64,000 bases of DNA from Beroe ovata (lineage: Eukaryota > Ctenophora > Nuda > Beroida > Beroidae): the NCBI GenBank assembly GCA_946803715.1, contig CAMPET010000166.1, positions 17,280 through 81,279 of the forward strand, in the 5' to 3' direction. The notes under the pieces were generated by a model. That model worked only from the letters and a program-made list of their open reading frames with translations. It searched no databases and was not told where the DNA came from. Position numbers and translations under genes: made by a program. Below, piece by piece: positions 1 to 64,000 of the stretch. Each line of letters opens with the position of its first letter. Within the stretch, counting starts at the first letter, position 1.

Positions 1-340
1 TTATCGACCCAAAACATGTCAGTTTGAGTGAGCATTTGAGGATAGCTCACAAACAGCTTGACCAATTGACTTGAAACTTCTACCATAGCTCAAGGACCAT
101 GAGAAACTCGGACAACCCAAATTTCACGTCAATCCGATGATTGGTTCCCGAGTTAGTGGCCGCCATAACTCCTTATCGACCCAAAGCATGTCAGTTTGAG
201 TGAGCATTTGAGGATAGCTCCCAAACGGATAGACCGATTGATTTGAAACTTCTATCATCGGTCAAGGACCATTGGAAACTCGGACGACCAAAATTTCACG
301 TCAATCCGATGATCGGTTCCCGCGTTAATGGCCGCCTTAT
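1..340. repeat. Two-copy tandem repeat, 172-bp unit
   Basis: The segment from 1 is repeated from 173 with scattered substitutions. Both units open with ttatcgaccc, carry gtcagtttgagtgagcattt, and end near ggccgcc. The repeat lies upstream of the DBT exons, presumably in a DBT intron. A 38-bp piece of the same family reappears at 50418-50456, so it is dispersed as well as tandem. Confidence 0.85.
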
Positions 341-438
341 AAGACTTCTACGACTGTAATATCATGATATCATAGCAAAACTCTGTCCATTCTGGATATG
401 CTCGACAACTCTAATAACAACGCCTCACAATCACTCAG

Positions 439-802
439 GTCGGAGGAACATACGCGTCGCCCATGTTAGTCGTACCGGAAGTGTGCATCGGGGCGTTTGG
501 GAAAATACAGGTAACATGCACTGTCAGACAGTGATTTAGTAAATATTTGACAGTAACCTAGCACACCCTGGATATTGCACACCCCGGATATTGCACACCC
601 CGGATATTACACACCCCCTCCCTCCGCCCCACAGACACGACCCGCATTTGACGGCGATGGAAACGTGTTCCCGTCTAACACCATGTGTGTCAGCTGGTCT
701 GGAGACCACAGAGTGTTGGATGGCGCCACTGTGGCGCGTTTCTCCAACTCTCTCAAACAGTTTCTAGAGGATCCATCCTTCCTGTTGTTTCATCTCAAAT
801 AA
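439..802 (+). CDS. DBT: Branched-chain alpha-keto acid dehydrogenase E2 (dihydrolipoyl transacylase), last two exons
   Basis: C-terminal end of the mitochondrial E2 acyltransferase of the branched-chain 2-oxoacid dehydrogenase complex, which moves the acyl group from lipoate to CoA in Leu/Ile/Val breakdown. Exons are 439-510 (24 codons, phase 0 at both ends, acceptor cactcag, donor gtaaca) and 635-802 (TAA stop at 800-802). The first reads GGTYASPMLVVPEVCIGAFG. The second carries the catalytic-domain signature SGDHRVLDGA, whose His is the active-site base in this family, and ends FLLFHLK, close to the vertebrate DBT terminus FMLLDLK. The catalytic His and Asp are both present. Upstream exons (lipoyl and E1/E3-binding domains) lie outside the window. 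DBT fits better than DLAT or DLST because of the PPEV-x-IGA-x-G and LLDLK-like sequences. Confidence 0.9.
561..620. repeat. 17-bp minisatellite in DBT intron
   Basis: The unit gcacaccccggatatt occurs about three times in tandem with minor changes, just before the polypyrimidine tract of the last DBT exon. Confidence 0.7.
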
Positions 803-1991
803 TAGAGGGGGTTCAAATAGGGGGGTTAAATATTGTAGGGGGTAATCGTGAGAATGTATAAGTATATCCCCCTACTGTTCTATCTAGAAATTGCTCTGCA
901 AAAGATAAGGGATGTTACCCCTTTATGGAGGGGTATTGATAAGGGGTTAGTATAATTGTGGTGACCCTCAATGGTCCATTTTCACGGATATTCCTGTTTT
1001 TCTAATAGTTGTATAGTTTGCAGATAACTTCTTAGGTTGAAGTAAGTAGGTATAGTTCAGATAAGTTACAGTATAGTTTGCGATGAATTCTGTGATCACT
1101 CGCTATCTTAGTATACGATGGTGTGGTTTTGATAAAACGGTTGAATTCACCCCTCGCCCGATATTTATTTTTAGCAACAATCAAGCGTGTCACGTCCGAC
1201 AGCACACACCCTCACTGTGACGTCCTACTGTGATGATTAGTCAATTATAGTGAGCCCATTCTACAACAATATTCAGAGACGACATATGTCAAGAATTAAA
1301 TACCTTGCGTAACTGTGGCAACAGCTATGAATTCTGTTACTATGGCAATCATCAGTTTAACCAGTAACCACGTGACGTAAGACTGATATGTTAGGCAGAT
1401 TAGGATTTGAGAGAATTAGTGGATTCCAGACGGGCGCATAATATATCGATATTGAGACTGGTTAAGGAGTTGAATTCAGATAAGTAGTTTGTATAAAACT
1501 GTATGTATATTTTCAGATGAAGTAAAACATTAAATTATTATATGAATATTTTGATCATATTGTAGTTACTTACTTTTCAGTAAATTTACACGCTTGCAAT
1601 GATTCACACGTGTTTTTCTTCGCGAATGTTCCTTGTATGAAAATAATACCCTTAACCTGATAAACAGGTTTTTTCGTAATTCGATTAAATATTGATAAAA
1701 CCGGTTCAACCGGTTTTATCAATCTGATATTGAATTACTTTTTTGAAATAGACCGCAAGACTCTCCATTTTCCGTCTCTTTACTCTTGAGTCACAGAGAA
1801 TTAACTGTTTTCTCGTATCACTCAATCGTATGCCATCATTCTTCATCTTATACTGTTGTTTTAGCCCATGTCCCCCGTCCTCAATTAGACACCGCCTCCA
1901 CCACCAGATACCACTCTAAATCAACAGAGATACCACTCCAGAGACCAGACAGAGATACCACTCTACACCAAGAGAAATACCACTCTGCACC
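803..1991. other. Intergenic, DBT 3' flank and PTDSS upstream region
   Basis: No convincing exon on either strand. It contains G/T-rich 3' flank of DBT up to about 1000, AT-rich sequence, and the perfect palindrome at 1691-1723. The stretch 1890-1990 has a loose repeat of ataccactct just before the PTDSS start codon. Confidence 0.6.
1691..1723. promoter_or_regulatory. Perfect palindrome with two AACCGGTT (Grainyhead-type) sites
   Basis: Two 16-bp arms (attgataaaaccggtt and its exact reverse complement) flank a single C. Each arm ends in AACCGGTT or its overlap, the consensus of Grainyhead/CP2 factors. It lies about 270 bp upstream of the phosphatidylserine synthase ATG. Regulatory function is inferred from motif match alone. 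Confidence 0.4.
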
Positions 1992-3962
1992 ATGCTACCA
2001 GATTCAGAGAAACCAGACCAACAGGAGCAGATAGTGACAGATGACTCGAACAGCTGGTTCTGGAAACCACACACACTCACCGGTAGTCATAGAGACCATG
2101 GTTACTATGACAGTATGACAATAACTGTCTGACACGTGACACACACGTGCCAGACACGTGTCAGACACGTGACACACACACTCTCCCCTCAGGTTTGGGT
2201 ATATTTCTCGTTGCTCTCGCGTACTTTGCCCTGTTTGAAACGAGCAGCGATGACACGGCACTCAACATCAAACGTGGTCTCATCTTCTCTGGCATATCAT
2301 TCCTGTTCATCGCGATGGTCCACACGAAAAACGGGCCCTTCATCAGACCTCATCCCATGTTTTGGAGGTGAGTGCTGCAATTGTCTCCTCTCAAACAAAA
2401 TCAATGAGCGCAGGAATGAGGAATGTCTTACCAAATGAAATTGAAACTCCGTCATCATGTGGTTGTGAGTGCTTGAGTGTATGTCAACTTTCAACTGTTT
2501 TCCCCTGCACTCTAACTCTCTCTCTGTCCAGACTCCCTCTTTGGGTGACAGTTGCACCAAATTCCTCACTAGTCACTATCCCCCCTCCTCCAGGCTGGTG
2601 TTAGCAGTGTCAATGTTATACGAGCTGGTTCTTATCTTCGTCCTGTTTCAAGACAAGAACGATCTCAGGAGACTGCTCACTTTCATTGACCCCGGACTGG
2701 GGACTCCTCTCGAGGAAATTGATTACAGGTACCACCCTAGTTACCACACTAGTTACCACACTAGTTACCGCCCTCCCATTCACTTGCCCTCCCCCACATT
2801 CTATTTATAGAATACCTCCCGCTCCCCCCGACCTTCCTTTTTAACAGTGCTAGAGTGGAAATGAAATTCCGACGTTTTTGGTCTAGCAGAACTAAATAAC
2901 CCCAGTTATCTGGTTGAAATCTAGTGGATGTGGGGGCGTATCCTGCGTCCGATCATGTTATTTTTAGAACCCCATTCCATGACTATGACCTGTGGTATTT
3001 TTTGAAATTCTCAGCTTGAGATTTCATAACTTCATAACCCGTGCACTAATCCTGTGTCTCTCCCCACGCAAAGTTCGAACTGTCTGCTCTACGACCCCGA
3101 CGTCCCAGAGGACCCGTACCACAACATCTGGGACAAGATGGACTGGTTTGTGGTTTTCCACCTCACGGGATGGTGGGCCAAGGCTCTCGTGTTCCGAGAC
3201 TACTGGATGAGCTTCGTGCTGAGCATCTCCTTTGAGATTCTCGAATATTCCCTCGAGCACCAGCTCCCCAATTTCGCGGAGTGTTGGTGGGATCATTGGA
3301 TCCTGGATGCGGTAATTTGTAACGGTCTCGGGATTTGGTTGGGGATCAAGACTCTCGAGTTTTTGGAGGGGAAGACGTACGATTGGCGAGAGCTGTGGTC
3401 CATTCCGGGGAACCGTGGTAAGTTTCAGCGGATTCTCAGCCAGTTCACACCCCACAGCTGGATAAAGTACGACTGGGGCTACACTGAGGACGTGAAGAGG
3501 TGGTTCGCGGTGATAGGTATCTGTGCCGTGGTCATGATATTCGAACTGAACGCGTTCTATCTGAAGGCAATCCTCTGGATCCCACCACCACACCCAGTCA
3601 ACTACACTCGAGTACTGGTGATACTGTTCATGGGGATAGTTTCCATGAGGGAGGTGTACGAGTACATGTCTAATCCGGCGTGTAAACGCTTCGGTCAGCA
3701 ATCGTGGGTCGTAACCGCGATTCTTGTGACGGAGTGTATGATTGTGTGGAAATTCGGGTACGATACCCTGACCATACCCTTCCCCCCTCACGTGATCGGG
3801 TTCTGGGTCACGTGCATCGTGGTGATACTCTCGTGGTCCCTCTGGAATTTCACGTACAAGTTACCCCGGCGACGGCGGACAAGGTCGGGAAGGGAGGTGA
3901 GTGATTGTCTGGACGAAGGGGAGGATGTCATGACAACCGCGGACAGCAAGAAACTAGAGTAG
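1992..3962 (+). CDS. PTDSS: Phosphatidylserine synthase (PTDSS1/2 family)
   Basis: ER membrane base-exchange enzyme that makes phosphatidylserine from phosphatidylcholine or phosphatidylethanolamine and L-serine. Four exons: 1992-2082, 2193-2367, 2594-2728 and 3074-3962, with phases 1, 2 and 2 agreeing at each junction. The protein is 429 residues (human PTDSS1 is 473). The N-terminus has FWKPHTLT (human FYRPHTIT), then hydrophobic segments; NGPFIRPHP is family-diagnostic. The last exon carries LPNFAECWWDHWILD and CNGLGIWLG, the most conserved block of the family, then ELNAFYLK and CKRFGQQSWV, and ends in a basic/acidic tail. I chose the ATG at 1992 because it opens directly into PHT; the upstream open stretch 1786-1991 is in another frame. 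The sequence does not clearly separate PSS1 from PSS2. Confidence 0.95.
2133..2171. promoter_or_regulatory. Four CACGTG E-boxes at exact 11-bp spacing (PTDSS intron 1)
   Basis: CACGTG starts at 2133, 2144, 2155 and 2166, inside intron 1 and ending 20 bp before exon 2. The 11-bp period puts all four sites on one DNA face. It may be a functional bHLH (USF/MITF/Myc-like) array or simply an 11-bp minisatellite. Confidence 0.55.
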
Positions 3963-4210
3963 GGGGATATCGTGAAGGTGGGGCACATTCGGGACTCTGG
4001 TAGACTTGAGATAACTTCTTCGTCTTGGAGTAGTCTCTGAGTAGTGAACTTGAGTACTCTAAGTACTTTGAGTGCCAATGGTCATGGTAACAAAAATTTC
4101 CCTGATATAGACTATAGAAACTCATTCAATAGAACATACCTGTTTGTGACGTGTGTTTGTCTGTTTGAACTTTGAAGCACTTTTTGAACTTTTTATACCC
4201 AGCAGATACC

Positions 4211-4290
4211 CCACGTTCGTGTTTGTGTGTGTTTTGTGTGTGTGTGTTTTGTGTGTGTGTGTTTTGTGTGTGCGTTTTGTGTGTGCGTTT
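4211..4290. repeat. TG-rich low-complexity repeat
   Basis: Repeats of gtgtgtgtgttttgtg, downstream of the phosphatidylserine synthase gene. Confidence 0.85.
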
Positions 4291-4837
4291 TATGAAATAA
4301 TTTGTGTCAAAGACACTTCAGGGGATCAGAATTTTATTCTCGGTTTTCCGGTTTGATAGTCACGTGGTTTTCTATGTGTCCGCCAATCATATGCAATGAC
4401 GGGATTTACGAATGCGGAGAACAGTATTGACGGAGAAGGATCACGATTTTTTCGCGTGACGGCAAACGCCAATATCCAGTAAATTGGAGATAGTGAAGCT
4501 CGAGAAACTGAGATTGGGGAAATTTTGTGACCCTCCCTCCGTCTTTACCTGTATCTATTGATTTTGCGATAGTGGAGTTGTGCTCTGTGTGCGCTACAGC
4601 TGTTAATAACGGTTTTTGATTCACCGTGTTTTATATAAAACTGCTCATGATAGCAGCACATTCCTCAGTTGAGAGGGATTTTCATAGAATTCAGTTGTCT
4701 TCATTGTCTTATGAAGTACAAATTGAACAATGAACATTCAGTAATGGAGTTAGAAATGGTGGATATGTGATGAATTATCTTCAAAGCGGCCGTATATTCT
4801 ACGTCAGGTCGTTGAGCGCAAAAATATCATGCGGAAT

Positions 4838-5440
4838 CGATTCAGCGTCCAAAATATCCTAGGAAACGACAGTTACTATGCGGGTAATCGGAGAAATATT
4901 TTTCGTCATTCCAAGCACCCTGGATCAGATTGTGTGGAATCGCGAATAACAATTCTAAACCTCTGAGGCTGGGAGGGTTGAAAAAGTTTTTATGGGGAGG
5001 AAACATAAGGAGAAATGTTTCCGGCTCAATTTTTACCGTAGATCACGAATCTGAAAGAATTTTGGAGCCATCTGGATAGGAAATTTGATTAAAATTGAAT
5101 TTCTTCATAAGTTATCGCAGTTCTTTGATTATAGGTTTAGGTGCCAAGTCAAGCCTCAGGGAAGCGAGTAAGGGCTTCGAATCTATTTCTAATCGGTTCA
5201 GCGTCCAAAATAACCTAGGAAATGATTGTTAATATGTGGAAAATCGGAGAAAATTTTTTCGACATTCCAGGCATCTTGTGTGTGAGTGGAATTGCGAATA
5301 TCAATTCCAAACCTCTTATAGCGAAAAATTTTATCGAAAAGAATCATAGAAAAAAGTGTTTCTGGCCTAATTTTGGCCGTAGATCTCGAATCTCGACAAA
5401 TTTTTGAGCCATCTGGTCCGTCGGGAAAATATATTTCTCA
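4838..5440. repeat. Diverged two-copy direct repeat, about 360-bp unit
   Basis: ttcagcgtccaaaatatcct near 4842 and ttcagcgtccaaaataacct near 5198 open two similar blocks. They share aatcggagaaa, the stretch around cattcca, and later ccgtagatc and gagccatctgg. Similarity is visibly degraded by substitutions and small indels, so this is an old duplication. Confidence 0.75.
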
Positions 5441-6039
5441 GGGAATTATCAAACTCTTCCAGGAAAGAGGAGTCTCGTTGCGCCTCAGGGGAGCAGATAG
5501 GATTCCATCTCGCATCACTCATTCCATCACTCGTCAGGAATCAGTGCCCCGAAACAGTAAATACACAAATTCATTATGTAAATCGATGTTATTGGGGTGT
5601 GGTGGAATCTGTTTGGTGAATTCGGAGTTTTCTGCATCTTTGCACAGAACTATTGTAAGTACTGAGTGCACAGCGGGGGAATGTCTTTGAGGGGAGAATT
5701 AGGTACTGGACAACGACGGAAAGAGAAAGTGAGTGGTCCTGCATATAGGGTCCTTGTTCCCGTTCCCATACTCTGCTGAGTGGCCGTCTGTTTTGAATAT
5801 TGCACGTCGTGTACAATATTCTTGGAAATTAGTTAAAAAGTGAGTTCCAACAGTTGCTGTCTGGACGATATGCCTTCTTTCACTCTTCCAGTTCCAGTGA
5901 CTGTCTCTCTGTAGTTTTCTAGCTCCTAAATTAGTCTGTCTTTTCCTTACCACTTATCCAATACCACTCACTTCCAATACCTACCATCCACTTCCAATTC
6001 ATTCCACTTCTCCCGTCTCATTTTCACTCCCGTGATTTG

Positions 6040-6115
6040 GTTCCCTCTGCGTGATTTGGTTCCCCCTATGTGATTTGGTTTCCCCCTGCGTGATTCGGTT
6101 TCCCCTATGATAGTG
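6040..6115. repeat. 20-bp minisatellite
   Basis: Four imperfect copies of gtgatttggttccccctatg. Confidence 0.8.
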
Positions 6116-9100
6116 ACCTTCGTTTGATAGTGGTAGCTCTCTTGACCAGCATCATGTATTCAATTAAACTGCAATAATTCATAATGACACATGTTCACAG
6201 CATCTACTTGAGGAAGTAGTTATGGTCCGGTCCTAAGTTTCGTGTCAGCGCCATGAATTGGATTTCGTCGTGCCCGGTGCTATAATTACCTTGATCAATT
6301 TCACGTTTGATGCCCTGCTCGTGCAGTTCGGGCTCCCATTATTAGCGATGTGTCATTGCGATATTCCCCTCCCCCCTTATAACTTTGATCGGACAACTTC
6401 ACGTTTCATATCGGCACACGCTGTTGTAATCTCGATCAAAGCTCGGATTTATTTTACGTGAGGCAGTTCCAGCCGTCACTTATTATGTATCAGTGAAATT
6501 ATCTGTTGTTATCAGCCGATATTGTGAATCTAATAATTACCTGTCGGACTCGTGCTGAATTTACGGTGGCTTTTATCTGACGTAGGACACTGTCTCTCGA
6601 TAATTCATTTATATGATAGCTAGTTTATGATTATTAGTTCCAGTATTCATCTGATACAGATTCAATGAATTTATCAGACGAATGCGGGAATCAGATGAAT
6701 GTCATTCATCTGAATTTCAGTATCCTGTAGGCTGTATTTCAGTTACTGTAGGCTTGCAATTGCTACTTTCCTAATATTACTGTTTCCCAGCGATGTTGCA
6801 ATATTGCAGTTAGTGGTCATGGCCTAGTGTCAGCTTGCTTGCAATATGGCCACGGGCCGTGGCCTAGAGACGGGAAACCACACAGACATTTTACATGTAC
6901 AATATTCTCTAGTTGGAGATCTGGACACCATCCCCTCTCTCGCATACTCATAATGAATGTGGCCGGTCATTAAGCGTTGCAGGCGATCATCTATAATTGA
7001 TTCGACACATTTCAACCATTTTCACGTGTTTATATCCGTTTTATTCTGGTTAATGGTTATACAGCCATATTAACTCGACACACCATTCTGGATGGTCGAA
7101 GCAGGATATCATGTTATTATGAACCACTTTTTCCACGCAAAACCACTCTCTCTCGGCGACCATTGCAATTTGTAGGACGACTCTGTAGGATAGTTAGGTG
7201 GTCACGACGCGACAGCAGTAATTCTCACGGTGACCTCTCTGCTCCAGTACAATCACAGCATAGTTTTTGCTTGGTTTTTGTGCATATTTTGCAGCTACTT
7301 TGCTTTTTCTTGTTTCTCCCATCACTCTTCTAATGTAAGATCCCCAGTTTGCAGCACAAACTGGTTCAAGTTTGAACTGGTGTCAATATTTTGACACTGT
7401 CAATTAGAAGTGGTGCCACACTGTGACCACTGACACACTGTAGACACGCTGACACCACTGCTGTGAAGGTGTCATCCATAAAGTGTCAATAAATGCGAAG
7501 GATAAATCCAGTACGCTATAATTGTCTACTAAACTTCTTCCATCTCTTGTTGTAGGATTGTAGGATATATTTTAGAATACTAGAATTGATATACTCATGT
7601 CACTGCTAAATTGTCACATTTGAGGACGGTCACACTGTGGTAACGCATGTCTGGAAGCAGCGGAAGGTCGAATCTATGCAGTTTCGTGTGAGAATGTTTC
7701 GCGCGCGCTGACGCGCGCAGCGCAGAACCCTTTATTTTCACGTTCGGCTGTCGCTAAAAAGGTTCAAAATTGCCAATTCCTAAAATCTGGTCACAATTGG
7801 TTTGGCTCTCACGGTTAAAAGTCACGTGTATATCAACATCTATTGAATATTAGGAGAAATCAACAACAATATTATAGATCCCACGGACATAATGCTGGGG
7901 CCTCACTAATGTTATAAGTAACCGCATGTAGCATTAAATTAAAGAAAAGTGGGTCGTGAGAATTGGCACAGACTTCTCTGCACATACTCATTGTTACTTC
8001 TTATTGTATCTGTTTGACATTGTGACTACCAGCTGAAATTCAGTGATATTTCACCCAGTTGAAATGTTGTAACAGCAGAAAACTATTTACTAGGTGTATG
8101 TAATGGCGATCCCTAACAGCGTTATTGTCCAATCTATTATACATTGTATGGCAACATTAGATTGCGATCTTATTTGTTTAATGAAATGTTGTTATCGCAC
8201 CCACACAACAATATAGGACACACACGTACAATAACTTGCTCTTATTCGACACTATCGGTCCTTAACTCTTGTAATGAGGTGGAAATTGTTTCGTAACAAG
8301 GTGTTATTATCGGTTTTGTCAGGATTAGTTTATAGTGATAATCTCCGGTCTACCCTGATGTTGGCAATAATTCGAGGTTAACTTTCTACGGCCTAGCCAG
8401 GCTATCAGAATCATTGATCTCCTATGTCTACTTGCTACTGTTTGTTACGCGTGTGTGTTTGTGTTTTACCCCCCCCCCTCGACTCTGCTATATCTGGTGG
8501 TAACCATAGCAACACATGGCAACCACAGCACAACCACACCGATGTGTTGAGTGTGTGGTCGAAACTCCACTGACTGAATATTACGGTACGTATGGGGGTA
8601 TGTCTTTGCTCAAATACCATGGATTCGAACGATATTATTATTATTACTACACGACATTGCTGACCACTCTCTCTCTCTCTCTCCATCCCTCACTCTCAAC
8701 CATTTAAACACGGGGAACCGATAGCAAATTATCCCAGCGCTAGTTTTCCACGCGTCACACACGTAACCCCCCTTCGCAGTGCAGTGCTCCTTCATAAATA
8801 TTGATAGAGAGAGAGAGAGGCTTCCGCTGCTCATGTCTCGGAATTTCCAGCTTTGCCCCTTGCATAATATTTCCGGTATTTCGTAACAACTTGATCTCCC
8901 TAGTCGCTACATGATATGTTCATATGCTCCCTTGACTGTGTTAACTATGATATATTGTGGATATATTAACAAATATTAAAACTCTGCGCGCTATTGGTTA
9001 CTGGTTATAATTACCATTTTGACAGTTAATATGTTATTTATTGCTGAATATCTTGTGTAGTATATCAGTTTCTTGGCGTGTGTTTTGCCGAACGATACCA

Positions 9101-10264
9101 TATAGTTGATTATTTGGCACAGAATGTAACACTAACACGTGAGGATTGCTATGTCGTGATTGTTGCTATGGCGATTGTTGCTATGGCGATTGTTGCTGGG
9201 CTGACAGAGCAGAGTTTCCATGATACACGCCCACACGCACATTCCTTTCTCATGAATTTCTATCGTTTGTTTCGGCGGAACTCAGACTACATTGTCATTT
9301 GTTGTCTTGTCCCACGGCATTTGAGATCCTATAGTTCAGCTTGTAGTTGTAGTTGTATTCCCATGAGCAGGAGTTGAGGGAATGTAGGGGGGACGTTTTC
9401 TGCTGAAATTCATTAATCTAAACCTATTTTCACCTTTTAGATCGATTTCTTGTCCATCTATCAGCAGCTTTACCCTTATTGACGATCCCTGAGTATGAGA
9501 CTTTGCTCATAATCAATAATACTGGTGTATTTCAATACTCCGATTACGCAATGAACGGTTTTGAAGGACACATAGTACAAGCACTGCCTTCGGTAGACGT
9601 ATTGCGCGTGGTTTCAGAATACCAGTCATACCACTGATTGGAATTTCCAGTCCCTTATAAATGCTACCCTAGTCTCTTTTCATCATGCGACCTTATCTTT
9701 TAATACGCTCCCTGATACCCTCATATGATCTCCGAGACCCTTATAATATGTTCGCGGTCCGCCTCAAATTATAGGTCCGCGGACCTTTCTCCCATTATAA
9801 GTCACAGACACCCTATATTTGGTGGCTGCGACACGTCAATCTGCGATCACCAATGTGCGTTGTATAGTAGCAAACTATCAACTTGAACATTTTTACGTTA
9901 CCTAGGCAATGGTTGATTGCTCCCCCATCAATTTCTACGTATACTCGATAATTACCTATTTTGATATCAGAAGTGCTCCGATACCTTTGGAGGGGGTTTC
10001 CTGGCATATTATGCCAGATATAATGTCAAGGAAACTTATATTATTAATATTGCTTTATTTCTGATAAATATTACCCGCTATGGTGTAAGTTTCATAAAGC
10101 TTGTCACGCCCCCTACATCCTTCAAACTGAAACATCTTGATATTGATAAGATTCATTAAGTCTCAAAGATGAGTTTTATAATTTGTGCGGTTTTGCTCTG
10201 ACAAGTTATTTTGAGGCTGATTTATATCTGACAAGTTAAACTTCCCTCTAGCAACCTTCACCCA

Positions 10265-10353
10265 CAGCAATACCTAGCAACCATATCAACACGTTTCCAT
10301 AGCAACACCTAGCAACCATATCAACACGTTTCTATAGCAACACCTAGCAACAA
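10265..10353. repeat. 37-bp repeat with X-box-like palindromes upstream of GPCR start
   Basis: The unit cctagcaaccatatcaacac plus gttt(c/t)(c/t)atagcaacac occurs about 2.3 times and abuts the ATG of the GPCR at 10355. GTTTCCATAGCAAC (10293-10306) fits the RFX X-box pattern GTTNCCATRGNAAC; the second copy (10328) has one change. Confidence 0.7.
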
Positions 10354-10354
10354 G

Positions 10355-13300
10355 ATGAATCCTCTTACCGCAAGCTGGGAGATCACAAAGTCGGCGGGTA
10401 CCTACGGCACTCTGATTATCATGTCCCTGGCAGCTATTGTCGCCATAGCTGGTAACTTCATGGTAATTGTACTTTTCATGAAGATCAAGACGATCGCGCG
10501 ACTTACTCCTCACGTGTGAGTTGAAATTGACATTCTCTATTATTTCCCTTTGGACACTTGATTATTCTCCAAAGCCCCGTCTCTGTTTTCCTCTTCAATT
10601 TCGTGTGACGAAATATCCCAAATAAGGAAGTTTTCGCAACTTTCGCTGAATTATAATCTCCGTCCTTTCATCCAGCTTCTTGACAAACCTCGCTCTCTGC
10701 GACTTGATCCTGGGGATCAAACTCCCTCTCTTCTTCCTGGTTACACTGGGTTACGGAGATGCTTGNGTGTGTGTGTGTGTGTGGAGGGGGAATGAGTCTG
10801 AGAATGTTCAAGTCAGAATCATATCAGGACTTGTCTGTAGACTCGGGATCTCAATCTTGTTACCGTGTTTTGTCCCAGCGGTAAAACGGTTGAGACATTT
10901 CCCAATCTTCGAAGCTGCTCTGTACAGAAAGGTCTCTGAAATATCCATTTAATCCCCTAAAATGATTTCCTGGAAATTCGACCCCATCAGTTCACAGTGA
11001 TGCGTAAATGGTCGCATTCATATTTCCCAGAAGCAAATTCTGTCATAGCGTATAAATGGAATTGAATAGTATTCAAAGAACCCTGATTCATGTTGCCATG
11101 AATCACTAAGTCAGTGGGGACCCGCCATCCACGTATATCCACGTGATTGAAACGTATGAGAGATAGAAATTCGGAATCATCACATGTTATATATCACGTA
11201 CGTGTCGCCATGACGTATCACACGCGTTACCATGACGTATCACACGTGTTACCATGGTAATTTTCTACAGGTATGATAGCAGTGGCAGTTGACAGGTACT
11301 TGGCAGTTCTTCATGCTGTTAGATACTCCTCAATAATGCCCGAGAAACGGGCATTTCAAGTCGTTATTCTCATCTGGATATACTGTTTTCTGTGGGGACT
11401 GGTGAGTGTAATAAGGTTAGGGGCTAGGGGTGAGTGTAATAAGGTTAGGGGCTAGGTGTGAGTGCTGGTGTTAGGGGTGAGTGCAGGTGTTAGAGGGTGC
11501 TGGGTGAGATCATATCGTGAAATCAAGTGCGTGGTGGCTGGGATATGTTGCTATGGTTACGAACGCTAGCAGTTTAGCAGGATGCCATCATTCTATTTCT
11601 ATGGAACTAAATCAAGCAAGGAATGATTGACTTGTAACAGTTTAGCCTGTCATATGACAGGATGACTTCAAGATTAATGGGATAGGGGGTTCTAATTAAA
11701 AATGTGAACTTTTTCGGGTCTAAAGATCCTGACTCTCTTATATATCGTCTGGTTCCTGTCACTTGAGTATCGCTCTAACACTCCTATCAGTAGTTGGAAC
11801 TTTCTACACTGGTCTTAACTAGCCAGTAGAAAAGCTCTCCTGACTTACACGCAATCCACATTATTCGATCACATGATGATACTGAGTACAGACCATATCC
11901 TCAGATTCCAGTAGTGATATCAGTAACTAACGACCCGATGATCAGTGTGTACACATACAGCAGGAGCCATAACATCTGTATCTTCAACCCTGGACCCTCC
12001 CACCTTCTCCTCTACAAGGTACTAGAACCGTGTCAACTGTTGTCATGGTGACAACTGTTGTCATGGTGACAATATCCGCTGTATGCCAGTGAAATGGAGT
12101 GGAGAAGTTATCTATCAAGTATCTTCTTGAGTTGCGTAGTTTCAAATTGTTATTTAGTAGTTTCAAATTGTTATTTAGGATTATTGGACAAAGCGATCTA
12201 TTACCTATGTGTAGGAAATGGTGGTTAGTGCCTTGTCATTGGCTTCATTTATACCCGAGTCTGGCTAAGCCGTGGGAATTTCAAATCCTCGGTTAATAAA
12301 ACTGCAATTGCTTGGAAATCCCCCTCGATTATTAAACATGCACTATGACATAGTCGTATTATGTATCTATCGGGTTAACATATCTTATTGGGCAATAACA
12401 GCACCATATATGACCATGTTTGAAGCACTTCAGCATGTAGTGGGCGTTAATCACGATCTCTCGGAATATTCAAAATATAGATTTTAATCTCTCTCCCTAT
12501 CTTACCCTATGTATTATTCGTGATAGCTTAATTCAGCTCTCTCTCTCTCTCTCCCGTCCCGTTTGGTTAATAGCCCGTCATTCATAATTCACGGAGCTCC
12601 CGTTATATTCGAATGGTCATCCAATTGTCTACTTCAAAATGAATCGGGGGGTGGACTTCATAGGTATACTAGGATAGCGTGCTGATAGGGGTGGACTCTA
12701 TCACACTTCTGCACTCTTCGTCCACCCAAGTCTTGACAAGGTTTTGAAATGGAGACATTCAAAAAACCGTAAATATTCACGACGATTTTTTTGATAGATG
12801 CAACTATCTATGAATATTCCGCTCAGGTGTACGTCTCTGTGGACCTCTTGTTGAACTTTGTCGGACCACTGACAGTTATGACAGTTTGCTATCTTAGGAT
12901 CGCAATGAAGGTCCTTAAACCTAAGAGGTATGTGTGTGTCTGTGTCAGTGTCTGTGTCTGTGTCTGTGTGTTTGCGTGTCAAGGATACTCTGACATGAGA
13001 GGGAAGGGTAATTTATGTCAAGAAATGAACTTTAACTGTTATTTAATTGAATCCCCGTCTTGAAGTCGCCAGTGAACTACTCGCAACTATAACACGCGGC
13101 GTTGTCACGGTAACGCGTTGCCGTGTAACCTAGCAACGCGTGACAGCCATCACGCGTGATATTTCAGTGTGAGTGACACACTCCGGCGTATGATGAGAAA
13201 CACTTCCAAGAAAAGATTATCCCATGAGAATACAGCAGGGATGTCACCGATCCGAGCAGCGATGTACAAACATGCAGCGGAAAAGCAGAGTGTGAGTTTC

Positions 13301-15565
13301 AGGGAGACAGTTTTATAGGGTTTTAGAGATAAAAAAACCTGTTCATTCGGGTTGTTGAATGTTAATTGGGTTGTATTTTTCCAGGCGCCTAATGGAGTAG
13401 GTATTATGATAGAGGGATGTGAATCAGACAGTAACCCAGGATCTGATGACTATGTGGAATTGCCCGCCATCACCAAGGTGAACCACTCCGCCACTTCCAG
13501 AACAGATAACTCCGTATCCCGAGTTGAGAACTCTGTTTCTACGAGTCCTAGTTGCCATAACAACGCGGACATCCCAACCTCACCCACGTGTACTAACTTT
13601 CTGTAAGTCATGAGCTGAGTGAGCTGTGCGCATGTGAGATCAGGGTGATATATGCATCTCTCATGATCCCATTGTTTCAGTATCTATCAGAACGTGTGTC
13701 CACAATCGTCGAGCCCTGCACCTCACTCTAATACTCCTCCTGGGACGAGTAGCAAAGTCCGCAGTCTCCCCTCCAGCCCGGTTAAAGGGGTCACAATCCC
13801 CTTCTCCTCTACTCCCCCCTCCTCATCCGCTCCCAGGAGCTTACCCAACTCCCCACTCCACTCTCAGAAGATTGGCAACTCGCCAGCCTCCCCAAAGTAC
13901 ATCAATAACAAGAGAGTGACGGTTTCTAATCATTCAACCCCCACTCGCTATGCGTACGGAGGATCGTGTTCAGCCAACTCAACACCAACACACAAGGTAC
14001 GTTGGTGAAAGTGATTCTTCACTCCTGCTTTGATAGCGGGAAATGATCATTTATTCATCAAGTTCTCGGATTTTCAGTGATGCGGCAGAAGATTACTCAT
14101 CCAATGTTCACAGATCTTCAAATCAATCATGAACTCTGCAAATTATATTGACCTCCTCAAGTATTATTATAATGGCATCCCTCTCAGGTCCATCAAAAGA
14201 AGTGTACCATCTCGAACTCTGATATCGGAAACTTCTTGTATCGATCACGATCTGCTTCGTGGGTTTCCTCAAAGAAAGTTAACATTTACCCCAGAAACTG
14301 CAGGTATGTGTGTGTCTGTGTGTGTCTGTGTGTGTGACTTTGTCTTTGTCTGTGTCTTTGTCGGTGTTTGTTGCACTGGGCGTTTTTCTGTCTGCGTCCT
14401 CCCTCACATGTATTCTGGGTATTCTATGTTTTTTTTCAGTCGGTCGACAGTGGATTCAGAATACGCTGCCACCCTGAAAAGTAGCGCCAAGAGAATGTCA
14501 ACCGCGTTCATGTCACAGTTGAAGCGTTTCTCGCATGCCTCCGCTGTATTTAGCAAAATGACAAAGTGAGTGGAATATTGCTAGCTCTGGGGGGAAATTA
14601 ATATTGAGACTGTTTTGGTAAAAACTGAAACATCCGATCAAAACATTTATAATTCGATCGAAACATTTACATGAACACTGAGAAGTTTCGTCTCCAGCTC
14701 TCTGATTATCGATTACTCTCCCTCAGGTATCAGCAAAAGATTGCTAGAACGACGGTCATGGTTTACCTCTCCTTTTTCTTCTGCTTCATTCCCTTCATAT
14801 CAAGTCAGGTATGTTTTAACATAGCGCTGTGTGTTACCACAGTAACAACACCGCGTATCGGTTGCCATGGTTACGTGATCATTGTGTCTGTTGCCATGGT
14901 AACATGGTTACACAATTACTATTTCCACTGGATAATCCTCAGACAATAACCACTGGGGTATTTTGAGTGAGGGTCGTCCACGAACCCAGCATATTAAAAA
15001 TCCCTGCAACATAACATTCTGCTACGGAAACGCCCATATGCACGTGTACCAAATGATTCAATGCATGAACTAGGCTATAATTAGAAATGTGTCAAAGTTT
15101 ATTTATAGAGTCTGTATCGAACAGAATAGTTTAATCCAATATTACCCACTTAGCTATATTGAGCAGCTAACTCCTCTCAACTTATATCTTACCACTCTTT
15201 GCACGAAAACACATAATCTCATTTTGAAACATGCCCCTCCCTTACACATCCCCCATCCCCTAACACACCGCCCACTAACATCCCCATCTCCTAACATCCC
15301 GCCCTCTAACATACCTATCTCCTAACATGCCCATCTCCTAACATCCCCATCTCCTAACACCCCCATCTCCTAACACACCGCTCCTCTTTTCCAGGTGGTT
15401 ACACTCACGAGACACCCTGACGAAACGGAATCATCGTCCACCAGCGTATTTGTGTTTGTCAGTGTGTGTCTGATCTACTTCAGTGCGTGCATCAATGTTA
15501 TTATCTACGGAACATTGCATAGGAACATCAAAACGACTTTCAAGGGGATATTCGGATCTCATTAG
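10355..15565 (+). CDS. Class A (rhodopsin-type) GPCR with very long third intracellular loop
   Basis: Plasma-membrane heptahelical receptor; ligand unknown. Exons: 10355-10515 (TM1, AGNFMV), 10676 to the gap at 10766 (TM2, LTNLALCDL), 11271-11401 (end of TM3, AVDRYLAVLHAVRY, and TM4), 11905-12018 (loop with ICIFNP), 12798-12927 (TM5, NFVGPLTVMTVCY), 13168-13291, 13385-13602, 13681-13996, 14188-14303, 14440-14565 (all intracellular loop 3), 14727-14808 (TM6, FFFCFIPF) and 15395-15565 (TM7, CINVIIYG; TAG stop). Phases agree from 12798 to the end. The first half of TM3 was not found and is probably lost at the single-N gap at 10766. The 12018/12798 junction is unresolved: I see phase 0 against phase 1. 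Loop 3 is about 300 residues, rich in Ser, Pro and Thr. DRY is intact; NPxxY is changed to NVIIY. Subfamily is not recognisable. Confidence 0.82.
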
Positions 15566-16920
15566 CGACCAATTAGCGACCCATTAGTGAATTTCCAGTG
15601 ACTCATAAATGAATCATGAGTGACCCATCAGTGATTCATTACTCGTTCATCGGTGATCGGTGACTCACAGATCATCTTTGGAACTCTCATCAGAACTTGA
15701 GTTGAAGAGGCAGATATCTAGAATTGGTCCTGAATGCACATTTTTGAGCGAAAGCCTTATACAATATACGGGTTATGCACCTTATGTTCATGATTTGGGA
15801 GGTTCTCAATGTTCAAATAACCCAATCTGTTCTGCCTGATTTAACTGCTTTGTCTCACTTCGCGCAAAACACACAGAAATTGTGTCCTGAGGACCAAGCT
15901 CCGTTTTCTGTCATTGTTACACATCATGTGGTTAATTACCATTGATCACGTGACCTCACCCGCTGCTCACCTCTTTGCACCTGCTGTTAATGTGCCTTAT
16001 TACCATAGCAACCAATCACTGCTCACAATTAACATCACGTGTCGCCATGGCAACCAACCAGCGGTCTCAATTACGATCACGTGGGAGAGTCACGTGTCAG
16101 CCTGCGTTCTGTGCCTACCCTGAGGGGAGAGAGGAGCTGAGAGGAGCTCACAATGCAGGGCTATACTTCGGATATTATACATCTGCTGTGTGTGAGTACT
16201 GCGTATATTCCGATACTGCCGCATACTATATGTTGTGTGTATGTGTTGTGTATGTGTTGTGTGTCTGTGTGCGTGTCTGTGCGTGTCTATGTGTTTGTGT
16301 CCGTATGTATGTCTATGTATGTATGTCCGTATGTATGTCTATGTGTGTTGTGTATCGGTGACTGCTTCTCTCCATGATAAGTTTGCTCCTGTCAATAATA
16401 TGGAGTCGCAACCGCAAACTATCATTCCCGTTGTTGCTATGACGCTATGTTCACTGTTTTCCCTCTTCATTCCCCTTGTTTTTTCACATGAGCGTGACAG
16501 TCCGACCCCCATGTGTCGTGATCGCTAATTGGTCCACTAACGGATCACGTGACTAGACTTGTCTCTAATTGGTCCCCATATTGCGGTATATCATCACATG
16601 AAACTGAGGTGTTTCCCCCTCAATTTATATTTAGATCGGGTCTACTAAAAGTAAAGTTGTACCCAAAACACCGCCTTCATTACAGTTCAAAAGGTGAGAT
16701 TTGAAACTTGTTACTTATGTCGCTGCTCAGTTTCGATTTGCTCCTTTATCAATATTCCTGTTCTCGGTGCTGTATTCATATCATCACCTAATTATTCCAC
16801 AATCTGTCCACATAATGGGGATGTGATGATTCACACCACTCTCTCAACCACGCCATTGTACCTCTCTCCCATGTCACCACTTTCCTGTAATTGATGAGTG
16901 TGTGTTGACAATCTTCTGAC

Positions 16921-16949
16921 AACACACACACACAAATACACACACACAT

Positions 16950-16992
<43 letters not shown>

Positions 16993-17020
16993 ACNACACA
17001 CACACACACACACACACAAC
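16921..17020. repeat. CA microsatellite broken by a single N
   Basis: Long (CA)n run interrupted at 16995 by one N, which probably marks a collapsed repeat. Confidence 0.9.
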
Positions 17021-18999
17021 GTGACAACACCCTCTCGACAACACACTATAGAGTTACTTGATGTATTTTTAGCTCGACCTCGCAGTTGTTTCTTTGTTTC
17101 ATGGTTCGCTCTTTTCGTCTCCCCCACTATATCTGTACAATATATTATTGTGTCGCCCAAATTCGTCAACCATTTGCCCATATCTGCCCAATATGAGGTA
17201 TTCTTTCTATTCATTAAGACAGGGGCCAGGGCCTCACATTAATTTTCTATTCAACACACAGGTACGGTCCTCTTCAAACTTTTGAAATAACCGCATGGCA
17301 TTGTGTTTGGGCCCTTAAAATTGGGCCTGAGGATTATTCCTATCTGGGTATACTGATTTAGGGGCATCCGCCCCCTTCTTTTCATTCTGTTTGGCCCACT
17401 TTAGAGCCACTTTATTCCAAGTAACTTCTCTCAGAGCCGCTGTAGCCACTGTCTCATGAGTGAATTAAAAAGTGTGTGTGTATGTGTGTCTTGAGAAGTA
17501 ATTAGTAAACACACGGTATATTGGGTCTTAACCATTCCTCACGTATGACTTTACCATGTGTACTCTAAATCTCATGAAAATTACTTAATCTTCTGGATTA
17601 AATGAGATAATCACCAATTTAGTTGGATTTATCTAAGGATTATTCATCCTGAGGGAGAGGAAGGATTTGGAGCTGTGTTTTTCGTCATCTCTGAGCTGCT
17701 TGGGTCTGATAAGACATCGGCACTTGTGAATCGTTGATTCGTTTCCGTAGCTCAGTGAAATTCTTGTTTGATTCTAAGTATGAAGTGGAAAGTGGCAGTG
17801 AATCTGAGCTAGCTAATGACAATTCCTCTTTCCTTGTTGTCAGAATTGCTGAGATCACTGTCAGAAATAACAGATCCTACGCTCACTACTTGCATTGTGC
17901 TTACTTCTTAGTTCCCTTTATAATTCACTTCTTAGTTCACTTCATAGTGTATGTGTGGTGTGCGTTCAACGTGACCATATATCTTCCACCGACCACCACC
18001 CTAGTCTTCTTATAGTTATATCTGTGTTGCATATGAGTGGGGAGGAGTAGTCATAGTGTGAAGCCGATCGCACACACACACCTATCTGCAGAGTGTCGAA
18101 GTGAGATTTTCATCAATGACAAGCAATTTCCAACACATGTCTCAGTGACAAGCAAACACACACGCAAACAATATGAAACAAACACATAATATACAGTATA
18201 CGTAGCACGACGAACATAGCACATACAAAAAAACAGACATACAAACATACAGACATACAGACATACAGACATACAATATACATATCTTATCAATCATACA
18301 CGTCACACTCACTCATCAAACACTCTGTCACATATTATCAGCAACGTGTGATACTTACAGTTTCATTTTGTTATTGCTTCGAGAAGTTTTAAATCATTTC
18401 AGTCGTTGCTACTTGTAGTTTAAAATGGTTGTTTTAGATTAAAATCACAAGATTTTAAAGTAAACTCGATTTTCATCGACTCAACATGTTTCTTTTTCAT
18501 GGTGCTCTACGGTCTTCCTCCTAGAACAAACTTACACAAACACACACAAACGCATACAAACACACACACACACATACACACAACAAGCAAATAATACAAT
18601 GAAGGAATACTGATAAAGCGATATTATATGCTCATCACATAGTCAAGTGATCATTCATAGAAGTCATAATTTTGCTGCCGATGAAATTACTTTTCTACAA
18701 ATTATACTTTCTCGACCAAACTTTTTTCTCGATTTATTATCAGTCACGATCTTCTTCCTCTTCCATTTATTCATGAGTTATGAGTTGTCGCAACTACTAT
18801 CACTCGAAATTATCAGGTCTTGAGGAGTGACTATTTCTTACCAAGAAATTCTCTCGGGGTCGCATCTCTCTCTTTATCCAATCCCATCGTCGTAAATTTT
18901 GAACGCGTACCCCATTTCAACTCACAAGTTCACATATATTTTCATGGAAATCATCAACACAGAAAGAGCTGTCTCATTATAAAGGGGGGGGGGGGCGGA

Positions 19000-19355
19000 N
19001 NNNNNNNNNNNNNNNNNNNNNNNNNNNNNNNNNNNNNNNNNNNNNNNNNNNNNNNNNNNNNNNNNNNNNNNNNNNNNNNNNNNNNNNNNNNNNNNNNNNN
19101 NNNNNNNNNNNNNNNNNNNNNNNNNNNNNNNNNNNNNNNNNNNNNNNNNNNNNNNNNNNNNNNNNNNNNNNNNNNNNNNNNNNNNNNNNNNNNNNNNNNN
19201 NNNNNNNNNNNNNNNNNNNNNNNNNNNNNNNNNNNNNNNNNNNNNNNNNNNNNNNNNNNNNNNNNNNNNNNNNNNNNNNNNNNNNNNNNNNNNNNNNNNN
19301 NNNNNNNNNNNNNNNNNNNNNNNNNNNNNNNNNNNNNNNNNNNNNNNNNNNNNNN
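19000..19355. other. Assembly gap (356 N)
   Basis: Run of N preceded by a poly-G stretch. Nothing can be said about its content. Confidence 0.99.
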
Positions 19356-19659
19356 GGCGGAATTGAGCCCACTCCGGAATCTTTTCTCTCGCTAATTTGT
19401 ACTTCTTTGGTTATCTAATTATAGATTGTCTCACCTTTTGTTGCCCGATTTAGTAGTGCATCGTTTGGAGCCACACTTTTCAGCCACACGAACGATCTCT
19501 TGCTTCCTGTTAATTTAATTTTAAGTGTTGGGTCACAATTTCCAACACCACGTGACCTTATTTTCATGAAAGCATTTGCGATCATTCTCCGACCCTTTTT
19601 ATACTTTGTGCTTTGTGACCCTCCCCTCCCCACTAACTGTCCCCCATCTACCAGGTGAT

Positions 19660-22600
19660 ATGAACCCCCTCCCTCTCCCACCAATCCTCCTTCACTTCAT
19701 CTTTGTGATACCAGTATCCACCACTTTGACACCACCAGCTAGCAGCACACTGACACCACCCTGTCCGGAGTGGTGTCAGTGTGCTGACACCACTGTCATC
19801 TGCTCGGGGCAGGCGCTGAATATCGTCCCTCAACACCTCCCTCTTAACACTACTGTACTGTGAGTAACTGACACCACCACTTAGCCGCTGACACCACCAC
19901 TTCGCCACCCACGCCGAATTCCCGCTGACACCACTTTGACTCTGACACCACTTTTTATTCTGACACCACTTTCATTCTGACACAACTTTGATTGTTGACA
20001 CCATTTCAGTGATTTATCGCACAATCGGTTACGAGATGGGTGCTGGCAGGATATCGATTCCCTCATTACCTCACTCCCCTCACTTAACCTAGTGTGAGTA
20101 AACCAGGAAATTGACGTATATATTTAGAATTTGGTGGGAAACTGAGCATTGAGCAAGTTCAAATTACCGGAAACAGGTAATTTGAGAAAACTCAAATGCC
20201 CAACGAGTTGCACACGAGTTATGATTGTCCCCCCTCAGGAGGCTGAATGATAACATCTTTACATCTCTGCCCAGAGAGTATCAGAATGTCAAAATGTGAG
20301 TGCCATTCTATCCTCCTTCCGAACCGTTCCCCATCTCTCATCATTTCCACTCAACTCCACGACTCACTGCTTTCCTCACGCAATTACAGCTCCTTGATAT
20401 GGAGTTCAGCTCTTGTTGATAAACTACACATGCTTTCCACTTGTATAGTAGTACTTGTGATTGAAATACTGCATAACAACTTTATTAAAAAAGATAGAGA
20501 GAAAATTGAAATAATGTTGTTAAACGGAGTATTAAAATTTTGCAGAATTTCTGCAAAATATTCTGGAAATAAACTCACATGTACCCAATTTTAATGACCA
20601 GCTATATATATTACCGTGCAAAATTTACCGGAAACCTGCTCCTTTATCAACTCTACCACAGCCGCGTATGTCTCATGTTTTTAAATGCCATGCTCTCCCC
20701 AGTGACATATCGGAAAATCCACTGCACTGTGATTGTCCGACTCTCGAGCTGCCCAGCTACGATTTCCTACTCGACCCTGAGGCGGTGAAGTGTGCGAGCA
20801 CATCAAACCCTGACATAAACGATGTTTACCTCTTCAGCTTGAGCAGGAATACTCTGCGTTGTGGTAAGTCACATTTTAACAAATCATGAGATGTAGTTAA
20901 TCGCGTCCTCGTGAACACTGGATTTGATGATTCGCTCGAGTTTAATTTGTGCGAACGCGCCTCCGGCCTGCATGTGCCACTGCGCATTAACGCGTGTCTA
21001 TGAGTGAACTATAATACAAGGAATTAATAATTCTCATTTATTGAATATGACCCTCGGTTCTTAATGGAGGGAGAGAGGATGGGAGTTCGAGAGAGATTGA
21101 TTTGTCACCAGTATATGTCAGAAAGTTGCTACAAGCAATTTCCCTCGGAAATTGACTAGATTCCATTGTCTCTCGCTGCATAATAAACTATTGTGAGATT
21201 GGGTCCTTTGTTCTCATGAGACAATGACAGAGCTCTGTGAGATTGTCATTGCATTACAGCCATATCATGGCATGTTCGGTCTCCATGACAGCCATGTCAT
21301 CACTCTGACAACTCTATAACAGCACTATTCCACCATAACACCCACAGATGTCATCTCCTTGACACCCTCCTTGACACCTCTCCCCCCTCCCCAGATGACC
21401 GAGATTTGATGGTACCGGCTGAGGTCACCCTCTACAAAACCAGCAGTCGGCAGGAGATATCCTGTAGTAAACCACAGCACGGCACAGTGTACTGGTATCG
21501 TTACGGAGAGTTGCTATATAAAACTGGGAATGTAGACTGTTCGCTCTCCATTAGGTTTGTGTTACCATGGTAACAACTTTACTTTACCATATACCATGGC
21601 AACATCATTACCATGGTAACAACAATTCCAGGTACATGAGTAGTAGGAAGACAGGCATGTATGAAGTGAGGTATGAAACTCCCTTTGATAACACGACACT
21701 TTACGTCAAAGTCAAGTTAGAGGAAGGTAGGTGATGATGGGATCACTTGTTGAAAGTCCCTCTCTTATTTACACCGAGAAGATGCCGTGCCTATGAGAGT
21801 CACCCAACCTCCCTTCAATTCCCCCCGTTCTCATCCTCACTCACCCCACTCCCTCTCACTCCCTCTCTTCCTCCTCAATTATACTTGTACTCATCCCACT
21901 CCCTCTCTACCTCCTCAACTAGATCTGTACTCACTCGCTCTCTACCTCCTCAATTAGATCTGTACTCACCCCACTCCCTCTCTACCTCCTCAACTAGATC
22001 TGTACTCACCCCCTCTCCCCCTACTCAGAGAGTTATTTACCGGTGATAGATGTCACTCACACGGTGGTGGAAGTTCCCTTCAGAGGAACCTCCAAACTGA
22101 CATGCTCCGCTACGGGCATCCCTCCCCCTACCATTGAGTGGTTCTTTGAGGGGAGCAGCCTCACCGAGATCATAGGTATTGTTGTCATAGCGACACAGGG
22201 ATAATAGTATAGATGTCATAGCGACACAGGGATAGTAGTATAGATGGCATAGCGACACAGGGATAATAGTATAGGTGTCATAGGGACAAGATTATAGGTA
22301 TTGTTGTTATGGTAGGATTAGGACTTTATGTCCCAGATGTTGAAATCTTTGGTTATTTCTCTGTCGTAGAGAGGTCATGACAACTTTTCTAACATCGACA
22401 TCTCTCAGAGGAAGATCTTCTCCTTGTTGATGAACGCACCGTATTCGTGTCTGACGTCACAGTGGAGCGAGTGTTCACGTGTCGAGCGAGCAATTTCGTG
22501 GGTTACACCGAGGCAAACTTTGTGGTCCGGCCCGTGGATACACTTAGTAACCGTGGAGAAGTGTTTGAGTGGCTAGCCCCTCTATCCGTGGTGTTGCTAG

Positions 22601-24207
22601 TACTGACAGGGGCAGGGAGTGCAGCTTACTATTTCTATAGTAAACACCGGTTAGCGGTACTGAAACAGCGGTGTACAAGTCCGGCTGTCAGTTCAACTGC
22701 GGGCACTATATTCGGTGAGTACAGTCAGTGAATAGGTAGTCGATAGCAGACTATAATCACAGTAGAGTAGAACACTAGAACGGTTGTCTTGGCAACGCCG
22801 TTTCCGATAGAATTTCCTCCAACTGACTCATTATCTCACTATATCTGACTGACACCTATTCCCAGAGAACAGTGAAGCGTACCCCTCTACTATACTGGAG
22901 GGTGATGGCTACAAGATGATAACAGTGTCCACCTCCTCTCCCCCTCACCAGTTTATCTGTCCCATCACTCGGGACTGTATGGTGAGTGGAGCATGGTTTC
23001 CATGGTTTCCATGGTTCTCAAATAGTCTCAATTCCTGTCATATTATGTACCACCATATTATGGAACCGTCCCCAAAAACACTGCATATTACTATCAGTTA
23101 CACACCTCCTATTCTCACTCTCAGAAAAACCCTGTCGTTGCCAGTGATGGTTTCTCATATGAGGAGAAGGCTATCCTAGCGTGGTTCAAGAGGAACGGGA
23201 CCAGTCCTATGACAAATGGGGAGATTAACAAGCGACTTATTCAGGTAAGTCTGAATTGTGTGTCTTCTGGAGTCGTGTGTTGTGGAGTCGTGTGTTCTGC
23301 ACATGTCCCCATACCCTCTGACCCTCTCTCCTCTAACTCATCTCTAACCCCTCCTATCTGCTCCCCTTCTGCTCCCCTGTCTAACTCCTCTCCTCTTTCG
23401 CAGAACCACAATCTCCGAACTCTGATCACTGATATCATGGAGAAGACACCCGCCTCGGACAGCTTCGTTAACATCCACCATCTCACACACGTGAACCCCC
23501 ACACTCCTGCTGAGACACAGTCTACTACCAGCTCTCCTCACCATCCTAACAGCCATCCTGGCAGCAGCTCTCCTCACCATCCTATCACTAGTAGCGGGAA
23601 TCCTCACTCCTCAGGGACCAGCTCTCCTCACCCCACTTCCAGCAGCAGTGAAGTGGGGAGACCATCTTCCTCCAGACATTCCTCACCCAGACCATCCTCT
23701 TCCTCTTCCTCCTCCCACATATCCTCCTCTTCTATTCGTGGGAGAAGGGTAACCGCCCCATCATCGGGTAGGAGTCTCGGTGACGTCACGAGATCCTCGT
23801 TGAGACGACCAGGATCTACCACGAGAAGAAATACCCCGAGGAGTGCCGTGACGATGAGTGCGCCATCTTTGGAGGTGGACTCGTCTGTGGCGGTGGACTC
23901 GTCTGTGGTGAACTCGTCGATATCAAACGCAGATGAAACAACAGACACTGCGGCAGAGTTGTCCAACGTGTCTCTAACGGATCAGAGTGATGAAGTGACA
24001 TCACCTGATGTCACTTCGTCCCAGAGTTACATCACCGCACGTGATGATGACGATAGTGATGTTAATGTCATCAGGACGCAAGATGAACAGACTATCTCAT
24101 CGGGAATAGGCTCCTCCACCTCACTCGATATAAATATTATGGAGCAGGATGTTATTGAGACTGCGTTCAGTGTCTTCCCTCCTCGGGCACTGCTCGCTGA
24201 GGAATGA
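19660..24207 (+). CDS. LRR - Ig - Ig - transmembrane - U-box receptor (putative membrane E3 ubiquitin ligase)
   Basis: Eleven exons join without a phase conflict: 19660-19859, 20010-20093, 20239-20295, 20703-20863, 21395-21554, 21632-21726, 22029-22175, 22409-22714, 22866-22981, 23125-23244 and 23404-24207, giving 749 residues. Order: signal peptide (1-20); LRRNT with C35-x3-C39-x-C41-x6-C48; LRRs (LDLSHNRL, RLNDNIFTSLP); LRRCT (NPLHCDC, 119-125); Ig1 (168-252, lacking the usual F-strand Cys); I-set-like Ig2 (C278, W290, C326); TM helix (357-378); U-box (432-496) with FICPITRDCM, NPVVASDGFSYE and SPMTN; then about 250 Ser/Pro/Thr-rich acidic residues. The U-box resembles that of WDSUB1. U-boxes recruit ubiquitin-charged E2 enzymes, so by inference an extracellular signal could be coupled directly to ubiquitination. 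Ligand and substrates are unknown. I know no animal protein with this order. It could be a merge of two genes, but exon 8 joins Ig2 and TM, and exons 8-9 run in phase from TM to U-box. Confidence 0.87.
19727..20009. repeat. TGACACCAC-type repeat spanning exon 1 and intron 1 of the LRR/U-box gene
   Basis: About ten copies of (c/t)tgacaccac(t/c) at 12-25 bp spacing run from coding exon 1 into intron 1 up to the exon 2 acceptor. In exon 1 they encode the TTLTPP/STLTPP repeat between the signal peptide and LRRNT. Confidence 0.75.
21851..22020. repeat. About 40-bp minisatellite in intron 6 of the LRR/U-box gene
   Basis: Three to four copies of ctctctacctcctcaact followed by agatctgtactcacccc, pyrimidine-rich, directly upstream of the exon 7 acceptor at 22028. 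Confidence 0.85.
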
Positions 24208-27200
24208 AGTGTCTCACACCAAGTCATGTGTCTCAGTGTCTCACACCAAGTGAGACACACACAATTATGCGTTCAGACGCTTCCAGAATACCTAGGATGT
24301 CAGTAATGCTGTAGAAGTTGGGTAATCCGTACTCCAATCCGAATCAGACACTTAATGCCGGCTTCCCAAGACGCTTAATGACTCGCAGAACCATGTTATG
24401 CTTGTTACCGTACACCCTCACTATAATTTAGATCACCGTTAACTTTTATCAATATGCGGTATTTATGATTTAATTGCAATTACCATAAGGGTTTGATGAT
24501 TAACGCACAGTATTTATTATTCATATTTGATTTTTATTGTTTATATTTTTGTAACAACTTCTAGGATACAATATCAGGTTTTTGTCCATATTTTATTAAT
24601 TTTTGTCGGATATTTCGAATTGATCGGTGCTGAGCATGCGATTAAACTATTTGTCTGCACGAGCCTGATGTTTGAGATAGTTCAAGCCATAGGTTAGATG
24701 TTAAACCAGGCTAATATATTATAGCTGTGAACAATATTGAACCATATCATTGTTATGTCATTGTTTCTAATTAACCTATTAAACTTGAATCACACCAATC
24801 CCTTGTTTTTCATGTAGCGTACTACATCTATCAGTATCATTACGATCAGGGCTGTCCATGATGGAAGAGTTTTTCTGCCCTCTTTCGCCCCTCTCCCTCC
24901 TTGCGGCATGCGCCCAAATTCAAGGTTTCCGCCTGCTCTGAGTCTGAATACCCACACTCCACAGTGTCAATCGGTGCCCACCCCAATACTGTTTTGTGAA
25001 GGGAATGCAGTAAAAGAAACCTTCTGTCACGTAATTTTAAATTTTAAATTTTAAAATGGAATACATAGGACTGTTAATAGTGTCAATAAAATAAGTGTTA
25101 GTTAAAAGTTTAAGTTCGAATAACTCAGTTTATTCAATCATTTAAAGTTCACAGTTCTCATATGATAAGCATGCATTTTCGGTGACACCACCAGACATTT
25201 GTTTCCTCACAAACATTGTGAACAATCTCGTTCCCATGGTTACGCATTATGCAGGAGCTGACGCGTTGACAACGCACGTGTGCCGCACAATGCGCCACGT
25301 GTCACGCAATGAGTAACGCGTGATGGTGTCACGTATGCGAGTTTTTCTAACAAAACCACGAACAGTTTTGCCGGCCACCTGCATGGGCTTTTCCACAGAA
25401 ACAGTTAGTATTCTGCTTCACCCCCTGAAAAGAGCACTGTGCGTGAGTGTGACTGTGAATGTGATGTACTTCACAGCAGTGTACAAATACAATATACTAT
25501 GTACAACTACAAAATGGAGAAAGTTACAGTCAGACATTGCATTTCCACACCCCCTCATTCATGCATTGCTCACTCCTTGCATTGCATGGCGGGTGTGTAA
25601 TGAGGCTGGGTGCGCACTGCACAACCACGCCTCATCCTAATTCTCACTCACATTTACACCGTTGTGACCCGACTTCTTGGCATCGTTGTTGTTCACACTC
25701 AGGACGGTGCTCTGCTTGAAGAGACTCCCCTCCGAGAGTTTCTTGTTGGCCGACTGTGAGGTCGCGGGTACAAAACTGCCGAGGTGCTCCGACACTGACT
25801 GCCTGGGTGAGGGAGGGGGGTTTAGGGGGGGGGGTGTTCATATTCCAGTACATCATGGCGGTTGTGTGATCACTGGTAGTGGGTCATTTGATCACTGACC
25901 TGTGATTTGATTCCAATGTTGCTATCTTTCTATTCTTCCTATCATCCTTCATCCACGGTTCAAATGTGCATCTCAGACCCTGTTTTCCAGTGGGGATTGC
26001 CATGTTCTGATTATAGCAGCTACAAGAGACATGTGTACATTAGTTAGTCAGGTTTCACACTGTGTAAGACAGTGACTGTGTGAGAGAGAGTACGTCTTCC
26101 TAGGGACATTATTTAGAGGATGTCTCGAGGAAGACGGTCTCTTGTGGACAATAACGTGGCGGATATCTCGAAATAGAACGATGGAAGTCTGTCTTAAGAA
26201 CATGTTGAGACGGCGAATCAGCACGTTACAAAAACAAAATAAAAAGAGCATCTCTGAAACCACAACAGAAAGACAATTCGGAGAGACGTTGATAACTCCA
26301 GATATATTTATGCGTGTGATGTGAATAATCAACAGGTTTCATGTCTCTCCCTCCATTGTTTGTTCTACAGCTCGTCACATGAAGAGTCAACAAGAGATGT
26401 TGAACTTGGAGAGTTGCCAGGAATAATTGTCAGGGGGATGGAGTAGGCAATTATAAGTGTGGACAGTGACGCTATTCTTAGAATCAAAGTCCAGGGATAA
26501 GCTATTGTTTGGCAAGCTAAAAATAGGGAGTTGAAGACGAGGCTATTCTTCTACATTCTAGTTCTACTTCTAGTTCTACTAGCCAACCGTCAGACTGAGA
26601 CACCCAAATTGATGAGACACTCACAGAAGTGCTTGATAGGGTGTGTCACTGTCTCAACAATAAACTATAAAGTGCCCAAATACAAAATAGTGTCTCAACA
26701 TGATAATAGTGTCGCAGGTCAGAGGTGGGGCACTGTAGAGTGTCTCAAGTTATACGGGAGTGACTCAAACGCAAAGTGGTTACTGAAAACATGACTCCTC
26801 TCCTGTGACTTCCCCTGATTAAACTGTTCTAGAACAATCGAGAGTATTGAGTCGTGACGTCATCAGAATAAGGGGTTCAAGGGTGTCATGTGTCATCTGG
26901 TGCACTTTACTGCTGCAAAAAACTGCACAACTCATGTTGAAATCTGCACACGATTCATGGTGAACTGCAATTTGACTACCAAAGGAAGCATACACACACG
27001 AGACTTGTGTGCAGAAAAAGAGTGGCGTGATTGAATGAATGTGTGAGATAATTTGATTTCAGGTGTGCTACACCATGGTCACCATCACGCCGGCGAGAAG
27101 TTACAGTTTCTCTACCGATGGACGTGATACTGATTTTAATGAGGGGGGCACATGAAAAGAAGAGGCACACACAATGGTCATGAAACTTGGCAGATTGCCA

Positions 27201-27575
27201 GCCATGGGTCACTCACGATACTTAGTTCACACAGAGGGTTCACTTTCCACAGAATGTCACCTTTTTCTGACTCATGGCACGACCAAATGAGATTTTTGAG
27301 CAATAATCCGCCCATTTCCGATCATGAACAAATCGAAACAATTGATATCACTGAAATGAACGACGGAAGAATAGAAATTTATACACAGATATGTATCACT
27401 GAAAGCAGGTTTTCCACTATAAGTATAAGAGAAACATCAACACGATAATGTTGTAAATGACACGATTACATGATGATAAAGTTTCTGACACAAATATTAT
27501 AGTCTCTCTGTCTTATGGTCCCTAAAAGGTCCCTAAAAGGTCCCCCTCTACCATAATAAGGTCCCTCTCTCTTCT
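24208..27575. other. Intergenic between the LRR/U-box receptor and ODAD3
   Basis: Mostly AT-rich sequence with no strong gene. One possible minus-strand terminal exon lies at 25637-25802. CACGTG sites cluster at 25270-25310. The open frame at 26531-26794 starts with TTG and looks signal-peptide-like, but has no ATG or splice support. Confidence 0.5.
25637..25802 (-). CDS. Possible terminal exon of an unrecognised gene
   Basis: On the minus strand an acceptor (cctcacccag) at 25803 opens a 55-residue frame ending at a TAG. It reads SVSEHLGSFVPATSQSANKK, then LSEGSLFKQST, with Ser/Asn/Lys-rich composition. I found no upstream exon and recognise no family. The opposite strand is also partly open across the segment, so this could be chance. 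Confidence 0.25.
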
Positions 27576-30500
27576 TTACATCTTCTTCTTCTTCTTGATA
27601 CCTCCCCGGGTCTTCTTGTTCCGTTGGTCGATGATCTGTTGTGCCTGTTTCTTGATGACCATCCTGGTTGGAGCCTCGTCATCAGGGTCACTTTCTTCCT
27701 CTTCTGTGGGAGTGTGGGGGGTGGGAGTGTGGGTGTTGTGAATATACTCACCCAGACCACTCACTCACTCACTCAATCAATCACTCAATTACTCACTCAC
27801 TCACTCACTCACTTACCATCGAATGCACCACGATCCGAAGATGCTGGTAAGTTGATTCGGACGTTGTAAGTCGGTAGTTTATTCTCGATAGCCACACGGA
27901 ACTGAAAAGGAAAAAATGCTGGTGAGGTGCAATTACCTAAAACACTCACGCAGCCGTAATTAGGTTATTACCTCACCATTTATTAGGTAATTATCTAATT
28001 AACTCACTTCCTCATCCTCCATGCCGCTGTACAATTCCGAAACATCCTTCCCATCAAGATCCTCCATCAGTTTCATGAGTTTCTGTTCACACTGGGCCAG
28101 GAGATCGATCACAAAGTCCTCGGCTGTGGACTGGTTCAAACGAGCTGGACCCTGACCCTTGGGCTGGGGGATAGAAATATGTGACTGTTGGCTAGTCTTC
28201 TCTCGTATTTTACATATTAGGACTGTAATAATAAGGGATTAATTAGGGGATCGCACTATATAAATATTTTAATTGACACCTGTTGCTTATTACGTATGCT
28301 CAGTAACATTTTATTTGACATTCACTAACTCTGGCATATACATACTACACAGGTGATATAGAATGCAGGTGTTAGTGGATAGCCGGCGACTTCATCCTCT
28401 AGTTGTGAGCAATTGTTGTGAGCAATTGTTGTGAGCAATTGTTGTGAGCAATTGTTGTGAGCAATTGTTNCTCCATCAGTTTCATGAGTTTCTGTTCACA
28501 CTGAGCCAGGAGATCGATCACAAAGTCCTCAGCTGTGGACTGGTTCAAACGAGCTGGACCCTGACCCTTGGGCTGAGGGATAGAAATATGAGACTGTTGG
28601 CTAGTCTTCTCTCGTATTTTACATATTATATTAGGACTGTAATAATAAGCACTATATTTTAATTGACACCTGTTGCTCATTACCTACCCTTAGTTACATT
28701 TTATTAGACATTCACTAACTCTGGCATATACATATTATACAGGTGATATAAAATGCAGGTGTTAGCGACGAGCTGGCGACTTCATCCTCTAGTTGTGAGT
28801 AATTGTTGTGAGCAATTGTTGTGAGCAATTGTTGTTGATGATATTCGACCATTTCCCGTCTAATTAGTTTGTAGTTCCCAGACTTCGCAGCTCGACACAC
28901 CCTAACAGTAACACTTAACAGCCGATAATCAGTATTCCACACTGGATAGCTACTGTAGCTATAGATCAACAGGTGTACAATTTATATATTGCAAATAGCA
29001 GCGATAAGACAGTGAGTAAAAACAAAACCTATTGTGAGAGGGATTCCATGGTTAACAAGATGTTTTTGTGTGGGTTTTTATTCATGCGGCAGCGTCTGGT
29101 GACAGTATGGTAACAGTGGGCGTGTTGTCAGACTTAGTGATGTTGCAATATAACAGTCATCCCATGTTTACCTATTCTCTCGTTAACATGTTACACTGAC
29201 ATGTAATCCTGACTTCATTGGACGGTGAACAATGAAATAAAGAGTATCTTGAGTACTTAGATCCTAGCACATTTTTCGACTTTTCTCGTACCCAGTGAAA
29301 ATGATCCTCCTGCTATCCCTCCCTCTCCGTGACTGCTTGATCCCCCAAATCCTCTCTCTGAGTAAGTTGACCACGGTATATTGGTGAGCACGTGTTCGTG
29401 AGCACGTGGATTCCCTCAGTCACACTCTCTCTCCCTGTGTTTAATACAATGGTTGCCTGCTCAATAGCCAATCCTATCGTCCGTATCCTCTTTGTACTAT
29501 ATAAGCTACGGTTCTTGTGGTCTCCTCATCAGATTCGAATTCTCTACTACAGTAGATAGTGATACCCACTATCAGACACTCAACTCCTCCCCTCCCCTAT
29601 TTTAGCCCTGCATGTCCAATTCCAGCCTCGACTCAGAGTATTCCCTGCAGCCCTCCCCCTACAAGTGGCTGGATGTGACCATCGCTCTGAGCCTGATCCT
29701 AGCATCCCTCCTCACTGTCTTCCTAAATATCATCTCCGCCAAGTATTTCATGTCCATGGAAACACGGAATTCCAACCACTTGTACTTCAAGAGACTATAT
29801 TCCATCATCTCGCTCAATGATGTCTTGATCGGACTTGGCGTCCTGCCAGTAGTGGAAGCTGCATTCTCAACGGATAGAGCGAGTGTGGTGTTTTCCTCAC
29901 ATATATTCTGTGAGATATGGTTTATTTTCTGGTACACAATCTACCAATTATCAATCATCCTGCTAGCCACTCTCAGCATATCTCGCCTACTCCTAATCAG
30001 GACCATGACACTCACCCTCTCCCCCTGGATACCATGGATAGTGACAGCTGGCACACTACAGTGGTACATCTCGATATACTCCGTGACTATTTACATGAGA
30101 CAAGTGTACGTGTCGTATATCCCCACCACATTTCACTGTAGTTTTGCTGGAATGAACCCAGCTGATGGTGCTAGGCTCTACTTACCACGTGATCGACTGA
30201 TGGCGAGAATATACAATTTCTTCACGTGGGGTGTGGCTATAGTTTGCTATCTGGTTGTTTGTGGCTCAGTTGTACACTCCCTAATTAACCTGGCACGGAG
30301 ACGGCGTATTTGCGGCAGCACTAGGGCGAGGAAGAGAGAGCGGGAAGCGGCTAAAACAGTGATTCTTATGACGTTACTGTATCTAGTGTTCAATTCTGTG
30401 TCTACAGTGACATTTATATACGTCATGGTCGATTGGACTGTGATAAATCCTGTTCAAATGGGAGTTGAAACAGTGGATCAGGTTTTCCATAGAGTGTCCT

Positions 30501-33500
30501 ACGAACTTTACGGCAAGTCACGTTTTCTGAACTCGTACCTGTTTGTGACGTGTACCGTTATTGGACCAGTGCTTAACAGTATGATTAACCCCGTGATTTA
30601 TTTCATGAGAGTAGATGGGTTTAGGCAATATGTGCACGGTATTTTTACTTCTATACGGGTAAAATCTTGTAAACAGTTAGATAGAGGTCGCAAAGTGTTT
30701 GCGAACCGCATTTCATATTCTCACCAAAGTAATACCATCGTTATTTGTAATACCAGTACTGATTTGAGTTGATATCACGAAATATCCCCCAGTAGTGTGT
30801 TTCTGGTGTTTGATTTGTGTGGATAACTCTACCGATTGCAGTTTGTCTATCTCTTAACTGAATTGAATGTTATTTTCAGCAAATGCGCGCGCGTTTGCTA
30901 AATGTTTCCATACCAACGAGTAAATTCAGCGCGCAAGTTCAACTTGGAATATTCTCGCGCGTTCCCAATATTCCATTTTAGCGATCGTTGCTACATGAAT
31001 ATTGTGACAAAAACAGCCGAAGTGGCAAATCCAATTACCAGTTTGAGAGAAATCAGCTTGTCGGAGAGGTGTTCAATTCCAGCTTTCACATTTAGAGAGA
31101 TCCTATCCATCCTCTCGAGCTTGACTCTGCTGTCTGTTGAGCTTTGGTCATATTCCTCTAACTTCGCCTGCATTTCCTCCAGCATGCGCTGTCCACTGGA
31201 CAGCTTCGCTTCTCCTGAGTACTTCATGTTCTCGAATTCAGCTTGGAATTTGGCCTGATGAAAGAATACAAGATGTAGTTAAACATACATGAATACGTGA
31301 TGAAGAAAAATACAAGGGATTTAAGAAGAGGTTACAAAGCATTGTGTATTGAACTTCACAAATCTCAAACTCAGAATCATCCCACCTTCTCTTCCCTCAG
31401 CCTGAGCAGTGTCTTCTCGTTATCGAATTTCAGTTTCTCCAGATGTTTCTGAGTTTCGCCCTGGAGCAGGAACCTCTGCACAACTTCCTGGATGTCCGAG
31501 ACTCCAGTTGCTTCCTTTATCTTGTGCATGGCTTCCTCGTATCCCATAATCTTCCTCTCCTGCTCCTCTCCGGATATTATCTTCTTTTCTTTGTCAGCGC
31601 CCGACACTTCTTCAGTGTGTATGCTTGATCGCGCCATCTGAAACACACACAACATAGATACACAATCATCACAGGGAGGTCAAGAATACTTTGAATCAAG
31701 TGAATCGATTATTGTATCTTCGTTCTAATTGTAGGTCAATGTCATGAGCTGTCTTCCCGTTCCCTGGCCAATTGGTGTAAATCAGGATAACTTTAAGGAA
31801 GATTTCGTACCCTCTTCTCGACTTTTTCTGCATGTGTTTTCTTCTCATCTGCCTGTTTTTTGTACTCTTGTAGTGCTTTCTCTCGCTCCTTCTTGTTTGT
31901 TTGCAGCTTCGAGTCCTGGAGAGAGGGAGGGGGTCATTAATTGTGTGAAAACTACAGGAACCATTCGCTATACACCAAGCACAGAACGCACTGAGAGGAT
32001 TCAGAACCATTTTCACGATAACGCTGCACCAGCACATCGTGTACTCACGAGAACACAAATTATAGAACGCAGTTCTTATTAGGACACACCGTTCACACCC
32101 ACTTCACCACACACACNNNNNNNNNNNNNNNNNNNNNNNNNNNNNNNNNNNNNNNNNNNNNNNNNNNNNNNNACACAACCACACACAGACACACACACAC
32201 ACACACACACACTACATCACACAGTACACACCTGAATCATGAGCTCTTCCTTTGCACTATCTCTCGCTGCCTCAGCATCCTTATTCATGGCAAGGATATC
32301 CGCATATTCTTTCCTCTTGTTCTTTATCATTGTCTGCAACTTGTCAACATGGTTGTCGAACTCCAATCGCTCCTGCAGTAGAAACACGTGACATTAGCTC
32401 TTAGTAACTGTCTTAGTAGCTGTCTTAGTAACAGCATGGTTGTAGTATCTGTCTTAGTAACAGCATGGTTGTCATAGCGACATCATGGTGGTCATGGTAA
32501 CTAACATCTTGGAGTCTGGTCAGTATCTGTTTGTAGGTGTTGTTAATGTGGTTAGCCTCGACACACTTGATGTTAGCCTTGTCAAATCTGTTCTCCAGCA
32601 CACGCAGCATCTGAGCGCTCTCACTCTCGCCAGCTGCCCCATTTTCCGCTACCCGAGCGTCATCCTTCATTTGTTGCAGATCGGTCTAAATGATGGGAAC
32701 AAAATCTAGAGTGGCGGGTTAGTGTCTCGGTTTAGTTATCAGTATCATACAGACCTACCAGGGAAAAAGATAAAAATGCCTGAGGAAAATGTGGCTCCAA
32801 AATATAGAGATTGATGTCTAGATTCAGAGCGGAATTAGAAGGTACCTGTAGCTGCTTAATCTTCTTCTCCTTTGAGCTGGTTTTGTGACACAAAGCATTG
32901 TACTGCTTGATCAACTCACACACTTTCTGATCGTATTTGGCAATCACTTTCTCCTGCAATGGGGTCCCAATGTGATGGACACTATAACGTGCCTACTGCC
33001 TACCTTTAAACACACCCCATGTAGTTAACATTCTAATCTAACCTGAGTATTCAACTGCATTATTACACACCGGACCAGCATTACAATCACAATACACATA
33101 TCATTGCAATTCATGACCCCCGCTTTACAAAAAGCCATGTGTCAACCCATTCAACTCTACTCTGACCCACCTGGCTGAGCATGCCACTGCGTACAAGAGA
33201 CACCTCGTTCCTGGAGGATGCATTGAATGCAGACAGGATAACTTCCTCATCACCTGCCTTGCCCTTTGCCACTGCCAGTTCCTGGTGAAGCTTCTTATTG
33301 CTCTGCCTCAACTTGGCTATGATCTCCTTGTTCTTATTCATCTCTATTTCTGAGCTCTCCCAGGCTGCTTTACGGTCTCCATCTAAGAGAGAGACAATGG
33401 TGAAGGGAAATTTCTATAGATAGCATGCCAGAATTCATATAATCTGATAGGTAAGCTTACTAAGAAACCTTCCATACCTCAAGGGATTGATAAGGGATTA

Positions 33501-33565
33501 CCTGTAAGATTGAGCTTCTTTCTCAAGTCCTCAATTTCTTCTTGTATCAAACTTGTATTCTCCAT
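27576..33565 (-). CDS. ODAD3: Outer dynein arm docking complex subunit 3 (CCDC151)
   Basis: Coiled-coil protein of the complex that anchors outer dynein arms to axonemal doublet microtubules, needed for ciliary beating. Eleven exons on the minus strand: 33502-33565, 33171-33382, 32846-32953, 32506-32685, 32232-32372, 31811-31915, 31386-31637, 31039-31254, 28008-28163, 27817-27901 and 27576-27703. All phases agree, giving 548 residues (human 595). Diagnostic matches: DGDRKAAWESSE (human EGDRKAFFESSQ), KIKEATGVSD with RFLLQGET, MKYSGEA, LPTYNVRI (human LPEYNTRI), and a C-terminus with acidic then PTRMVIKKQAQ. Intron 8 is about 2.9 kb and holds a plus-strand GPCR plus a partial copy of exon 9 at 28471-28572. 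A 56-bp N gap (32117-32172) sits in intron 5. Confidence 0.95.
28400..28470. repeat. 14-bp tandem repeat ending at a single-N gap
   Basis: Five copies of gtgagcaattgttg; the same repeat recurs at 28793-28833 in the duplicated flank. It ends at N 28470. Confidence 0.9.
28471..28572 (-). pseudogene. Truncated duplicate of ODAD3 exon 9
   Basis: Near-identical copy of the 5' part of exon 9 (GQGPARLNQSTAEDF through KLMKLME), cut at N 28470. The intronic sequence above it (to about 28850) also repeats 28164-28440. The cut at a single N makes an unmerged second haplotype more likely than a real duplicated exon; splicing it in would not be useful because it is incomplete. Confidence 0.75.
29468..29505 (+). 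promoter_or_regulatory. CCAAT box and TATA box of the nested GPCR gene
   Basis: CCAAT at 29468-29472 and TATATAAG at 29498-29505, 107 bp before the GPCR start codon and in the same orientation. Two CACGTG E-boxes (gagcacgtg, twice, near 29384 and 29400) lie just upstream. Spacing suits a polymerase II core promoter. Confidence 0.55.
29612..30772 (+). CDS. Intronless class A GPCR inside an ODAD3 intron
   Basis: Single-exon 386-residue seven-helix receptor. TM1 about 22-45; TM2 contains SLNDVLIGLGVLP; C100 at the top of TM3 can pair with C176 in loop 2; the DRY position reads SISR (122-125); TM4 about 139-160; TM5 about 203-225; the short basic third loop is RRRRICGSTRARKRERE; TM6 about 248-272; TM7 ends in NPVIY (326-330). 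There is an N-glycosylation site at N3. Loss of DRY with NPxxY kept is common in orphan invertebrate rhodopsin-type receptors. Ligand unknown. It is antisense to ODAD3 in its largest intron and has its own TATA/CCAAT promoter. The lack of introns suggests origin by retroposition or an ancestrally intronless family. Confidence 0.88.
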   Translation: MSNSSLDSEYSLQPSPYKWLDVTIALSLILASLLTVFLNIISAKYFMSMETRNSNHLYFKRLYSIISLNDVLIGLGVLPVVEAAFSTDRASVVFSSHIFCEIWFIFWYTIYQLSIILLATLSISRLLLIRTMTLTLSPWIPWIVTAGTLQWYISIYSVTIYMRQVYVSYIPTTFHCSFAGMNPADGARLYLPRDRLMARIYNFFTWGVAIVCYLVVCGSVVHSLINLARRRRICGSTRARKREREAAKTVILMTLLYLVFNSVSTVTFIYVMVDWTVINPVQMGVETVDQVFHRVSYELYGKSRFLNSYLFVTCTVIGPVLNSMINPVIYFMRVDGFRQYVHGIFTSIRVKSCKQLDRGRKVFANRISYSHQSNTIVICNTSTDLS

Positions 33566-33568
33566 TCT

Positions 33569-33598
33569 ATGTAAACAAGGGAAATTATTGGTTTACAT
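33569..33598. promoter_or_regulatory. Paired forkhead (FOXJ1-like) sites at the ODAD3 5' end
   Basis: ATGTAAACAA (33569-33578) and GGTTTACAT (33590-33598) form an inverted pair starting 4 bp upstream of the ODAD3 ATG. TGTAAACA is the core forkhead motif, and FOXJ1 drives motile-cilium genes such as ODAD3 in animals. The role is inferred. Confidence 0.4.
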
Positions 33599-34250
33599 GT
33601 CAGCATTTACTGAAAGATATATTTCAAAGAAGATATATTCTTTTTGGCACCTACCTGCAAAAATACAATGACTAGAAAGCTGACTGCAACTAGATTTCCT
33701 ATGATTCTTGGAAGAGTCAACATTTGGAGGGGGTTATTTTCAAGAGTCGCATAGTTACTTAGAATTAGAAGAAAATTTCTGGTATTCCTCTGGTTGCGAA
33801 CTCAGACAATTGAAACAGTGGTTAGTCTTTAATTGGAGAAAATACTTTCAATGTACAACATCATCATCAGTCACCTCAAATTTGATTGTATAAAGTAGTG
33901 TTGTAAAGTTTTAAATTCTAATTCTAAATTCTTGGAAGAGTCACTGGAGTATTAAGCCATGAGTTTGAGGAACGAAGTGAATTAAAGCTTCAACAATATC
34001 ATTGATGAAAAATAGTCTTGCAGATTGATATGAAAATATGAATGAAACAGATTATGCTTCAGATGATAGAATAAAATAAGAGAATAACTCATTACTTTCT
34101 CATAATAGAATACAAATAATTATTCATAAATGATGCAACAACTTAATTTGTCAAAAATAATAATATGCATGCAGATTAATAAATGAATGAATAAGATGAT
34201 CCTTGTCGATCAATGAGAGACCCTATCGAGAATTTCCTTTTGCGTGCTCC

Positions 34251-34723
34251 TTGCCGGATGTTATCTGTCCACTGTTTCTTCCACGTGGCGCGCGCGCCTT
34301 CATCGAAGGCCAAAACAGCCTTCGAAATGTTCCCGCGCTGCGTGACCCAAATACTCCGCGCGCGCTGCGCGTCTCCGTGGTTTGGACTTTTCTACGACTT
34401 TTCAGTTCACTGAGTAGAATAGGGGCGCGCAACGTGTGCACAGCAAAAAACAACGCGATTGCGTCAGCGTGCACATGCAGCGCGAAACCAGGGCCGCACC
34501 ACTCGGAAAAATAATGACGCGCGCCGCGCGCTCAGACTGATTTGTGCCAGATCACGCACGCGCACGCGATGTCGCGGTGGCATTGTGGCTGTATTTCGGG
34601 GCGCGCGCGTCACCAATCACGCTTGCGTTTATAGTTATCTGTTTATACTGCTGTTGCCGCGCCTTCATCGATGAAGGCGCGCGCGCTGCGCGCAAGAAAC
34701 AGTGGACAGATAACATCCGGCAA
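34251..34723. mobile_element. MITE-like element with 30-bp perfect terminal inverted repeats
   Basis: 34251-34280 and 34694-34723 are exact reverse complements over 30 bp (starting ttgccggatgttatctgtcc). Inside the arms a second inverted pair occurs (cgcgcgccttcatcga against tcgatgaaggcgcgcgcg). The 473-bp body is much more GC-rich than its flanks and has no transposase; its open frames are GC-rich chance frames. No clear target-site duplication is seen, so superfamily is unassigned. Confidence 0.8.
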
Positions 34724-35190
34724 TACTGCCGGTTCTGAAATTGATCGCGCGCACTGCAAACCCCAACAGTGTCTTCATCATAACCCTCAATTGCCGCGCC
34801 GCGCGCGGTGCTGAATTTTTCAATTTTTCACCATGGATATAAAAATGTCACATGTTAACACAATTCTCTGATAGGATTTGCTGCAAAGTAAAGGAGCATT
34901 AACGTTAGTTAGCAATTCTCCTCCAAATGTAATTGTCTTCCTTGGATTCATTGGACACCTAAGTTGATTAATAGCTGTGAATGTGTTTATGCAGGGTGTT
35001 AGAGAATAATGTGGTTTTAGATCAGTATTATTATATTCTTCAATGAATGTAGTATAATTGTCTGGAAAGACCACACTGAAAAATACTATAGTTAGCTGTT
35101 TAAGTCATTACCAATAGTGATTCAGGTTATTGTGGACTTGTGTCGGTAATTGTTGAACTGCTTTAAATAGATTTCCCTCAGCCAATTGCA

Positions 35191-35317
35191 ATGGCAGGAA
35201 AAGAACCTGTTCCTTTGAATTTCGTTCATCAAAATGCGATTTTATGTGAGACAATAAAGAAAGAACAGAAGCACCAGAAACTCCATAAGGACTACAGAGT
35301 TAATCCATTTAAAAAGA
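35191..35317 (+). CDS. CFAP144: CFAP144 / FAM183 family, first exon
   Basis: Cilia- and flagella-associated protein of doublet microtubules. Only the first exon is visible: ATG at 35191, donor gtaagt at 35318, phase 1. It reads MAGKEPVPLNFVHQN, then KEQKHQKLHKDYRVNP, matching the N-terminus of vertebrate FAM183 (VHQNQILRE.., KLYTQYHVNP). I could not find the downstream exons. A 330-bp satellite array begins 260 bp further on, so the rest may lie beyond it, be lost at N 36899, or the gene may be broken. Confidence 0.7.
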
Positions 35318-35574
35318 GTAAGTTTGATACATTCCTGATTGAATTTGTGATTTCACTTTTAATCATGGTACCTTTTTGAAACATCAATGTTGTATAACAG
35401 ATAACAATTGCTACAAAAACAAGCAGTGCTGAAATCTACTGACTTACAATTAAACTACTAATTCAGTGATTTGGTAAAGTTCATTCTAAGAGTTAAATGG
35501 TCATCCCGTCATCAGAGATTTAGCCCTGGCTAGTAGTCTAACAGCAAGTTAGACTTCTAGTGTGCCATATTTTC

Positions 35575-36898
35575 ACGATTCAGGCAGTTTCAGGTCTTGG
35601 TTTTTGTTAGAAATTGCTCTTATTTCCGATAAAGCCTGAGTTGACACTAGAGGTACTTGGGAGGACACAAAAAATTGTCTCAAGACGACAAATAAAGTCA
35701 GAATTGTCCAAAAATTGGTATCAGAGTTCTTTATCACTATCCTAACAATATTTTGTCATAGTAAGATCATTTGGAGAAAGTCGATGTTTTGACCCTTTCA
35801 GATTTCCATACTAACCATCAGTGTTTTTGATCAGATTTGACGGAAATTTTTGTGTCATATTTTCGATCAAAAATGGACCTGATCGACTTAAAATTTGATG
35901 GGGAACACGATTCCGGCCATTTCAGGTCTTGGTTTTTGTTAGAAAATGCTCTTATTTCTGATAAAGCCTGAGTTGACACTAGAGGGTACATGGGACACGA
36001 AAAATCGTCTCAAGACGACAAATAAAGTCAAAATTGTCCAAAATTTGGTATCGGAGTTCTTGATCACTGTCCTAACAATATTCCGTCATAATCAGATCAT
36101 TTGGAGAAAGTCGATGTTTTGACCCTTTCAGATTTCCATACTAACCATCAGTGTTTTTGATCAGATTTGACGGAAATTTTTGTGTCATATTTTCGATCAA
36201 AAATGGACCTGATCGACTTAAAATTTGATGGGGAACACGATTCCGGCCATTTCAGGTCTTGGTTTTTGTTAGAAAATGCTCTTATTTCTGATAAAGCCTG
36301 AGTTGACACTAGAGGGTACATGGGACACGAAAAATCGTCTCAAGACGACAAATAAAGTCAAAATTGTCCAAAATTTGGTATCGGAGTTCTTGATCACTGT
36401 CCTAACAATATTCCGTCATAATCAGATCATTTGGAGAAAGTCGATGTTTTGACCCTTTCAGATTTCCATACTAACCATCAGTGTTTTTGATCAGATTTGA
36501 CGGAAATTTTTGTGTCATATTTTCGATCAAAAATGGACCTGATCGACTTAAAATTTGATGGGGAACACGATTCCGGCCATTTCAGGTCTTGGTTTTTGTT
36601 AGAAATTGCTCTTATTTCCGATAAAGCCTGAGTTGACACTAGAGGGTACATGGGACACGAAAAATCGTCTCAAGACGACAAATAAAGTCAAAATTGTCCA
36701 AAAATTGGTATCGGAGTTCTTGATCACTGTCCTCACAATATTCCGTCATAATCAGATCATTTGGAGAAAGTCGATGTTTTGACCCTTTCAGATTTCCATA
36801 CTAACCATCAGTGTTTTTGATCAGATTTGACGGAAAATTTTTGTGTCATATTTTCGATCTAAAATGGACCAAATCGACTCAAAATTTGATGGGGAACA
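35575..36898. repeat. 330-bp satellite array, block 1 (about 4 copies)
   Basis: Units begin near 35576, 35911, 36241 and 36571 at cgattccggccatttcagg (first unit variant). Period is exactly 330 bp from the second unit on. Block 1 units carry tcaggtcttggtttttgtta where block 2 has tcaggccttggttttcg. The array stops at N 36899. Confidence 0.95.
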
Positions 36899-36899
36899 N

Positions 36900-37575
36900 A
36901 GAAATAAGTACGAAATACGCCCCTACGCAAGCAATTCACTATTTTAAAGCGAGAAACAAGTACGAAATACGCCCCTACGCAAGCATCCCTCTTTAATTAA
37001 GCGAGAAATAAGTACGAAATATTGCCGTTAGGTCCTCTACTGTTCTTCTAAGTGTCCTGTTGTCGTTTTAAAGGGTCTTTTGCCGTCACTAATGTCAGAT
37101 AAGGGTCTCAGGTGTCTACTGACTCATTTTCATGCCCTCAATATCGTTTCCAGTGTAGTTTTGACCGCTGATTCCGTTTTTCGAAGTAACGATGCTCTGA
37201 AAACCACACTAAAGCCAGTTTTTATGAAATAAGGGGTCAGATATCGGTCTCAGGTGTCCAATAACTCAGTTTTCATTGGTCTCAGACGTCTACTTAGTCA
37301 ATTTCATCCCGTTATCATCGTTTCCTAAGTTAAATTGGGCGCTCATTCCGTTTTTCGAGGTTAGAAAGGTCAGCAATGTCCTCCTACGTCAGTTTGCTTC
37401 AAACAGAGTGTCAGATAAAGGTCTAAGTCGTCTACTTAGTCAATTTTCATGCCTTTATCATCTCTTCCCGTGTATTTTTGACCGCTGATTTCGTTTTTCG
37501 AGGTTCGAAAGCTAATACATGTCCTCCCACGTCAGTAATCATCAAGCAGAGGGTCTCAGACCGTCAACTTGACAC
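36900..37575. repeat. Spacer with 60-bp repeat and a 140-170-bp diverged repeat
   Basis: 36900-37020 holds 2.3 copies of agaaataagtacgaaatacg plus cccctacgcaagca. 37060-37570 holds three diverged units with gctgattccgtttttcgagg and gtctacttagtcaatttt. The second family reappears at 39979-40290 on the far side of satellite block 2. Confidence 0.8.
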
Positions 37576-39978
37576 ACAAAAAGCCTGAGTGGACACTAGA
37601 GAGTACATGGGACACAAAATATCGTCTCAAGACGACAAATAAAGTCAGAATTGTCCAAAAATTGGAATCGGAACTCTTGATCACTGTCCTAACAATATCC
37701 CGTCATGATTGGATCATTTGGAGAAAGTCGATGATTTGACCCTTTCAGATTTCCATACTAACCATCAGTGTTTTTGATCAGATTTGACGGAAAATTTTTG
37801 TGTCATATTTTCGATCTAAAATGGACCTAATCGACTCAAAATTTGATGGGGAACACGATTCCGGCCATTTCAGGCCTTGGTTTTCGAAGGAAATTGCTCT
37901 TATTCCCGATAAAACCTGATTGACACTAGAGGGTACATGGGACACAAAAAATCGTCTCAAGACGACAAATAAAGTCAGAATTGTCTAAAAATTGGTATCG
38001 GAATTCTTGATCACTGTCCTAACAATATCCCGTCATGATTGGATCATTTGGAGAAAGTCGATGATTTGACCCTTTCAGATTTCCATACTAACCATCAGTG
38101 TTTTTGATCAGATTTGACGGAAAATTTTTGTGTCATATTTTCGATCTAAAATGGACCTAATCGACTCAAAATTTGATGGGGAACACGATTCCGGCCATTT
38201 CAGGCCTTGGTTTTCGTTGGAAATTGCTCTTATTCCCGATAAAACCTGATTGACACTAGAGGGTACATGGGACACAAAAAATCGTCTCAAGACGACAAAT
38301 AAAGTCAGAATTGTCTAAAAATTGGTATCGGAATTCTTGATCACTGTCCTAACAATATCCCGTCATGATTGGATCATTTGGAGAAAGTCGATGATTTGAC
38401 CCTTTCAGATTTCCATACTAACCATCAGTGTTTTTGATCAGATTTGACGGAAAATTTTTGTGTCATATTTTCGATCTAAAATGGACCTATTCGACTCAAA
38501 ATTTGATGGGGAACACGATTCCGGCCATTTCAGGCCTTGGTTTTCGTTGGAAATTGCTGTTATTCCCGATTAAACCTGATTGATACTAGGGGGTACATGG
38601 GACACAAAAAATCGTCTCAAGACGACAAATAAAGTCAGAATTGTCTAAAAATTGGCATCGGAATTCTTGATCACTGTCCTAACAATATCCCGTCATGATT
38701 GGATCATTTGGAGAAAGTCGATGATTTGACCCTTTCAGATTTCCATACTAACCATCAGTGTTTTTGATCAGATTTGACGGAAAATTTTTGTGTCATATTT
38801 TCGATCTAAAATGGACCTATTCGACTCAAAATTTGATGGGGAACACGATTCCGGCCATTTCAGGCCTTGGTTTTCGTTGGAAATTGCTGTTATTCCCGAT
38901 TAAACCTGATTGATACTAGGGGGTACATGGGACACAAAAAATCGTCTCAAGACGACAAATAAAGTCAGAATTGTCTAAAAATTGGCATCGGAATTCTTGA
39001 TCACTGTCCTAACAATATCCCGTCATGATTGGATCATTTGGAGAAAGTCGATGATTTGACCCTTTCAGATTTCCATACTAACCATCAGTGTTTTTGATCA
39101 GATTTGACGGAAAATTTTTGTGTCATATTTTCGATCTAAAATGGACCTATTCGACTCAAAATTTGATGGGGAACACGATTCCGGCCATTTCAGGCCTTGG
39201 TTTTCGTTGGAAATTGCTGTTATTCCCGATTAAACCTGATTGATACTAGGGGGTACATGGGACACAAAAAATCGTCTCAAGACGACAAATAAAGTCAGAA
39301 TTGTCTAAAAATTGGCATCGGAATTCTTGATCACTGTCCTAACAATATCCCGTCATGATTGGATCATTTGGAGAAAGTCGATGATTTGACCCTTTCAGAT
39401 TTCCATACTAACCATCAGTGTTTTTGATCAGATTTGACGGAAAATTTTTGTGTCATATTTTCGATCTAAAATGGACCTATTCGACTCAAAATTTGATGGG
39501 GAACACGATTCCGGCCATTTCAGGCCTTGGTTTTCGTTGGAAATTGCTGTTATTCCCGATTAAACCTGATTGATACTAGGGGGTACATGGGACACAAAAA
39601 ATCGTCTCAAGACGACAAATAAAGTCAGAATTGTCTAAAAATTGGCATCGGAATTCTTGATCACTGTCCTAACAATATCACGTCATGATTGGATCATTTG
39701 GAGAAAGTCGATGATTTGACCCTTTCAGATTTCCATACTAACCATCAGTGTTTTTGATCAGATTTGACGGAAAATTTTTGTGTCATATTTTCGATCTAAA
39801 ATGGACCTATTCGACTCAAAATTTGATGGGGAACACGATTCCGGCCATTTCAGGCCTTGGTTTTCGTTGGAAATTGCTGTTATTCCCGATTAAACCTGAT
39901 TGATACTAGGGGGTACATGGGACACAAAAAATCGTCTCAAGACGACAAATAAAGTCAGAATTGTCTAAAAATTGGTAT
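37576..39978. repeat. 330-bp satellite array, block 2 (about 7 copies)
   Basis: Units start at 37861, 38191, 38521, 38851, 39181, 39511 and 39841 (each at ccggccatttcaggcc), exactly 330 bp apart, with a partial unit before. The copies from 38521 on are almost identical, pointing to very recent amplification; earlier ones differ at a few positions. No open frame is conserved beyond 60 codons. Confidence 0.97.
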
Positions 39979-40844
39979 CAGTCAGACTGATTTCGCTCAG
40001 TAATGCCCGAGCATTGCCCGTCTACGTCAGTATTCATCAAACAAAGCCTGAGATAAAAGTCTCAGACATGTACTTACTCAATTTTCATCCTGTTATCATT
40101 ATTTTCTATGTTAATTGCTTACTGGGCACAGATTTCGTTTTTCGAGGTTCGAAAGCTCAGTAATGTCCGCATACGTCAGTATTCATCAAACAGAGGGCTA
40201 GATAAGGGTCTCAGACGTTTACTTTGTCAATTCCATCCCATTTCCATTATACAATTGGGCGCTGATTCCGTTTTTTGATGTCTGTATCAGCATGATTATC
40301 AGTTTTCAAAGAATCAAGGATCAAATGAAGCCTCATACGTGTTTTCACTCAATTTAAATCACTTCCTTCCCTGTGAGCAGCCATCTCTTCTTCCAAAACA
40401 CCCAGAAATATTGGGTTTCTGATGCTTCTCTGCTGAGGATGAATTGTTATTTGCAATTGTCAGTTGGAGAAAAATAGAAATGGGGGTAGCAAGGTACACC
40501 AGTCAGGAATTGAAATGCAGAATTAGCTGCTGGAACTGAGCTGCACAGTCATTTAATCTAACGACGGTGCAGCTCCAGCTCCATGAAGTGCAAATTAAAA
40601 GTCACTGATTCAAGTTTGGTGAACTATTTAGGTATCATGTTGACAATCAAACAATCCAAACTGTCACTAATTTTGATACATATCAATGCTAGAAGGAATA
40701 TCAGAGTTATGGTAATAAGTAATTGTTATTGTGTTGGAAAATCCATTAAACTTAGAAAATCACAATGAAGGGTGTTTGAAATTAAATCCTCCCCGATTCT
40801 TATATAGATGTTCAATGAAGGGCCTTTCCTCCGGTAGATTTCCT

Positions 40845-40963
40845 GGCGGTTTGCTTGGTTCTTGCCATAGTATGTGTTGTAACACTGAGTCGAAACACAT
40901 GAAGCAGAATTTGTCTCAGAAAGTGATGCAACCCCACCTATGGCAAGAACCAAGCAAACTGCC
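40845..40963. repeat. Foldback: 26-bp inverted repeat with 67-bp loop
   Basis: 40845-40870 pairs with 40938-40963 over 26 positions, with one G:T (G:U in RNA) position. On the minus strand the right arm lies in an ATG-initiated open frame with a signal-peptide-like start (MLNMAVCLVLAIGGVASL), about 82 codons, of unknown reality. Confidence 0.6.
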
Positions 40964-41662
40964 ATGTTCAACATATTTACATATTTAGTAAATTACATAT
41001 TTAGCGAAGCATGGAAAATATGACCAAAATTGACCAAGATACTCAACTCTATCAAAGGTAATGTAACATCCTAAATATCCATTTTTTCATGTTATAATTG
41101 AGTGGGTACTGAATTATTCGAAAGTCGAAACCTTAAACTTGACCTAAGTTAAAAATACTCAAACAGTTTAACAAGTTAACAAGTTAACAAATAAGATAGC
41201 AATACAGAAACATATCTTTAAAAAGTAGCAGGCATTCAGCTCATTGGTCAAGTTGACAAATAAGTGTTTTCATGATGTGATGTCATAGTCAAATTTAGCA
41301 TATTCCCTAGCAGGACACTTCATATCGAGAATGAATCCAGCAGTGTGTCACTCATTGCTTCCAGTAACTGTCCTTTCATACACACACTTCATACAGTGAC
41401 TGAAATGACACAGGAATTAGAGTCTGGTCAGAGAAGCAGATGAAAAGAAAATGAATGAGTGAGGAAGATGAATGTGGCCTCATGGCAGAGAAACTTTTAC
41501 AAAAAAGTAGGTACAAGGGAGGAAGATTATTGGGGAGAGAAGGCAAGAGGAAAGGAAGAAGATAGATGACATGAGGTGCAAGAATGTGTAAAGCTTGAGG
41601 AGTCAAGACTCAAGAGGACAGAAATGTTGAAGGATGCTCATATTACAAGGAAACTAACTCAC

Positions 41663-41724
41663 CTTTTTATGCTCTTCATGATGCTTCTCTTCGTAAAATC
41701 ACTAGTCAACCTCATGACCTCCAC
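41663..41724 (-). CDS. Orphan exon-like segment
   Basis: On the minus strand, acceptor cctctcag and donor gtgagt bracket 62 bp that stay open: VEVMRLTSDFTKRSIMKSIK. No partner exons or family recognised. It is consistent with an internal exon, but one short segment is weak evidence. Confidence 0.25.
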
Positions 41725-41861
41725 CTGAGAGGAACAGAGCTTTATCATTAAACCCCATGCTTGTGAAAGTTAACTACCTGTTCAGGAATTAAGGAAAGGA
41801 CACATTTCATACTTCAGTTTGGAATTTGATAACCAGAGTACAAAGTTTGAAATCTCAACTC

Positions 41862-42890
41862 CATGCATCATGCATAAAAATATTATACTATAGATTTCAA
41901 TTAAGCACTTTCAGAAGTGTGCAATATATCACGTGCAAGTGTGCAACAAGCACAGTGCGTTGATGTGACTGGTATGCTTACACATGGAGAAAAAGGTGGA
42001 AGGAAGGAAAAGACGCACCAAAAAATGTTGGCAATTGCGCGTCCCTTTCTTTCCTTTCGCGCCTTGGCCTTTCCCTTCATGTACATTGTGTAAGCATACT
42101 GGTGAATTGCGTAAAACTGTAAATGGTAAATGGCGTGGCCAGCGAGATATATGTGCGTGCGCGGCGCGGGCATTTGTAATAATGAAATTTGTATTTTGAT
42201 GCTACCAGGTCGTCCGTGAACACTATAGCGTACTTTGCATGATAGGTGAAAAATCAAAACCATGTTTATTAATTATTAGGCCAATGATTTATTAACTATT
42301 ATGGACATGATTTGTCTGGCGATGCTAGACCGCTGATGCAAGCCGCGAAGCGGCTTGCGTCAGCGCGCGCGCANCCCGCCAGCAAGGGTAGGGTGAAATC
42401 CTACAATTGAAATCGCAACTCCATGCATCATGCATAAAAATATTATACTATAAATTTCAATTAAGCACTTTCAGAAGTGTGCAATATATCACATGCAAGT
42501 GTGCAACGAGCACAGTGCGTTGATGTGACCGGTATGCTTACACATGGAGAAAAAGGTGGAAGGAAGGAAAAGACGCACCAAAAAATGTTGGCAATTGCGC
42601 GTCCCTTTCTTTCCTTTCGCGCCTTGGCCTTTCCCTTCGGCCTTCATGTACATTGTGTAAGCATACTGGTGAATTGCGTAAAACTGTAAATGGTAAATGG
42701 CGTGGCCGGCGAGATATATGTGTGTGCGCGGCGCGGGCAATTGTAATAATGAAATTTGTATTTTGAAGCTACCAGGTCGTCCGTAAACACTATAGCGTAC
42801 TTTGCTTTGCATGATAGCTGAAAAATCGAAACCATGTTTATTAATTATTAGGCCAATGATTTATTAACTATTATGGACATGATCCACATG
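41862..42890. repeat. Duplicated 440-bp block on both sides of a single N
   Basis: 41862-42300 and 42418-42870 are nearly identical; both contain atgcatcatgcataaaaata, an internal imperfect inverted repeat (ggtatgcttacacat against tgtgtaagcatact) and GCGC-rich stretches. N 42374 lies between them. Just before the N is a hairpin (gcaagccgc-gaa-gcggcttgc, 42338-42358). Confidence 0.8.
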
Positions 42891-43294
42891 AATTAGCCGC
42901 GCGGCGCGCCTTTATGGCTTTCTGCCATGCTTAAAATCATTTTGTGTTCTCTAACAGGATATTGTTATTTGTCGTTTGACTAATTCATATTTAATGGTTC
43001 ATTTATGATGATTTTTGAGGCTCCTATGGATGCTTCTTCTTGCCCATTGTCAGAACTCCGATTTGCACTTGAAACACGATTATGAGAACCTCTAATCTTC
43101 TAAAAGTCTAATCAACAGGCACTCGAAACTGATTATATGTTCTAATAACAGCTGAAGTTGAATGGGAGAATGTCTACACACGGCTCTGAAACTATTGATG
43201 ATTGATGAAATTGCAGGAACTGCGTTGTTTTCATCTGAACTGTCTACAAAGATCTACTCTTATTCTACTTGAATTTGAAAGCCCTGTGATGGTT

Positions 43295-46200
43295 TCAGCT
43301 GGTCCTAGCGATGAGTCGGTGGTGCTGTGGCTCTGGCAGCAGGAAATGAGTTGCAGAAAGATGGGAAACCGAGTCATTAAGGGTGTGAACACCTGAAGAA
43401 GGGAAATGTTTCAAATTAAGACAAGTTTTGTGACAAGAAAATGTCAGGTCTACTTTTAGGGAAAATATGATACTGTATCATATTTGCAAATGAATTCTTA
43501 TCCCAACAAAGTAAATTTAAGAGTCCCTAAAGGATGGTTACGCTATCCTAACTCATCTCTTGTCCTCTCTCTCCTCTGATTAAATGTGTACATTATAAAT
43601 GTAGAATCTTGCTAACTGATGGTCCTCAAGGTACCTTGAAGATACTACATACTACAGGGTGAACCTACCACTCACCCGGTTGGTGGAGACTTCTGGGTTT
43701 TTCACAAAACATCATGGACGGGAGATAGTGGTTCAGGGTCTGTAGACTGTCCCTGACTCTGTTCTTGTCCTTTTGCCGCCGGTTTTGCCACCATCGCTTC
43801 ACCTGGGGACAGATAACAGTGTGTGTCCAAATGCGATTGATTGTGAGAATCACTGTTACAGTGTTACAACTACTAGGATGGTGTCAAAACGTTCAAAAAG
43901 AACTCAGTACCTGAGTCTCAGAAAGTCCTGTCTTCTTGGCAATGTCCTTGCGGTAGTCAGCCGTAAGATAGGTCTTCTTTTCACCGTGGTATATGTCCTC
44001 CATTATACCAATCTGGAACGTGGGGGTGTGACGGCTACAGTCTACACATTGCGGGTAGGGAGATAAAATTCATGCGGTTGCCAGGCGACAGTTTCTCATC
44101 ACAAACCTGGGCAGGAGCAAATACAGAGCGGGAAGTTTTCCTCTTATTTTCGAGTACCCCTCCTCTGTTACTCACGCCTGTGATAAAGTGTCGAGGTGAA
44201 GTGGGGACAAAAAGGGGGGAGGGGGGTTGCGGGGCAGAGAGGTAGCTAGAGTAAGAATGGGGATCGGTTAGAGAGATTGGTTAAAAAGGGGGTCCTCCTT
44301 TCATAGGAATTCATTTTTTATGAATCATCTCCTTCCAGATAAACGATAAACTTTCCCAAGTTTCCATGCGTTCCAAGTCAGTAACTGTTATACGAGCATT
44401 ACCCCCCCTCCCTTCCCCCCCTGAAACAGGCTGGTACCATACCACCTGGTACCTTTGTCTGCCTGGCACCGATTATACTCCAGATAATCTAGTATCGCAC
44501 ATGTAAACATGATGCCTCGCGAGGCAATTCATTTTCAGCATGTTGAGGGAGGGAGATAGCAGAGAGGGCAATTCATTTATTGGAATTGGGCCACTAAAAG
44601 TGTCAATGCGATAACGGAACAATGGGGGAGGCTGGGGGGTACTAAATACATCAGATAACTGAGGAGAGACTGGGATCATTCACTGAATGATTCATGAAGC
44701 CGGAGTTTGAGGACGACTCGGATGAAGAGACCGATCAACTATAAGATGAGAAAACTTATCGATAAGTTGTTCGTCATCAGTAATCTCGAGTTATTTTAGT
44801 ATGAAGTGTTGTCGTATAATGCATGAGGAGGGGGGGTAAAGTAACGAATGTCGGCTAGACTAGGCGACTCCTATCCGGGGGTATTGTTATTGAATTAGTA
44901 GGGAACGTGGGAGAGAGAGAACGCAGCAATTCATTACTGCTAAGACACACATTAAAATTGAAGTGTGTGTGTGCTGCGTACTGCAATATTTAGTACCAAG
45001 CGGTGTCAAGGAACAGGGCAGTAATTTCTTATCAGCTCATCTCATATTAGCGGAATTCGGCGGACAATTCATACATACATAGACTTGTTTTAAACGAGCA
45101 TTTCGTAAGACCGGTGGAAATGTTATCAGTGACATTAATGACCAGGTTACATTGCGATTGGCGAAGGTTGAAACTGCCCATGCTGTCTATATTTCTGGTC
45201 CATAATACCGACATGGAAGGACGCCCGTAAGCGGACGATCAAGGGGTTCGGGATTTATTTGAATGAAGGGGGTCGGGGAAGGGGTCGATAGCCTGGCCGA
45301 GCATATCGTGGACATAAACCTTATGCGTCAGATCATGCCGGAATATACTATGATGATCGTTGAGTATGAGTATTGTATCATTTCACAGAATCAGCAACAA
45401 AATCGGAATATCCCAGATCGAAACGTACAGGATCCGGCATAGTCCAGATTGATGCGGATTTTCCATTGACATGTTGATCACCAATAACATGTAAGATGGG
45501 TCACATCAATGGTCATAGGTCACGGAATCAATCAAATATTCTCCGATACATATACGTTTTCCATTAAGATCCCATTAAGCTCAATCACCTCAAAATTTTT
45601 CTCTGAGTAATGATTAATAGGTGAAATCACTTTACGTCGACAACACAACAGTCTGACACCAATAGGTTCACTTCTTCCTGACACACGTCACGCTGACACC
45701 ACACCAAATTAACACAGAACCAATAACCACACAAATCATGATCAAGATTATCTCATTTTGTGCTGGATTGTATTCGCACACACACACATAGACACAGACA
45801 CACAAACACATACAAACACACACACAGATATACACACACATAACGATCAATTACCATAAACTGCACTAGTTGGCCCATAATAGATCTGAGGTGGCTGGAG
45901 CAGGACATGACAAAATTTCCGTTTCTGACCAAGCCCATGGTGGACAGTGGTATCAGATTCTTCACTCTCTGATGTTCAAGTAAATCAGTGAGAATATGGA
46001 TCAGTCAGTATGAAACAGTTTCAATGCCACTGTTGTGAGACGTGTGTAGAGAGGAAATTATCATTGGCTGTATGTGTGAGAGAGGACCTGTGTTCTGAGA
46101 GATGAACTAACTAGAACTCAACTAGAACTTAACTAGAACCTAACTAGAACACTATGTCCGAATTAGAACTCACCCGAGCTATATTTCCGGTCCCCTCCGG

Positions 46201-46384
46201 TCCCTATCAGCGTACTCTTATTCAAACACTGTGTCTGACAGACACTGTTTCCAGCAATGTTAGCAGAATAGTAGGAGAGGGTGCGAGGTTTGAAGTTGGC
46301 AGTCTGGAGGAGCGAGGGAGGGGAGGTGTTGGTGGCAGTGTTGCCACCTCTCTGGAGAATATGCTCGATGTCGAATGATCCCAT
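43295..46384 (-). CDS. Homeobox transcription factor with EH1-like motif and atypical homeodomain
   Basis: Six exons on the minus strand: 46174-46384, 45855-45968, 44107-44162, 43911-44012, 43676-43802 and 43295-43392. Phases agree throughout, giving 235 residues. Residues 3-12 (SFDIEHILQR) resemble the EH1 motif that binds Groucho/TLE co-repressors. The homeodomain spans about 116-176: RSVFAPAQIGIMEDIY (helix 1), YLTADYRKDIA (helix 2), GLSETQVKRWWQNRRQKDK (helix 3). Trp48, Gln50, Asn51 and Arg53 are present; position 49 is Trp instead of Phe. Two residues are inserted between helices 1 and 2. An intron falls at homeodomain position 44/45, a conserved site in many homeobox genes. EH1 suggests an NK-like or other ANTP-class repressor; family not assigned. 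Less certain parts are the exon 3 acceptor (weak) and the last exon, since readthrough of exon 5 would stop after only three more codons. Confidence 0.8.
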
Positions 46385-46769
46385 GGTTCACGGTGTCAGG
46401 AGGAGAATTTGGTGATAGCGGTGTCAAGAAGATGCGTCACACGAACCGTAGATGGACAACTGAGAAATGGGGTTTTGTTGTATTCGCGCGTGTTCGAAAT
46501 ATCACTAACACGTGCGTGCGCGCGCATCACGTGATCTATACACGTGCCATGTAAATTGATAATCAATTGCTCGCACTTCACAGCCCCGTATATCAGAGAG
46601 TGGGGTATGTGTTAATGAAAAGAGGGGCTGGGCGGGTGATATTTTGGTATATATCCGATTAACACTCACCATGGCTTAATGCGGCAAGTTGACCTGGCTG
46701 TCGTTGGACATGGTCACTCCAGAATCCATGGGCAGCGGCCGGTAACTGGGTTATCCCCCCCGTGTGTGT

Positions 46770-46800
<31 letters not shown>

Positions 46801-47665
46801 GGNTGTGTGAGTGTGTGTGTGTGTGTGTGTGGGAGGGGGGCATGCTTCATGGACATGTCAAGCCGTGGTCCACCAAAACATAGCTCTTATAAACAGAGTG
46901 TCATGACATCAGACATATTGAGCATGTGCGTGTCTTACATCATCAGAAACAGCAACGCATATTGGTGGGAATAATATGTGTTCTCACAATACTGGGAAGC
47001 CGGCTAAAATGGGATTGAAAATGAAGACATAAATTCGATGAATGAATCAAAATGTGATAAAGGTTATAAAAATCCTAATACTTCCCTTAATGAAAGAATG
47101 AATGATTGCTATCGTTACAGAGCAGAATTATCCGCAACCGAAAGAGTCGTCTGAATAAATGTGGAATCTCACAATAAAGTCTGTTTAGCGTTAAAAATGT
47201 ATACAATTCTGCAAGACTTTTTCAAATTAAAAAAATGTACAATTCAGTAAGATAAAGACAAAAGATACTTTGAGACATTTACACTTATGTAGTGAGTTTT
47301 TCTGCTAGCAGGAAAGAGTTTTTCCCAAAAACAGATCCGTCAGTGTCAGGAAAGTTTTCAAATCCATCCACAGGATTTACCTGAGACATGGAGAGTATAC
47401 TAACTACTTCTAGAATCTAGAACCTACATTCTAGGCACGAAGTGTAGATCAATCATTCCTCCAACATGCCCATTCATTACTCTTTGGACATCTATTCCCA
47501 TCCTCTTCCCCCTTCCTCATCCCCGAGCAAATCCCTTCCCCTCTCTTGATATTCCCGAGTGACAACCTTGTCTCCCCATGACCAAGTAAGCCCCAGATTC
47601 CCCCATTTCAACCCCCTCCCCCCCCCATTATTGAACCCTCTCTCCCCCCATTCCCTCTCCCCCCA
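46385..47665. other. Intergenic between the homeobox gene and PLD
   Basis: No exon seen. It contains a GCGC/CACGTG-rich patch (46484-46556), a GT/poly-G microsatellite broken by N at 46803 (46760-46835), and C-rich polypyrimidine stretches at 47500-47680. Confidence 0.6.
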
Positions 47666-50600
47666 TTATTCAACCACTATTCCACTAACCGTGCCATCCT
47701 GATCCACTCTGATAGGGTAGGCGAGCAGATGCCCCTGCATGGGATCCCCGCTCTCCTCCTCACTAACGAACTTCTCCCAGTTGCTCAGAGCTATCTCGTT
47801 CACCTGAGACACAAATTGAGGTGAGGCACATTGTGAGGTGAGACACATTGTGTGACATTTACATGAAAATGCTGAGAGACATTTCACATAGACGCTATGA
47901 TATTGTTTCGTCAATAAATTCATGAGAGATTTTCTACTTATGCTGATTCAAAGCGAAACACGAAATCGTATCGCTAAATTTGGAATACATATGCTGGATC
48001 TGAATTCTAGATGAGAGCGTCTCTGATCTCAAGAAAAGCACTCTACGATTTTCAATCTTGTCAGAGTTTTCATCTTCAAATCAGCTATAGTGTCTCAGTG
48101 AGTGTCCCATACAAACTCTCTTCCTTCACGCTGCCCAGTAGAAAACCAGTCCGTCTCATCACTGATATAGTCCAACAATGACTAGCTGTCCATTCCCAAA
48201 CATGAGATCCGTGGCTGAATATGCTGTCTCTCTCACCGTCTCTCCGTAAAACCAATGTAGATTCCCCGTTTAGGACGAATCGAGAGTGACATTTCTTTTT
48301 CCAGTTCTCTCTCACTCGGATACGGATCGTTCAACTCAAACTTCATGAATAACCGTGCAACAATTATCTTCATCTCCATCATGGCAAACTGTTTCCCAAT
48401 GCAAATCCTAGGCCCTGCAGAAAAAGGTAGAAAGGTGAAGGGCTTCACTTTGGAGCTCGCAGAAAACCTTTCCGGATCAAACTTTGTCGGGTTTTCCCAG
48501 TTCTCTTCGTTCATGTGACTCTGTTGGATGTTAACAAATAATTTGGTGTCAGGAGGGACTAACAGATTGTTAACTGTGGTCGCATTGGTGGGCGGTGACA
48601 CTCGGAAAGTACCAGGGGCTGGACCATGGAGACGTAGAGTCTCCTTGATGCACTGCTCGAGATAAGTGAGATGGTTCAGATCATCAAATCCGATCTCATC
48701 TCGACCCCCAGCTACCTCCAACACTTCAGCAGCAATCCTCTGGGAAATCTCCTTGTTTTTCAAACACTCCCACAGTAAGCCGGACAGAGAAATTGCAGTG
48801 GTCTCCATACCGGCAATCAAAAACAGGAAGAAGTCATCAACGACATCCTCAAGGGAAAGTCCAGTTCCCACATTGGCCTTTATAATATGAGTCAGCATGT
48901 CATCACCATGGTGACCGTTCCCAGACTCGGCCGAAATCTTGTCAAATCTCTCCTTGAGGTGGAACCCCACGAAATCCCGCAGAAAATAAACCGCCTCCTT
49001 TAAAACTGCTTTCTCCTCTCTGAACTTCCAGGGTAGACAAAAACCGATGATATTGAAGAAGTGTACATGGAGAATCGCAAACATTTTATCCAGCGAATTC
49101 TTAATGTGTGAGTCCTCATTTATCACAAAATCCTCACGCAGGTCAAACCCGCACGTGCATACAACCTCCAGGGCAACTCTCACCATCACACTGTGGATCT
49201 CCACCTCAGTACCCTGCCGATCCGCCAGATAACCGCACAATTTGTCCGCCACACCCGTCATCTGATCGTGTAGCTGCCGGAGGAATTTCTTCTGGAATGC
49301 AGGGTCCATAGCTCGGCGTTTACTGTACCAGACCTCTGTACCAGGATCGATAACCAGACTGTTCTTCCCCAGGATCCTTAACCCGTTCACAAAGTCGAGG
49401 AGAGAATCTCGTGGACTTTGCTTGTGATAAACCCTGTGATCACTCAGAAACCTCGCATAGATATCTCTATCAGTGGTGTAGAGAGTTGGCTGATTGCCAA
49501 AACCCAGGAAAATAACACACGTGTCGCCACCAGCTGACGATAGCTGCCTCATAGTCTCAAATGCGAGACACAAGTTCCATTGGTGCTTCTGAGCTATTTC
49601 CTTGAAAATGATGGTATGTCCAAGACACCAGGACGGTGATATTGGGATGGGAACAGACGGAATGTGTCTGTATCGGGATCTCTTGATATAGATGAAGATA
49701 TGGTGGAGTAACACAAGGAGTACGCCAGAAGCGACTAGGGCTGATAGTATCATGGCCTATATGATGGGGATTGTAAAGCTGGAATATGGCAGAGAAAGAG
49801 GAAAATGCAAGGACAACATGATAGCAAACATGACTGTTGTTATTAATGTCTCATTGATTAAAACAACATTATTATAGCGAGGAAAAATAGAGCGTAGGGC
49901 CTGCAAAAACGTGATTAAAAACTGCTAAGCTTTTGGACATTCCTCAATATTTACAGCGAAAGAGACTCAAAAATTGAATCACAATTCAACGACGAATGCG
50001 ATTACTTCATTCGTTTTGACGCTACAGAGATGGGAGGGAAATTACCCCAAGAATATAGGCCTCTAGCCCTTATTAGGAAGCTAGGAATGGCCTACATTAC
50101 CAGTCTCTGAGGGTGGTCAGAGAGTGACTACGACAAATTATTGCTCTGAGCATTTAAAATATACGTCACGTCTAGGCCAACGTGGGGCGATGTAGAGAAA
50201 GCCTGGTAATATGTAGTAGCTGATGCGGCAGCCACCAAATACAACGCGGGTGGATCTCTCAATATATGTCCCCACTATCCTATTTCCAGGAAAAAAGGGG
50301 GCGGGGGGGTGTCTACGGGGCGGTAATATCTCACAAAGGGGCGAATATATCCAGGAAAAAGGGGGATGTATCGGGGTTGCCTCACAAAGGGACGGATATC
50401 GGTGCGTAACACAGAGNTCCCAAACGGATCGATCGATTGATTTGAAACATCCTTAGTACGGGGAGATGCAATATCTGGAGAATTAGAGTGAAAACATAGG
50501 TCACTGCTAATTCTATCTAATATTGGGAGTAAAAAATATTAAACAAACAAGTAAATCGAATTGGTCATGTCAACTTTCCTTCCGTCGACAAATATAGTCA

Positions 50601-53600
50601 AGAACCAGTCGATATTACTTTCTCATTTTTAGATTCAAGAATATAATGCGAGATGTCGTTGATTGAATTTCTTGTCATTCATTCTTGGAGAAATTAGAAA
50701 ATAGAAGCGGATGTAACGTAATGCCGATGATTGAATTTTTCCCAAAAAGCGCAAAAATAAGGTGTTATTTGGTGAAACTGAAGCTATGAGTGATCATCGA
50801 CAGGCAACAATAATTGGAACACTTACCTTCCTCATACACTCAAGGGTGCCCGGTTCGTTGAACTCATCACACATTTCCCCCATATGCTCGATCCATAGCG
50901 ACTTCCTGAATGCAGCCACCTGGAATAAAACATAGGGGATGAACCGGGAAAAGTCGTCTTTTTCAATGATTATTTGTTCATCTATATTATATTAATAGGC
51001 GGCCACTCCACTTGCTGTGCTATTGCTGTGCTACTGTTGTCTTACTGTTGTGTTGCTGTTGTCTTATTGTTGTGTTATTGTTGTGTTACTGTTGTGACTT
51101 GCGTTACTGATCTGTTACTGTTGTGTTTTTATTAAAAACCCGGCGGCACTTACATCTCCCTTAGGAAGATCAGTGTTACAGAGGAACTCAGGCTGGAAGC
51201 ATCCTACTGCCATCTCCGTGTCCCGACGTCCGGACATACTGCGCTGGTTAATGTTAGCACTTCCCACAATGATGTACTCGTCATCAGTAATCAGCATCTG
51301 TAGGGAGGCGGGAAGAGAGGGGTTAGAGACGGGCGATGGTTAGAGAAGGGGCAAATCGGTTATCAGCATCTGTAGAAGTTAGGGAGGGGGCNNNNNNNNN
51401 NNNNNNNNNNNNNNNNNNNNNNNNNNNNNNNNNNNNNNNNNNNNAATTGATGAAGGAATCATATTTGTTTGGGAGGTAAGGTAGGAGAAACAGCTCGTTA
51501 GGTAAGATGAGGGAGATTTGACGGCAGAGAGAAGGGGTTCCGATTGAGGGTCCACGCCTCACCTTAGAATGTACGTAGATAGGGAACCTGTTTTTCTCCC
51601 GCAAATGGCACTCAATCTCAGTTTCAGGCTCAGCTAGATCCTCAGGTTGAGAATCACCCCTTACCCCTGAACAAGATGAAAACAACTACTCAGTAACCTT
51701 CATACAAACACCAATACAACACTAAAATACAAACACCAATATAAACACCAATACAAACACCAATAGAAACACCAATATAAACACCAATACAAACACCAAT
51801 ACAATCACCATTGTAACGCTATCATCCCATTTACCAAGACAATAGAACCCGAGGTAATCAGTAGGATGAGTGTCAAGACCCTGCTGTTCGATAATCTGGG
51901 CAATTGACTTGTACATCATCATCATGGTGCAGGTCTGCCAATACAGAATTTCCTGTACCTGGCAACATGACACGATGTTAACATGCTGACACCTTGTTAA
52001 CCTTGATATTGTTGACAACTGTTACCAATGATAACTGTTACCAATGATAACTTTACCAATGGCAACTGTTACCAATGACAACTGTTACCAATTACAACAG
52101 TTACCAATGACAACAGTTACCAATGACAACAGTTACCAATAAAAACTGTTACGAATGGCAACTGTTACCAATGACAAGAGTTGACAGTGTCTCACCGGGG
52201 CAGAGGAGGGCACTCCTTCGGGGTACATGGGGATAACACAGTACACACACGGGTGTTTTCCCAGCGTCATCCCGTCCACAATGTGCCGGACCAGCTCAAT
52301 AGCCACCAAGTTCACCGCTTTCTTAGGTCTGTCATCGCCCTCCCATACATGAGATGAACCTTGGGGAGGGAGTGAGGGGAGTGAAGGAGGGAGTGAGGGG
52401 GAGAGGGAGAGGGAGTGAGGGAGTGAGGGGGAGAGAGGAGAGGGAAGGAGGGAGTGACGAGATAGGAGACGTAGGCAGTGAGGGTAAGAGTGTGTGAGGG
52501 TTGGTGGGAGAGGGTAAGAAGAGAGGGATGAAGAAGGGGGTAAGGGGAAACAAATGTCAGAAGAGGAACAGAGATCAAGGGTATAGGATGAGAGGAAACA
52601 TACCGAGGAAGTATTGGTTCTCAATGTACACGTAGTTAGTACATCTCCTGATTTGGTGGATGTATCCAGTGTGGATACTATCTTCTATCGTCTCGCTTCT
52701 CTCTGTCTTCAGCTTGGCAGCCCGGTGAAAATGAGAAAACTGCGGAGAGATGAGAAGGGAGATTAGCATCGGTTTTGGGATATCACTTAATGAACAGTGA
52801 GATGGAACCATCTTGGGGTTCAGTTCTATGAGGTAATCGACTCCAAGCAAACACAAACAACAAGTATCGCAAGTCTACCTGTCCATCAATAATAACTACC
52901 TGACAGCTCTGATTGGTTATGGATCTCAGGAACTGGACTGTCCATCTGTCCTCACCCTCATACAAATCCTCATCCAGATTGTACTCCTCACTGTCAATGA
53001 CAGCGAGGCAGCAGGATCCGTCGTCCTCACGAGCCCACCGCTCCTCAAAATTACGGAGTACATCCTGGGCTACCTTGCCGCAAACTCGACTGTGTCGGGG
53101 AGAAATGGGGATAATAGAGGTGTTGTTGACTGTCGGGGAGGGGGGGTGGAGTGTGTGAGAGAGGGATTGCGAGAAATAGGAGCTGGAGGGTTTTTAGTTG
53201 GATGCCAAATATGAGGGGGGGATGAGATTAATTTACCACAAAGAAGGAACAAAAACAGGTCAACCAACGACCTACGTATTATTCAATTTTTGCTCTTCCG
53301 CCAACCTGTGAATGTCATGCCACGGTTGCCTAGGTCCACACTCTGCCCTCACTTGCACACAGTTTTGATAGAAATCAGCAGAGTGCTGGTCGAGTAGAGT
53401 TGAGTATATGGGGTGAGAGGGAGTGTCGTATCGTCCATTTGTCACGTCCAGTCCCCCAACATAAGCTACTATTCTGTATCTGAGGGGAACTATGGAACTA
53501 GGGTCTATAGACAATACCCCACTATCGTCTCGATAGTCACGGTATCAGCAAATGCACACAGAGTCCACTATTAACAATTCTGTATTATATCAGACGCTCT

Positions 53601-55521
53601 ATTGTAGACTATGTGCGTCTATGTGCGCCTAGCTATACCTCTCATCCTCTTCTGAAATAGGCGGTGCATCACAAATCACACTCTTCTGATGGTGAGTGTA
53701 GACTAATCGTGCAAATGTTCCACCCCCTGAATGAGTAACGATCAGATTAATCAATTAATCAGCGATATATCAGCAATGTTTCAGCAATATATCAGTTATC
53801 TTTCCGAAAATAACCTAATCCGTCATTCTTGGATCGCCGTGCACATCTCTTGACAGTGACTTTCGTATCCTCGAAATATTCAGCAGTGGCCGTGTCATGT
53901 GTTCCCACAAGACTTGGTATCAGGTCGTCATACTCGTCCCATATCTGAAATACACAACGTTAGCGGTATAATGTACATTGTACAGTGTATAACGTGTATA
54001 ATTGTACAATGTATCAATGGGCCGGTACCACGAATAATTCCGACTGCACTTTTATGGAATACGCGCGAGCGAGAAATTTGGATCATCTTTATTTCAACAT
54101 CGACTAAGTGCGCGCGAACAGCGCGTGGCGCGCACGCACAGAATTACGCGCGTCAATGTCATGGTTCACGTGTGTTCATGATCGAGAAATATTACCGCAG
54201 GTATTTCCGAGCTCGAGACACCCAACTATTGATCTCTTCAGCACACGTGAAGCCGAAAAACATGCATTTATGCGGAACAAACGTAGTATAGTGATCATTG
54301 CATACTGTCGTTTGCAGTTCATCTGAGAGGAAATGAGTATTTCTCTTGAGTTGCTGCTTAGTTCTTTTACTCTGCGGTAAAATGCGTCGTTTCAGGTCGT
54401 ATTGACAATATAGGCACTAAACAGATTAACAAATGTCAAACAACTGGGCAAGCAGCATCATTAAGTGCTTATATCTGAAGGTAAGGCGGAATTGTGACAA
54501 TGTGCTCCTTCATATAATTTGGTTTCAAATAAGTTGTTGTTGTTGTTCATGTTGTTGTTTGGGGCCACTACTCGCCGTTCAGCGTTCATCCCTTTTCGGA
54601 ATGTTTTGGCATTGGGTAAGTACAGTGGAGTGGTAACTGGTAACATATTCATTTCTCATAGTTACTTCATGTGTAGCTGTCGCTTTACATTTGCGCCCTG
54701 TCGATGTGTCCAATGGGTAGCGTATCACGTCCACATGGCGGGTTGGAGTTCCCGAGTTACGGAGAATCTTGTGTAATTAAAATTTTCATTTTTTCTGAAA
54801 TTTGGTTCATAGACGATAGACACCGCACCCTGCAACGCAAGAACGCGCGCGCGCGGCCGGCGCCAAACTTTCAAAAAGGAATATCGATATAGTACTTTTT
54901 TTCAATCTTTAATATGATTTGGCGCGCACGAGCTGACGCGCAAAATATGTGCAGAATGTTACTAGAATAGTCAAGACATTCATTCATAGCGGGAGGGCTT
55001 AATTCAGTTACACATTCACACTACCCCCCATTATGGGGATTGAAATATGACGTGTACTCATATGTACTGCTCATGTTATGAGCTGGAATCTTGACGCGCC
55101 AGCTGGAAAAAGCATCGATTCTTATCGGGATCTGATACATGTATAATGTACAATGTACAGTGTAATAGTGTATCCTACTATAATACAAGTAAAATGTACA
55201 TACCATGATGTATACCGCGCACCCCTCCTCTGCCTTCTCCGTCAGTATTTCACCCAGAGTTCGAGTGTCAGCGTCATCACCCCTTACCAGTGTGATGTCA
55301 GTGAACACTGACCAACCTGTAGAACAAACTCATCATTGTGACACATACCCATACATACCCATACATTGTGACACCTACCCATACAGTGGCATACACAAGC
55401 GCACCCTGGTCCCTGCTGTATAACACACATTAGAACACACATTGGATTCAGGGAAAAACTCGGTTACCTGTAATGTATATGAACTTGGTCGCACCAATCA
55501 GCGAATCGTACAAGTCTCTCC
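47666..55521 (-). CDS. C2-type (plant-type) phospholipase D: 3' end plus copy A of the catalytic region
   Basis: Minus-strand exons 55468-55521 (cut at N 55522), 55204-55316, 53815-53944, 53639-53726, 53306-53497, 52900-53089, 52604-52739, 52196-52359, 51835-51958, 51563-51666, 51154-51297, 50827-50919 and 47666-47803. They encode both HKD motifs ([15 protein letters not shown] then [20 protein letters not shown]) and the plant-PLD C-terminus ([27 protein letters not shown]-like [10 protein letters not shown]). Phospholipase D cleaves phosphatidylcholine to phosphatidic acid and choline. Only this copy is followed by the terminal exon, and only copy B is preceded by the C2 exons, so the two together probably make one gene. 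The intron 47804-50826 contains the P450 gene. An N gap at 51392-51444 lies in an intron. Confidence 0.88.
48233..49753 (-). CDS. Cytochrome P450, CYP46A1-like (sterol hydroxylase type)
   Basis: Complete intronless gene, 506 residues, ATG at 49753. An N-terminal membrane anchor (about 3-23) is followed by a Pro-rich hinge. I-helix AGMETT (314-319), K-helix ETLR (371-374), PERF (427-430) and heme loop [10 protein letters not shown] with Cys451 are all intact, so it should bind heme and oxygen. The region PAPGTFRVS resembles PPAWGTFRLL of CYP46A1, the cholesterol 24-hydroxylase, and overall length fits CYP46. ER-located mono-oxygenase; the substrate is probably a sterol or other lipid, by inference. 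It sits on the same strand inside the last intron of the phospholipase D gene. Lack of introns in an intron-rich neighbourhood suggests a retrocopy origin. Confidence 0.92.
   Translation of the reverse strand: MILSALVASGVLLVLLHHIFIYIKRSRYRHIPSVPIPISPSWCLGHTIIFKEIAQKHQWNLCLAFETMRQLSSAGGDTCVIFLGFGNQPTLYTTDRDIYARFLSDHRVYHKQSPRDSLLDFVNGLRILGKNSLVIDPGTEVWYSKRRAMDPAFQKKFLRQLHDQMTGVADKLCGYLADRQGTEVEIHSVMVRVALEVVCTCGFDLREDFVINEDSHIKNSLDKMFAILHVHFFNIIGFCLPWKFREEKAVLKEAVYFLRDFVGFHLKERFDKISAESGNGHHGDDMLTHIIKANVGTGLSLEDVVDDFFLFLIAGMETTAISLSGLLWECLKNKEISQRIAAEVLEVAGGRDEIGFDDLNHLTYLEQCIKETLRLHGPAPGTFRVSPPTNATTVNNLLVPPDTKLFVNIQQSHMNEENWENPTKFDPERFSASSKVKPFTFLPFSAGPRICIGKQFAMMEMKIIVARLFMKFELNDPYPSERELEKEMSLSIRPKRGIYIGFTERR
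49754..50826. other. PLD intron remainder upstream of the P450
   Basis: No exon. 50283-50400 has a G-rich tandem repeat (ccaggaaaaagggg with cacaaagggacgg). N 50417 is followed at 50418-50456 by tcccaaacggatcgatcgat, a fragment of the repeat seen at 1-340. Confidence 0.6.
51722..51815. repeat. 12-bp minisatellite in PLD intron (copy A)
   Basis: Tandem caccaata(t/c)aaa units; the equivalent copy B array is at 56325-56390 and is shorter, as expected for allelic length variation. Confidence 0.85.
52018..52180. repeat. 16-bp minisatellite in PLD intron (copy A)
   Basis: About nine units of gttaccaatgacaact; repeated in copy B at 56597-56760. Confidence 0.85.
52360..52600. repeat. Purine-rich GA tract in PLD intron
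   Basis: Long gaggga-type low-complexity stretch directly above exon 52196-52359 (on the minus strand a pyrimidine tract upstream of its acceptor). It generates long but meaningless Ser/Pro open frames. The same tract is at 56939-57180. Confidence 0.85.
53975..55150. repeat. GC-rich insert-like segment in PLD intron
   Basis: Between exons 53815-53944 and 55204-55316 lies about 1.2 kb with several gcgcgc clusters (54060-54140, 54840-54930), bounded by palindromic tgtacattgtaca-type sequence at both ends (53970-54015; 55135-55165). The copy B counterpart (58570-59580) is shorter and more diverged than the surrounding sequence. It could be a non-autonomous element; no transposase was seen. Confidence 0.45.
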
Positions 55522-55522
55522 N

Positions 55523-58500
55523 TGAACTCATCACACATTTCCCCCATATGCTCGACCCATAGCGACTTCCTGAATGCGGCCACCTGGAATAAAGCATAGG
55601 GGGTGAACCAGTGTTCAATGATTATTTGTTCATTCATAATAGGCGACCGCTCTTCGGAGTGGAGGCATTCCCTCAGCGACCCATACTTCCACTTGATGTG
55701 CTGCTGTTGTCTTATTGTTGTGTTATTGTTGTGTTACTGTTGTGACTTGCGTTACTGATCTGTTACTGTTGTGTTTTTATTAAAAACCCGGCACTAACAT
55801 CTCCGTTAGGAAGATCAGTGTTACAGAGGAACTCAGGCTGGAAGCATCCTACTGCCATCTCCGTGTCCCGACGTCCAGACATGCTGCGCTGGTTAATGTT
55901 AGCACTTCCCACAATGATGTACTCGTCATCGGTAATCAGCATCTGTAGGGAGAGGGGAAGAGAGGGGGTGGTTAGAGAAGGGGCAAATCGGTTATCAGCG
56001 TCTGTAGAGATTAGAGAGGGGCATGGGGGTTAGGGGGGCATTGATGATGAAAAGGTATCGTATTTGTTTAGGAGGTAAGGAAGGAGAAAGAGCTCGTTAG
56101 AGAAGATGAGGGAGAAGTGACGCCAGGAGGAAGGGGTTCCGAATGAGGGTCCAAGTCTCACCTTGGAATGAACGTAGATTGGGAATCGGTTTTTCTCCCG
56201 CAGATGGCACTCAATCTCAGTCTCAGGCTCAGCTAGATCCTCAGGTTGAGAATCACCCCTTACCCCTGAACAAGATGAAAACAACTACTCAGGAGGTAAC
56301 CTGCATACAAACACCAATACAACACTAAAATACAAACACCAATATAAACACCAATACAAACACCAATACAAACACCAATACAATCACCATTGTAACGCTT
56401 TCATCCCATTTACCAAGACAGTAGAACCCGAGGTAATCGGTAGGATGAGTGTCCAGACCCTGCTGTTCGATAATCTGGGCAATTGACTTGTACATCATCA
56501 TCATGGTGCAGGTCTGCCAATACAGAATTTCCTGTACCTGGCAACATGACACGATGTTAACATGCTGACACCTTGTAAACCTTGATATTGTTGACAACTG
56601 TTACCAATGATAACTGTTACCAATGATAACTTTACCAGTGGCAACTGTTACCAATGACAACTGTTACCAATTGCAACTGTTACCAATGACAACAGTTACC
56701 AATGACAACAGTTACCAATAAAAACTGTTACGAATGGCAACTGTTACCAATGACAAGAGTTGACAGTGTCTCACCGGGGCAGAGGAGGGCACTCCTTCGG
56801 GGTACATGGGGATAACACAGTACACACACGGGTGTTTTCCCAGCGTCATCCCGTCCACAATGTGCCGGACCAGCTCAATAGCCACCAAGTTCACCGCTTT
56901 CTTAGGTCTGTCATCGCCCTCCCATACATGAGATGAACCTTGGGGAGGGAGTGAGGGGAGTGAAGGAGGGAGTGAGGGGGAGAGGGAGAGGGAGTGAGGG
57001 AGTGAGGGGGAGAGAGGAGAGGGAAGGAGGGAGTGACGAGATAGGAGACGTAGGCAGTGAGGGTAAGAGTGTGTGAGGGTTGGTGGGAGAGGGTAAGAAG
57101 AGAGGGATGAAGAAGGGGGTAAGGGGAAACAAATGTCAGAAGAGGAACAGAGATCAAGGGTATAGGATGAGAGGAAACATACCGAGGAAGTATTGGTTCT
57201 CAATGTACACGTAGTTAGTACATCTCCTGATTTGGTGGATGTATCCAGTGTGGATACTATCTTCTATCGTCTCGCTTCTCTCTGTCTTCAGCTTGGCAGC
57301 CCGGTGAAAATGGGAAAACTGCGGAGAGATGAGAAGGGAGATTAGCACCGGTTTTGGGATATCACTTAATGAACAATGAGATGGAACCGTCTTGGGGTTC
57401 AGTTCTATGAGGTAATCGACTCCAAGCAAACACAAACAACAAGTATCGCAAGTCTACCTGTCCATCAATAATAACTACCTGACAGCTCTGATTGGTTATG
57501 GATCTCAGGAACTGGACTGTCCATCTGTCCTCACCCTCATACAAATCCTCATCCAGATTGTACTCCTCACTGTCAATGACAGCGAGGCAGCAGGATCCGT
57601 CGTCCTCACGAGCCCACCGCTCCTCAAAATTACGGAGTACATCCTGGGCTACCTTGCCGCAAACTCGACTGTGTCGGGGAGAAATGGGGATAATAGAGGT
57701 GTTGTTGACTGTCGGGGAGGGGGGGTGGAGTGTGTGAGAGAGGGATTGCGAGAAATAGGAGCTGGAGGGTTTTTAGTTGGATGCCAAATATGAGGGGGGG
57801 ATGAGATTAATTTACCACAAAGAAGGAACAAAAACAGGTCAACCAACGACCTACGTATTATTCAATTTTTGCTCTTCCGCCAACCTGTGAATGTCATGCC
57901 ACGGTTGCCTAGGTCCACACTCTGCCCTCACTTGCACACAGTTTTGATAGAAATCAGCAGAGTGCTGGTCGAGTAGAGTTGAGTATATGGGGTGAGAGGG
58001 AGTGTCGTATCGTCCATTTGTCACGTCCAGTCCCCCAACATAGGCTACTATTCTGTATCTGAGGGGAACTATGGAACTAGAATCTATAGACAATAGCCCA
58101 CTATTGTCTCGATAGTCACTTATCAGTCCACTATCGTCTCGATAGTCACGGTATCAGTAAATGCACACAGAGTCCACTATTGTCGATTCTGTATTATATC
58201 AGACGCTCTATTGTAGACTATGTGCGCCTATGTGCGCCTAGCGTTACCTTTCATCCTCTTCTGACATGGGCGGAGCGTCACAAATCACACTCTTCTGATG
58301 GTGAGTGTAGACTAATCGTGCAAATGTTCCACCCCCTGAAGAAATAACGATCAGATTAACTAATTTATCAGCAATTGAGTACTTCATCAGCAATTTATCA
58401 GTAATCTTTGCAAAAACTAACCCAATCCGTCATTCTTGGATCGTCGAGCACATCTCTTGACAGTGACTTTCGTATCCTCGAAATAAGCAGCAGTGGCCGT

Positions 58501-61500
58501 ATCATGTGTTCCCACTAGACTCGGTATCAGATCGTCATACTCGTCCCATATCTGAAATACACAACGTTAGCGGTATAATGTACATTGTACATTGTACAAC
58601 GTGTATTGTACAATGTATCAATGGGCCGGTACCACGAATAAGTCCGACTGTACTTTTATGGAATACGCGCAACGGACAAATTTGAATCATTTAAATTTCA
58701 ACATCGACTATGCGGCGCGCACGCACAGAATAACGCGCGCAAATGTCATCGTTCACATGTCTTCCCGATCGAGAAATATTTCCGCAGGTATTTCCGATTT
58801 CGAACAACTATTTTGAACAGCAACGCTAGAGACATTCAATTATTGATCTCTCCAGCAGACATGAAGCCGAAAAATATGCATTTATGCGGAACAAACGTAG
58901 TATAGTGATCATGCTGTCATTTGTAGCTCATCTGAGAGAAAATGAGTATTTCTCTTGAGTTGCTGCATCAACTCCGCGGTAAAATGCTGCATCTAGTATC
59001 TACTCACGGTAAAATGCATCTTATCAGGTCGTATTGACAATATGAGCACATATCAACAAATGTCAAACAACTGGGCAAGTAGCGTCTTTATTGTAGTATT
59101 TAGTGCTAGTATCTGAAATTGTGGTCCTTCATATAAATTGGCGGGTTTTAGTTCCCGAGTAACGGAGTATCTTGTGTAATAATAACTTTCATTTTTCCTG
59201 AAATGCGAAAGACACCGCACACTGAAACGAAAGAAAACGCGCGGCGCCAAACTTTCAAAAAGGAATGTCGATATAGTACTTTTTCTGAATCCTTAATATG
59301 ATTTGGCGCGCACGAGCTGACGCGCAGAATATGTGCAGAATATTACTAGAATAGTGAAGACATCCATTCATGTCGGAATGAAGCGGGAGCCGGGAGGGCT
59401 TAATTCAGTTACACATTCACACTACCCCCTATTATGGGGACTGAAATATGACGTGTACTCATACGATCATGTTGTGAGCTGGAATGTTGACGCGACTACT
59501 GACAAAAGCATCGGCATCTGATACATGTAACAATGTATTATGTACAGTGTACACGACTATTATACAAGTACAATGTACAACTACATACCATGATGTATAC
59601 CGCGCATCCCTCTTCAGCCTTCTCTGTCAGTATTTCACCCAGAGTTCTAGTGTCAGCGTCATCACCCCTTACCAGAGTGATGTCAGTGAACACTGACCAA
59701 CCTGTAAATCATCATAGTGACACATACCCATACAGTGCATACACAGTCGTAACCTGGTCCCTGCTGTATAACAATCAATAGAACACACATTAGATTCAGG
59801 GAAAAACTCGGTTACCTGTAATGTATATGAACTTGGTCGCACCAATCAGCGAATCGTACAAGTCTCTCCACGCTCCAGGAGGCTGGTAACTTTCCCCAGT
59901 AGCTGTTAATTGGTCAATTAGTAAATCAATTAGGCGTGGAATGGTGTATTATTAGTTAACAGTCGATAAGGAAACATCCGTTATTCGATCCTTCCTTCAA
60001 CAATAATATCTACAGTACACCATATGCTATAGATGCACATGGTGTGCATTACAGTCCATATTATGTTTCTCAACGTACAGCGTTCCCAGTGTTACACTGT
60101 GTCTTGTTATGTTTTATATTCTTGTTTAATTTGATCCAAATTATTCAACTGTTGCAGTATAGTCAGCATGCATTGAATGGACACACGTGTTTTATTATTC
60201 GTGCAGACACACATTCAGTCAGCCCCGAGCGTTGGGAATTCAACCGGCCGTGATTGGCTGAACAGTGAACACTTGAGCGCCTCTGATTGGTTAGTGTTCA
60301 ATATACCTGTTGTGATTGGTTCATGTTCCGGCTGGAGGGAATGCTCAGCGTCTTGGTACAGAGTCACATGGCAGTTCTCCCTTTGTGGGAAGTAACAATG
60401 TGGTATCTGAACAGAGTAACTATATTATTGTTCTGATCTCTTTGGGGAATAAATTATCTAAATTTGAAGCTAAATATTGACAATTGATCGTCGACGTTGA
60501 CCATGCAGCGTGGTAACATAAGATGGTTCTATTCACCAATGTAGGTTGACATTAACTTATAACATTGTTACACATTGAAGTAGAAAGACTGCCTCGTGAA
60601 TTGAACATGAAGGAATAAATGATGGAGGAGCGTGATGCGACATTATGAAGGAGCACCCCGCTCCAGATTACCCCGGAAACACACCACTATGTCGTCACCT
60701 TGGGTCTGAGTTCTGTAGCGTACTCCTCGCTGAAAGGAGTGTAACTGATCTCAATGTCGATCTGACCCGTCTCTTCCCCCTCCAACAAAAGTTGAGTGGG
60801 GCCCGAATAGTGGCCCCCATCCTCCACAAACTCTTTGAAATTCATCTGAAACATTTGCTTCGGTGTGGGGCTACAGTAAAATGGAGATTTGAGTTGGAGT
60901 AGTGGAATGTTTTGTAGAATGGTGACATCGGTAATGGGCTGATGAGGTGTGTCCACTGTCCATTGGTCCATCCTACTATACACCCTTGATCCAAACCCAC
61001 CTTCCCTCAATACTCTATGTTAGAAGACCAATTATCCAATTATGTAATTATCCGTATACATTACCATGGAGCTATCCTCTCCCCAACATGTTAACTACAG
61101 GAAGTTAGTGAATAGTTACTCCCTTATAAGGCATAATTGGATATCATTATTTCACTTAGTTTACTAATACGTGCTATTAAAGAGAAGTCCAGTATATTGT
61201 GTGAGTGAGAGATCAGTGCTTTGGTAAAGTCCTACTTCGTGTGATAGGAGCCTTTTCTTTGACCAGTGAACCGTAGTTTTTCATTCGAAGAATCCCATGT
61301 TCTTCTGTTTTGTAATCTTAATCTCTTAATTTCATCTTATCCTAAGAAATGCTTGTAAGATTCCTGGCTCTACTCCAAATTGCGGGACTCAGCTCTGGAA
61401 TGGCACTCATCTACAAGCAGCTACAGCAAGCACTGGGAGATGATATCACTCTCAAGTTCTGTGTAGCATTCCTCTTCAGTCAGCTTCCTGGGATCTTGTC

Positions 61501-62669
61501 TCTCATCATACTGGATTACAAGGTAGTAATAGGCAGTTATCAAACTACTAAAGTTTTGTGTTGCTCGTTGCTCATGCTGAGAATAGTTGTTCAATGGTTC
61601 TTGATAACAAGTTGTCAAAGATTCAACTAACTAAAGCAATGCTCTGGTTGTTCGAATCTCTGTTTGACATAGGCTAAATTTCCGACAGAGAAACTCAAGC
61701 AGAGCTCCAACACCAGCTGCAGCAGTCCCCTCTAAGAAGACAGACCACAAAGTGAGAGACAGGGCAACCTCCCCCTTCAGAGTGAGGAGAAGTCTCCGAC
61801 CACAGAAAATCATCATTGATAATCTTCCAACTTCTCCTACCAGAATCTTATCTGGAACTGATAAAAACACTAGCAAGAAACAGGGTGAATTAGAATCTTC
61901 AGCTGGTCAAACTAAGGATGGAAAGAAGGTCAATGTCACTGCTCCTATTAGGCTCTCAGGTCGAACTCAGCAGCTCATCCATAAACTGAGAGAACGGGAG
62001 AAGGCCAGAGCTAAGGCTGCAAAAGTTCAAGAGAAGACCGAAGTAAAGGTCAGCTCTGAAACAGTAGAAGCGACCACGCACAATGAAGAGGAGAAGGGAG
62101 CTGAGGGATCAAGACCTCTTATCAGCATAACATCACTTTTATCATTAGATGAAAAGTTAGTGCTGGACAAATATGTTAAGTGTAAATGAGATACCTACTC
62201 ATCTTGATAGTCTCTCTCTCTTTACCTCTGCTGTCCCAACACAGTCATTCTTGCCAATGTCATCATCAACAACTTCTATGGTCAGGATTTCACCAATATG
62301 GTTAATCAGGGAGTAGAATTTCTGGTTCCACACTGGATTCAAGCTATAAGAAAATAATGACAGCCGATAAAAATGACAGTTTTATCATATTACGTATTCA
62401 ATGAGTGAAGGACTTTTATTGTAACCTGTCTTTCACAACACTAGTCTTGGCAAGCTTTGCCCCATCCAATTTAACCTGAAATTGTTGATTGCAAATGAAC
62501 GAAGTGACGACTACCAATTTTGAACCAACATGTTTCTAAGTACTAAGGACATAGGTACCTTCACATATGCATCTGTTTCACCTTTGAATAAACCATCCGT
62601 ATCTGGAATGTCAATGGCTTCTTTGATATCAATCTCAAGGAGACCTCGAACTGTGATAGGTTCAGCCAT
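55523..62669 (-). CDS. C2-type (plant-type) phospholipase D: C2 domain plus copy B of the catalytic region
   Basis: ATG at 62669. Exons 62559-62669, 62426-62475, 62226-62343 and 60699-60845 encode a C2 domain (LLEIDIKEA, YVKVKLDG, NPVWNQKFYS, IEVVDDDIGKND, IDIEISYTP). These are followed by 60307-60406 (YFPQRENCHVTLYQDAEH), 59816-59902, 59589-59701 ([13 protein letters not shown]), 58422-58551, 58248-58335 (HKD1, HHQKSVICD), 57885-58076 ([14 protein letters not shown]), 57479-57668, 57183-57318 (YIENQYFLG), 56775-56938, 56414-56537, 56162-56265, 55799-55942 (HKD2 continuation) and 55523-55583 (cut by N). All phases agree. With the last two exons of copy A the protein would be 742 residues; plant PLD-alpha is about 800. 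C2 binds Ca2+ and phospholipid. There is no PX or PH domain, unlike vertebrate PLD1/2. Confidence 0.9.
61349..62189 (+). CDS. Unrecognised two-TM protein with basic tail, nested in a PLD intron
   Basis: Two exons, 61349-61522 and 61689-62189, both phase 0, give 224 residues. Two hydrophobic segments (VRFLALLQIAGLSSGMALIY; CVAFLFSQLPGILSLIIL) form a likely membrane hairpin in exon 1. Exon 2 encodes a Ser/Pro/Arg-rich stretch (SSRAPTPAAAVPSKK, TSPFRVRRSLRPQK), then a Lys/Glu-rich helix (KLREREKARAKAAK) and a TGA stop. An alternative acceptor nearer the exon 1 donor would stop after about 20 codons, so acceptor ccgacag at 61688 was chosen. It is antisense to the phospholipase D gene. A small ER or nuclear-envelope membrane protein is possible; I do not recognise the family. 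Confidence 0.6.
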
Positions 62670-62791
62670 TACTAAAAACTAAAATTGCTTATTATTCGTG
62701 GAGAGGGCCCACAACTCATAACTGCAAAACTTTTAACCAGGGAGATGTCGAGAAATTGGGGTTGATGAACTGGATGATTGAATAATTAGTT

Positions 62792-62860
62792 ACATGAGTA
62801 AATAAATGAGTAAATAAATAGTAACATGAGTAATTAAATAGTTAAATGAGTAATACTAAT
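62792..62860. repeat. atgagtaaata minisatellite
   Basis: Short imperfect tandem repeat between the PLD start codon and the end of the next minus-strand gene. Confidence 0.75.
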
Positions 62861-62949
62861 TAAAATCGTGGATAAAAAATATTGAAAGCTGACCTAAGAA
62901 AATAGATTTAAAAATAGATTTAAAAAGTATCTTTCCACATTTAACTATG

Positions 62950-64000
62950 TCACGATTCACCAAGTATCTTTCGATACTGTAAAGTAGTGCCTTGAGTGAG
63001 ATGCTCAAGGCAGATATTTGGGCCCACGTCCTGAGGACAAGATGGAGAAATGTAGGATGATTCCTGTGATGACGACTCAGTAGAAAATCTATCCCGGCTA
63101 TCATAAAAATTGGGTGTCATTGGAGTTGACTTTGATTCAGAATCGTGTGATTCAAGTGTTCCAAAGTCCGGAATTTCCTCTTCATCCTCGACAATCATGA
63201 GCCTATCCTCGGCTTCAAGGTCCGCCTGAGTGTCTTGGGAGTCTGAAACCATTTCGGGATGAACCTTGATTAAATCTGTTGATATTTCAGGATCGACTTC
63301 AGCAGCATCATAATCATGACTTCTGTCTTCTCTTTCATTGACTGAAACACCAGCATTATCTTCGAGTTGTTCAGCTGATTGTAGCGCTCTCTGTGAATTG
63401 TCAGCTACTTCTATGCTGATGCCATTGACGGGATGAGGAATATCAATTTCAACATTCTCAGTGGCATTTAGGGCACTTTGTGCCATGGTTATTCGATTGA
63501 TCTTTCGTGTGTGACCTTCTGAAATGCAGTCATTAACTGAAAACAACCTTTCATCAACGAGGCTTTGCAACTTGGTAACCATAGTCATTGTGGTGTAGGA
63601 GAGCGCAAATTTCTTTCCAAAGTTTAGAGATTTCTGAGCAGCATCAAAATCCATTACTTCCAAAACAGAGGTCAGGCTATCAAACTCATCAGGGGTTGAA
63701 GAATGAGATGATTGGGAGTTATTCTCATTTGACATATCTGTCAGTTCTGACTCTGATTGGACACATTGCTGTTGCACAGGATTTGGTTCAGGTTGCACTG
63801 CTCTAACTGGTTCTGGTTGGTGTTGTTCTGTACAAGCTAATCCTGGTTGACATTGTGCTGTACTAACTAGTTGAATTTGCTCTGCCATAACGGGCTCAGA
63901 ATGCTCAAATTGGACTGTTGCAGTGATTTCTTGGTTAAGTGGATTTTCATGATTGGGAATCAACAGAGCTGTGTGTCCATCACTTTTATCACTTGAGAAT
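62950..64000 (-). CDS. Unrecognised acidic protein, C-terminal part
   Basis: An uninterrupted minus-strand frame runs from the window edge to a TAG/TGA-terminated end at 62950, ending TLQYRKILGES. It stays open upstream of the first listed methionine-equivalent codon (SDKSDGHTALLIPNHENP), so the gene continues past 64000. Visible features: Gln/Pro/Glu-rich stretch (EQHQPEPVRAVQPEPNPVQQ), Ser-rich segment, then a long Asp/Glu-rich region (DTQADLEAEDRLMIVEDEEE). No domain is recognised; probably disordered. A single long exon is most likely the last one. Confidence 0.6.
   Translation of the reverse strand, partial: FSSDKSDGHTALLIPNHENPLNQEITATVQFEHSEPVMAEQIQLVSTAQCQPGLACTEQHQPEPVRAVQPEPNPVQQQCVQSESELTDMSNENNSQSSHSSTPDEFDSLTSVLEVMDFDAAQKSLNFGKKFALSYTTMTMVTKLQSLVDERLFSVNDCISEGHTRKINRITMAQSALNATENVEIDIPHPVNGISIEVADNSQRALQSAEQLEDNAGVSVNEREDRSHDYDAAEVDPEISTDLIKVHPEMVSDSQDTQADLEAEDRLMIVEDEEEIPDFGTLESHDSESKSTPMTPNFYDSRDRFSTESSSQESSYISPSCPQDVGPNICLEHLTQGTTLQYRKILGES

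Follow-up and report, generated by a model that had tools for sequence, protein, structure and literature searches.

The gene on the forward strand at positions 19660–24207 of the window raises the question of whether one animal protein can join a surface-recognition ectodomain to a ubiquitin ligase domain of its own, or whether two neighbouring genes have been read as one. The window is the whole 64,000-nucleotide stretch of Beroe ovata DNA that was analysed. The predicted protein order is well supported by the comparisons given below: a signal peptide, a small LRRNT-LRR-LRRCT-like module, two Ig domains, one transmembrane (TM) helix, a U-box and a Ser-rich tail.

An earlier note on this sequence had proposed eleven exons spliced in phase into a 749-residue protein. 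When the gene was rebuilt from these exons, GT-AG borders were found at 10 of 10 introns, the phases were compatible, and the spliced CDS of 2250 nt gave 749 aa and a stop (Table 1). For each intron, the frame-keeping and stop-free GT/AG pairs located up to 45 nt from the borders (3 to 24 pairs, the proposed one included) were scored against P0001, a Mnemiopsis leidyi "hypothetical protein" of 656 aa. The proposed pair had the top score at nine of the ten introns. Exons, borders and phases were thereby retained, and only the acceptor of intron 2 is better placed 3 nt downstream. This intron ends in a CAGGAG tandem acceptor, whose downstream AG scores 1441 versus 1430 for the proposed one; its use leads to an exon 3 of 20242–20295, a protein of 748 aa, and the change of LNLVRLNDN to LNLVLNDN, a regular LRR step in which LxLxxN is restored. 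Residue numbering follows the 749-aa model throughout. The reading frame stays open through intron 10 (159 nt), but P0001 lacks a corresponding insert.

Table 1. Exons of the predicted receptor gene, in window positions, and the protein features that they encode.
Exon	Position	Strand	Encoded features
1	19660..19859	+	Start, signal peptide (by hydropathy only), LRRNT (Cys 35, 39, 41, 48)
2	20010..20093	+	LRR; aligned to P0001
3	20239..20295	+	LRR; better acceptor puts start at 20242
4	20703..20863	+	LRRCT-like cap (Cys 123, 125, 144, 167), pattern only
5	21395..21554	+	Ig1, first part (C191, C216)
6	21632..21726	+	Ig1, second part
7	22029..22175	+	Ig2 (I-set), first part (C278)
8	22409..22714	+	Ig2 end (C326), TM helix (about 357–379), basic stop-transfer
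9	22866..22981	+	Juxtamembrane linker, YKM[IL] (419–422), first U-box loop (CPITRDCM)
10	23125..23244	+	U-box core
11	23404..24207	+	U-box C-terminal helix; Ser-rich lysine-free tail (497–749); stop

The search with residues 380–520 as query retrieved P0001 at E=4.6e-58, and a chance match is excluded in practice because this value was reached by these residues alone. P0001 has a hydrophobic N-terminus, LRRNT-like cysteines, two Ig domains, a TM helix, a U-box and a Ser-rich tail, which is the order of the window protein from end to end, and the two proteins are 50% identical overall. By segments, whose boundaries were set by us and which compare two species, the identities are 62/134 in the LRR region, 40/83 in Ig1, 42/93 in Ig2, 18/23 (78%) in the TM helix, 28/49 in the linker, 66/74 (89%) in the U-box, and 50/247 in the tail, with 85 gapped positions. 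The ectodomain modules are thus 45–48% identical, versus 89% for the U-box and 78% for the helix. As judged from the two sequences, conservation follows the pattern of a constrained enzyme and helix beneath a faster ectodomain. The single protein joining LRR/Ig, TM and U-box that the earlier note had put forward therefore has a full-length counterpart in the same order in M. leidyi. The domain architecture and its conservation in a second ctenophore are well supported by these alignments and can be taken as real.

The same alignment bears on the possibility that an LRR-Ig-TM gene and a U-box gene were wrongly joined in both species. In favour of it, P0001 too is presumably a predicted gene model. 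Against it, conservation of the linker extends across the exon 8/9 junction, and of 14 frame-keeping splice pairs tested at intron 8 the one used scores highest. A stop or a new start within 22714–22866 had been named beforehand as the mark of two adjacent genes, and the sequence does not point that way: the first Met of spliced exon 9 is M421, and Mnemiopsis has 10 identical residues among the 17 that precede it (404–420). Reading through from exon 8 into intron 8 leads immediately to a stop (...TIFGEYSQ stop). In addition, the Mnemiopsis annotation described in excerpts of PMC11797021, from which P0001 may come, was built with RNA-seq hints. Wrong joining in both species is, then, hardly credible.

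The ectodomain was examined with Pfam (hmmscan of the whole window protein, E<=1) and by sequence matches to PDB chains. Besides U-box and Ig families, the Pfam scan lists two zinc-finger families below their thresholds and nothing else, so that no LRR family appears at this E-value. By sequence, residues 34–105 match PDB chains of Slit, lamprey VLR, LINGO and LRIG1 (for example 1w8a over 35–105, E=1.9e-8), and two to three LRRs can be counted by eye. The spacing of the exon 1 cysteines fits LRRNT; the LRRNT match of P0001 is below the Pfam cut-off (17.9 vs 25.8 bits), and a scan of the B. ovata genome with the LRRNT profile PF01462 found two places, neither of them in the receptor gene. The cysteines of exon 4 are assigned to LRRCT by their pattern only; LRRCT (PF01463) is unlisted in the Pfam scans of both the window protein and P0001. 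Of the LRRNT-LRR-LRRCT module proposed beforehand, the LRR part is upheld by PDB matches, the LRRNT is suggested by its cysteines, and the LRRCT has the cysteine pattern only; no LRR family exceeds the Pfam cut-off.

Ig2 is recognized by Ig_3 at 257–330 (E=5.9e-9, above cut-off) and I-set at 262–339, with cysteines C278 and C326. Ig1 (about 168–250) is atypical, having only C191 and C216; P0001 presents two I-set stretches in Pfam. The claim of two Ig-like domains thus stands in full for the second and with this reservation for the first. The top PDB match of the ectodomain is an LRIG1 chain (4u7m), over the Ig part (residues 226–346, E=1.3e-12). Then, the features of a broad LRR-Ig transmembrane protein are present, LRR and Ig by PDB matches, Ig also by Pfam, and TM by hydropathy. 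An AF2 single-sequence model of P0001 had a mean pLDDT of 33.9, too low for use; with ten sequences, pLDDT was above 70 in the U-box region only, and the ectodomain models were unusable. Excerpts of the M. leidyi immune-gene study (PMC11797021) report no detection of the LRR C-terminal cap domain in three ctenophores and conclude that M. leidyi lacks canonical TLRs; the word "ubiquitin" does not occur in that study.

Hydropathy exceeds the threshold in two segments, at the signal peptide and at a single TM helix, as the earlier note had it. The U-box should be cytoplasmic, because the single helix is followed by basic residues. In both species the helix ends in a run of small residues, TGAGS, with YYFYSK two residues on, and this end appears fit for helix pairing; the U-box proteins CHIP and Prp19 homodimerise, according to excerpts of PMC7010608. 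Between the helix and the U-box, the YxxPhi-type motif YKM[IL] is kept in both species. YxxPhi is a short motif, and it may be due to chance.

The U-box (PF04564) is detected at 430–492 with E=1.5e-9 and 38.3 bits versus a cut-off of 21.4, and in P0001 with 41.8 bits. The canonical U-box read from the sequence is confirmed by this result, and the protein is, on profile evidence, a member of the U-box superfamily. The predicted structure of the region has the U-box fold. RING domains align to the model almost as well as U-boxes do, so that this agreement tells little more than the sequence does. The U-box may resemble that of WDSUB1. It would be an E2-dependent ubiquitin ligase. The contrary proposal, a catalytically dead U-box acting as a scaffold or E2 sink, could appeal to the residue after SPMT, which is Asn in the window protein where CHIP of the same genome has Arg. 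It seems very improbable, given that the U-box is 89% identical between the two species and thus much more conserved than the remaining protein, and that it retains the first-loop Ile, an E2 contact in U-boxes, and the Pro. At the position of CHIP His260, which was mutated to kill CHIP (excerpts of PMC7010608), the window U-box has Trp, as do eight of the 11 alignment rows.

The tail (497–749) is Ser-rich, in agreement with the earlier note, and contains no Lys and 16 Arg in 253 residues. The P0001 tail contains one Lys and 12 Arg in 170 residues, with a longest K-free run of 143 aa. PMC10665810 defines a lysine desert as a stretch without lysine that is at least 150 aa long or makes up 50% of the protein; the window tail qualifies and the Mnemiopsis tail does not. 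Frames of at least 220 aa pooled from the window and the fetched loci, a pool that includes the exon-10/11 frame of this gene and frames that may be non-coding, contain 569 Lys vs 563 Arg. The lysine-poor tail could stem from its Ser-rich composition. Lysine deserts are prevalent in disordered proteins of the ubiquitin system and keep yeast San1 and Slx5/8 from self-tagging, as stated in excerpts of PMC10169902. By analogy, the lysine-free tail points to an E3 that acts on another protein.

This composition also concerns the idea of a self-limiting adhesion or guidance receptor, whose U-box would act in cis on its own cytoplasmic lysines and set the surface level. Autoubiquitination is common among E3s, and this idea would profit from the conserved YxxPhi motif and from K380, K387 and K420 of the linker, which adjoin the U-box. 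These three are, on the other hand, the only lysines among the 302 cytoplasmic residues outside the U-box, with 0/253 in the tail, and we consider such a receptor distinctly improbable.

A search of the B. ovata genome with the protein returned 21 matches, 11 in the window gene and 10 elsewhere (E 1.2e-4 to 2.2), the latter each spanning only part of the protein. This search, which runs exon by exon and scores only the best candidates, revealed no further gene with the LRR/Ig/TM/U-box combination. A U-box profile survey of the genome gave at least nine matches on eight contigs; this is a lower bound, the window's own exon-split U-box being missed. Regions were fetched on seven of the eight contigs (all but the one with CHIP). 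In two of them (C43 and C175), frames of at least 45 aa on the U-box strand were inspected by eye, and no LRR or Ig frame was seen beside the U-box; that of C175 is preceded by a CCCH-like stretch. On the other five, a scan for hydrophobic stretches gave many hits in non-coding frames. Three protein-database searches returned 7, 3 and 6 proteins, P0001 in every one; the other proteins cover 45–52% of the TM/U-box query, 19–23% of the ectodomain and 5–19% of the whole. None of them is a relative from another ctenophore, and Pleurobrachia, Hormiphora and Bolinopsis may be missing from the database.

The finding of one gene copy by the exon-by-exon search differs from expanded immune receptor families, and so speaks against a signalling receptor in which ligand clustering would join the U-boxes and build non-degradative chains, TRAF6- or Act1-like, in an immune or stress pathway. 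Moreover, the Pfam scan lists no death or TRAF family and no TIR, the domain by which Toll-like receptors are recognized, and a simple TRAF-binding pattern does not occur in the cytoplasmic part. We regard such signalling as unlikely.

The closest parallels share part of this architecture each; LRIG1 comes nearest in the shape of its ectodomain and in the proposed outcome, RNF43/ZNRF3 and MARCH/MIR in outcome. The bilaterian LRIG1–3 likewise present LRRs followed by Igs, a single TM and a tie to ubiquitin-dependent receptor removal, and LRIG1 recruits Cbl. LRIGs have many LRRs and three Ig domains and are not known to carry an E3 domain themselves, whereas the window protein combines two to three LRRs and two Igs with a U-box in the same chain; of the long LRR array, three Igs and single TM that define LRIGs, only the last is present. 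RNF43/ZNRF3 are, similarly, type I membrane E3s and remove surface receptors; they are defined by a PA ectodomain with a RING, neither of which was found in the window protein by Pfam at E<=1. MARCH/MIR proteins are also membrane E3s and downregulate surface proteins; they have a RING-CH and are not known to have an LRR/Ig ectodomain. The neuronal receptors LINGO, AMIGO and NGL/LRRC4 share LRR, Ig and TM, and the PDB matches include their LRR caps; we know of no E3 in their cytoplasmic tails. Sponge Ig-TM-TIR receptors and plant U-box kinases, both mentioned in the earlier note, would be other fusions of a recognition or kinase module with an effector; they contain TIR or a kinase and are not LRR/Ig-TM-U-box chains. 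Excerpts of the respective papers link LRIG1 with ubiquitin-dependent removal of Met (PMC5870354), describe ZNRF3 as a transmembrane E3 (PMC6996932), and state that MIR1/2 are believed to dimerise through their TM (PMC7010608).

The window protein has its U-box in common with the named animal U-box ligases. PPIase, UFD2 core and SEFIR are among the partner domains of animal U-boxes. In the excerpts consulted, a 2010 survey (PMC3087547) lists UBE4A, UBE4B, UIP5, PRP19, CHIP, CYC4, WDSUB1 and a divergent Act1, with TPR in CHIP and WD40 and SAM in WDSUB1, and none is described there as a membrane receptor; "transmembrane", "immunoglobulin" and "ctenophor" are absent from its main text. Partner domains of the seven main genes and Act1 are absent from the window protein (Pfam, E<=1). 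By its predicted domains, the protein is outside the LRIG, RNF43/ZNRF3, TLR and named animal U-box families. The earlier note did not know of this architecture, which is consistent with the survey excerpts and with the literature searched, largely abstracts and open text, where no membrane or receptor-type U-box protein is described. As far as searched, the architecture is undescribed; its modules are ordinary, but their join is unusual.

The coupling of surface recognition to ubiquitination is plausible because of the anatomy and its conservation. Among immunity, adhesion and receptor turnover, all raised beforehand, partner turnover is favoured: a membrane-tethered E3 that would bind a surface partner and ubiquitinate it for turnover. 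We consider this somewhat more probable than its negation, because the conservation profile, the TM end, the YxxPhi motif and the lysine-free tail agree with it when taken together. The protein would be a single-pass type I comb-jelly receptor with a built-in U-box E3. The short LRR module and the two Igs would engage a protein of the same cell or of an adjacent one, and the conserved TM helix would position, and perhaps pair, the receptors. The submembrane U-box would recruit a ubiquitin-charged E2, of UbcH5 or Ubc13 type by analogy with solved U-box complexes, and tag the cytoplasmic part of the bound partner, leading to its endocytosis and degradation. The YxxPhi motif could take the complex into clathrin vesicles, and the lysine-free tail would spare the ligase's own disordered tail from tagging. 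E3 activity, dimerisation, endocytosis and a substrate in trans are steps that we infer. Against partner turnover stand the Trp at the place of CHIP His260, the three linker lysines, still open to self-tagging, the possible origin of the lysine-poor tail in its composition, the shorter K-free run in Mnemiopsis, the brevity of the YxxPhi motif and the comparison of two species only. A more specific proposal, held tentatively and as possible rather than probable, is a dedicated comb-jelly class of receptor ubiquitin ligase in which binding or clustering would activate the receptor's U-box, without adaptors of the Cbl, TRAF or Nedd4 type.

The LRR/Ig receptors of well-studied animals are linked to the ubiquitin system by ligases that are separate proteins, and the membrane E3s of these animals combine a RING with an unrelated ectodomain. 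The proposed logic would place the LRIG1/Cbl or ZNRF3 scheme within one chain, using a U-box. If true, the protein would be a ubiquitin counterpart of the receptor kinase, with recognition leading to ubiquitination in one polypeptide, and a natural parallel to REULR, the engineered recruitment of E3s to surface receptors described in excerpts of PMC10127277. It would also add a further type of animal U-box gene to those of the 2010 survey (PMC3087547). The Mnemiopsis protein, annotated as hypothetical, lends itself directly to testing. A conserved LRR/Ig-U-box chain would represent a novel kind of receptor in a lineage that was among the first to branch off in animal evolution.

In the receptor gene, tandem DNA repeats of CTGACACCAC type (19710-20008) extend from within exon 1 into intron 1. 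The window protein carries TLTPP repeats C-terminal to its signal peptide, of which the DNA repeats seem to be the source; in the alignment of the two proteins, the TLTPP repeats are not present in P0001, the hypothetical protein of Mnemiopsis leidyi.

Two further open frames of the window matched Pfam families. The rhodopsin-type match (E=1.7e-4) reached 21.6 bits, under the cut-off of 30.5 bits, and this frame may encode a ctenophore GPCR.

Open frames with Pfam matches in the window
Feature	Position	Strand	Pfam match
Cytochrome P450, 507 aa, stop-free	48236-49756	-	E=8.9e-76
Possible rhodopsin-type 7TM, 388 aa	29606-30769	+	weak, sub-cut-off

A 2.1-kb stretch (51448-53548) recurs about 4.6 kb downstream (56045-58126) with 96.5% identity, and more repeated pieces, with 82-86% identity, flank it on both sides. 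Either the stretch was duplicated in tandem recently, or the second copy is a product of the assembly.

Elsewhere in the genome, a further U-box exon lies on the minus strand of contig C175 (region L030), near 111602-111775, preceded by a CCCH-zinc-finger-like stretch. This combination is not known among the named animal U-box types.

Within the receptor gene, intron 10 (23245-23403) has a length divisible by three and zero in-frame stops, so that its retention would add 53 residues within the U-box. Such retention is a conceivable off-switch for the predicted ligase.
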